Origin: Chloroflexota bacterium
GTDB taxonomy: Bacteria; Chloroflexota; Dehalococcoidia; Lucifugimonadales; Lucifugimonadaceae
Length of the DNA: 35,899 nucleotides
Direction: 5' to 3'
NCBI GenBank assembly: GCA_002718415.1
Contig: PBEM01000012.1
Coordinates: forward strand, 86,648 to 122,546
The notes below the pieces were generated by a model that saw nothing but the letters and a program-made list of their open reading frames with translations, was not told the origin of the DNA and ran no database searches. The position numbers and the translations under genes were made by a program. Shown here in pieces: positions 1 to 35,899 of the stretch. Position 1 is the first letter of the stretch. Every line of letters starts with the position of its first letter.

Positions 1-649
1 GATGGGGAGCAGTTGCTACTATTTTAATTTCAGGATTATACTCCTTAAGGCATCTGCCTACTCCCATTAATGTACCTCCAGTCCCTAAACCGGCAACAAA
101 GATATTAACGTTAGGTAAATCCCTAATAATTTCTGGACCAGTAGTTAAATAGTGAGCTTTCGGATTAGCTTCGTTACCATATTGATATGGCATATAGAAG
201 TTAGGATTATCTTCTGCTATTTCTTTAGCCAATGCTATCGACTCATTAGTACCTTTATCGTGAGCTGAGAAAATTACTTCGGCACCAAATGCTTCAAGAA
301 GTTGTACTCTTTCCGGAGGAACACTTTCTGGCATTACTACCTTAACCTGATAGCCTTTTTGACGACCTATCATTGCTATTCCTAGACCTGTATTACCGGA
401 AGTAGGCTCTAAAATTGTTCCTCCAGACTTTAGTAAACCTTTTTTTTCAGCATCAACAATTAGAGACCTAGCAGCTCTGTCTTTTACAGAACCTGTAGGA
501 TTTACTGATTCCAATTTACCATATATCTTAACATTAGATTCTTTAATAAAATTACTTAAATCTATTAAAGGGGTATTCCCAATAGACTGGATAGAATTAT
601 CCACTATATTGCTAGCATAATTGGAATATTTTTCTTCAAGTTTAGTCAA
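1..649 (-). CDS. cysK: Cysteine synthase (O-acetylserine sulfhydrylase), 3' end beyond window
   Basis: PLP-dependent beta-replacement enzyme that makes L-cysteine from an activated serine and a sulfur donor. Only the N-terminal 216 residues lie here; the C-terminus runs off the left edge. Visible hallmarks are SIGNTPL near residue 22, NPTGSVKDR with the PLP lysine at about K56, and the phosphate-binding TSGNTG loop at about 83-88, followed by a GTGGT segment. The start is TTG at 649: an in-frame TGA lies two codons upstream, and AGGA (rc of 657-660) sits 7 bases before it. CysK and CysM cannot be separated confidently from this fragment. The adjacent MoeB-like gene hints that the sulfur donor may be a sulfur-carrier thiocarboxylate, as in the mycobacterial CysM-CysO-MoeZ system, rather than free sulfide; that is inference. 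Confidence 0.9.
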   Translation of the reverse strand, partial: MTKLEEKYSNYASNIVDNSIQSIGNTPLIDLSNFIKESNVKIYGKLESVNPTGSVKDRAARSLIVDAEKKGLLKSGGTILEPTSGNTGLGIAMIGRQKGYQVKVVMPESVPPERVQLLEAFGAEVIFSAHDKGTNESIALAKEIAEDNPNFYMPYQYGNEANPKAHYLTTGPEIIRDLPNVNIFVAGLGTGGTLMGVGRCLKEYNPEIKIVATAPH

Positions 650-692
650 AAATCAGTCCTACTAAATTTTATATTTAAGAATCTAAAAAATT

Positions 693-1505
693 CTATATTC
701 CACAAAAAATTTCATAATCGATTAGCTCAGTAACCTCTGGATTATCTCCACAAAGTTTACAATCAGGATTTCTGCGAATTTTAATTTCTCGAAATTCCAT
801 AGAAAGAGCATCAATTAATAACATTCTACTTGTTAATGTTTCACCAATTCCCAGGGAAAGTTTAATTGCTTCCAAAGCTTGAATAGAACCTACTAATCCA
901 GGTAGTGCACCAATAACTCCTGCTTCGGCGCAATTTGGAACCTCACCTGGAGGAGGAGGGTCAGGAAACATACATCTATAACAACCATGTCCAGGTATAT
1001 AAGTAGTTGCTTGTCCATCAAATACTAAAATTGCTCCGTCAACTAAAGGTTTTTTTAGTAGAAAACAAGCATCATTAACTAAATATCTAGTAGCAAAATT
1101 ATCAGCCCCATTTATCACAATATCATATTGAGATATTATCTCCATAGCATTTTCAGAATTTAAGGGAAGCTCATGTGTTATAACATCTACTTCAGGATTA
1201 TGGTTCTCTAGAGTTTCTTTAGCTGATTCAACTTTGCGTTTACCTACGTCACTATCAGAATGAAGAATTTGTCTTTGTAAATTACTAACATCTACTACAT
1301 CAAAATCTATAATACCTATGGTCCCTACTCCAGCTAAAGATAGATATAAGGATACGGGTGATCCTAATCCACCTGCTCCAACAACTAGTACCCGTGAATT
1401 GATTAATTTTCTTTGCCCTATGCTACCAACATTAGGCATTATAATATGTCTGCTATATCTTTTGACCTGAAGGGGGGTTAAAGATTTTAATCCATTTTCA
1501 TTCAT
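693..1505 (-). CDS. moeB: MoeB/ThiF/MoeZ-type E1-like adenylyltransferase
   Basis: Adenylates the C-terminal Gly-Gly of a small ubiquitin-like sulfur carrier (MoaD/ThiS/CysO type). From the ATG at 1505 the protein is 270 residues: ATP-binding GAGGLG at 43-48, DFDVVDVSNLQRQ just after, NGADNFATR with the conserved Asp at 135, zinc cysteines C175/C178 and C249/C252, and the family's NCAEAG cysteine at 192. It ends without the C-terminal rhodanese domain seen in MoeZ and Uba4, so the sulfur must come from another protein. A TTG four codons upstream (1517) is an alternative start; neither has a clear Shine-Dalgarno site. It lies 43 bases upstream of the cysteine synthase on the same strand, suggesting an operon. 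MoeB, ThiF and CysO-activating roles cannot be told apart by sequence alone. Confidence 0.9.
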   Translation of the reverse strand: MNENGLKSLTPLQVKRYSRHIIMPNVGSIGQRKLINSRVLVVGAGGLGSPVSLYLSLAGVGTIGIIDFDVVDVSNLQRQILHSDSDVGKRKVESAKETLENHNPEVDVITHELPLNSENAMEIISQYDIVINGADNFATRYLVNDACFLLKKPLVDGAILVFDGQATTYIPGHGCYRCMFPDPPPPGEVPNCAEAGVIGALPGLVGSIQALEAIKLSLGIGETLTSRMLLIDALSMEFREIKIRRNPDCKLCGDNPEVTELIDYEIFCGI

Positions 1506-1647
1506 AACATTTACCAAAATTATAAAAATTTTACTTACATAATTTTATCTATTTAAACAACATATATCTTCCATATAATCCAATATGTCTAGAAGATAAA
1601 GTCAAATTTACAAGTATTTACCACTACTTATCTGACATGATGATTAC

Positions 1648-1712
1648 AATTTTCTACCTTAGAGAATTTAATTTCTACTTATTATGATCTTTATAAAAAC
1701 GGAATTTTCTAC
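1648..1712. promoter_or_regulatory. Three AATTT(T)CTAC repeats upstream of rplY
   Basis: The 269-base divergent gap between moeB and rplY holds no convincing gene. It contains AATTTTCTAC exactly at 1648-1657 and 1703-1712, and the one-base-shorter AATTTCTAC at 1670-1678, all in the same orientation. In a sequence this AT-rich a repeated decamer can occur by chance, so a protein-binding role is only a possibility. Confidence 0.2.
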
Positions 1713-1774
1713 TAAAAATATAGATAAATACATGTTACGATTTAATGTATTGTTTTTTTAGATAACATAATCAA

Positions 1775-2452
1775 ATGGATCAATTAGAAATTACAGCTAA
1801 TAATAGAACGGCTTTTGGGAAAAAAAACCGTGCACTTAGACGCGAAGGAATAATACCTATACATGTTTATGGTTTAGGACAACCTTCTCTCAACTTACAA
1901 GCAGAACTAAAACCTCTAACTAATACACTTGTTTCCGCAGGAAGAACTACACCTGTAACAATCAAAACAGATGAAGGTTCTACTGTAGTACTTATAAGAG
2001 ATGTGGATCGTCATGCTGTATCTGGAAATATACAACATGTTGATTTTCTTAGAGTAGATGCTGAAAAACCAGTAGATGCACCTGTTCCATTAGTGCTCTT
2101 TAATCAAGAAAGTGCCCCAGGAACTGCAGGTGGTGCTGGAGTAGTAACACAAGGAATATATGAGGTTACTGTTAGAGCCAAACCTTTTGATGTTCCTGCT
2201 GAGATTCAAGTTGACTGTATAGTTCTTGAATCAATTGAATTATCTATAACTACAAAAGATTTAATATTACCTCCTGGAGTTGAATTAGTTTCTTCTGATA
2301 CTGAAAGGGTTGCATGGATACAACCACCTAGGGTAGAAGTAGAATCAGTTCAAACCGAAGAATTAGATGAAACACAAGAAAGTGAAGGAGAAGGTGACGC
2401 TGAATCTTCTGAGGCAACTCAAGAATCAGATTCTTCAGAACAGGAAAAATAA
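1775..2452 (+). CDS. rplY: 50S ribosomal protein bL25 (long CTC form)
   Basis: 5S-rRNA-binding protein of the large ribosomal subunit. The N-terminal L25 domain (about residues 4-90) is recognisable from the FGKKNRALRREGIIPIHVYG segment and from NIQHVDFLRVD. A beta-rich TL5/CTC domain follows (about 95-185), containing an EIQVD segment and the DLILPPGVEL segment. The tail from about 190 is very acidic and rich in Glu, Ser and Gln. At 225 residues it is a typical long CTC form, as in Thermus TL5 and Bacillus Ctc. It starts the plus-strand housekeeping run; RNase Y follows after a 91-base gap carrying a hairpin. No strong Shine-Dalgarno precedes the ATG. Confidence 0.95.
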   Translation: MDQLEITANNRTAFGKKNRALRREGIIPIHVYGLGQPSLNLQAELKPLTNTLVSAGRTTPVTIKTDEGSTVVLIRDVDRHAVSGNIQHVDFLRVDAEKPVDAPVPLVLFNQESAPGTAGGAGVVTQGIYEVTVRAKPFDVPAEIQVDCIVLESIELSITTKDLILPPGVELVSSDTERVAWIQPPRVEVESVQTEELDETQESEGEGDAESSEATQESDSSEQEK

Positions 2453-2453
2453 C

Positions 2454-2486
2454 TAGAAACAACTACTAAAATAGTTGTTGTTTCTA
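2454..2486. other. Stable AT-rich hairpin between rplY and rny
   Basis: Beginning one base after the rplY stop codon, the arms 2454-2468 and 2472-2486 can pair over 15 positions with a single T-T mismatch around an AAA loop. No U-tract follows, so it is not a classical Rho-independent terminator. It could protect the 3' end, act as a processing site, or attenuate read-through into rny. The pairing is seen directly; the role is inferred. Confidence 0.5.
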
Positions 2487-2531
2487 ATGGTACGTGTTTG
2501 GATAGCGCGTTGTATAAAAAAAATAATAATC

Positions 2532-2536
2532 AGGAG
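2532..2536 (+). promoter_or_regulatory. Shine-Dalgarno site fixing the rny start
   Basis: AGGAG lies 7 bases before the ATG at 2544 and supports that codon over a TTG 69 bases upstream. The ATG also puts the membrane segment at the very N-terminus, as is usual for RNase Y. Confidence 0.75.
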
Positions 2537-2543
2537 AGTCGAT

Positions 2544-4076
2544 ATGGATTTATCAATCCTATCTGTTTTTCTGATATCTTTGGTTTCGGTAGCTTTAGGA
2601 ATATTTTTTGGTTTATTTATAAATAAATATATAAATAAAAAAAATATAGAAGAAGCTAAAGAAGCTGCAAACCAATATATTAGAAGATCAGAATCTAGAA
2701 GTAAAGAAATATTAATTGAAGCAAAAGAAGAAGCACACAATATAACTTTAAAAACAGAAAAAAAACTTAATAGAATTCAATTGGATTTAGACCGCACTGA
2801 AAGCCGTTTAGAAACAAGAGAAAATTCAATTAAGGATTTAGAAGTAAATTTAAAAAATAAAAATATTGAATTGAATAAACTTCTAAAAAAATCAGAAAAG
2901 AATCAAGAAGAAATAGATATTTCAAAAAAGGAAATTAAACAAAAACTAGAAAATATTACCGGTTTATCTGCAGAAGAAGCTAGAGTACAACTCTTGGAAG
3001 AAGTAGATTCAGATATAACATATGAAATTTCTAAAAAATATAGAGATGCAGAACTAATTGCGCAAAGTGAAATAGATCAGAAATCTAAAATGATTCTTGC
3101 CGAAAGTTTGCAACGATATGCATCTGAAGTCGTACAAGAAAATACAGTATCAGCTATAGCTATACCTAACGAAGAAATGAAAGGTAGATTAATAGGTAGG
3201 GAGGGAAGAAATATTCGAGCTATAGAAAATATTACAGGAACAGATTTATTAATCGATGAAGCACCAGAAACCGTTTCTATTTCATGTTTTGATCCTGTAA
3301 GAAGAAAAGTTGCTATTCAAACTGTCGAAAAATTAATTCAAGATGGCCGTATACATCCTGCAAAAATAGAAGAAATTTACGAAAGATCAAAAAATGAAAT
3401 AGAAGAAATAGTAAGAAAATCGGGGCAAAATGCAGTTTTCGAAGTGAATGTTAAAGGTTTGCATCCAGAAATAATTAAATTAATGGGTCGACTTCAATTT
3501 AGATACAGTTACGGAGAAAATGTTCTTCAACATAGTAAAGAAGTAGGAATGATTGCAGCTATGTTAGCATCTGAGTTAAAGGTAGACGTACAAAATGCAA
3601 AAACTGCAGGATTTCTACACGATATTGGTAAAGCTTTAACTCATGAGTTCGAAGGTTCACACGCAATAATAGGTGCTGATGTTGCTAGAAAATATGGTGT
3701 GTCAGAAGAAATAGTAACAGCAATTAAAGAACATCATGATACACAAATGTCATCAGTAGAATCTTTTATTGTAGCTGCAGCAGATGCAATTTCTGCTGCT
3801 AGACCTGGAGCAAGACATGATACTCTGGAAGCGTACATACAAAGGTTAGAAAAATTAGAAAATGTTGCTAAAGAATTTGATGGAGTCCAAAAAGTCTTTG
3901 CCATTCAAGCAGGTAGAGAAGTAAGAGTAATGGTAGATCCTGAAGATGTTGATGATGTCGAAGCGTCATCATTAGCTAGAAATATTGTTAATAGAATTGA
4001 AGAAACTCTTTCTTACCCTGGACAAATTAAAGTAATTGTAATTAGAGAATCTAGATCTGAACAAATTGCTTCCTAA
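2544..4076 (+). CDS. rny: Ribonuclease Y (membrane-anchored endoribonuclease)
   Basis: Initiates mRNA decay by endonucleolytic cleavage at the inner face of the membrane. The 510-residue product has the standard architecture and length: an N-terminal transmembrane helix (about 4-28), a long charged coiled coil (about 30-190, heptad-rich Lys/Glu), a KH RNA-binding domain (about 200-265) with GRLIGREGRN starting at 214, and an HD domain with HSKEVG and the catalytic HDIGKA (H359, D360). The FEVNVKGLHPE linker between KH and HD matches the family. YmdB lies 11 bases downstream, an rny-ymdB pairing known from many Gram-positive and Chloroflexota genomes. Confidence 0.97.
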   Translation: MDLSILSVFLISLVSVALGIFFGLFINKYINKKNIEEAKEAANQYIRRSESRSKEILIEAKEEAHNITLKTEKKLNRIQLDLDRTESRLETRENSIKDLEVNLKNKNIELNKLLKKSEKNQEEIDISKKEIKQKLENITGLSAEEARVQLLEEVDSDITYEISKKYRDAELIAQSEIDQKSKMILAESLQRYASEVVQENTVSAIAIPNEEMKGRLIGREGRNIRAIENITGTDLLIDEAPETVSISCFDPVRRKVAIQTVEKLIQDGRIHPAKIEEIYERSKNEIEEIVRKSGQNAVFEVNVKGLHPEIIKLMGRLQFRYSYGENVLQHSKEVGMIAAMLASELKVDVQNAKTAGFLHDIGKALTHEFEGSHAIIGADVARKYGVSEEIVTAIKEHHDTQMSSVESFIVAAADAISAARPGARHDTLEAYIQRLEKLENVAKEFDGVQKVFAIQAGREVRVMVDPEDVDDVEASSLARNIVNRIEETLSYPGQIKVIVIRESRSEQIAS

Positions 4077-4087
4077 GGGATAATTTT

Positions 4088-4864
4088 ATGAAAGTATTAA
4101 TGATAGGAGATGTTATTGCAAGAGGAGGAAGAAGAACTTTATCAAAATTGTTACCTGGAATTAAAGAAGAATTCTCTATAGATTATGTAATAGCACAAGG
4201 AGAAAATTCTGCAGGAGGATTTGGACACACATTAGAAACTACTCATGAAATGATTGAAGCAGGTGTAGATGTAATTACAAGTGGAAATCATGTATGGGAT
4301 AAAAAGGCTTTTATCGAAGACTTAAGTAAATTTACGGTCCCTGTGATTAGACCTTTAAACTATCCTGAAATTGCTCCAGGTAGAGGCGCTATAGATCTTG
4401 GTCCAATAGCAGTTATTAATTTAATAGGGAGAGTATATATGGGAGAGTTTGACTCTCCTTTTACTCAAGTAGATAGATTATTATCCCAAGGTTTTGGTAA
4501 AGGTAAACCTGTCTTTATTGATTTTCACGCAGAAACTACTTCCGAAAAAGCTGCTATGGGTTGGTTTCTAGATGGTAAAATTTCTGCGATTGTAGGTACT
4601 CATACACATGTACCAACAGCTGACTGCAAAATATTAAATAAAGGAACGGGTTTTGTAAGTGATTTAGGTATGGTGGGAGCAATTGATTCAGTAATTGGCA
4701 TTAAATCTGAAGATTCATTAAGTAGATTTCTTACTGGAATTCCGACAAGATTTAATCCTGTAAATGAAGGGAGAATGATGTTTTGCTCAGTGCTAATAGA
4801 GGTGGATGAAAAAACTCATTTAACCACTTCTATTACAAGAGTCGACAGGGAAACATTTATTTGA
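4088..4864 (+). CDS. ymdB: YmdB-family metallophosphoesterase (2',3'-cyclic nucleotide phosphodiesterase)
   Basis: TIGR00282-type calcineurin-like phosphoesterase; Bacillus YmdB hydrolyses 2',3'- and 3',5'-cyclic nucleotides and influences biofilm versus motility decisions. The 258-residue protein shows the dinuclear metal site expected for the family: D8 in IGDVIARGG, E39/N40 in QGENSAGG, N67/H68 in SGNHVWD, H147 in DFHAE, and H172/H174 in GTHTHVPTAD. AGGGA lies shortly before the ATG. Its stop codon overlaps the start of the PHP gene by four bases (TTGA), implying translational coupling. Linkage to RNase Y is consistent with clearing cyclic phosphates produced during RNA turnover, although that coupling is inference. 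Confidence 0.95.
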   Translation: MKVLMIGDVIARGGRRTLSKLLPGIKEEFSIDYVIAQGENSAGGFGHTLETTHEMIEAGVDVITSGNHVWDKKAFIEDLSKFTVPVIRPLNYPEIAPGRGAIDLGPIAVINLIGRVYMGEFDSPFTQVDRLLSQGFGKGKPVFIDFHAETTSEKAAMGWFLDGKISAIVGTHTHVPTADCKILNKGTGFVSDLGMVGAIDSVIGIKSEDSLSRFLTGIPTRFNPVNEGRMMFCSVLIEVDEKTHLTTSITRVDRETFI

Positions 4865-5781
4865 GTGATCCTGAAAGTAGATATAATTTATTAGTAAAAC
4901 CAAAATCACCTAAATGGAAAATAACAAACGATCTCCATTTACACACTTCTATTTCAGATGGAAATATAACACCGAATGATTTAATTATAAAAATCTCTAA
5001 AACGGATATAAATTGTATCTCTATCACTGACCATGATATTACTGAAGCTATAGATGAATGCAAAGAAATATCTATAGAAAAAAATATTACCGTTATTCCT
5101 GGTGTAGAAATAAGTACTTCTTTTCAAAAAAATGATATCCATATTCTAGGTTATTTCATAGACTATAAAAATATAGAATTACAAAGCTCTCTTGGTACAC
5201 TGCGTAATAGTAGAAAAAAATCAATACTAAAAACCATTAGTATACTCCAAGATAATGGTTTTGAAATATCAGAAAAAGAAGTAACTGATATTTCAAAAGG
5301 TACAATCGGAAGACCACATATTGCACAAATATTAAAATCAAAAGGATATTTTAATAGTACAACTGAAGCGTTTGAAAAAATTCTGACAAATAAAAAAATT
5401 GTGAATATTAAAAGAAAAAAAATTGACACATTACATTCAATAAATTTAATTAATCAAGCTGGAGGTATAGCAGTATTAGCGCATCCTAGATCAATAAAAG
5501 ACTTAGAAAAAGTTATACCTATATTTGTAGAAAATGGTTTAGGTGGAATAGAAGTTTTTTCAGAAAAACATAAAAATGAAACTTTAAATTATTTAAAAAA
5601 TATTTCTGAAAAGTATAATCTCGTAGCTACAGGAGGATCTGATTACCATGGAAGAAATGAACCTAACGAAATTATGCCTGGAATGAATGGAGCACCACCA
5701 GAAACACCACATTTATTATTATCAAAAACATTAGAATTTCATGGTTCTAACATCGGATCAGTACCCAAAGGGTTAAAATAA
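4861..5781 (+). CDS. PHP-domain phosphoesterase (RNase AM / YciV-like)
   Basis: Single-domain PHP (polymerase and histidinol phosphatase) metallohydrolase of 306 residues. The trinuclear metal ligands are in place: H26 and H28 (DLHLHTSISDG), D57/H58 (ITDHD), E83 (GVEIS), H94, H153, H208 (VLAHPRS), D261/H263 (GGSDYHG). Its layout resembles E. coli YciV/RNase AM, which removes 3'-phosphates from 3',5'-bisphosphate nucleotides and trims 5' RNA ends. The start is a TTG overlapping the ymdB stop, and its TAA overlaps the plsY ATG by one base. Sitting between ymdB and plsY downstream of rny makes an RNA-fragment or pAp-type phosphatase role plausible, but the substrate cannot be read from the sequence. 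Confidence 0.88.
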   Translation: MSDPESRYNLLVKPKSPKWKITNDLHLHTSISDGNITPNDLIIKISKTDINCISITDHDITEAIDECKEISIEKNITVIPGVEISTSFQKNDIHILGYFIDYKNIELQSSLGTLRNSRKKSILKTISILQDNGFEISEKEVTDISKGTIGRPHIAQILKSKGYFNSTTEAFEKILTNKKIVNIKRKKIDTLHSINLINQAGGIAVLAHPRSIKDLEKVIPIFVENGLGGIEVFSEKHKNETLNYLKNISEKYNLVATGGSDYHGRNEPNEIMPGMNGAPPETPHLLLSKTLEFHGSNIGSVPKGLK

Positions 5782-6446
5782 TGGACGAAATTAGAATATT
5801 TCTAATATTTTTTATAGCATATATATACGGATCTATTCATCCAACTGCAATAATCACTAAAAAAATTATAGGAGTAGATTTAAATAAAATAGGATCAAAA
5901 AAATTAGGACTTAGTAATTTCACTACATTTATGGGAAAGAAATGGAGTTTAATATTACTACCATATGAATTATTGATCAAAGGAACAATCCCTATGATTA
6001 TATTCCAAAAATATAATTTTGAAATTTCTATAATAATAACTACATCTCTTATTATAATTATTGGTCATTGCTGGTCTATTTTTAATAATTTCAATGGAGG
6101 AAGAGGGATACTAACAGGTTCCGGTATGTTACTTATTATCGCACCAAAAATACTGTTTATATCACTACTATTAGTGATTATAGGAAAATATATTTTAAGA
6201 ATAAAAGATTCTGCAATTTTAATATTATTTGTACTTATATTATTACCTGTTTGGTCGTTAATTTTTCAATCCCAATATGAAATATTATTATTTTCAATTC
6301 TCTTCCCATTAGTTACTATATTAAAAAGAGTTTCCTCAAATTCTTTGATAAAAATTAATAAGAAATCTAGTTTTAAAAAAGTTTTAATTAATAGATTTAT
6401 TTTTGACAGAGATATTAGAAACCGAAATAAATGGAAAAACCAATAG
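5781..6446 (+). CDS. plsY: Divergent PlsY-like acyl-phosphate:glycerol-3-phosphate acyltransferase
   Basis: PlsY makes lysophosphatidic acid from acyl phosphate and glycerol-3-phosphate at the membrane. This 221-residue protein is strongly hydrophobic with about five or six membrane segments and keeps recognisable versions of the family motifs: YGSIHPTA (motif 1, about 16-23), GSKKLGLSN (38-46, normally GSGNxGATN) and GHCWSIF...FNGGRGI (95-110). Motifs 1 and 2 are degenerate relative to canonical PlsY, and the usual D-x-x-KG region reads PYELLIKG. It may be a fast-evolving PlsY in a streamlined genome or a specialised paralogue. It overlaps the PHP gene by one base and abuts the zinc-finger gene, so co-translation is likely. 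Confidence 0.75.
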   Translation: MDEIRIFLIFFIAYIYGSIHPTAIITKKIIGVDLNKIGSKKLGLSNFTTFMGKKWSLILLPYELLIKGTIPMIIFQKYNFEISIIITTSLIIIIGHCWSIFNNFNGGRGILTGSGMLLIIAPKILFISLLLVIIGKYILRIKDSAILILFVLILLPVWSLIFQSQYEILLFSILFPLVTILKRVSSNSLIKINKKSSFKKVLINRFIFDRDIRNRNKWKNQ

Positions 6447-6986
6447 ATGAGTTCTGAAATATATGAATATCGTTGTACAAGACATAAAGAAATAGGTACT
6501 AATTTACGTTGTGGAAGATGTGGAGATCTTATTTGCCCTAAATGTCTTATACAATCACCAGTTGGATCAAGATGTCCAGAATGTTCAAAAATTGGGCAAC
6601 CTAATATTCTAAAAGCTTCAAAATTTGAATTATTTAAGGTTCTTATAGCAGGAATATTATTATCTATAATCGGAGGGGTACTATTAGGTATAATTTCCCG
6701 TATTCTTTGGGCTACGCCAATAGGATATCAATTTGGTTCGATATTAACTGCAATCACTTTATCTTTATTTGGAGTATTAATTGGTGAAATTATCAGGAGA
6801 ATTGGCAAATATAAAATTGATCGAAGGATAAAAGTTGTTGCTGGTCTTACAATTTTTGGAATATATATAATCGGATTTATATTTGGAAATTTACTAGGAG
6901 TTTATTCTGTACTATTCACTAATATAGTAACATTTATAGGCGTAGCTTTTGGAATTTATATAGCTATGAACCGTATAAGACCTTAA
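6447..6986 (+). CDS. B-box/zinc-ribbon membrane protein of unknown function
   Basis: The N-terminus is a compact zinc-binding module with four Cys/His pairs: C10/H13, C22/C25, C30/C33 and C43/C46. The RCGDLICPKCLIQ segment resembles the B-box-like finger often found at the N-terminus of Chloroflexota membrane proteins. About four hydrophobic helices follow (roughly 60-85, 93-118, 127-150, 152-175). No catalytic motif is visible and the membrane part lacks the rhomboid GxSG signature, so it is not the rhomboid protease that sometimes carries this finger. It starts directly after the plsY stop and ends convergently with the cupin gene, the two stop codons overlapping by four bases. Confidence 0.8.
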   Translation: MSSEIYEYRCTRHKEIGTNLRCGRCGDLICPKCLIQSPVGSRCPECSKIGQPNILKASKFELFKVLIAGILLSIIGGVLLGIISRILWATPIGYQFGSILTAITLSLFGVLIGEIIRRIGKYKIDRRIKVVAGLTIFGIYIIGFIFGNLLGVYSVLFTNIVTFIGVAFGIYIAMNRIRP

Positions 6987-7381
6987 ATTCTCCCATAATC
7001 ATCTTCTAATCTTTCTATATCATCTTCACCTAAATAATCACCAGTTTGAACTTCAATAATTTCTAAAGGTTCAACAACTGAAATATTTTTTATTCTATGG
7101 GTGATTGTTCTAGCAACAAAAATATTTTCTCCTCTACCAAGATTTTTTTTATTTTTATCAATTTCTATTTCAGCAACTCCTCTGACTATCACCCATGTTT
7201 CATCTCTATGCCTATGCCATTGAAGAGATAGTCTAGAATCGGGATTAATTATTATACGTTTTACTTGGAACCCATTTCCTTTTGTAATAATCTCATAAGT
7301 TCCCCATGGTCTTTTTACCTTCTTATCAGAATTTTTACTGATATTTATTTCTATAGGTTCATTCATTATAAATACATTCAA
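6983..7381 (-). CDS. Mannose-6-phosphate isomerase-like cupin
   Basis: Small single-cupin protein of 132 residues resembling the C-terminal isomerase domain of bifunctional mannose-1-phosphate guanylyltransferase/phosphomannose isomerases (type II PMI). Diagnostic stretches are RPWGTYE at 24-30, the metal ligands H56, H58 and E61 in QWHRHRDETW, and H95 in TITHRI. It probably interconverts fructose-6-phosphate and mannose-6-phosphate for GDP-mannose or other activated sugars, though small relatives of uncertain substrate exist. Its ATG overlaps the dus stop codon by four bases (ATGA), so the two are translationally coupled despite unrelated functions. Confidence 0.85.
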   Translation of the reverse strand: MNVFIMNEPIEINISKNSDKKVKRPWGTYEIITKGNGFQVKRIIINPDSRLSLQWHRHRDETWVIVRGVAEIEIDKNKKNLGRGENIFVARTITHRIKNISVVEPLEIIEVQTGDYLGEDDIERLEDDYGRI

Positions 7382-8379
7382 TTTATCCCTATAGGGATTT
7401 TTTCATAACTAAGGTCTCTATCATTTCTAATTATATTAGTCCAAAAATTTTCAAAAATATCCTCTGCCTCCGATATAGATTTTGCATTAAATAATTTTTT
7501 TCTAAAAGGTCTGACCATTCTGTTACTACCTGCGTACCAACATAAATGTTTTTTTGTTTGTAATAATGCTGCACTATCACGAAAATATTCCTTAATTAGA
7601 CTCATATGTTTTTTTATAATCATATTTTTATAATCATATTTATCATCAAAAGAAAATTTTTCGAAATCTTCATTAAAAACCCAAGGATTCCCTATAGCAG
7701 CCCTACCAATCATTACAGAATGACACCCAGTCTGATCTTTCATTCTTTTAGCATCTTCCATACTTAATACATCTCCATTACCAGTAACAGGTATATTTAC
7801 TGAATCAACAACATTACCTATAACATCCCAAGGAGCATAACCAGTAAATTTTTGAGTCCTTGATCTTGGATGAACGGTTATTGCATCTACACCTTCTGAT
7901 TCAGCCATTCTAGCAAATTCGGAAGCATTTAAATTTTGGTCATCCCATCCACCTCTAATTTTAATAGTTAATGGAATTTTTATAGCGGATCTAATAGATC
8001 TTAATATTTTTGATGTCTTTACAATATCTTTCATCATAGCTGCACCTCTCCCTGTCTTAGTAATTTTACGCATAGGACATCCCATATTTATATCAATAAT
8101 ATCAGCTCCTCTATCTTCTAGAATTATAGCCGCTGGAACCAAAGTTTTATCGGTTGCACCTAATAGTTGTAAAGCAATAGGTTTTTCTTCTGGAAGATAA
8201 CCTGCAATATCATAATTAGTTCTAACATTTCCTGAAACTAAAGCTGCTGAATCAATTTCTTCACTAGTAATCAGCCCACTGCCACATTCAAGAGCAATTA
8301 ATCTAAAAGGTATATTAGAAATACTAGCCATTGGAGCAAGGCGTGTTATTTTATTGATTTTAATATCACCAATCTGCAT
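7378..8379 (-). CDS. dusB: tRNA-dihydrouridine synthase (DusB-like)
   Basis: FMN-dependent, NADPH-using enzyme that reduces specific uridines of tRNA D-loops to dihydrouridine. The 333-residue protein begins with a TIM-barrel strand containing RLAPMASISNIPFR, has the catalytic cysteine C101 in NMGCPMRKITKTGRG, a conserved KIRGGWDD segment, TVHPRSRTQ, and FMN-phosphate-binding segments GNGDVLS and MIGRAAIGNPW, then a helical C-terminal tRNA-binding domain with HLCWYAG. Length and motifs fit the DusB group; the bacterial subclass is judged by eye only. It heads a two-gene minus-strand operon with the cupin and is divergent from the dehydratase gene. Confidence 0.93.
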   Translation of the reverse strand: MQIGDIKINKITRLAPMASISNIPFRLIALECGSGLITSEEIDSAALVSGNVRTNYDIAGYLPEEKPIALQLLGATDKTLVPAAIILEDRGADIIDINMGCPMRKITKTGRGAAMMKDIVKTSKILRSIRSAIKIPLTIKIRGGWDDQNLNASEFARMAESEGVDAITVHPRSRTQKFTGYAPWDVIGNVVDSVNIPVTGNGDVLSMEDAKRMKDQTGCHSVMIGRAAIGNPWVFNEDFEKFSFDDKYDYKNMIIKKHMSLIKEYFRDSAALLQTKKHLCWYAGSNRMVRPFRKKLFNAKSISEAEDIFENFWTNIIRNDRDLSYEKIPIGIN

Positions 8380-8411
8380 TTATAAATCCAGTAAATTTCA
8401 TCCAACTTTTA

Positions 8412-8446
8412 ATGATACAGATATATCATAATCAAGTTTTATGATA
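8412..8446. promoter_or_regulatory. Alternating ATGATA/TATCAT half-sites, possible operator
   Basis: In the 115-base gap between divergent dus and the dehydratase gene, ATGATA (8412-8417), TATCAT (8424-8429) and ATGATA (8441-8446) occur in alternating orientation. TATCATAA at 8424-8431 and TTATGATA at 8439-8446 form a perfect 8-base inverted repeat with a 7-base spacer. The position just upstream of a catabolic gene suits a regulator binding site; the role is inferred. Confidence 0.35.
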
Positions 8447-8494
8447 AATATAATTACATAAATATCTCTACTAGATTATTTTGGGAGCCAAAAA

Positions 8495-9778
8495 ATGAAA
8501 ATTACGAAAATCACCCCAATAGTTTCTATGCCTATTAAGGGATTACCTTGGCTATTTGTAAAAGTTGATACAGATGAAGGTTATTTTGGTATAGGCGAAT
8601 GCACTGATTATTATGTTAATGGACATTTAGTAAGAGGTATTAACGCCATTGAATCAATGCTTTTAGGAATGGATGCCACAAACATAGAAAACATTTGGCA
8701 AACAATATTCCATAGATACGATGATTTAAACGGAAGAGGATATGTATCACATCTCATCAGTGCAATAGATATAGCACTATGGGATATAAAAGGTAAAGTG
8801 TTAAATACACCTATATATAATCTCCTAGGTGGTGCAGTAAGAGATCGCGTACCTCTATATACACATGTACAAGATTTTAATTCTGATGCAGGTGGGTTAG
8901 ATGCACTTGCAAAAGCTGCACAAATAACCAAAAATTCTGGTTTTGATGCAATAAAAACTGATCCTTTTCCTACCCTATGCCTTACACATAAATCAGGGTT
9001 TGAATGTCTTAAAGAAAAGAAAAAAAATGAATCTGTTATAACTACTCCAACATATTGTACAAATGCAACAGAATTTTCAGGAGTATCTGAAGTTGAAAGA
9101 CTTACACCTAGATCTATAAGAGAATCACTAGAATGGATGGAGGTTTTAAGAAGTACATTAGGAGAAGATTATGAATTAATGGTTGATGCACATGCAAGAT
9201 TTGATGTTGCTTCTGCCATAAACGCAGGAAAAGCCTTAGAAAAAATAAATTTAGTTTGGTTAGAGGAACCAATTCATGTTGAAAATCATAATGCTCTACA
9301 ACAAGTAAAGGAAAATACAAATATTCCATTGTGCGTCGGAGAAAGACATTTCACTAGATGGGATTATACAGAAATACTTAACAAAAGACTTGTCGAGTAT
9401 ATTATGCCTGATGTTGCTTGGTGTGGAGGTATTTCTGAATTGAGAAGAATAGCCGCTCAAGCAGAAGTACAGTATATAAGAATAAGTCCTCATGATGCAT
9501 TAGGACCAATTTCAATTGCAGCAGGATTTCAAGTATGTATGACTACTCCAAATTTATATAGACAAGAATGTTTACACACTTGGTTTAATACATTTGAAAA
9601 AATTATTTCTCCTATGTTTGAAATTCAAGATGGTGCAATTTTACCTAATAATTTGCCCGGATTAGGAATTAATTTAATTATGGATGAGGTGAAAAAATTT
9701 GAAGTTAATCCAGATACTCAAGAATATCTAAATATAAGTTCGAATGATGAAAATGCTACCAATCAATGGATTCAATGA
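8495..9778 (+). CDS. Enolase-superfamily (mandelate racemase type) sugar-acid dehydratase, galactonate dehydratase-like
   Basis: Probably dehydrates an acid sugar through an Mg2+-stabilised enolate. In this 427-residue protein the metal ligands are D231 (VDAHARF), E257 (LEEP) and E283 (GERHF), spaced 26 and 26 as in D-galactonate dehydratase. The acid/base histidines H233 (DAH) and H333 (SPHDALGP, 50 residues after the third ligand) also match that enzyme group. The N-terminal capping domain (about 1-120) includes ISAIDIALWDIKGK. A lysine-rich, Cys-containing stretch at about 160-205 is longer than in ordinary galactonate dehydratases and is typical of the longer mannonate-like subgroup. GGGAG precedes the ATG. 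The exact sugar acid cannot be assigned. A second family member lies at 29146-30303. Confidence 0.9.
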   Translation: MKITKITPIVSMPIKGLPWLFVKVDTDEGYFGIGECTDYYVNGHLVRGINAIESMLLGMDATNIENIWQTIFHRYDDLNGRGYVSHLISAIDIALWDIKGKVLNTPIYNLLGGAVRDRVPLYTHVQDFNSDAGGLDALAKAAQITKNSGFDAIKTDPFPTLCLTHKSGFECLKEKKKNESVITTPTYCTNATEFSGVSEVERLTPRSIRESLEWMEVLRSTLGEDYELMVDAHARFDVASAINAGKALEKINLVWLEEPIHVENHNALQQVKENTNIPLCVGERHFTRWDYTEILNKRLVEYIMPDVAWCGGISELRRIAAQAEVQYIRISPHDALGPISIAAGFQVCMTTPNLYRQECLHTWFNTFEKIISPMFEIQDGAILPNNLPGLGINLIMDEVKKFEVNPDTQEYLNISSNDENATNQWIQ

Positions 9779-9780
9779 AT

Positions 9781-10800
9781 TTATATAATAAAAATACCTA
9801 ATAATCCAATTAATATCATCACTAACATTACACTAAAAATTGTTATTGCCACTCTAGGTCCTAATTTTACAATTTCTCTTAAATCTACGCTTATTCCAAT
9901 AGCTACCATAGATATAGCCATAATGATCTTACCAAAATCAAATATGCCTTGTCCAAAATTACCATTTATTAATCCAACAGATCGAAAAATAGTTAGAAAA
10001 ATAAAACCAATCACAAACCAGGGAAAATATTTCTTAATACTAAAAATATTGGATTTTAATTTATTTTCTGTATCTTTCTCTATATTCTCATTATTAGATC
10101 TAAAAATAATTCCTAATAAAACAACTAATGGTCCTAGAAGTAAAACTCTAGTTAATTTAACAGTAGTAGCAACTTTGGTAGAAAAATCACTTACAATTGA
10201 TGATGCAGCTACTACCTGTGAAACTGCGTAAACTGAAATTCCAGCAATTACACCATAATCATAATTATTCATCCCAAAATTTGAAAAAATTAAAGGTAAC
10301 AAGATAATCTGCAACATTCCCAATATCGCTGAAAAACCTATAACTGCAGCAATTTGAGAAGGTAATGCTCCAATAACTGGAGCTACAGCTACAACAGCTG
10401 AATTACCGCAAATTGAATTACCAACACCTATAAGAGTGGAAACTTTTTTGTCTAGTCCTAATAATTTATGGCCAACAAAATATGAAACTAACATTCCAAT
10501 AGATACAGCAAGTAAAATAATAATTAGTAGAGAAAATCCAGACTCAAAAATTTCGTTAATGGCAATATTAGCTCCCATTAACATTACTGCAAATTCTAAC
10601 AGGCTTTTACCAGACCAGGTTATTCCTACTCCTAATGAGCCTAGATTTGGTTTTAAAACTCTAAAAAAAATTCCTATTATCAGTGCTGTAATCATAGGAT
10701 CTAAAATTTTTAAAGCAAAAAAATTATAAATAAAATGTGTAGCTAATCCTATAATCAAACATATCGAAATACCTGAAAAATATTTTTTTAAATCCAGCAA
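9781..10800 (-). CDS. YeiH/UPF0324 family membrane protein, putative sulfate/anion exporter
   Basis: Integral membrane protein of 339 residues with about ten hydrophobic segments belonging to the YeiH (Cons_hypoth698, PSE) family; some members are implicated in sulfate export after sulfonate or taurine degradation. The family's central signature is clear: IGVGNSICGNSAVVAVAPVIGA, preceded by KKVSTL, and later GISVYAVSQVVAASSIVS and AIGISVDLRE. The start is TTG at 10800 with AGGA (rc of 10807-10810) six bases before it. It converges on the dehydratase gene with two bases between the stop codons. A link to the sulfatase elsewhere in the window is speculative. Confidence 0.85.
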   Translation of the reverse strand: MLDLKKYFSGISICLIIGLATHFIYNFFALKILDPMITALIIGIFFRVLKPNLGSLGVGITWSGKSLLEFAVMLMGANIAINEIFESGFSLLIIILLAVSIGMLVSYFVGHKLLGLDKKVSTLIGVGNSICGNSAVVAVAPVIGALPSQIAAVIGFSAILGMLQIILLPLIFSNFGMNNYDYGVIAGISVYAVSQVVAASSIVSDFSTKVATTVKLTRVLLLGPLVVLLGIIFRSNNENIEKDTENKLKSNIFSIKKYFPWFVIGFIFLTIFRSVGLINGNFGQGIFDFGKIIMAISMVAIGISVDLREIVKLGPRVAITIFSVMLVMILIGLLGIFII

Positions 10801-10921
10801 TTTAATTCCTGCTTTCTATAAGATTTCTATCAAAATAATTTTATATACTTTTTTATCCTCGCATTAATTTTGTTTTCATACAAAACATCAAAGTTTAGTA
10901 TTAAGAAATATTAATTTAATT

Positions 10922-10925
10922 GGAG
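10922..10925 (+). promoter_or_regulatory. Shine-Dalgarno site deciding the VOC start
   Basis: GGAG, nine bases before TTG 10935, overlaps the codons that would follow the earlier TTG at 10920, favouring the downstream start. Confidence 0.55.
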
Positions 10926-10934
10926 CAAATAAAA

Positions 10935-11351
10935 TTGAGCGACATAAAAATAACTAGAATAAATCATGTAGCATTACCTATAACTGACAGAAAAAAAACT
11001 TTACCTTTCTATAGAGATATATTGGGATTGAAAGTTATCCCATCACAAGTTGAAAGTGAAAATGTAATTTGGACACAATTATCTGATGGTGCAATGGTAC
11101 ATCCTATTGAAACAGATAATCCTTCAGGCGGCGCATCTCATGTCGCATTCCAAGTAGAAGATTTTGAAGATGCAATAAAAAAGCTTGATGAATTAGGTAT
11201 AAATATTGAAGATGGTCCAGGTGAAAGATTTGATGGACAAAGATTTCTTTTTATAAGAGATCCAGATGGGAATAGAATCGAATTAACAACTAAAAATAAT
11301 ATAAAAAAGAATAATCGCGTTTCAGATAATTGGGGATATACTTCAGACTAA
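10935..11351 (+). CDS. VOC-superfamily (glyoxalase/dioxygenase fold) protein
   Basis: Two-module vicinal-oxygen-chelate protein of 138 residues. The first half opens with RINHVALPITDRKKTLPFYRD-type sequence (metal His at residue 11), the second with SHVAFQVEDFEDA and closes with RDPDGNRIELTT, giving the usual His/Glu metal ligands. Size and the paired beta-alpha-beta-beta-beta pattern resemble methylmalonyl-CoA epimerase, lactoylglutathione lyase and small dioxygenases; sequence alone does not separate these. The chosen start is TTG 10935 because GGAG lies nine bases upstream; TTG 10920 would add five residues. It ends one base before the convergent transaldolase gene. Isolated on its strand, so context adds nothing. 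Confidence 0.85.
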   Translation: MSDIKITRINHVALPITDRKKTLPFYRDILGLKVIPSQVESENVIWTQLSDGAMVHPIETDNPSGGASHVAFQVEDFEDAIKKLDELGINIEDGPGERFDGQRFLFIRDPDGNRIELTTKNNIKKNNRVSDNWGYTSD

Positions 11352-11352
11352 A

Positions 11353-12432
11353 TTATGTAGATGATTTTATAATTTTATTCGTAATTCTATCTATAACAGA
11401 GTTATATGATTCTAAAAATGATCTAATCCCATCTGCTAATAATTCATTGGTAATTTGATTAACAGATAAACCATCTTTTTCTAAATTATTAAAATATCTA
11501 TCTACATTAGTATTATTAGTTAATTCATCTTTTATTTTTGCAGATTGTAATAACGCTTCTAAAGTATTTTCCGGTAAAGTATTTACGGTATTCGGTCCCA
11601 TTAATTTCTCCACATATAAAGTAGGAGAATATGATGGATTTTTTACACTAGTAGAAGCCCATAATGGACGCTGAACCTGTCCTCCTTTATTTCGCAGATG
11701 ATCAAAATCATTTCCAAATAAATCTAAAAATAATTCATACGCCTTATATGCATTAAAAATCCCAGATTTCCCTTTCAAAGAACTATCATTCAAAAGTTTA
11801 TCTACCGCAGTATCAAGACGACTTACAAAAAATGACGCCACAGAAGCAATATTACCTAAATTTTTCCCACCTGAATTAATATAATCATTCAAACCATCTA
11901 TATATGCTCTAGCAGAACGAATATATGATTCTACAGAAAAAAGTAAAGTGACATTTACATTTATACCTAAGGAAATTAATTTTCTTATTGCTACCGATCC
12001 AGATTCAGTTCCAGGTACCTTTATCATAATATTTGGCCTATCAATTGAATTCCAAAGACGTATACCTTCTTCAATTGTTAATTCAGAATTGTTGGCTAAT
12101 TTAGGAGAAACCTCTATACTTATATACCCATCTTTATATTGAGTTTTTTTATATACATTAATCATTAAATCAGCTGCAGATTGAACATCTCTAATCGCTA
12201 TAGCTTCAAAAATTTCTTCAGAGTTCTTTCCTTCAAGGTGTAATTGCTTTATTTGATTATCGTATAAATCAGTTTCAGAAACTGCTTTATCAAAAATAGT
12301 AGGATTCGAAGTTAAACCCGAAACACCTTTTTTTATTAAATCTGATAATTGACCCGATTCAAACATATTTCTTGAAATAGAGTCTAACCAAATTGATTGA
12401 CCTAATAAATTTATTTCATGTATTTTAGTCAT
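11353..12432 (-). CDS. tal: Transaldolase
   Basis: Pentose-phosphate enzyme transferring a dihydroxyacetone unit between sedoheptulose-7-phosphate and glyceraldehyde-3-phosphate. At 359 residues it matches the longer actinobacterial/cyanobacterial type. Diagnostic stretches are SIWLDSISR (14-22), KKGVSGLTSNPTIFDKA (34-50), SIEVSP (105-110) and the Schiff-base lysine K138 in NIMIKVPGTESG; GINVNVTLLFS and VASFFVSRLD follow. RPLWASTS(V)KNPSY near residue 255 is also typical. No glucose-6-phosphate isomerase domain is fused to it. It is monocistronic, convergent with the VOC gene and divergent from the phytanoyl-CoA-dioxygenase remnant. Confidence 0.95.
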   Translation of the reverse strand: MTKIHEINLLGQSIWLDSISRNMFESGQLSDLIKKGVSGLTSNPTIFDKAVSETDLYDNQIKQLHLEGKNSEEIFEAIAIRDVQSAADLMINVYKKTQYKDGYISIEVSPKLANNSELTIEEGIRLWNSIDRPNIMIKVPGTESGSVAIRKLISLGINVNVTLLFSVESYIRSARAYIDGLNDYINSGGKNLGNIASVASFFVSRLDTAVDKLLNDSSLKGKSGIFNAYKAYELFLDLFGNDFDHLRNKGGQVQRPLWASTSVKNPSYSPTLYVEKLMGPNTVNTLPENTLEALLQSAKIKDELTNNTNVDRYFNNLEKDGLSVNQITNELLADGIRSFLESYNSVIDRITNKIIKSST

Positions 12433-12532
12433 TCTAAATTATTTAAATTAATGGAAAATATAAATTATAAGTTTTTAGATTATATAAGTATACTAATGCT
12501 ATATTTAGAATACCTAAATAATTGTTCATTAT

Positions 12533-12538
12533 AAGGAG
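12533..12538 (+). promoter_or_regulatory. Strong Shine-Dalgarno before the truncated PhyH ORF
   Basis: AAGGAG lies 6 bases before the ATG at 12545. It is one of the best ribosome-binding sites in this window, which shows that the 5' end of this gene is intact even though the coding region is largely missing. Confidence 0.75.
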
Positions 12539-12544
12539 AAATAT

Positions 12545-12688
12545 ATGGATGAATTGCAAAAATACCTTTTTGACTTAAACGGCTATATTATTATCCCTAA
12601 TGCGATAAATAAAAAATTTCTAACTAAAAGACAAAAATTATTATTTGAACCCCCTTATCGTCATAGAAGAAATTCATTTCTCAAATAA
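12545..12688 (+). pseudogene. Internally deleted phytanoyl-CoA dioxygenase (PhyH) remnant, 47 codons
   Basis: The short ORF begins with LFDLNGYIIIPNAI at residues 8-21, the usual opening of PhyH-family Fe(II)/2-oxoglutarate oxygenases. It ends with LTKRQKLLFEPPYRHRR at 26-42, which resembles the Q-x-x-LLEPPY tail I recall from many members of that family. Everything between, including the HxD...H iron site and the 2-oxoglutarate arginine, is absent, so it cannot be an active oxygenase. The simplest reading is an in-frame internal deletion of a roughly 280-residue gene. The promoter-proximal region and Shine-Dalgarno site are intact, and the GMC oxidoreductase starts nine bases after its stop. 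Alternatively it could survive as a small leader ORF coupled to that gene. Confidence 0.65.
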
Positions 12689-12697
12689 AATCAAATA

Positions 12698-14311
12698 ATG
12701 AATTATAACTATATCGTTATCGGTAGTGGTGCTTCAGGTGGAATTATAGCATCAAGGCTATCTGAAGATCCTAATATTTCAGTCATTTTATTAGAGGCAG
12801 GTAATGACTACCAAACAATTGACGATTTACCGGAAAATATTAAAAAGGGATCTGCATTAAATCTCCCTGATGGGCTCTCTGAAAATATCCAAAATTGGAA
12901 TTATACTGGATTCCGAAATAAAGATAATACTATCGATATCCCCAGAGGAAAAATCATAGGAGGATCTAGTTCTATAAATGGACAAATTTTTCTCCGTGGT
13001 ATGCCAGAAGATTATGATGATTGGGCAAATAAAGGGAATGATTTATGGTCATATAAAAATATCCTAAATTCATTTAATCGAATTGAAAACGATTTAGATT
13101 TTAGTGGAGATTTTCATGGAAATAAAGGTAAGGTGCCCGTAAAAAGATTCCCTAGAGAAAAGTGGTCTCCCACAGATAATGCATTTTATGAATCAGCAAT
13201 AAAAATGGGATTCCCTGATTGTCCTGATCAAAATAATCCAGATGCTACAGGTGTGGGACCTGTACCAATGAATAATACAGGATTATCACTTAAGAATTTT
13301 AGAGATGGTCTAAGAATGTCATCAAATATTGCATATCTTTCTGAAACAAGAGAAAGATTAAATTTAACTATCAGAGGAAATAGTCTTGTTAAAAAAATAC
13401 TTTTTCATACAAAGAAAAACTCAGACCCTAAAGCTTATGGTGTTCTAGTTCAATCAGGAGAAAAAAATTTTATTATTAATGGCGAAAATATAATCCTTTC
13501 TGCAGGTGCTATTGGATCACCACATCTACTTTTATTATCTGGAATAGGACCAAAAGAACAATTAAATCAATTCGATATCGAATTGATTAAAGATTTACCT
13601 GGTGTCGGTAAAAATTTGAGAGACCATCCCACAGTACTGCCTCAATATAAATTATCTGAAGATATTCCTAAAGACTGGTTTGGAATAACAGATAGAATAT
13701 GTTTGCGATATACAGCCAAGGGATCACATTTAAGAAATGATATGATAATTTTTGCAAATGCTGTAGTTGCCCCTAGAACTACAACCAAACAATATGCACA
13801 TTACTATGGAGCGGGAAATTCGAATAATGATGAAATGTTACTAATTTGGAGGGCTCGAGTCAATTTAGCAAAAGGGTCCGGTGAAATAAAATTAAATTCT
13901 AAAAATCCAAATGTTCAACCATATATAAATTATAATTTTTTAGAAGAAGAATTTGATAGAAAAAGGCTCAGAGAAGCTTTAGAAATAACATTAAATCTTG
14001 TAGAACATCCTTCATATAAAAAATGGATAACTGAAAGAATAACTCCTACTAAAGAACATCTAAGAAATGAAAATTCCATAGAAAAATGGATGATTGAAAA
14101 TGTATGTCACGGTCATCATATTTCCGGTACCTGCAAGATGGGACCTACTAGTGATAAAATGGCAGTAGTTAACCAATATGGTAAAGTTCACGGTGTAGAT
14201 GGTCTGACTATTGCTGATACTTCTATAATGGTAAATTGTATCCGAGCGAACACAAATGTAACAGCTATGATGATAGGCGAAAGAATATCCGAACTAATAC
14301 TCCAAGAATAA
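12698..14311 (+). CDS. GMC-family FAD-dependent oxidoreductase (choline/alcohol dehydrogenase-like)
   Basis: Flavoprotein of 537 residues oxidising a primary or secondary alcohol. The Rossmann motif GSGASGG (9-15) with E33 ends the ADP-binding fold; RGKIIGGSSSINGQIFLRG is the first GMC signature, and SAGAIGSPHLLLLSGIG the second. The active-site histidine is H474 in HHISGTCKMG, with the partner asparagine N520 in NTNVTAM. Family length is 530-560, so it is complete. The substrate is not evident; choline dehydrogenase, alcohol dehydrogenase and polyethylene-glycol dehydrogenase relatives share these motifs. It follows the deleted PhyH ORF by nine bases and precedes an ABC permease, probably in one transcript. 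Confidence 0.92.
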   Translation: MNYNYIVIGSGASGGIIASRLSEDPNISVILLEAGNDYQTIDDLPENIKKGSALNLPDGLSENIQNWNYTGFRNKDNTIDIPRGKIIGGSSSINGQIFLRGMPEDYDDWANKGNDLWSYKNILNSFNRIENDLDFSGDFHGNKGKVPVKRFPREKWSPTDNAFYESAIKMGFPDCPDQNNPDATGVGPVPMNNTGLSLKNFRDGLRMSSNIAYLSETRERLNLTIRGNSLVKKILFHTKKNSDPKAYGVLVQSGEKNFIINGENIILSAGAIGSPHLLLLSGIGPKEQLNQFDIELIKDLPGVGKNLRDHPTVLPQYKLSEDIPKDWFGITDRICLRYTAKGSHLRNDMIIFANAVVAPRTTTKQYAHYYGAGNSNNDEMLLIWRARVNLAKGSGEIKLNSKNPNVQPYINYNFLEEEFDRKRLREALEITLNLVEHPSYKKWITERITPTKEHLRNENSIEKWMIENVCHGHHISGTCKMGPTSDKMAVVNQYGKVHGVDGLTIADTSIMVNCIRANTNVTAMMIGERISELILQE

Positions 14312-14322
14312 TTAATAATTAA

Positions 14323-15117
14323 ATGTTTCATCTATATTTAAAAATTATTAAAGATTACTGGAAATCTACGACTTGGTTTTCTATAGGGATGGGATTAATC
14401 GGTATTTATGTAATAAGTGTATACCCTAGTTTCGAAAAATCTTCTGATGAATTTAATAAAGTCATAGGAAATCTTCCTGAAGCAATAAAAATCGTTATTG
14501 GAGAGGGATCTATGTCAAGTATTGAAGGATTTATGAATCTAGAAATATTTCAATTATTTGCCCCAATAGTTATATCAATTTATGCTGTTACAAAAGGAGC
14601 TAGCTCTATCGCAGGTGAAGAAGAATCCCATACTCTCGATCAATTATTATCTCTACCAATATCGAGAATTTCTGTAATATTACAAAAATCATTTGCATTA
14701 TACACGGGTGTTTTTTTAGTTTGTTTTGGTTTATGGATAGGAATAATAATAGGTGGAATAACAATAAATTATCCCTTATCTCAGATAAATATTATTGCTG
14801 CATCATTTTCTTTATTTATATATGGCATTAGCGTATCCTCATTAGCAATTTTTTTTAGCTCCATTAGTGGAAAAAGAGGGTTGTCTGCTGGATTAACATC
14901 TGCCATAATTTTAGTGTCTTATATTATTAATAGCCTAAGTTCGATAGTATCTTCACTTGAACCACTAAAATTTAGTTCGATTTTTTATTACTACAATGAA
15001 AATATTGTTATAGTAAATGGCCTAAAATTTAACCATATTTCAATATTATTTTGTATATCAATAGTATTTTTACTAATAGGAATTATAAAATTTAATTCAA
15101 GGGATCTTAATAATTAA
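14323..15117 (+). CDS. ABC-2 type transporter permease without adjacent ATPase
   Basis: Membrane protein of 264 residues with six predicted helices: one near the N-terminus (about 18-35), then a long extracytoplasmic loop, and five further segments (about 74-92, 122-148, 158-180, 190-212, 240-257). The loop-helix order and GEEESHTLDQLLSLPISR between the second and third segments are typical of ABC-2 export permeases (ABC2_membrane_3/5 type). No nucleotide-binding subunit lies next to it: upstream is the GMC oxidoreductase and downstream a convergent glycosyltransferase. It must use an ATPase encoded elsewhere, or the operon was rearranged. Substrate unknown. Its 3' end overlaps the convergent glycosyltransferase by 11 bases. 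Confidence 0.82.
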   Translation: MFHLYLKIIKDYWKSTTWFSIGMGLIGIYVISVYPSFEKSSDEFNKVIGNLPEAIKIVIGEGSMSSIEGFMNLEIFQLFAPIVISIYAVTKGASSIAGEEESHTLDQLLSLPISRISVILQKSFALYTGVFLVCFGLWIGIIIGGITINYPLSQINIIAASFSLFIYGISVSSLAIFFSSISGKRGLSAGLTSAIILVSYIINSLSSIVSSLEPLKFSSIFYYYNENIVIVNGLKFNHISILFCISIVFLLIGIIKFNSRDLNN

Positions 15118-17143
15118 TTTTTAGAAAAATGCTCCCTCTTGATAGTCCATTATCTATAGATATATCCTCCCAAGTAGCAATTATTCTTAGTTTTTCCATT
15201 TGATCCTTCGGAAAAAATTCTTTTTGTAAATTATTTTGAGGTAACATTCTATCTCTATCGTTAGAAATATAAAAAACATATTTATAATTATCAACTAAGT
15301 TATCAAATGATGAATTCGTGAAAATCGGATCTCTTCCAGAAAAACCATTCATTGAAAAAGCATTAATATCTTTAATAATGAATAGAGAGGCTTCTCGAGC
15401 TCTAGAAGTTATAACGACATATTGTTCTTTATTTAAGTTTTCTTTATTTACAATATTTTTTATTTTTTCGAAATATATTTCCGAAGGTGAAATATTAAAT
15501 ATTACTGGTACTCCATCATAATTTTGAGAATTTGAAATTAGTGGAGGGGTAATTGGTAAATTTCTTCCTTGACCAGCTATATTTCCACCTGATCTAAAAC
15601 CTATAACAGATGGTAAAAAAATTATTGTTATAAAACCAGTAACAAGTAAACACTTACCTAAATAATTATATAGATTATTTTTACCCAAAAAAGAAAACAT
15701 CAAAATAGAGATGACAATAGATACAACCATAATCACTCCAGATATTAATCTGCCTGATAAATCACTCCCCCATAAAATTTGTGTTACTACTATCATAATC
15801 ATCCCTATTGGAATAATTTGAATTGGAAAAGTCCCATTCTTTACTTTCTCTAGTATTTCAGTAAATGCTATTCCAAAAACTCCTGCAATAGGAATTGACA
15901 AAGCAACAAGATAGTAAACATGAGTATCTGTAGCATTCGCTACACCAAAAATAAAAAATCCTAATATTAGCCAAAAAAACCACATGAAAGATTCTGAATG
16001 ATACTCATCTTTCTTAAAAAAATTGGTGATGTTTTTATAATTTTTTAATTTACTTTTGGATAAAGAACTAGATACATTAATTATCCCTAATAATATTGTC
16101 CATCCTAATAACCACCCCGTAGAAGCACCAATTCTTCCAAATAAAAGTCCTAAAATCCCATAACCTTGATCAAACATTTGTAAAGGAGCAACTCGTCCCA
16201 CTTGTGGTGGGGGTCCTTGTTGGGGACCTACTGATAATTGAGGTGGCCTACCTTGTGGTGGTATCCCTTGTGGTGGGGGTCGACCTACTGATAATTGAGG
16301 TGGCCTACCTTGTGATGGGGGTCCTTGTGGTGGGGGTCCTAGAAAACCTTCAAATCTATTAAATCCATTATATTTAAATACTAAAGTCCATATAGAGTTA
16401 TCAGATGTAGAACCTACCCATGGTCTTTCATTACTAGGAGTAATCCATACTATAAATACCCAACTAAATGAAATAATAGTAATTAATAACGATGTTAAAA
16501 ATAAATGTTTAATTTTCTTAAATAAATTTTCATCTTTAGATAAAAAATAATAAAGAAAAAAAACTGGTAACGGTATTAAGGCTACCAACATCTTAGTATT
16601 AAAAGCCAAACCTATAAACAAAGCAAAAGGAATAAGCCAAAATATATTATTAGATCTAACAGACTTTATAATAAAAAATGAAGAACAAAGTACTAAAAAC
16701 ATCATTAAAGCATCTGGTTCATTCCTACTATCAATTATTACCGATGAAGGAATCACACATAAAATTGAAGATGAAACCAAAGCTGAAATTCTACCAAAAG
16801 TAGGTTTGATTAAACTGTACAGAATTAATATAGAAATAATTCCTAAAATTGCTTGAAATATATTAACTGCCCATTTTTCCGTTCCAAATAAATATATTCC
16901 TATCCCCTGTAACCAAAATGCCAGCGGAGGTTTATCTACTGAAACTACACCTAAGGGATCAGATGATGCAAAAAGAAAATTATTCCAACTTTTAATAACT
17001 GAAAATGCTGTAGCTGTGTAATAAGGATTATCAAAATCATTAATCCTAGAAAATCTTAGAAAAGCTCCGATGAATAAAATGAACACCAACAAATAATCTA
17101 CTTTATTCGAATATATTATTCTCTTACGTATATTTATAAACAT
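15107..17143 (-). CDS. YkcB/ArnT-like GT39-family membrane glycosyltransferase with Pro/Gln-rich insert
   Basis: Polytopic membrane protein of 678 residues related to protein O-mannosyltransferase/ArnT enzymes that move sugars from polyprenyl-phosphate donors. The first loop carries INDFDNPYYTATA with the acidic residues expected at the catalytic site, then SVDKPPLAFWLQGIG, matching YkcB-type enzymes. Multiple helices follow, then a soluble C-terminal domain with AFSMNGFSGRDP, also YkcB-like. Residues about 269-316 are an insertion dominated by Pro, Gln and Gly encoded by tandem repeats; relatives carry a Gly-rich stretch in the same place between FNRFEGF and the following membrane segment. 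ATG 17143 is preceded by only a weak purine stretch. Acceptor unknown; lipid or surface-polymer glycosylation is likely. Confidence 0.87.
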   Translation of the reverse strand: MFINIRKRIIYSNKVDYLLVFILFIGAFLRFSRINDFDNPYYTATAFSVIKSWNNFLFASSDPLGVVSVDKPPLAFWLQGIGIYLFGTEKWAVNIFQAILGIISILILYSLIKPTFGRISALVSSSILCVIPSSVIIDSRNEPDALMMFLVLCSSFFIIKSVRSNNIFWLIPFALFIGLAFNTKMLVALIPLPVFFLYYFLSKDENLFKKIKHLFLTSLLITIISFSWVFIVWITPSNERPWVGSTSDNSIWTLVFKYNGFNRFEGFLGPPPQGPPSQGRPPQLSVGRPPPQGIPPQGRPPQLSVGPQQGPPPQVGRVAPLQMFDQGYGILGLLFGRIGASTGWLLGWTILLGIINVSSSLSKSKLKNYKNITNFFKKDEYHSESFMWFFWLILGFFIFGVANATDTHVYYLVALSIPIAGVFGIAFTEILEKVKNGTFPIQIIPIGMIMIVVTQILWGSDLSGRLISGVIMVVSIVISILMFSFLGKNNLYNYLGKCLLVTGFITIIFLPSVIGFRSGGNIAGQGRNLPITPPLISNSQNYDGVPVIFNISPSEIYFEKIKNIVNKENLNKEQYVVITSRAREASLFIIKDINAFSMNGFSGRDPIFTNSSFDNLVDNYKYVFYISNDRDRMLPQNNLQKEFFPKDQMEKLRIIATWEDISIDNGLSRGSIFLKINY
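16225..16314. repeat. Direct repeat (33 bases, 57-base period) in the glycosyltransferase gene
   Basis: The 33 bases at 16225-16257 recur exactly at 16282-16314, a period of 57 bases or 19 codons, encoding RPPQLSVG twice. Shorter G-rich copies of CTTGTGGTGGGGGTC occur nearby at 16201, 16268 and 16324. The tract is visibly G/C-richer than everything around it. Identical synonymous codons in the two copies point to recent duplication; the period keeps the reading frame. Confidence 0.9.
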
Positions 17144-17182
17144 GCCTAAATAATATATGAATCTATAAATTATTAGTGGTTA

Positions 17183-18424
17183 CTACTCAATCTGAGTTCT
17201 AAATATTTTTTTGTTATATAAACTTACTATAATTAATGAAATAATTCCTAAAATAGAAGATAATTTCAGTGTAAACTCTATCCCAATATAATCTCCAGTA
17301 AAACCAAAAATTACACCTGCAAAAGGGAAAAGTCCTATCATTATAGAAGTTAAACCACTAATTCTACCCCTGAAAGCATCATCAGTTTTAGTAAGTATAA
17401 TTGAACTATGTAATACTATAAAAAAGGAAGTTACAAAACCTAAGAAAATATATAAAAACAATAATAAATAAACATAAGTAATAAAAGAATATGTAAACTG
17501 ACATACATATAAAAGTAAAACTGATATCACCAAAAAAAACCCAGGATATCTTACCAACTTAATTACAGAAAATATTGAAGCTCCTATTAAACTACCTAAA
17601 CCTGGAGAAGCTATCAGTAGACCGAACATAAAAGAATCTTGTTTTAGAGTATTTTTTATATATGTAGGACCTAAAGATTCGAAAACAAATCCAAATAAAT
17701 TGACTGAACCTATAATCAATAAAATAGATAATATTATTGAATTATTTTTTGCATATAATAATCCTAATTTCAGTGAATTAATATATGAATCTTTTATTTT
17801 TTTATCCCTAACAACCTTTAATTCAGGTAAATTTCTTAAAAGAAAGATATTTATTAATAAAAATGGTGAAATGAAAAAATATATATATTGTGGTGAAAAA
17901 AAAGAGAGTAAAATTCCACCAAGATTTGCACCTATAAACCATCCAAGATCCAGAGTAATAGTTTCAAGCGCCAATACAGAAGTAAAATATTTACGTTTAC
18001 GCATTATTCTAACTAAATATGTCCTTTTTGCTATCAACTCTAAAACAAATACTGATCCTACTAAAAAAGAATATATATAGAAAAAAATTAGAGAAGATAA
18101 ATCAAATTGAATTCCCAATCCAAAAAATAACATTAAAAATAAACTAAGAGGTTGAGCAAAAAAAATAATCTTAATTCTTGAAATTTTATCTGCTATAACA
18201 CCAAATATAGGACCCACTATTAAGAATGGTAAAAATCTAAAAAAAATTATCCCGCCTGCAGCAGAAGGATTTGGGAATTCTTGAACAACCAACCAAGTAA
18301 GAATTGCCATATCAAGGAACCTAATAAGATATCCTAATAACCCGACATAAATGACTCTTTTTACTATTGGATGCTGAAGAGATCTAGGGGTAAAACGACC
18401 GTAATTTTTTCTATGATAACGCAT
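17183..18424 (-). CDS. Major facilitator superfamily transporter
   Basis: Predicted twelve-helix transporter of 413 residues. The N-terminal half contains FLPFLIVGPIFGVIADKISR, the cytoplasmic loop 2-3 signature of the MFS_3/EntS-like drug and siderophore exporter group, followed by PLSLFLMLFFGLGIQ. The C-terminal half has the matching pseudo-repeat DDAFRGRISGLTSIMIGLFPFAGVIFG. Substrate cannot be read. The N-terminal 25 residues are basic (RYHRKNYGRFTPRSLQHP). It lies between the glycosyltransferase and the Gfo/Idh/MocA gene on the same strand with gaps of 39 and 55 bases, possibly one operon. Confidence 0.87.
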   Translation of the reverse strand: MRYHRKNYGRFTPRSLQHPIVKRVIYVGLLGYLIRFLDMAILTWLVVQEFPNPSAAGGIIFFRFLPFLIVGPIFGVIADKISRIKIIFFAQPLSLFLMLFFGLGIQFDLSSLIFFYIYSFLVGSVFVLELIAKRTYLVRIMRKRKYFTSVLALETITLDLGWFIGANLGGILLSFFSPQYIYFFISPFLLINIFLLRNLPELKVVRDKKIKDSYINSLKLGLLYAKNNSIILSILLIIGSVNLFGFVFESLGPTYIKNTLKQDSFMFGLLIASPGLGSLIGASIFSVIKLVRYPGFFLVISVLLLYVCQFTYSFITYVYLLLFLYIFLGFVTSFFIVLHSSIILTKTDDAFRGRISGLTSIMIGLFPFAGVIFGFTGDYIGIEFTLKLSSILGIISLIIVSLYNKKIFRTQIE

Positions 18425-18479
18425 AATTATAACTATAAATTAGAGTAGAATTTTAATAAATTAAGTTAAATTTAAAGTA

Positions 18480-19514
18480 TTATATTTCAATAATTTTACC
18501 CAACTTTACAGATTCATAGAATGCCTGAATTACCTTAGTATTTAATAGTCCATCTTCAGGAGGAAATTCTGGAATTTTATTAGCTAAAATACATTCGGAA
18601 AATTCATTGATTTGAACCGTAAATCTATAAGGAGCTGTTGTTGATATTATTTTCTCATCTCGACCACTTCTACCATCTCCCATTTCAATTATAATTGGAC
18701 CGGAATCGTTGAACATTTCAGGTATATCAATCCTACCTTTTGATCCACGTATAGATATATAACTTCTAAATGGCTGTTCCATGCTAGAAATAATATTAGC
18801 TATAGCTCCATCTTTAAATTTCATAATTCCCGAAAAAGTAGTATCTATTCCCCAGCCCCCAGAATCATTCGATAATCCTGATACTAAAACAGGCTCTTCA
18901 CCCATTACAAATCTCGTAGCATAAACAGCATAACAACCAGCATCCCATAATGATCCTCCATCTAAATCTCTTAAAAATCTAATATTTGATTGAGGGCGAC
19001 CTAAAATATCCATTTTTTGATAAACAGTGTCAGCAGCACTAAAAGATAATGATGAATCTATAGTAGAAATTTTCCCTATTGTACCTTTAGAAATTAATTC
19101 CTTAGCTTTTCTTAAATGTGGATTCCACCTATGAGTAAAAGCTTCTACTAATAAAACATTATTAGCTTTTGCCGCATCAATCATCTTTTTACACTCTTCC
19201 ACTGTTGTTGATAACGGTTTCTCACATAAGATATGTTTACCTGCTTCAGCTGATTTTATTGTCCATTCACTATGCATACTATTTGGAAGAGGGTTAATTA
19301 CAGCATCTATATCTGGATCATTTATTTGTTCTGAATAAGAAGAATACCATCGTTCAATATTATATTTTTTTGCAGCTTCTTCAGCTTTTTCAGATTCTCT
19401 TGAAGAAATTGAAACTATAGAAGAATTTTTTGATTCTCTAGCAGCTGGTATATGCGCATTTAAACCTATTTGAGCGGTTGAAATTAAACCATATTTTACA
19501 ATTTTTTTTATCAT
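18480..19514 (-). CDS. Gfo/Idh/MocA-family NAD(P)-dependent oxidoreductase
   Basis: Dinucleotide-dependent sugar or diol dehydrogenase of 344 residues. The N-terminal Rossmann domain begins KYGLISTAQIGLNAHIPA, in which ISTAQIG replaces the canonical GxGxxG as in xylose-dehydrogenase and dihydrodiol-dehydrogenase relatives. The family's EKP is at 98-100 (CEKPLS), followed by EAFTHRWNPHL and the C-terminal-domain signature GGSLWDAGCYAV, which carries the substrate-binding Asp and Tyr. No signal peptide. Substrate specificity cannot be assigned. It is the first gene of a likely three-gene minus-strand run with the MFS transporter and the glycosyltransferase. A 7-base AT palindrome sits just upstream of its ATG. 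Confidence 0.92.
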   Translation of the reverse strand: MIKKIVKYGLISTAQIGLNAHIPAARESKNSSIVSISSRESEKAEEAAKKYNIERWYSSYSEQINDPDIDAVINPLPNSMHSEWTIKSAEAGKHILCEKPLSTTVEECKKMIDAAKANNVLLVEAFTHRWNPHLRKAKELISKGTIGKISTIDSSLSFSAADTVYQKMDILGRPQSNIRFLRDLDGGSLWDAGCYAVYATRFVMGEEPVLVSGLSNDSGGWGIDTTFSGIMKFKDGAIANIISSMEQPFRSYISIRGSKGRIDIPEMFNDSGPIIIEMGDGRSGRDEKIISTTAPYRFTVQINEFSECILANKIPEFPPEDGLLNTKVIQAFYESVKLGKIIEI

Positions 19515-19688
19515 ATCAATTCTTTAATATATTAGTAATATAATAATGATTATAGCGAACAATGTTATAACTAAACTATAAATTATCCTCTTCGTTAGGG
19601 AGACTAGAATTCCAAATACTAATCTAAATATATAATCTCTTATAAAGTTCATACTAAAAAATAAAAGCTATACATTTAAAGTAATACT

Positions 19689-20768
19689 ATGAATAAAAAA
19701 AGTAAACATAATATTGCAAGAAGATATGATATTGATTCAATCAGAATCATCGCTTTATTTCTTTTAATTTTCTATCATATTGCTTGCGCTTTCCAACCTT
19801 GGTCTAGTGATTTCTTATTCATTGAAAATACTGATGATTTAGTAAAATATTGGTTCCTTATGGAAATGTTAAACATATGGAGAATACCAATATTATTTGT
19901 TGTTTCAGGTATGGGAGTTTTTTTTGCAATAAAAAAAAGAAATCTAATCCAAATGTATATGGATAGATCTTTAAGAATACTAATTCCATTAATTTTTGGA
20001 TCTTTTTTTATATATCCAATTTGTGTTTACCTATTCTCAAATTATTATGAAAAAGAATTTTTATATTACCCTTACCCAGGACATCTTTGGTTTTTGGTAA
20101 ATATTTTTTTATACGCTATTCTTATTTTGCCTATTTTTAATTACATAAAAAATAAACAAAAATTTATAGGTTTTATTTCGAAAATAACTAATTATCCTTT
20201 TGGACTAATAATTTTATTTTCTGTTCCAATGATGATACAAGCATTTATAGTTAATCCAGAATATTATTCCTCATTTGCGTTTACTCCCCATGGTTTATTT
20301 GTCGGACTTGTATGTTTTATCCTAGGTTATTTATTAGTCTCAACCAATCAAAATTTTTGGATAAATGCTGAAAAACTAAGATTTGTATATCTAGGATTAG
20401 GAATCTCAATGTATTTTTTTCGAATTCTTAATTATGACAGTGAAGTAATTGAAATATCACAACAGGTTTCTAATATTCTCTCAGCATTTGAAGCATCTAA
20501 TTGGATATTATCTATTTTCGGATTTGGAACAAAATATCTCAATAAATCAAGCAAAATCTTAAATTATTTTAGTAAATCAGTATATCCAATATATATAGTT
20601 CATTTTCCTGTACAATATTTTTTGGCAAGCATAATATTTCCATTAAACATTAATGCAGAGATTAAATTTTTACTCATTCTAATCTCAACATTCGCAATGT
20701 GTATATTTATATACCAAATTATTAAACATATAATTTGGTTTAGATTATTTTTCGGAATGAAAAAATAG
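19689..20768 (+). CDS. Acyltransferase-3 family membrane protein (OpgC-like)
   Basis: Integral membrane O-acyltransferase of 359 residues with about ten helices. The N-terminus RRYDIDSIRIIALFLLIFYHIACAF has the family's R/D...H arrangement, with the likely catalytic histidine at the end of the first helix, and GHLWFLVNIFLYA in the middle is another hallmark. SVYPIYIVHFPVQYF near residue 300 is the usual late motif. Overall arrangement is closest by eye to OpgC/MdoC succinyltransferase-like members, which modify glucans; the acceptor here is unknown. It stands alone on the plus strand, divergent from the oxidoreductase; the 174 bases between them contain no gene that I can see. Confidence 0.85.
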   Translation: MNKKSKHNIARRYDIDSIRIIALFLLIFYHIACAFQPWSSDFLFIENTDDLVKYWFLMEMLNIWRIPILFVVSGMGVFFAIKKRNLIQMYMDRSLRILIPLIFGSFFIYPICVYLFSNYYEKEFLYYPYPGHLWFLVNIFLYAILILPIFNYIKNKQKFIGFISKITNYPFGLIILFSVPMMIQAFIVNPEYYSSFAFTPHGLFVGLVCFILGYLLVSTNQNFWINAEKLRFVYLGLGISMYFFRILNYDSEVIEISQQVSNILSAFEASNWILSIFGFGTKYLNKSSKILNYFSKSVYPIYIVHFPVQYFLASIIFPLNINAEIKFLLILISTFAMCIFIYQIIKHIIWFRLFFGMKK

Positions 20769-20860
20769 AAAAAATATATATAAATGTCTACTTATTGCAT
20801 TTTTATTACGAAAAAAGTAGAATCTGTTTTAATTTATAAAAAGTAAAAATTGGTGTAATT

Positions 20861-21877
20861 ATGAATTCTTTGACTAAACCCAAAATAATAAATGAATATT
20901 TTCAAGAAAATGGATATGTATTAGTAGAGGATGTTTTAGATCCTAAGACAGTACTTGACCCTATAATTTCTGAATATGAAAAAGTGCTAGATAATTTATG
21001 TAAAGAATTGTATGAAAAAAAAGAAATAAAATCCTTATACAGTGATTTAGAATTTGATGAACGAATTATCAAAGTTTATAACGAAACAGGCAAAGATTAT
21101 GCTTACTATTTCGATTTTCATCTACCATTTAAAAATGTGAAACCTGATACACCATTTTGGTGTGGACCTGCTGTATTCAATGCATTAATAAATAAAAATT
21201 TACTAGATATTGTTGAAGAATTAATAGGTGGAGAGATTACATCAAATCCAGTACAACATGTAAGAATTAAACCACCTGAAAATAGACTACCTAAAGATGA
21301 AGATGGATTTCCATTAATAGGAGCTACTATATGGCATCAAGACCATGGAGTAGTTACTGAAGACGCAGATGAAACAGATATGATAACTGTTTGGTTTTCG
21401 TTAACTGATACACCTGTGGAAGCTGGCCCACTAAAAGTAGTACCTGGGTCACATAAAGGAGATTTACTTACTCATTGTTTAGATTATGAAGGAAATGGTA
21501 AAGAATTTAAAAAAGCACGACAAATACCAAAAAAATTATTCCAACATGAAGAAGGTATTCCTTTACCAATGAAACGTGGAAGTGCCATTTTTATGCATAA
21601 ACGTACAGTTCATTCATCTTTACCAAACGTATCTAATAGAATGAGATGGAGTTTTGACTTAAGGTATAACCCTACTGGTCAAAATACTGGAAGATCTATG
21701 TTCCCTGGGTTTGTAGCTAGAAGTAGAAATTATCCTGAATCAGAATTAAAAGATCCTGTTCTTTGGAATAATATGTGGTTAGAATGTAGAGAAAAAATGT
21801 CACACATAAATCAAGATGATTCTGATGATGTTAAATTTAGTAGATGGGCAGATGGACATCCAGATTGTGAAGTATAA
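20861..21877 (+). CDS. Phytanoyl-CoA dioxygenase (PhyH) family oxygenase
   Basis: Fe(II)/2-oxoglutarate-dependent oxygenase of 338 residues, slightly longer than the usual 270-310. It opens with INEYFQENGYVLVEDVLD, the same region preserved in the remnant at 12545-12688. Iron ligands are H159 and D161 in WHQDHG and the distal H251 in TVHSSLPN, and RMRWSFDLRY supplies the likely 2-oxoglutarate arginine. VEAGPLKVVPGSHKGDL between them is standard for the family. PhyH enzymes hydroxylate CoA thioesters, ectoine, phosphonates and many small molecules, and they are expanded in SAR202-type marine bacteria; the substrate here is unknown. Monocistronic by context. Confidence 0.92.
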   Translation: MNSLTKPKIINEYFQENGYVLVEDVLDPKTVLDPIISEYEKVLDNLCKELYEKKEIKSLYSDLEFDERIIKVYNETGKDYAYYFDFHLPFKNVKPDTPFWCGPAVFNALINKNLLDIVEELIGGEITSNPVQHVRIKPPENRLPKDEDGFPLIGATIWHQDHGVVTEDADETDMITVWFSLTDTPVEAGPLKVVPGSHKGDLLTHCLDYEGNGKEFKKARQIPKKLFQHEEGIPLPMKRGSAIFMHKRTVHSSLPNVSNRMRWSFDLRYNPTGQNTGRSMFPGFVARSRNYPESELKDPVLWNNMWLECREKMSHINQDDSDDVKFSRWADGHPDCEV

Positions 21878-21901
21878 ATATTTCGACTCTCTATTTTAAA
21901 T

Positions 21902-22354
21902 TCATCCCCTAAAATTTAGCTGCCTCCAAGCTTCATAAGCCACAATTGCGACAGAGTTAGATAAATTAAGACTTCTATTGTTTGGTTGCATAGGAATTCT
22001 AATTGAATTTGTAATCTTTTTATATATATCTTCAGGTAATCCTAAATCTTCCGGACCAAATAATAATGTGTCCCCAACTTTGTAAGATATTTCTGAATAA
22101 ACTTTTTTTGCCTTAGAAGTAGTAGCAAATATACGACTTAGATCATTTTCATCCAAATATTCTTCTAAAGATGAATATTCCCTAATTATAGAAAGATCAA
22201 TATAATCTAAACCTGCCCTTTTTAATAGCTTATCTTCTAAAGAAAAACCTAAAGGGTGTATCAAATGTAATGTAGCTCCAACATTTGAACATAAACGAAT
22301 AATATTCCCGGTATTATATGGAATGAGTGGTTGGTACAATAAAATTTTAAACAT
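21902..22354 (-). CDS. trmL: tRNA (cytidine/uridine-34-2'-O)-methyltransferase
   Basis: SPOUT-fold methyltransferase using S-adenosylmethionine to methylate the ribose at the wobble position of tRNA-Leu isoacceptors. The 150-residue length is exactly that of TrmL/CspR proteins. Characteristic segments are [15 protein letters not shown] (7-22), [20 protein letters not shown] (SAM-binding trefoil knot) and [19 protein letters not shown] with the knot loop and catalytic Asn/Ser region, ending in AYEAWRQL. It is divergent from the AlkA-like gene with a 16-base gap, so the two promoters must overlap the coding regions or each other. Confidence 0.95.
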
Positions 22355-22370
22355 TATTAAATAATATTAT

Positions 22371-23015
22371 ATGAAAAATAAATCAGATAATGAGAGTGTT
22401 TTGGCACTAAATTATATTTCAAAACAATCACCAGAATTTATTAAATTTAGTGAACAAACAGGGATACTAAAATTAAATGCTATAAAAGATAGAAGTATAT
22501 TTATATCCTTAGTAAGAGCTGTAATTAGCCAACAAATAAGCGGTAAGGCCTCAGAAAAAATTTATTCTAACTTAGTAGAAAATATAGGAAATAAAAATTT
22601 ACTTACCCCGAATAACATAATAGAAGCTAACTTAAATGATCTTAATCATAGTGGAATTTCAAGAAATAAGTCTATATGTATTAAAGAAATTGCATTAGGT
22701 GTAACTAATAAACAAATACCTACATTTAATAAAATGTCAAAAATGAATAATCAAGAAATTATTGAATCTCTCACAAAAATTAAAGGGATAGGAACCTGGA
22801 CAGCAGAAATGATACTAATATTTAAATTAGGTAGAAAAGATATTTTACCAATTAAAGATTTGGCAGTATTGAGAGGTTTTCAAAATCTTTATAATTATTA
22901 CGAAAAAGATTCAATAAATATACTTCACAAAACAAGTTTAAAATGGAAACCCTACAGATCATATGCAACTCTTTATCTTTATAAAGCTGCAGGAACTAAA
23001 AGTATAGTTGCATAA
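22371..23015 (+). CDS. alkA: DNA-3-methyladenine glycosylase II-like HhH-GPD protein
   Basis: Base-excision repair glycosylase of the HhH-GPD superfamily, 214 residues. FISLVRAVISQQISGKASEKI (about 45-65) is the AlkA/Mag opening helix, the helix-hairpin-helix is KIKGIGTWTAEMILIF, and the catalytic aspartate is D163 in LPIKDLAVLRGF. The WKPYRSYATLYLY tail also matches. It lacks the N-terminal TBP-like domain of E. coli AlkA and the iron-sulfur cluster cysteines of MutY/Nth, so it corresponds to the shorter bacterial and archaeal/yeast Mag type. It overlaps the start of the MATE-like gene by eight bases. Confidence 0.92.
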   Translation: MKNKSDNESVLALNYISKQSPEFIKFSEQTGILKLNAIKDRSIFISLVRAVISQQISGKASEKIYSNLVENIGNKNLLTPNNIIEANLNDLNHSGISRNKSICIKEIALGVTNKQIPTFNKMSKMNNQEIIESLTKIKGIGTWTAEMILIFKLGRKDILPIKDLAVLRGFQNLYNYYEKDSINILHKTSLKWKPYRSYATLYLYKAAGTKSIVA

Positions 23016-24312
23016 TAAATTTATTTTTAAATATTTATCCTTACTTATTCCAACAGCATTAAACATGAGTGTTTCGGCTATTTTAACACCAGCAATTTCT
23101 GGAATTTTATCAAGAAGTGAAGATCCTACCAGTGTAATTGGAGGTTATTCATTATCATTATCAATAATAATGTTAATCTCCTTACCTCACTTAAGAATTC
23201 AGCAACTTACTTTAGTCTATGCAGATTCAAAAAATTCACTAAAAATTTTAAGAAGATTTCTCTTTTATTTACTAATAATAATTTTAGGAATTTCCATATT
23301 TATCACTGCTCCTCCTGTTAAAAATTTCATTTTCTCATCAATCTTTACTGTTTCAGGTGATCTTAAATTTCAAGCATATAATTCTATAATCTGGTTAGTT
23401 CCATTACCTTGTCTACTAATAATTAAAATGCATTTATATGGATTGGCTTTAAGATTTTCTAAACCATATATCATATGGACAGGTATTATATCTGGAATTT
23501 CTTCAATCGTAATTTTATGTTTTGCATTAATGATCTACACCAAAATTAATGGAGCATCTATAGGATGCATTAGTATGAGTATAGGTACACTAATCGAAAT
23601 TACTATTATATATTTGATTCTACCTAAAAATTCAACATCAAATTTAAATAATCAAACTACAGTTTCTATAAGTAAAATAACTAGATTCTTTCTACCACTA
23701 TGCTTTGCAGCTTTACTCCCATCTCTTACATTACCGATAATTAATTTTGGTCTTTCTAGATCAGAAAATCCTGAAATATCTATATCGGCAGTATCCATTG
23801 GATTTGGATTATTTTGTGTCGTCTCTATGGCTACAAATGGTGTGCAAAATACTGTTATCACTTTTTTATCTAAAGGAATAAAATTTATTTATATTAGAAA
23901 CATATCTTTAATTATAGGATTGCTGACTCTTACTCTAACAATTTCGTTCGTCTTATTGAATCCTGTAAATTCATTATTCCTAAGTAAATTGATGGGATTA
24001 GAAAATTCTCTAACAAAAGAAACATTGAAAGCATTTACAATATTGGCTTTTTTACCTCCTATCTTAGTCATAGAACAATGCTATTCAGCTTTTTTAATGT
24101 ACAGAAAAAACACTATGCCAATTTTATACGTCAATTTATGGAGACTAGCAATATTATTATCTTGGATTTTATATTTCTCCCTAAATACAAATTTTTCAGG
24201 TACGTTTATTGGAGCTGGAGCATGGGCAATAACACTATCTTCAGAGGCATTAATTACTTGGATTTATTCAAAAAGATATATAAAAAGAATAAAAGAAATT
24301 GAAATTTTTTAA
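23008..24312 (+). CDS. MATE/MOP-superfamily-like membrane exporter
   Basis: About twelve hydrophobic segments over 434 residues, arranged as two similar halves separated by a loop near residue 210-225 (Asn/Thr/Lys-rich), which is the MATE/polysaccharide-flippase (MOP) pattern. The opening LSLLIPTALNMSVSAILTPAISGILSRSEDP resembles a weak MATE N-terminus, but I cannot identify strict family motifs, so a flippase or drug/metabolite exporter are both possible. The start is TTG 23008 overlapping the alkA-like gene by eight bases; a Met codon at about residue 20 (23065) is a possible alternative but would cut into the first helix. Confidence 0.7.
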   Translation: MHNKFIFKYLSLLIPTALNMSVSAILTPAISGILSRSEDPTSVIGGYSLSLSIIMLISLPHLRIQQLTLVYADSKNSLKILRRFLFYLLIIILGISIFITAPPVKNFIFSSIFTVSGDLKFQAYNSIIWLVPLPCLLIIKMHLYGLALRFSKPYIIWTGIISGISSIVILCFALMIYTKINGASIGCISMSIGTLIEITIIYLILPKNSTSNLNNQTTVSISKITRFFLPLCFAALLPSLTLPIINFGLSRSENPEISISAVSIGFGLFCVVSMATNGVQNTVITFLSKGIKFIYIRNISLIIGLLTLTLTISFVLLNPVNSLFLSKLMGLENSLTKETLKAFTILAFLPPILVIEQCYSAFLMYRKNTMPILYVNLWRLAILLSWILYFSLNTNFSGTFIGAGAWAITLSSEALITWIYSKRYIKRIKEIEIF

Positions 24313-24388
24313 TACTTTTTATCTCACCTAAATATAGTATTTATATAATCATTTAGACTTATAATTATATATAAATAATACCTAACTA

Positions 24389-25036
24389 ATGAAAAAACTC
24401 ATAATCCTACTATCACTAATATCAATTCTTGGTTGTTCATCAGAAAACCTAGATTTTCAATCTATCCCTCCAGATGATTATAAAACTATAATTAATGATG
24501 AAATTGGATATGAGTTTGCAGTCCCTGAAAGATTACAAATAATACCTCAAAGCCTTACCCATATTACTACAAACGAAATAATGAATGCAGTAATAGTTAA
24601 AGAAGAAAACCCTGAAGATTTATATTATTCAGATGGAGCTATAATGATTTTTTCCGCACCTTATCCCTTATCACATATTAATTTGCAAAAAGATAATAAT
24701 TGGGTGGATTACGTTCGTAATGAATTGGACAAAAGAGATGAAATAAATTCCAATTCAAACATTATTAAAAGCTATAAAAAATTTGAATACATAGATAAAG
24801 ATTCAGAAAATATAGGTTTTTATAAACATGAGTATATAAATGAAAAAATTGAAACAGACGAAATGTATAGTGATATTTTTAGCATTTACTATATTTTTGA
24901 TCCAAAAATAAGAAGCTCATTTTATATAACCTGCTCAATAGGAACTTATTCCGTAAATGGTAAATCTGTAGAAAAACATTCAGAAAAAACTATATCTGAG
25001 TGCAAAAATATTATTCAATCCGCTAGACAAAAATAA
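24389..25036 (+). CDS. Predicted lipoprotein, paralogue A
   Basis: Small exported lipoprotein of 215 residues: Lys-Lys N-terminus, a hydrophobic h-region and a clear lipobox ILGC with Cys at 16, followed by Ser-Ser. The mature part has no motif that I recognise, but it is clearly homologous to the protein at 26412-27035: both share DYKT/GYKT, IG(Y/F)EF, PE, (V/I)DY(V/I), IGFYKH, Y-x-IFDP and a Cys pair near the C-terminus (ITCS...ECKNII). The paired cysteines may form a disulfide. It converges on the larA-like gene with five bases between. Located in an AT-rich region like its neighbours, with no sign of foreign composition. Confidence 0.8.
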   Translation: MKKLIILLSLISILGCSSENLDFQSIPPDDYKTIINDEIGYEFAVPERLQIIPQSLTHITTNEIMNAVIVKEENPEDLYYSDGAIMIFSAPYPLSHINLQKDNNWVDYVRNELDKRDEINSNSNIIKSYKKFEYIDKDSENIGFYKHEYINEKIETDEMYSDIFSIYYIFDPKIRSSFYITCSIGTYSVNGKSVEKHSEKTISECKNIIQSARQK

Positions 25037-25041
25037 ATAAT

Positions 25042-26319
25042 TTAAATCAAATAAGGAATAACCTGTGGTCCTTGAGGTAAAATACATAAACTGGAATTAT
25101 GCCCATGTTTATCCAAAGATTCTCTAATAGCTGAATTAATATCAGAGATAGGAACTATATGAGATTTTATTACTTCAGAATCTTTAATATATGAATTCTT
25201 TAATAAAATTTGAGCCTTCTCCTGAATTTGAGCTTGTATTTGTACTTGCCATTGATCTGCCTCACTGAAATTTTCATCTTGAATCATTAATAATAATTCT
25301 TCAGGAGATTCTTTTGATTTAAGTAGTGAAGAAAAAGGACCGTGATTAGGAAATCCATCTCTACATTCTGATGCACAGATGATAGTACCCTTATCTTTTA
25401 CTATTCTAGCTGCAGCAGACATACCTTTTACTGCTTGATATAAATTCTGATCTAATGGAAATCCAGAATTACTTGTTAAAACAACGTCAAAAGGAGATTC
25501 TACCGGTTTCATAGCATCTTCTTTAGCAGATAAGCAAGCAATTTTATGTTCTTCAAACAATGCACCTGAAAAAACTCTAGTAATCTCTTTTTTTTCATTT
25601 AGAGTTACATCAACAGAAAAATCCGGTAAACACATTTTTGCAATCTCTCTAATATCACTATGGATAGGATTAATATCAGTAATCCCCCATGTAGAATTAG
25701 GATCTGAAATTCTTTCAAAATTATGTAAGTCCATGATAGTTTCCATACCTGCTAGACCAGGAGCAACCATCTTTGGACCTCCACTGAAACCGGCAAAAAA
25801 ATGAGGTTCTACAAACCCAGTAGTGATTTTTAAGTCTGCATCAACCCATAATTTATTTAAATAAACATTAATATTAGTAGAAGTTTTTCCTATAAAATAT
25901 AAGCTGCTTTTATCACGAGCAACATGATTAACAATCCGATATTTTTTGGAAATATCAAGACCTACCATATCTATAATTTCTTGATCAGTACATGCCCTAT
26001 GGGTACCAGTAGCTATTAGTATAGAAATATCTTCAATATTAATATCAGGAAGATTCAGAAGTATAGATTCTAACATAGGTATTCTAGGTTGTGCTCTTGT
26101 AACATCACAAATCGAAATACTAACCTTATCTCCATTTTTTTGAATTTCTGATAATGGTTTGGAAGATATAGGATTATTAATTGATTTATTGATTTCTTTT
26201 ACAGAATCTCTTACCCCTTCCTTATAAAAAGGGCGAATAATTGTAGTTCTTTCTTCAGGGACTTCTACATTGATTTCAGCATCCCCATAATCAATTGGAA
26301 CATTAATTTTAGATATCAT
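25042..26319 (-). CDS. larA: LarA-type nickel-pincer 2-hydroxyacid racemase/epimerase
   Basis: Member of the lactate racemase family (LarA N- and C-terminal domains, formerly DUF2088), 425 residues. The residues that matter in Lactobacillus plantarum LarA have direct counterparts: D72 and R75 (CDVTRAQPR), H107 (ATGTHR), H173 (EPHFFAGFSGG), K183 (GGPKMVAPG) carrying the pincer cofactor, H199 (LHNFE) and K298 (YQAVKGMS). The preserved set argues for an active nickel-pincer enzyme. The family is now known to racemise or epimerise lactate, malate, 2-hydroxyglutarate and other 2-hydroxyacids, so the substrate is open. No larB, larC or larE cofactor genes are present in this window. It is flanked by the two paralogous lipoproteins. 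Confidence 0.9.
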   Translation of the reverse strand: MISKINVPIDYGDAEINVEVPEERTTIIRPFYKEGVRDSVKEINKSINNPISSKPLSEIQKNGDKVSISICDVTRAQPRIPMLESILLNLPDINIEDISILIATGTHRACTDQEIIDMVGLDISKKYRIVNHVARDKSSLYFIGKTSTNINVYLNKLWVDADLKITTGFVEPHFFAGFSGGPKMVAPGLAGMETIMDLHNFERISDPNSTWGITDINPIHSDIREIAKMCLPDFSVDVTLNEKKEITRVFSGALFEEHKIACLSAKEDAMKPVESPFDVVLTSNSGFPLDQNLYQAVKGMSAAARIVKDKGTIICASECRDGFPNHGPFSSLLKSKESPEELLLMIQDENFSEADQWQVQIQAQIQEKAQILLKNSYIKDSEVIKSHIVPISDINSAIRESLDKHGHNSSLCILPQGPQVIPYLI

Positions 26320-26411
26320 AATAATTTACTCTACCGAAATAATTGATTAAGTAATTGTACATTAGTATATTATGGAGTGATTTTTATAAAAAAATTCTAA
26401 AAAATTATATT

Positions 26412-27035
26412 ATGAAAAAATTATTTATCCTGATATTTACTACTTATATGATGTTATCTTGTTCATCGAGTGATTCATTCATGGTGTCAGCCGGAGAAGG
26501 TTATAAAACTTTCAAAAATGAAATGATAGGATTTGAATTTTCTACTCCTGAAAATATTTCAATCCAAACAAGAACTTTTCCAGTAGAGGGTACTCAGGAA
26601 CAAATATTAGTTAATTTTTCTATGCCAATTGATCCATATAATTCCAAACAAGAAATTAATGTTTTTTCATCTGAAATTTCTGATAAAACTTTCGATTTCA
26701 ACCAAAATAACGAAAAAAATTTTATCGACTATATTGTCAATCAATTCGATGAGGTAGATGGAGAAATTATAGAATCAGAATATATTTTTATGAATGATAA
26801 AAAAATAGGATTTTATAAACATTTATTTACAGATTTAGATCCTATCAGTCAAATTAGTAATGATTCTTTCTCATATGACATATTTGAAGCATATTTTATA
26901 TTCGATCCTATAGAAAGAAAATCTTTTTATGTTAAGTGCACAGTCACTAAAACAATATTAAAAGAAGCTGGTTGGGATTACAAAAACTCAAGTGAAAAAT
27001 GTCAAAATATTATTAGATCTGTGAAGCCTATCTAG
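26412..27035 (+). CDS. Predicted lipoprotein, paralogue B
   Basis: Lipoprotein of 207 residues starting at ATG 26412, which places MKKLFILIFTTYMMLSC with a good lipobox (MLSC, Cys at 17) at the N-terminus; a TTG 57 bases upstream would bury the signal peptide. The mature protein shares with paralogue A the GYKT...IGFEF...PE opening, (I/V)DYIV, IGFYKH, IFDPIERKSFY and the C-terminal cysteine pair (VKCT...KCQNII). Function unknown; periplasmic or outer-face location is inferred from the lipobox. It is divergent from the larA-like gene and precedes the cupin-hyuB operon by 62 bases, with a possible weak terminator between. Confidence 0.8.
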   Translation: MKKLFILIFTTYMMLSCSSSDSFMVSAGEGYKTFKNEMIGFEFSTPENISIQTRTFPVEGTQEQILVNFSMPIDPYNSKQEINVFSSEISDKTFDFNQNNEKNFIDYIVNQFDEVDGEIIESEYIFMNDKKIGFYKHLFTDLDPISQISNDSFSYDIFEAYFIFDPIERKSFYVKCTVTKTILKEAGWDYKNSSEKCQNIIRSVKPI

Positions 27036-27046
27036 AGTTTTTTTTT
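27013..27046 (+). terminator. Possible weak Rho-independent terminator after lipoprotein B
   Basis: TAGAT (27014-27018) can pair with ATCTA (27030-27034) just ahead of nine consecutive Ts at 27038-27046. The stem is short with an 11-base loop and overlaps the end of the gene, so it is tentative. Confidence 0.3.
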
Positions 27047-27097
27047 ACTTCCACTATAATTCATTTAAAGATACATACTAGAAGGAAAAAATAATCA

Positions 27098-27415
27098 ATG
27101 AAACCAGTGATTAAAAATAGAAAAGATTTTTCAAATCCTGTACTTGGTAGTAATGATGGTGCCCCAACAGTTATTTCTCTTTATCATGATCACGCTCCAG
27201 GAGAATCTAGCAAACATCATTCACATAACTGGGAACATCAAGTATATATAACTAGAGGGAATGGAATACTTTGGGTAGATGGTGAAGAATATAAAATAAA
27301 AGAAGGAGATTTTATTATAGTACCTGCAAATTCAACTCATCATTTCCACAATAATGGAAAAGAAATTCTAAGTAGGATTACATTTAACCCTTTAATCAGT
27401 GAACTCGAAATATAA
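27098..27415 (+). CDS. Small cupin-fold metalloprotein
   Basis: Single cupin-2 domain of 105 residues. The first motif is HHSHNWEHQVYITRG with likely metal ligands H41, H43 and H47 or Q48, and the second is VPANSTHHFHN with H82/H84. These H-rich motifs are standard for small cupins that act as isomerases, decarboxylases or oxygenases on small molecules. AGAAGGA lies about 12 bases before the ATG. It leads a run of four plus-strand genes, six bases ahead of hyuB, so a role in the same catabolic pathway is likely, but the substrate is unknown. Confidence 0.87.
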   Translation: MKPVIKNRKDFSNPVLGSNDGAPTVISLYHDHAPGESSKHHSHNWEHQVYITRGNGILWVDGEEYKIKEGDFIIVPANSTHHFHNNGKEILSRITFNPLISELEI

Positions 27416-27421
27416 TCGATC

Positions 27422-29149
27422 GTGACATCAATTGATCCTATAAAATTTGAAGTTATTCGTTCAGCATTGACTCAGATAACTGAAGAAATGGCTGTAGCTC
27501 TAAGAAGGTCAGCATATTCAACAAATGTTAAAACTCGTCAAGATTTTTCCTGTGCTTTATTCGATCATAATGTTAATCCAATAGCTCAAGCATTTACACA
27601 ACCTGTTCATCTTGGGTCATTTGTGGAATTATTACCAAAATCTGTAAAATATTATGGTACAAAAAACTTAAACCCTGGAGACATGCTGGTAGTTAATAAT
27701 CCTTTCGGTGGAGGCTCCCATCTAAATGATGTAACTGTTTTTGGACCAGTTTTTTATAATAAAAAAATAATCGGTTATGTTGCTACTCTTGCTCATCATG
27801 TTGATGTAGGTGGTGGAGCACCAGCTTCTATAGGACCTTTTAAGGAAATTTTCCAAGAAGGTATTATAATTCCTCCAGTTAAACTAGTAAGTAAAGGTAA
27901 AATCAAGGATGATGTTTTTAGATTTATATTGGCTCAAATTAGATCTAAAAGAGTTACATCAGGTGATTTTAGAGCTCAAATTGCAGCTAATAATGTAGGC
28001 ACTTACAGGTTTATAGAATTAATAAAAAAATATAAGCTAAAAAATTTTAACTTTTATAAAAATTCAATATTAGATTATACTGATCGACGTACAAAATCTG
28101 AAATACTAAAAATTCCCAACGGTAACTATAAAGCTGAAGGATTTATAGATTTTGACGGTTTTAGCGATAAAGTTGTAAAACTAAAAACTGAAATAATAAT
28201 TAAAGATAATTCTATTTTTTTTGACTTCACTGGCTGTGATAAACAAAGACGGGCACCTGTGAATTCAACTAAAGCTATGACATTTGCGGCATGTGCTTAT
28301 GTATTGAGAGCATTAATGCCAAATGATATGCAAGTAAATCATGGATTTTATAAACATATAAAAATGAATGCCCCAGAAGGGACTGTCGTAAATGCAGTAC
28401 ATCCTGCACCTGTTGTGGGAGGATGGGAAACACAAGTTAGAATTAATGATCTAATGTTTAGAGCTTTATCATCAGCTATGCCTAATAAAGTACCAGCATC
28501 TACAAAGGCCATGATGGCACAAGCAGGTTTTGGAATAATTGATAATGAATCAGGAGAATACCACTGCAATTATGAGGCACTAGCTGGAGGTTATGGAGGA
28601 AGGGTGAATTCAGATGGTCCAGATGCTGTTCAACAACATGGACAAAACACAGAGAATGCTCCTATAGAAGAAATTGAAACCCATTTTCCGGTACAAATAA
28701 ATCAACTCTCATTAATAAACGATTCTGAAGGACCTGGAAAATTTAGAGGAGGTCTAGGAATGAGACGAGATTATCATTTTCCTAAAGATTATGCTACTTT
28801 CACAATTCTATCTGACAGAGATATCGCTGGGCCAAAAGGTATTTTTGGAGGTCTGGATGGAAGAAAGGCTTATTATATTCTTAATCCTAGTCACCCAACA
28901 AAAAAACCTAAAAAATTAACTTCTAAATGCGTAATAAATTTAGAACCTGGAGATACAGTTAGTTTTCAAACTCCCGGTGGTGGTGGATATGGAAACCCAA
29001 AAATGAGAAATGTAAATAGTGTTTACGAAGATTTATTAAATAATAAAATTACATATGAAAGAGCTGAAAAATTTTATGGAGTCGTGATTAATAAAAAAAC
29101 TAATAAAATTGATACTAAAAAAACAGAGAAAAAAAGAAGAACAAAATGA
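27422..29149 (+). CDS. hyuB: Hydantoinase B / oxoprolinase beta-like protein (HyuB family)
   Basis: Homologue of the HyuB subunit of ATP-dependent N-methylhydantoinase, 5-oxoprolinase and acetone carboxylase-type enzymes; 575 residues, as expected. Landmarks are the opening DPIKFEVIRSALTQITEEMA, the NNPFGGGSHLNDVTV stretch with the metal-proximal residues, VATLAHHVDVGG, and TPGGGGYGNP near the C-terminus. GTG is the start, giving the typical M-T-x-I-D-P opening. HyuA, the ATP-binding subunit that normally acts with HyuB, is absent from the window. The last bases overlap the dehydratase start by four (ATGA), so the two are translationally coupled. The Lys/Arg-rich tail (from about residue 555) is unusual. 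Confidence 0.9.
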   Translation: MTSIDPIKFEVIRSALTQITEEMAVALRRSAYSTNVKTRQDFSCALFDHNVNPIAQAFTQPVHLGSFVELLPKSVKYYGTKNLNPGDMLVVNNPFGGGSHLNDVTVFGPVFYNKKIIGYVATLAHHVDVGGGAPASIGPFKEIFQEGIIIPPVKLVSKGKIKDDVFRFILAQIRSKRVTSGDFRAQIAANNVGTYRFIELIKKYKLKNFNFYKNSILDYTDRRTKSEILKIPNGNYKAEGFIDFDGFSDKVVKLKTEIIIKDNSIFFDFTGCDKQRRAPVNSTKAMTFAACAYVLRALMPNDMQVNHGFYKHIKMNAPEGTVVNAVHPAPVVGGWETQVRINDLMFRALSSAMPNKVPASTKAMMAQAGFGIIDNESGEYHCNYEALAGGYGGRVNSDGPDAVQQHGQNTENAPIEEIETHFPVQINQLSLINDSEGPGKFRGGLGMRRDYHFPKDYATFTILSDRDIAGPKGIFGGLDGRKAYYILNPSHPTKKPKKLTSKCVINLEPGDTVSFQTPGGGGYGNPKMRNVNSVYEDLLNNKITYERAEKFYGVVINKKTNKIDTKKTEKKRRTK

Positions 29150-30303
29150 AGATAGTTGATTTGAAAATTTATAAATGGAATCCAGGAAAAGGAAAAAATT
29201 TCATATATGTTAAATTACTTACAGATAATGGAATAATTGGATGGGGGGAATGTTATACACAATCCGATAGAGAGATTCAAGTCGAAGCACACATAATCGA
29301 ACTTTCAAGATACTTAATAGATAGAAATCCATTCAATATAAGACATTTCTTACATGTTGCTCATGAAGATTTTAGTAGTAAACGGTCTAGTATGGATCTA
29401 AGTTGTGCCTTAAGTGGAATTGAAATTGCGCTTTGGGACGTAATTGGAAAAGCTTTAGATCAACCTGTATATAACCTTCTTGGTGGTATGATGAAGCCAA
29501 AATTAAGAGTATATGCTAACGGTTGGTCAAATGGTTCAGAACCTGATTCCATAGCCGAGCAAGCATATGAATTAGTAAAGAAACGAGGATTCAATGCCTT
29601 AAAATTTGATCCTTTTGTAGGACCATGGAGAGAATATGTCCCAAAAAATGAAATTGATCATGCTGTAAAAGTTGTTAAAAGTGTAAGAGAAGCGGTAGGT
29701 CCAAATATAGATTTATTAATTGAAGCTCATCGAAGATTTTCAGCATCGAATGCAATAAATGCACTAAAAAGAATGGAACAGTATGATATTTTTTGGTTCG
29801 AAGAACCTTGCCCCCCAGATAATTTGAGAGCAATTAAAGAAGTCAAAGAATCAAGTAAAATACCAGTAGTAACCGGTGAAGCTTTATATACAATCCATGC
29901 CTTCAGGGAAATTATAGAAAATCGATCTGTAGATATAATCAATCCAGATGTATGTAACACAGGTGGTATACTTGAATTATCTCAAATTGCTTCAATGTCG
30001 CAAATTCAATATATACCAGTTTCTCCACATGGATGGAATTCTACGTCTGTAGGGTTTGCAGCGGGCCTACAAGCATCAGCAACAATGAAAAATTTTCTGA
30101 TCTATGAATATATGATAAGTGTAGAAAAATCTTCGGAAGATATTTCCATAGGATATATCAAACCTGAAGAAAGTTATATAGAACTTCCAAAACAACCAGG
30201 TATAGGTATATCAGTAAATGAATCAAAACTTAAAAAATATCCATTTAAAAAATTTCCTCCTCGAAATATAAGAAATATTGAAGATGAATTAATATGGCAT
30301 TAA
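29146..30303 (+). CDS. Second enolase-superfamily (galactonate dehydratase-like) protein
   Basis: Mandelate-racemase-type dehydratase of 385 residues. The three metal ligands fall at E193 (IEAHRRF), E219 (FEEP) and E245 (TGEAL), again spaced 26 and 26, and the catalytic histidines are H195 and H295 (SPHGWNS), so the architecture equals that at 8495-9778. The first ligand is Glu rather than Asp; both can bind Mg2+ in this superfamily. It lacks the long insertion of the first paralogue. It overlaps hyuB by four bases and precedes an EamA transporter, suggesting one catabolic operon for an acidic, possibly cyclic, compound. The specific substrate is not evident. Confidence 0.9.
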   Translation: MKIVDLKIYKWNPGKGKNFIYVKLLTDNGIIGWGECYTQSDREIQVEAHIIELSRYLIDRNPFNIRHFLHVAHEDFSSKRSSMDLSCALSGIEIALWDVIGKALDQPVYNLLGGMMKPKLRVYANGWSNGSEPDSIAEQAYELVKKRGFNALKFDPFVGPWREYVPKNEIDHAVKVVKSVREAVGPNIDLLIEAHRRFSASNAINALKRMEQYDIFWFEEPCPPDNLRAIKEVKESSKIPVVTGEALYTIHAFREIIENRSVDIINPDVCNTGGILELSQIASMSQIQYIPVSPHGWNSTSVGFAAGLQASATMKNFLIYEYMISVEKSSEDISIGYIKPEESYIELPKQPGIGISVNESKLKKYPFKKFPPRNIRNIEDELIWH

Positions 30304-30322
30304 TTACTTTATTTATTAAACT

Positions 30323-31204
30323 ATGGATTTAATTTTTTCAATAACTGGTTTATTCAGTGCTTTTTGGTGGTCCATTGGAGGAAGTATAATAAAGTCTTCA
30401 AAAATCAAAAATGTTCTAATCTTCTCTTTTTCTGAATCAATAATTTCACTATCTGTAATATCGATTTTAATATCTTTTACTTTAGGATGGAGTATTTTTA
30501 CCAAATATTCTACCTCAACATATTCATATTTATTGATTGGAGCTATATTCGCAATGTCTGGGACTGTCTTCTACATTATGGCTTTAAGAAAAGTTCCTCT
30601 AGGGATAACTTTCACTGTAACTACCAGTATTGTAATGGTAATAACAGTAATATTAGATGCATTTATTAATATGCTTATTTTAAATATACAAATACTCTTA
30701 GGAGGTTTATTTATTTTAATAGGAATAATAATAATTAATATATTTTCTTGGAAGTTTTCAAACCTCTCTGATAAATCTTCATATTTATATGGAGTAATTT
30801 TTTGTATAATCGCAGGTTCTTCTTGGGCATTTGGAATATTCTTTAACGACCGAGGACTTTTAGAAGCAGATATTCTTACTGCAACTACAATACGCTGTGT
30901 TATACCAATTATTATTTTCGGGACAGTATTACTTATGAAGAACAACTTTATAGATAAAGGAATTACTAAGAAAGAAAAAATAATAATTTTATCCTCTTCA
31001 CTATGTATAACAATGGCTATGCTTTGTTGGTACCTATCTTTAAAAGCTAATAGCGCTGCTCTTACAGCAATATTAACTAGTACTTCACCTGTTTTTGCAA
31101 TACTTTGGGGAATACTTTTTTATGGAGAGAAATTAAGAATTAATGAAATATTTGGAATTATATTATGTTTGATAGGATCTAGTATTATAGTTATGGGAAA
31201 ATGA
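30323..31204 (+). CDS. EamA/DMT-superfamily transporter
   Basis: Ten predicted helices in two EamA-type repeats over 293 residues: the first repeat opens FSAFWWSIGGSIIK and contains SGTVFYIMALRKVPLG, the second opens GSSWAFGIFFNDRG and contains CWYLSLKANSAALTAILTSTSPVFAILWG. This is the common drug/metabolite transporter layout. Substrate unknown. It lies 19 bases after the dehydratase in the same orientation and is the last gene of the cupin-hyuB-dehydratase run, so it could import or export the pathway's substrate or product. It ends immediately before the convergent stop of the unknown gene. Confidence 0.87.
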   Translation: MDLIFSITGLFSAFWWSIGGSIIKSSKIKNVLIFSFSESIISLSVISILISFTLGWSIFTKYSTSTYSYLLIGAIFAMSGTVFYIMALRKVPLGITFTVTTSIVMVITVILDAFINMLILNIQILLGGLFILIGIIIINIFSWKFSNLSDKSSYLYGVIFCIIAGSSWAFGIFFNDRGLLEADILTATTIRCVIPIIIFGTVLLMKNNFIDKGITKKEKIIILSSSLCITMAMLCWYLSLKANSAALTAILTSTSPVFAILWGILFYGEKLRINEIFGIILCLIGSSIIVMGK

Positions 31205-31214
31205 TTATTTTTCC
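31196..31214. terminator. Possible weak bidirectional hairpin at convergent stops
   Basis: GGAAAA (31196-31201) and TTTTCC (31209-31214) pair around a 7-base loop exactly where the EamA gene and the unknown gene end tail-to-tail. The stem is short and weak, so termination is only a guess. Confidence 0.25.
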
Positions 31215-32212
31215 TTATATACAGTACTAGTTCTCATCATTATTTCTTGAAATTCTTTTTGTGACAATTTTCTCTTAGATTCAGAATAAATATTATCAGG
31301 ATGTCCACTTACCTTATGTGCCTTATCCTCAGTAGTAATATCAACTAAATTATCATTAGTAATAGGAATTGTAGATAATTCACCAGATATTATTGATTTA
31401 ACTAGTTCTCTCCAGGTAGGAAGTTTATTAAAAAACTCTTGAGAAAAATTAATTTTTAAATTACTTATAACTTCTGGATATGTAGATTTATTGTCCCAAT
31501 ACATTCTTTTTAATGGAATTCTAAGCCAAGCATAAGTACTAGCAACTAATGAAGTATGATATTCAGAAAATTCATCAGATAAAAATTCAGGTGCAATCTC
31601 ATCAATATTATTAATTAGAATACTAATTTTAGGAAAAGAACATAAATCACTTAAAATAGCTGAGCTATAAAGAGATGCATTATCTTCCCATGGAGAATAT
31701 GTAATTAAATCATCTATATCGTAAGTGCCAATTCCAATTCTATTACGCAAATAAAGCTCGTAGATCAAAACCCACTGAGCAAAAAGATCTACCTTAGAAC
31801 CAAAAGGATCATTTATTTGGTAAAAGATTCGTTCAGCATTCATAACAAAAAGATTAGTTAATTTTTGTCTGTAGGGGGAATTAAAAAAAATAGCATTTTG
31901 AATAAGTTGAAGTTTGTTTAAATAAGGTAAAATTTTTGGATCAGTATCAGAAAATTTGTATATATAATTATTTTTTTCTTCATCATCAATCCATCGTGTA
32001 AAAGTTTTATGAGCTTTAGGAATCTCATTCGAAAATGTATTAGGAATCAATTCAAAAATTTTCTTTTGTAGTAAAACTCCTCTACTTTTAGGATTTTTAG
32101 TGAATTCTAATAAAGATAAATTCTTTATCATTTCACGGCGTGCTGGAGATTTATCAGGAAAAAGATTAAATAATTTGTAATCAAACTCTTTTATATTAAT
32201 ATCAAATAGCAA
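31205..32212 (-). CDS. Unrecognised 335-residue protein
   Basis: I do not recognise the family. The protein is soluble-looking, has no signal peptide or transmembrane helix, and is rich in Leu, Ile, Asn and aromatic residues with long helical stretches. Notable points are a basic DKSPARREMIKN near 19-30, FAQWVLIYELYLRNRIGIG at about 144-162, and YDIDDLITYSPWEDN just after it; no nucleotide-binding, metal or catalytic motif stands out. Start is TTG 32212 with a weak upstream GGGA; the next in-frame Met is at residue 28. It is convergent with the EamA gene and 174 bases away from the sulfatase on the same strand. Base composition and codon use look like its neighbours. Confidence 0.65.
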   Translation of the reverse strand: MLFDINIKEFDYKLFNLFPDKSPARREMIKNLSLLEFTKNPKSRGVLLQKKIFELIPNTFSNEIPKAHKTFTRWIDDEEKNNYIYKFSDTDPKILPYLNKLQLIQNAIFFNSPYRQKLTNLFVMNAERIFYQINDPFGSKVDLFAQWVLIYELYLRNRIGIGTYDIDDLITYSPWEDNASLYSSAILSDLCSFPKISILINNIDEIAPEFLSDEFSEYHTSLVASTYAWLRIPLKRMYWDNKSTYPEVISNLKINFSQEFFNKLPTWRELVKSIISGELSTIPITNDNLVDITTEDKAHKVSGHPDNIYSESKRKLSQKEFQEIMMRTSTVYKEK

Positions 32213-32386
32213 TATATAAATGTCCCATTTATTTTAACTTTTATGTTTATTTTATATTTGAATATAATATATGTCCTATATAAACTAAATAGTACATATC
32301 ATATAAAATATAATTATACACTTTAAATTATAAAAGCTAAATAATTGAAATTGTATAAGTAGAAATAATCCAGTTAGTGAAAATTA

Positions 32387-33865
32387 TTATTCAAATATAA
32401 AATAATCTTCATTATTTATTTGCCACTGAATTAATTTATTCTTCATTTCTAAAATTATCTCTTGGTATTCAGGTAGATAATATAGGTTATTTTCTTCATA
32501 AGGATCTTCATTTAGATCAAATAATTCTCCAGAATCGTTTAGAGTTAAATTTAATTTCATCCTATTGATAATAATTGATCTTCTTGGATTTGCATTTAAT
32601 AAATCTATTTTTTCACTACCTAAAGTCCTATCTTGGACTGATCCTATTCCGTTCCATTCAATAACTACTTCATTATCTACAAGATTACCATTTAAAAAAA
32701 TTGAACTTATATCTTTCCCCTGAATATTAGATTGAGGCTCCTGGTTCATTAATTTTAAAATTGTAGGTACTAAATCTATATGACTAAAATCTCCTTCGAT
32801 AACTTTATTTTTTAACCATGGTATTTTGAATAACATGGGGACTTTAGCAGATTCTTCATAAAATGTCCGTTTTTCTATCATCCCATGATCACCCATCATA
32901 TCACCATGATCACTAGTAAAAATAACAATTGTATTGTCTTCAATATTAGAAGAAGAAATTGAATCATTTATTTTCCCTACCATCTCATCAACTAAAGTAA
33001 TATTTGCAAAATAATCCGCTCTAAGTTTTAGCCAACCTTCTTCTGTAGAAAAATCTTCTCCACACTTAGCAAGATAGGAATTCATATAATCATTAGTAGA
33101 TTGATTATTATCACCTTTTAAAAATGACGTGTGAAATTTTGCCCTATGAATATTTATATCCGACACATTATGTGGTTCTTTCAAAAATGTCGGACACGTA
33201 GGTATAGAGTGAGGCTCATACATTCCGTTATATGGTCCCGAATAAGGAGAATGAGGTTCGAAAGTATTAACAAAAAGTACGAAAGGTTCATCTTTATATT
33301 TTTTAATAAAACCTTCAGCTTCTTGAGCTAAAAAGCTAGCCATTTGAAACTCTGGAGGTAATGTTGCTCTATGTTCCTCAGAGAAAATTTTTTTTCCAAA
33401 ACTATTTTCTTTAGTAGGAGTAAAATTATTCTTTACTAACCAATTATGGTAGTCACTCAGTGGATATTCGATTTTCTCATCAGCAGGATATTCATGTTCT
33501 TCAGTACTAATCCATTCATCCCATCCTTCTTTTTTCACTCGATCAGCACCTAAATGCCATTTACCAAAATAGCCTAATTTATATTCTGAATCAAACATCT
33601 GAGCAATCGTCATAACTTCATCATCCATCGGAATCATGTTGACCTGTGCTCCATGAGAATGAGGATAAAGACCAGATATTATTGAACCTCTAGCTGGAGC
33701 ACATACAGGTTGTGTTACATATGCATTTTTAAAGACGAAAGATTCTTCAGATAATTTATTAAGATTAGGTGTATTAATCCAATCATTTCCATAACAAGAT
33801 ATAGTGTCAAATCTTTGCTGATCACTCATTATAAAAATAAGGTTAGGTTTTTTGGTTGGTTTCAT
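32387..33865 (-). CDS. Type I sulfatase (formylglycine-dependent, arylsulfatase-like)
   Basis: Alkaline-phosphatase-superfamily sulfate-ester hydrolase of 492 residues. The N-terminal metal site is MSDQQR (D15/Q16), the formylglycine motif is CAPAR (C55 and R59, Cys-type, needing a formylglycine-generating enzyme), and the second metal motif is TSDHGDMMGDHG near 315-330, followed by the KVPMLFKIP segment with the family lysine. No signal peptide is visible, so it is probably cytoplasmic. It follows the ornithine-cyclodeaminase-like gene by 21 bases. Substrate unknown; organosulfates or choline sulfate-type compounds are plausible in marine bacteria. Upstream of the unknown gene, it could be the second gene of a minus-strand run. 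Confidence 0.92.
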   Translation of the reverse strand: MKPTKKPNLIFIMSDQQRFDTISCYGNDWINTPNLNKLSEESFVFKNAYVTQPVCAPARGSIISGLYPHSHGAQVNMIPMDDEVMTIAQMFDSEYKLGYFGKWHLGADRVKKEGWDEWISTEEHEYPADEKIEYPLSDYHNWLVKNNFTPTKENSFGKKIFSEEHRATLPPEFQMASFLAQEAEGFIKKYKDEPFVLFVNTFEPHSPYSGPYNGMYEPHSIPTCPTFLKEPHNVSDINIHRAKFHTSFLKGDNNQSTNDYMNSYLAKCGEDFSTEEGWLKLRADYFANITLVDEMVGKINDSISSSNIEDNTIVIFTSDHGDMMGDHGMIEKRTFYEESAKVPMLFKIPWLKNKVIEGDFSHIDLVPTILKLMNQEPQSNIQGKDISSIFLNGNLVDNEVVIEWNGIGSVQDRTLGSEKIDLLNANPRRSIIINRMKLNLTLNDSGELFDLNEDPYEENNLYYLPEYQEIILEMKNKLIQWQINNEDYFIFE

Positions 33866-33886
33866 AATATCATTTTACTGTTTTAC

Positions 33887-34837
33887 TTATATCTGTAAAC
33901 CTATATTATTTTGAATAGCCCTCTTATAAACGAATTCTGAAACAGCTAAATCCTCTAATGCTATCCCTTGAGATTCAAATAAAGTTATATCTCTATTAGA
34001 TTTTCTCCCTTGAACACTTCCTGATATTACAGAATCTAGTTGGATAACTTTATCCCAAGAAAAATAACCTCTTTCTACAGCTCTAATTAATTCCCCGCAT
34101 TCTATTTTTGATTGATCAATATCATCGGTAACTATAATATTAAACCTATTAAAAGCTTCAATATCTATTTCTGATTTCATCCAAGAATTATTACCAGCTG
34201 CATTAATATGTAAACCTTCGAGAATCATTTCCGATGTAACTACTGGATTTACTGAATTAGTGATAGTTACCAAAATATCAATACCATCTGAAACTTCATC
34301 TAAAGAATTAGAAATAATAATTCTATCTCCTAATATTTTCGTCATTTTTTGTTTAAACAATTCGCGTTTTTCTTTATTTCTAGAAAAAATTTTTATTTTT
34401 GATATTTCCCTTACACTACAAATAGCCTCTATTTGAGTTTCAGATTGATATCCAGTACCTATAACTCCTAAAGTACTACTGGATTTTCTTGATAAAAATT
34501 TAGATGCTAATCCACTTGCAGCTCCAGTCCTAATTTGCCCTAAACGATTAGATTCAATAATTGCTAAAAGTCCCTCTCCTTCACATCCGTATAACATATT
34601 ATGGAAACTAGCACCATTTTTGCCTGCAGTATATGATTTATGACCTACAATATTTTTTTCAGGCCAGGATGCAGACATAAAATTATAATTACCATTTCTA
34701 ATAGGTAATCTATATCTAGGTTGATTCCATATTTTTCCTTCAGATCTAGCTATAGTTGCATTTTCTAAAATATTGATTGCTTCACTGACAGTGATTAAAT
34801 TGTTTACTTCATCTTCTTTTAAGTAAATCGGAGACAT
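33887..34837 (-). CDS. Ornithine cyclodeaminase / mu-crystallin family protein
   Basis: NAD(P)-binding protein of 316 residues in the family that includes ornithine cyclodeaminase, alanine dehydrogenase (archaeal) and pyrroline-carboxylate/ketimine reductase. The N-terminal substrate domain has NYNFMSASWPEKNIVGHKSYT and SNRLGQIRTGAASGLASKFLSR, and the Rossmann fold begins TLGVIGTGYQSETQIEAI. DILVTITNSVNPVV and HINAAGNNSWMKSEID follow as expected. The key Lys of the family (in GHKSY) is present. True ornithine cyclodeaminase activity is uncertain: many members are imine reductases or amino-acid dehydrogenases. It is divergent from the HTTM gene and probably co-transcribed with the sulfatase. 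Confidence 0.88.
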   Translation of the reverse strand: MSPIYLKEDEVNNLITVSEAINILENATIARSEGKIWNQPRYRLPIRNGNYNFMSASWPEKNIVGHKSYTAGKNGASFHNMLYGCEGEGLLAIIESNRLGQIRTGAASGLASKFLSRKSSSTLGVIGTGYQSETQIEAICSVREISKIKIFSRNKEKRELFKQKMTKILGDRIIISNSLDEVSDGIDILVTITNSVNPVVTSEMILEGLHINAAGNNSWMKSEIDIEAFNRFNIIVTDDIDQSKIECGELIRAVERGYFSWDKVIQLDSVISGSVQGRKSNRDITLFESQGIALEDLAVSEFVYKRAIQNNIGLQI

Positions 34838-34913
34838 TATTATTCTTTCTTTTGTACTAAATATTTTTATGATAATAGATTATATTATGTTTTTTTGAGG
34901 ATATAATTTTTTT

Positions 34914-35899
34914 ATGGGAAAATATAGAAAATTAATTTCAGAATCTTTTTATATAGATCTTAGATCATTAGCGCTATTTCGTGTTAGTGTAGGATTAGTA
35001 TGCCTTTATGATCTAATAATGGCATGGGGTGAGCTTAGAATATTCTATACCGACTGGGGAGTCCTGCCTAGACAATTACTTCTACAAGGTTCAGGATATG
35101 AATATTATCTTTGGTCTATACACAATATTAGTGGTGTTCCTGCTGTAATAAATATAATTTTTATTCTTCATCTGACTGTAATAATTATGTTGATATTCGG
35201 TTTCAAAACTAGATTCGCAACAATTATGGTTTGGTTATTCACCATTTCTTTAATAGCTAGAAATCCAGCAGTAATAACTGGTGCTTATGTCATTTTACGT
35301 TTAGCTCTTTTTTGGGCAATTTTTCTACCTCTAGGAGCAAAATGGTCTATAGATGAATCACTAGACATAAATAAAGAAAAATCTCAAGATAGGGTTTCTT
35401 CTATAGCATCATTCGCTTTAATTTTCCAAATTCTTTCAATATATTTTTTTGCTGGAATGTTGAAATCGGATCCTATTTGGGATAAAGAATTTCTAGGAGT
35501 TTACTATGCTTTATCTCTTGATATGTTTGCAACTAAATTAGGCTTAATAATTCGTGAATATCCATTAATTACAACTAGTCTCACTATTTTCACTGTGTAT
35601 GTTCAAAGAATAGGCATAATATTTCTAATTTCACCATATAAAAGCTCTCTACTAAGAATAATTGGTGTAATCGCTTTCATTTTCTTTCATATAGGTCTGT
35701 GGACAACTATGCATATAGGTTGGTTTCAAGCAATAAGTATTGCTTGCTTAGCAATTTTTATACCCGGTATTTTCTGGACATGGGTCACAAAAATTTTATC
35801 AAATACCAAAAGGAATAATTTGACAATTTATTATGATAACGATTGTGCTTTTTGTAAAAGAACAGTTTTTATAATTAAAGGACTTTTTTTAGTTGGAAA
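34914..35899 (+). CDS. HTTM-domain protein fused to a DCC thiol-disulfide domain, 3' end beyond window
   Basis: Membrane protein of at least 328 residues; the right edge cuts it. The first about 290 residues are an HTTM (horizontally transferred transmembrane) domain related to vitamin-K-dependent gamma-carboxylase, with LALFRVSVGLVCLYDL at the start, FYTDWGVLP, IYFFAGMLKSDPIW, and FHIGLWTTMHIGWF late in the domain. Then comes LTIYYDNDCAFCKRTV, the opening of a DCC (DUF393) thioredoxin-like domain with a CxxC pair. HTTM-DCC fusions occur in several bacterial phyla; no target protein has been proved for most. Its ATG is preceded by GAGG about 14 bases upstream. It is divergent from the ornithine-cyclodeaminase-like gene. 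Confidence 0.85.
   Translation, partial: MGKYRKLISESFYIDLRSLALFRVSVGLVCLYDLIMAWGELRIFYTDWGVLPRQLLLQGSGYEYYLWSIHNISGVPAVINIIFILHLTVIIMLIFGFKTRFATIMVWLFTISLIARNPAVITGAYVILRLALFWAIFLPLGAKWSIDESLDINKEKSQDRVSSIASFALIFQILSIYFFAGMLKSDPIWDKEFLGVYYALSLDMFATKLGLIIREYPLITTSLTIFTVYVQRIGIIFLISPYKSSLLRIIGVIAFIFFHIGLWTTMHIGWFQAISIACLAIFIPGIFWTWVTKILSNTKRNNLTIYYDNDCAFCKRTVFIIKGLFLVG

Follow-up and report, generated by a model that had tools for sequence, protein, structure and literature searches.

A 47-codon remnant of a PhyH gene upstream of a GMC oxidoreductase gene and its differently broken counterpart in a sister species

The 47-codon reading frame and its surroundings

The stretch of DNA analysed here, 35,899 nucleotides of a Chloroflexota genome and hereafter called the window, contains a 47-codon open reading frame (product MDELQKYLFDLNGYIIIPNAINKKFLTKRQKLLFEPPYRHRRNSFLK) between a divergent transaldolase gene and a gene for a GMC oxidoreductase, which is followed by an ABC-2 family permease gene (Table 1). 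All three neighbours have open reading frames with Pfam matches. The preliminary description of the locus was correct with regard to the frame, its AAGGAG and its ATG, as well as the GMC gene nine bases downstream (stop ending at 12688, ATG at 12698); the start coordinate that it gave, 12533, is the first base of the AAGGAG. A search of Rfam with positions 12300-12900 yielded no match, and a promoter and terminator scan of 12400-12760 yielded no terminator and one weak match on the minus strand, below the shuffle mean of 3.5.

Table 1. Features of the PhyH-GMC locus in the window
Feature	Coordinates	Strand	Basis and remarks
Transaldolase, divergent upstream neighbour, conserved flank	11353..12432	-	Pfam PF00923; synteny
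Shine-Dalgarno-like AAGGAG	12533..12538	+	6 bases 5' of the remnant ATG; read directly
PhyH (phytanoyl-CoA dioxygenase-like) gene remnant, 47-codon ORF	12545..12688	+	ORF, alignments, search
PhyH N-terminal end, residues 1-21	12545..12607	+	Aligned to L050, L051, L072 and others
A/T-rich stretch with the putative deletion junction	12608..12619	+	Alignments; inference
PhyH C-terminal tail, residues 26-47, LTKRQKLLFEPPY...	12620..12685	+	Alignments; tail in sister genome G001 is LTKRQKMLFERPY
GMC oxidoreductase, intact, 537 aa	12698..14311	+	Pfam PF00732 and PF05199; without a Shine-Dalgarno of its own
ABC-2 family permease, conserved downstream flank	14323..15117	+	Pfam PF12679; synteny

The translation start of the frame had also been called perfect. 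This holds for the sequence itself, but not for a conserved special feature, since a sister genome (G001) has only AAGG at the same place and a six-base Shine-Dalgarno match precedes just 5 of 178 gene starts in the genome of the window (G000), versus 22 of 3000 random positions. These counts come from the window and approximately 167 kb more of G000. Matches of at least five bases were found before only about 15% of the 178 starts, compared with 3% of random positions; the starts are crude, being ORF-based with some preference for those with a Shine-Dalgarno, and the fractions are upper-side estimates. Most G000 genes seem to start without such a signal.

Homology of both ends to PhyH and loss of the core

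Residues 1-21 of the product align with the N-terminus, and residues 26-47 with the C-terminal tail, of a single PhyH subfamily, of which intact copies of 260-270 aa occur in related genomes (L050, L051 and L072); nothing lies between the two ends. The ORF was cut at residue 23, and both halves were compared with six intact PhyH proteins using 2000 shuffles for each. For the N-half (residues 1-23), none of the 2000 shuffles reached the observed score against any of the six proteins, the best score being 82. For the C-half (residues 24-47; best score 65), this was true of four of the six, the exceptions being L076 (9/2000) and L073 (2/2000). The best scores among the 127 other frames of 40-60 aa in the window were 34 and 36 for the N-half and C-half, respectively. 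A chance ORF was rejected on the basis of the shuffles together with these control frames.

A search of the whole ORF against 247 genomes of the order returned PhyH N-termini as the top non-self matches (E values of 1.6e-6, 1.1e-5 and 2.2e-5), as well as a weaker match to the PhyH tail of G001 (7.5e-4). Some match with E up to 10 was obtained in 58 of the 247 genomes, most of the weaker ones probably by chance. The proposal that a PhyH gene had been reduced to its two ends is thus borne out by alignments, shuffles and this search, in which both ends of the 47-residue product align with PhyH proteins. In Pfam (E up to 10) and NCBIfam, the 47 residues matched no family, and the curated score of PF05721 was not reached.

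Approximately 214 codons are absent from the remnant, a size deduced from the length of intact relatives (about 261 aa), and the frame is kept. The alignment to these relatives agrees with the in-frame deletion and missing catalytic core noted before: the columns of the conserved H, H and R, which we take to be the metal-binding histidines and the 2-oxoglutarate-binding arginine, all fall in the missing part. If made, the product would lack any catalytic residue and the core of the fold. The NKKF at the junction may pair with the DKNL of the G001 tail; the junction itself is placed within the A/T-rich stretch (Table 1), and an intact sequence of the same species would be needed to define the exact base and any guiding repeat.

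With regard to the subfamily, 19 of 19 ORFs (L070-L088) exhibit H-x-G at the place of what we take to be the HxD metal motif, namely HGG in 18 and HDG in the G001 fragment. A distal HGT and an arginine are kept, HGT or HGS having been part of the filter by which the ORFs were selected. Fe/2OG halogenases likewise lack this aspartate, and another acid may replace it in the H-x-G subfamily. The best-scoring PDB entry is presumably HygX, on which a literature search found nothing. The window also contains an intact PhyH gene of another subfamily 8 kb downstream (20861-21877, +; 338 aa), for which NCBIfam gives weak matches, one of them to TIGR01762 ('chlorinating enzyme'; 33.6 bits against a cut-off of 226). 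Among the papers listed in literature searches on SAR202 PhyH or phytanoyl-CoA dioxygenase, on SAR202 pseudogenes, and on gene remnants and coupling, none dealt with this locus. In SAR202 genomes, phytanoyl-CoA dioxygenase is described by Landry et al. 2017 (PMC5395668) as belonging to branched-chain oxidation. The link of the window to SAR202 comes from the preliminary description and agrees with the labels of the relatives recovered, 11 of 16 of which, with all of the closest among them, are assigned to Chloroflexi or Dehalococcoidia.

The locus in the sister genomes

The genus was represented by three genomes, G000, G001 and G002, with completeness values of 74, 86 and 71%, respectively. 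G001 shows the same gene order as the window (transaldolase, PhyH, GMC, ABC-2 permease), its GMC oxidoreductase being 77% identical to that of the window. Its PhyH gene (L020 3142-3644, minus strand) is also broken, at other breakpoints: 15 N-terminal codons (MNKIQQYLFDLQEYI) are followed by a TGA, which overlaps the ATG (ATGA) of a 152-codon ORF corresponding to the C-terminal part of PhyH. This piece ends with LTKRQKMLFERPYFSNRNPL, 15 bases before the GMC gene, and at 21.8 bits just misses the Pfam PhyH cut-off of 22. The two ends of the window's remnant are homologous to PhyH and in the right order, and a relative has PhyH at the same place, as expected of a remnant of a PhyH gene.

Each genome keeps codons that the other lost. 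The window retains IIPNAI after YI (residues 16-21), which is lost in G001 after EYI, whereas the core kept in G001 is lost in the window. The G001 deletion is therefore not ancestral to that of the window, and two separate deletions would be the simplest history; strictly, a smaller ancestral deletion common to both species, followed by further loss in each, would also fit. An intact PhyH gene beside the same GMC gene, which the preliminary description had proposed to look for in sister genomes, was found in neither: G001 has the differently broken copy, and in G002 (L069:1249-1495) the transaldolase gene adjoins the ABC-2 permease gene, with neither PhyH nor GMC there. The pair is thus not essential in the genus, and loss in G002 or gain in G000 and G001 is compatible with the data.

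No intact PhyH of the subfamily was found in these three incomplete genomes. At the level of the order, 34 of 250 genomes have a match to the intact PhyH protein at E up to 0.001. In a survey of 99 loci, many with just 1.5-4 kb of flank and farther neighbours out of view, intact PhyH beside GMC was not encountered: four loci have both genes, all of them overlapping stretches of the G001 locus. A paralogue as the source of the remnant was rejected, as neither of the two other PhyH genes of G000 (the downstream gene in the window and C15:69144-69872) matches the subfamily protein at E 0.001.

These comparisons bear on whether the assembler skipped the core of a full-length PhyH gene. G000 is a draft genome of 15 contigs and 74% completeness, which leaves some room for such an error, but the independent assembly of G001 shows the same gene broken elsewhere, and no other subfamily match was found in G000, where the skipped core might appear on another contig. 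We consider misassembly very improbable.

The retained ends show a coding-type substitution pattern, close to that of the permease and less constrained than that of the GMC oxidoreductase. Over the 35 end codons common to the window and G001, pN is 0.22 and pS 0.53 (dN ~0.26, dS ~0.94), values that combine the periods preceding and following the deletion. The intact permease gene has a dN of 0.25 and a dS of 1.10, and the GMC gene 0.15 and 1.73. Among 707 segments of 35 codons from these two genes, 137 have a pN as high as that of the ends. The data fit either a deletion that is recent compared with the species split or some continuing constraint. The deletion had been called fresh, which is plausible given these values, although they give no date.

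The same pattern is relevant to the idea that the two PhyH ends form a functional microprotein, which could also draw on the good start signal and the intact frame. The low pN/pS of the ends, however, includes pre-deletion time, the 47 residues match no Pfam or NCBIfam family, and G001 cannot make the same product, given that its N-terminal fragment is 15 codons long and its tail remains joined to a long part of the core. As the sister products differ, a microprotein conserved in the genus was rejected, and a functional one appears extremely improbable.

Probable gene decay and the question of coupling to GMC

The observations are very probably explained by internal deletions through which a dispensable PhyH gene of about 260 codons has decayed in parallel in the two species, its ends being left passively between constrained neighbours. 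The common ancestor of both sister species would have had a PhyH-family oxygenase gene upstream of GMC, which would have become dispensable and been broken separately in each. In G000, one internal deletion of approximately 214 codons would by chance have brought the two ends together in the same frame, creating a 47-codon ORF that retains the original start signal and stop. The ends would persist because a deletion could survive only if it left intact both the promoter side and the start of GMC, nine bases off. The remnant itself probably has no function. Some observations speak against decay: the frame was preserved, the start signal is strong and the ends are still coding-like, which fits continued selection or a recent deletion; in addition, most gene losses left no detectable remnant.

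The latter was seen in the syntenic part of approximately 203 kb of G000 and 400 kb of G001. Of 60 G000 genes with conserved flanks in G001, 58 are conserved and two are not; for 58 G001 genes with conserved flanks in G000, the corresponding numbers are 52 and six. Detectable leftovers are the minority among these eight differences: two leave a tail (0/200 shuffles), namely PhyH in G000 and a glycosyltransferase-like gene in G001, and the other six show no significant end (200 shuffles). The second case (L020:451-700, +) is a gene of 678 aa of which the C-terminal tail is left (residues 625-677, 44% identical; 0/500 shuffles), a possible N-terminal end not being significant (35/500). That a second gene in this part of G001 has likewise been deprived of its core speaks for the decay reading. 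The gene is intact in the window at 15107-17143 (-), its product being presumably glycosyltransferase-like. A low-complexity stretch in the interior of this protein is rich in repeats of the PPQGRPPQLSVG type.

A different role for the remnant was also suggested in the preliminary description, that of a retained micro-ORF coupled to GMC. Ribosomes finishing on the remnant would initiate on the GMC gene, and deletions blocking this path would be selected out. The geometry is suitable, with the GMC start nine bases past the stop in the window and 15 bases in G001. No Shine-Dalgarno precedes GMC in the window, as computed, or in G001, as judged by eye, and the ATGA overlap in G001 could let restarting ribosomes reach the tail. 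Nevertheless, a GMC gene without a Shine-Dalgarno is ordinary, since 30 of 45 crude gene starts that follow a same-strand gene at a distance of 0-20 bases have no match either, and the start signal of the remnant differs between the two genomes. Furthermore, when random internal deletions were simulated in seven genes of the window (27,525 trials), the path to the tail stayed open in 42% (33% in frame, 9% by restart). An open path in both of the two genomes, as seen, would therefore arise by chance with a probability of about 0.18. Coupling was thus rejected as a demonstrated feature, what is seen being a geometry with a 42% chance per deletion. The proposal is compatible with the data without being needed to explain them, and we regard it as unlikely.

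A broader version would be that, in this marine lineage, selection filters decaying first genes of operons, so that only deletions leaving a translated path survive and dead genes, still carrying their original start signals, live on as coupling mini-ORFs. The PhyH-GMC locus would then illustrate two routes, in frame and through an ATGA restart. We consider this generalization unlikely as well. If coupling were true, gene remnants would be working operon parts in compact genomes, and many small ORFs would need re-examination. Decay of a dispensable gene remains our preferred reading: the remnant has the look of common gene decay, and none of the findings calls for a new micro-gene. Even a short ORF preceded by a fine start signal can be mere debris, and the modest value of the locus is that one gene is seen cleanly broken in two different ways in sister species.

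Compared with the PhyH family (PF05721; L050, L051 and L072), the remnant has ends that align, QKYLFDLNGY... at the N-terminus and LTxRQKxLFExPY at the C-terminus, but is without the core codons and every catalytic residue and lies below Pfam detection. The G001 fragment is the same gene with the same neighbours and is likewise broken; it differs in consisting of 15 codons and a TGA followed by a C-terminal piece that restarts at ATGA. Finally, the remnant resembles the bacterial pseudogenes generally known to arise by internal deletion, in that its core is lost, its ends are left, its neighbours are intact and an intact homologue exists elsewhere, whereas it differs from them in its preserved frame, which leaves an ORF that retains a start signal.
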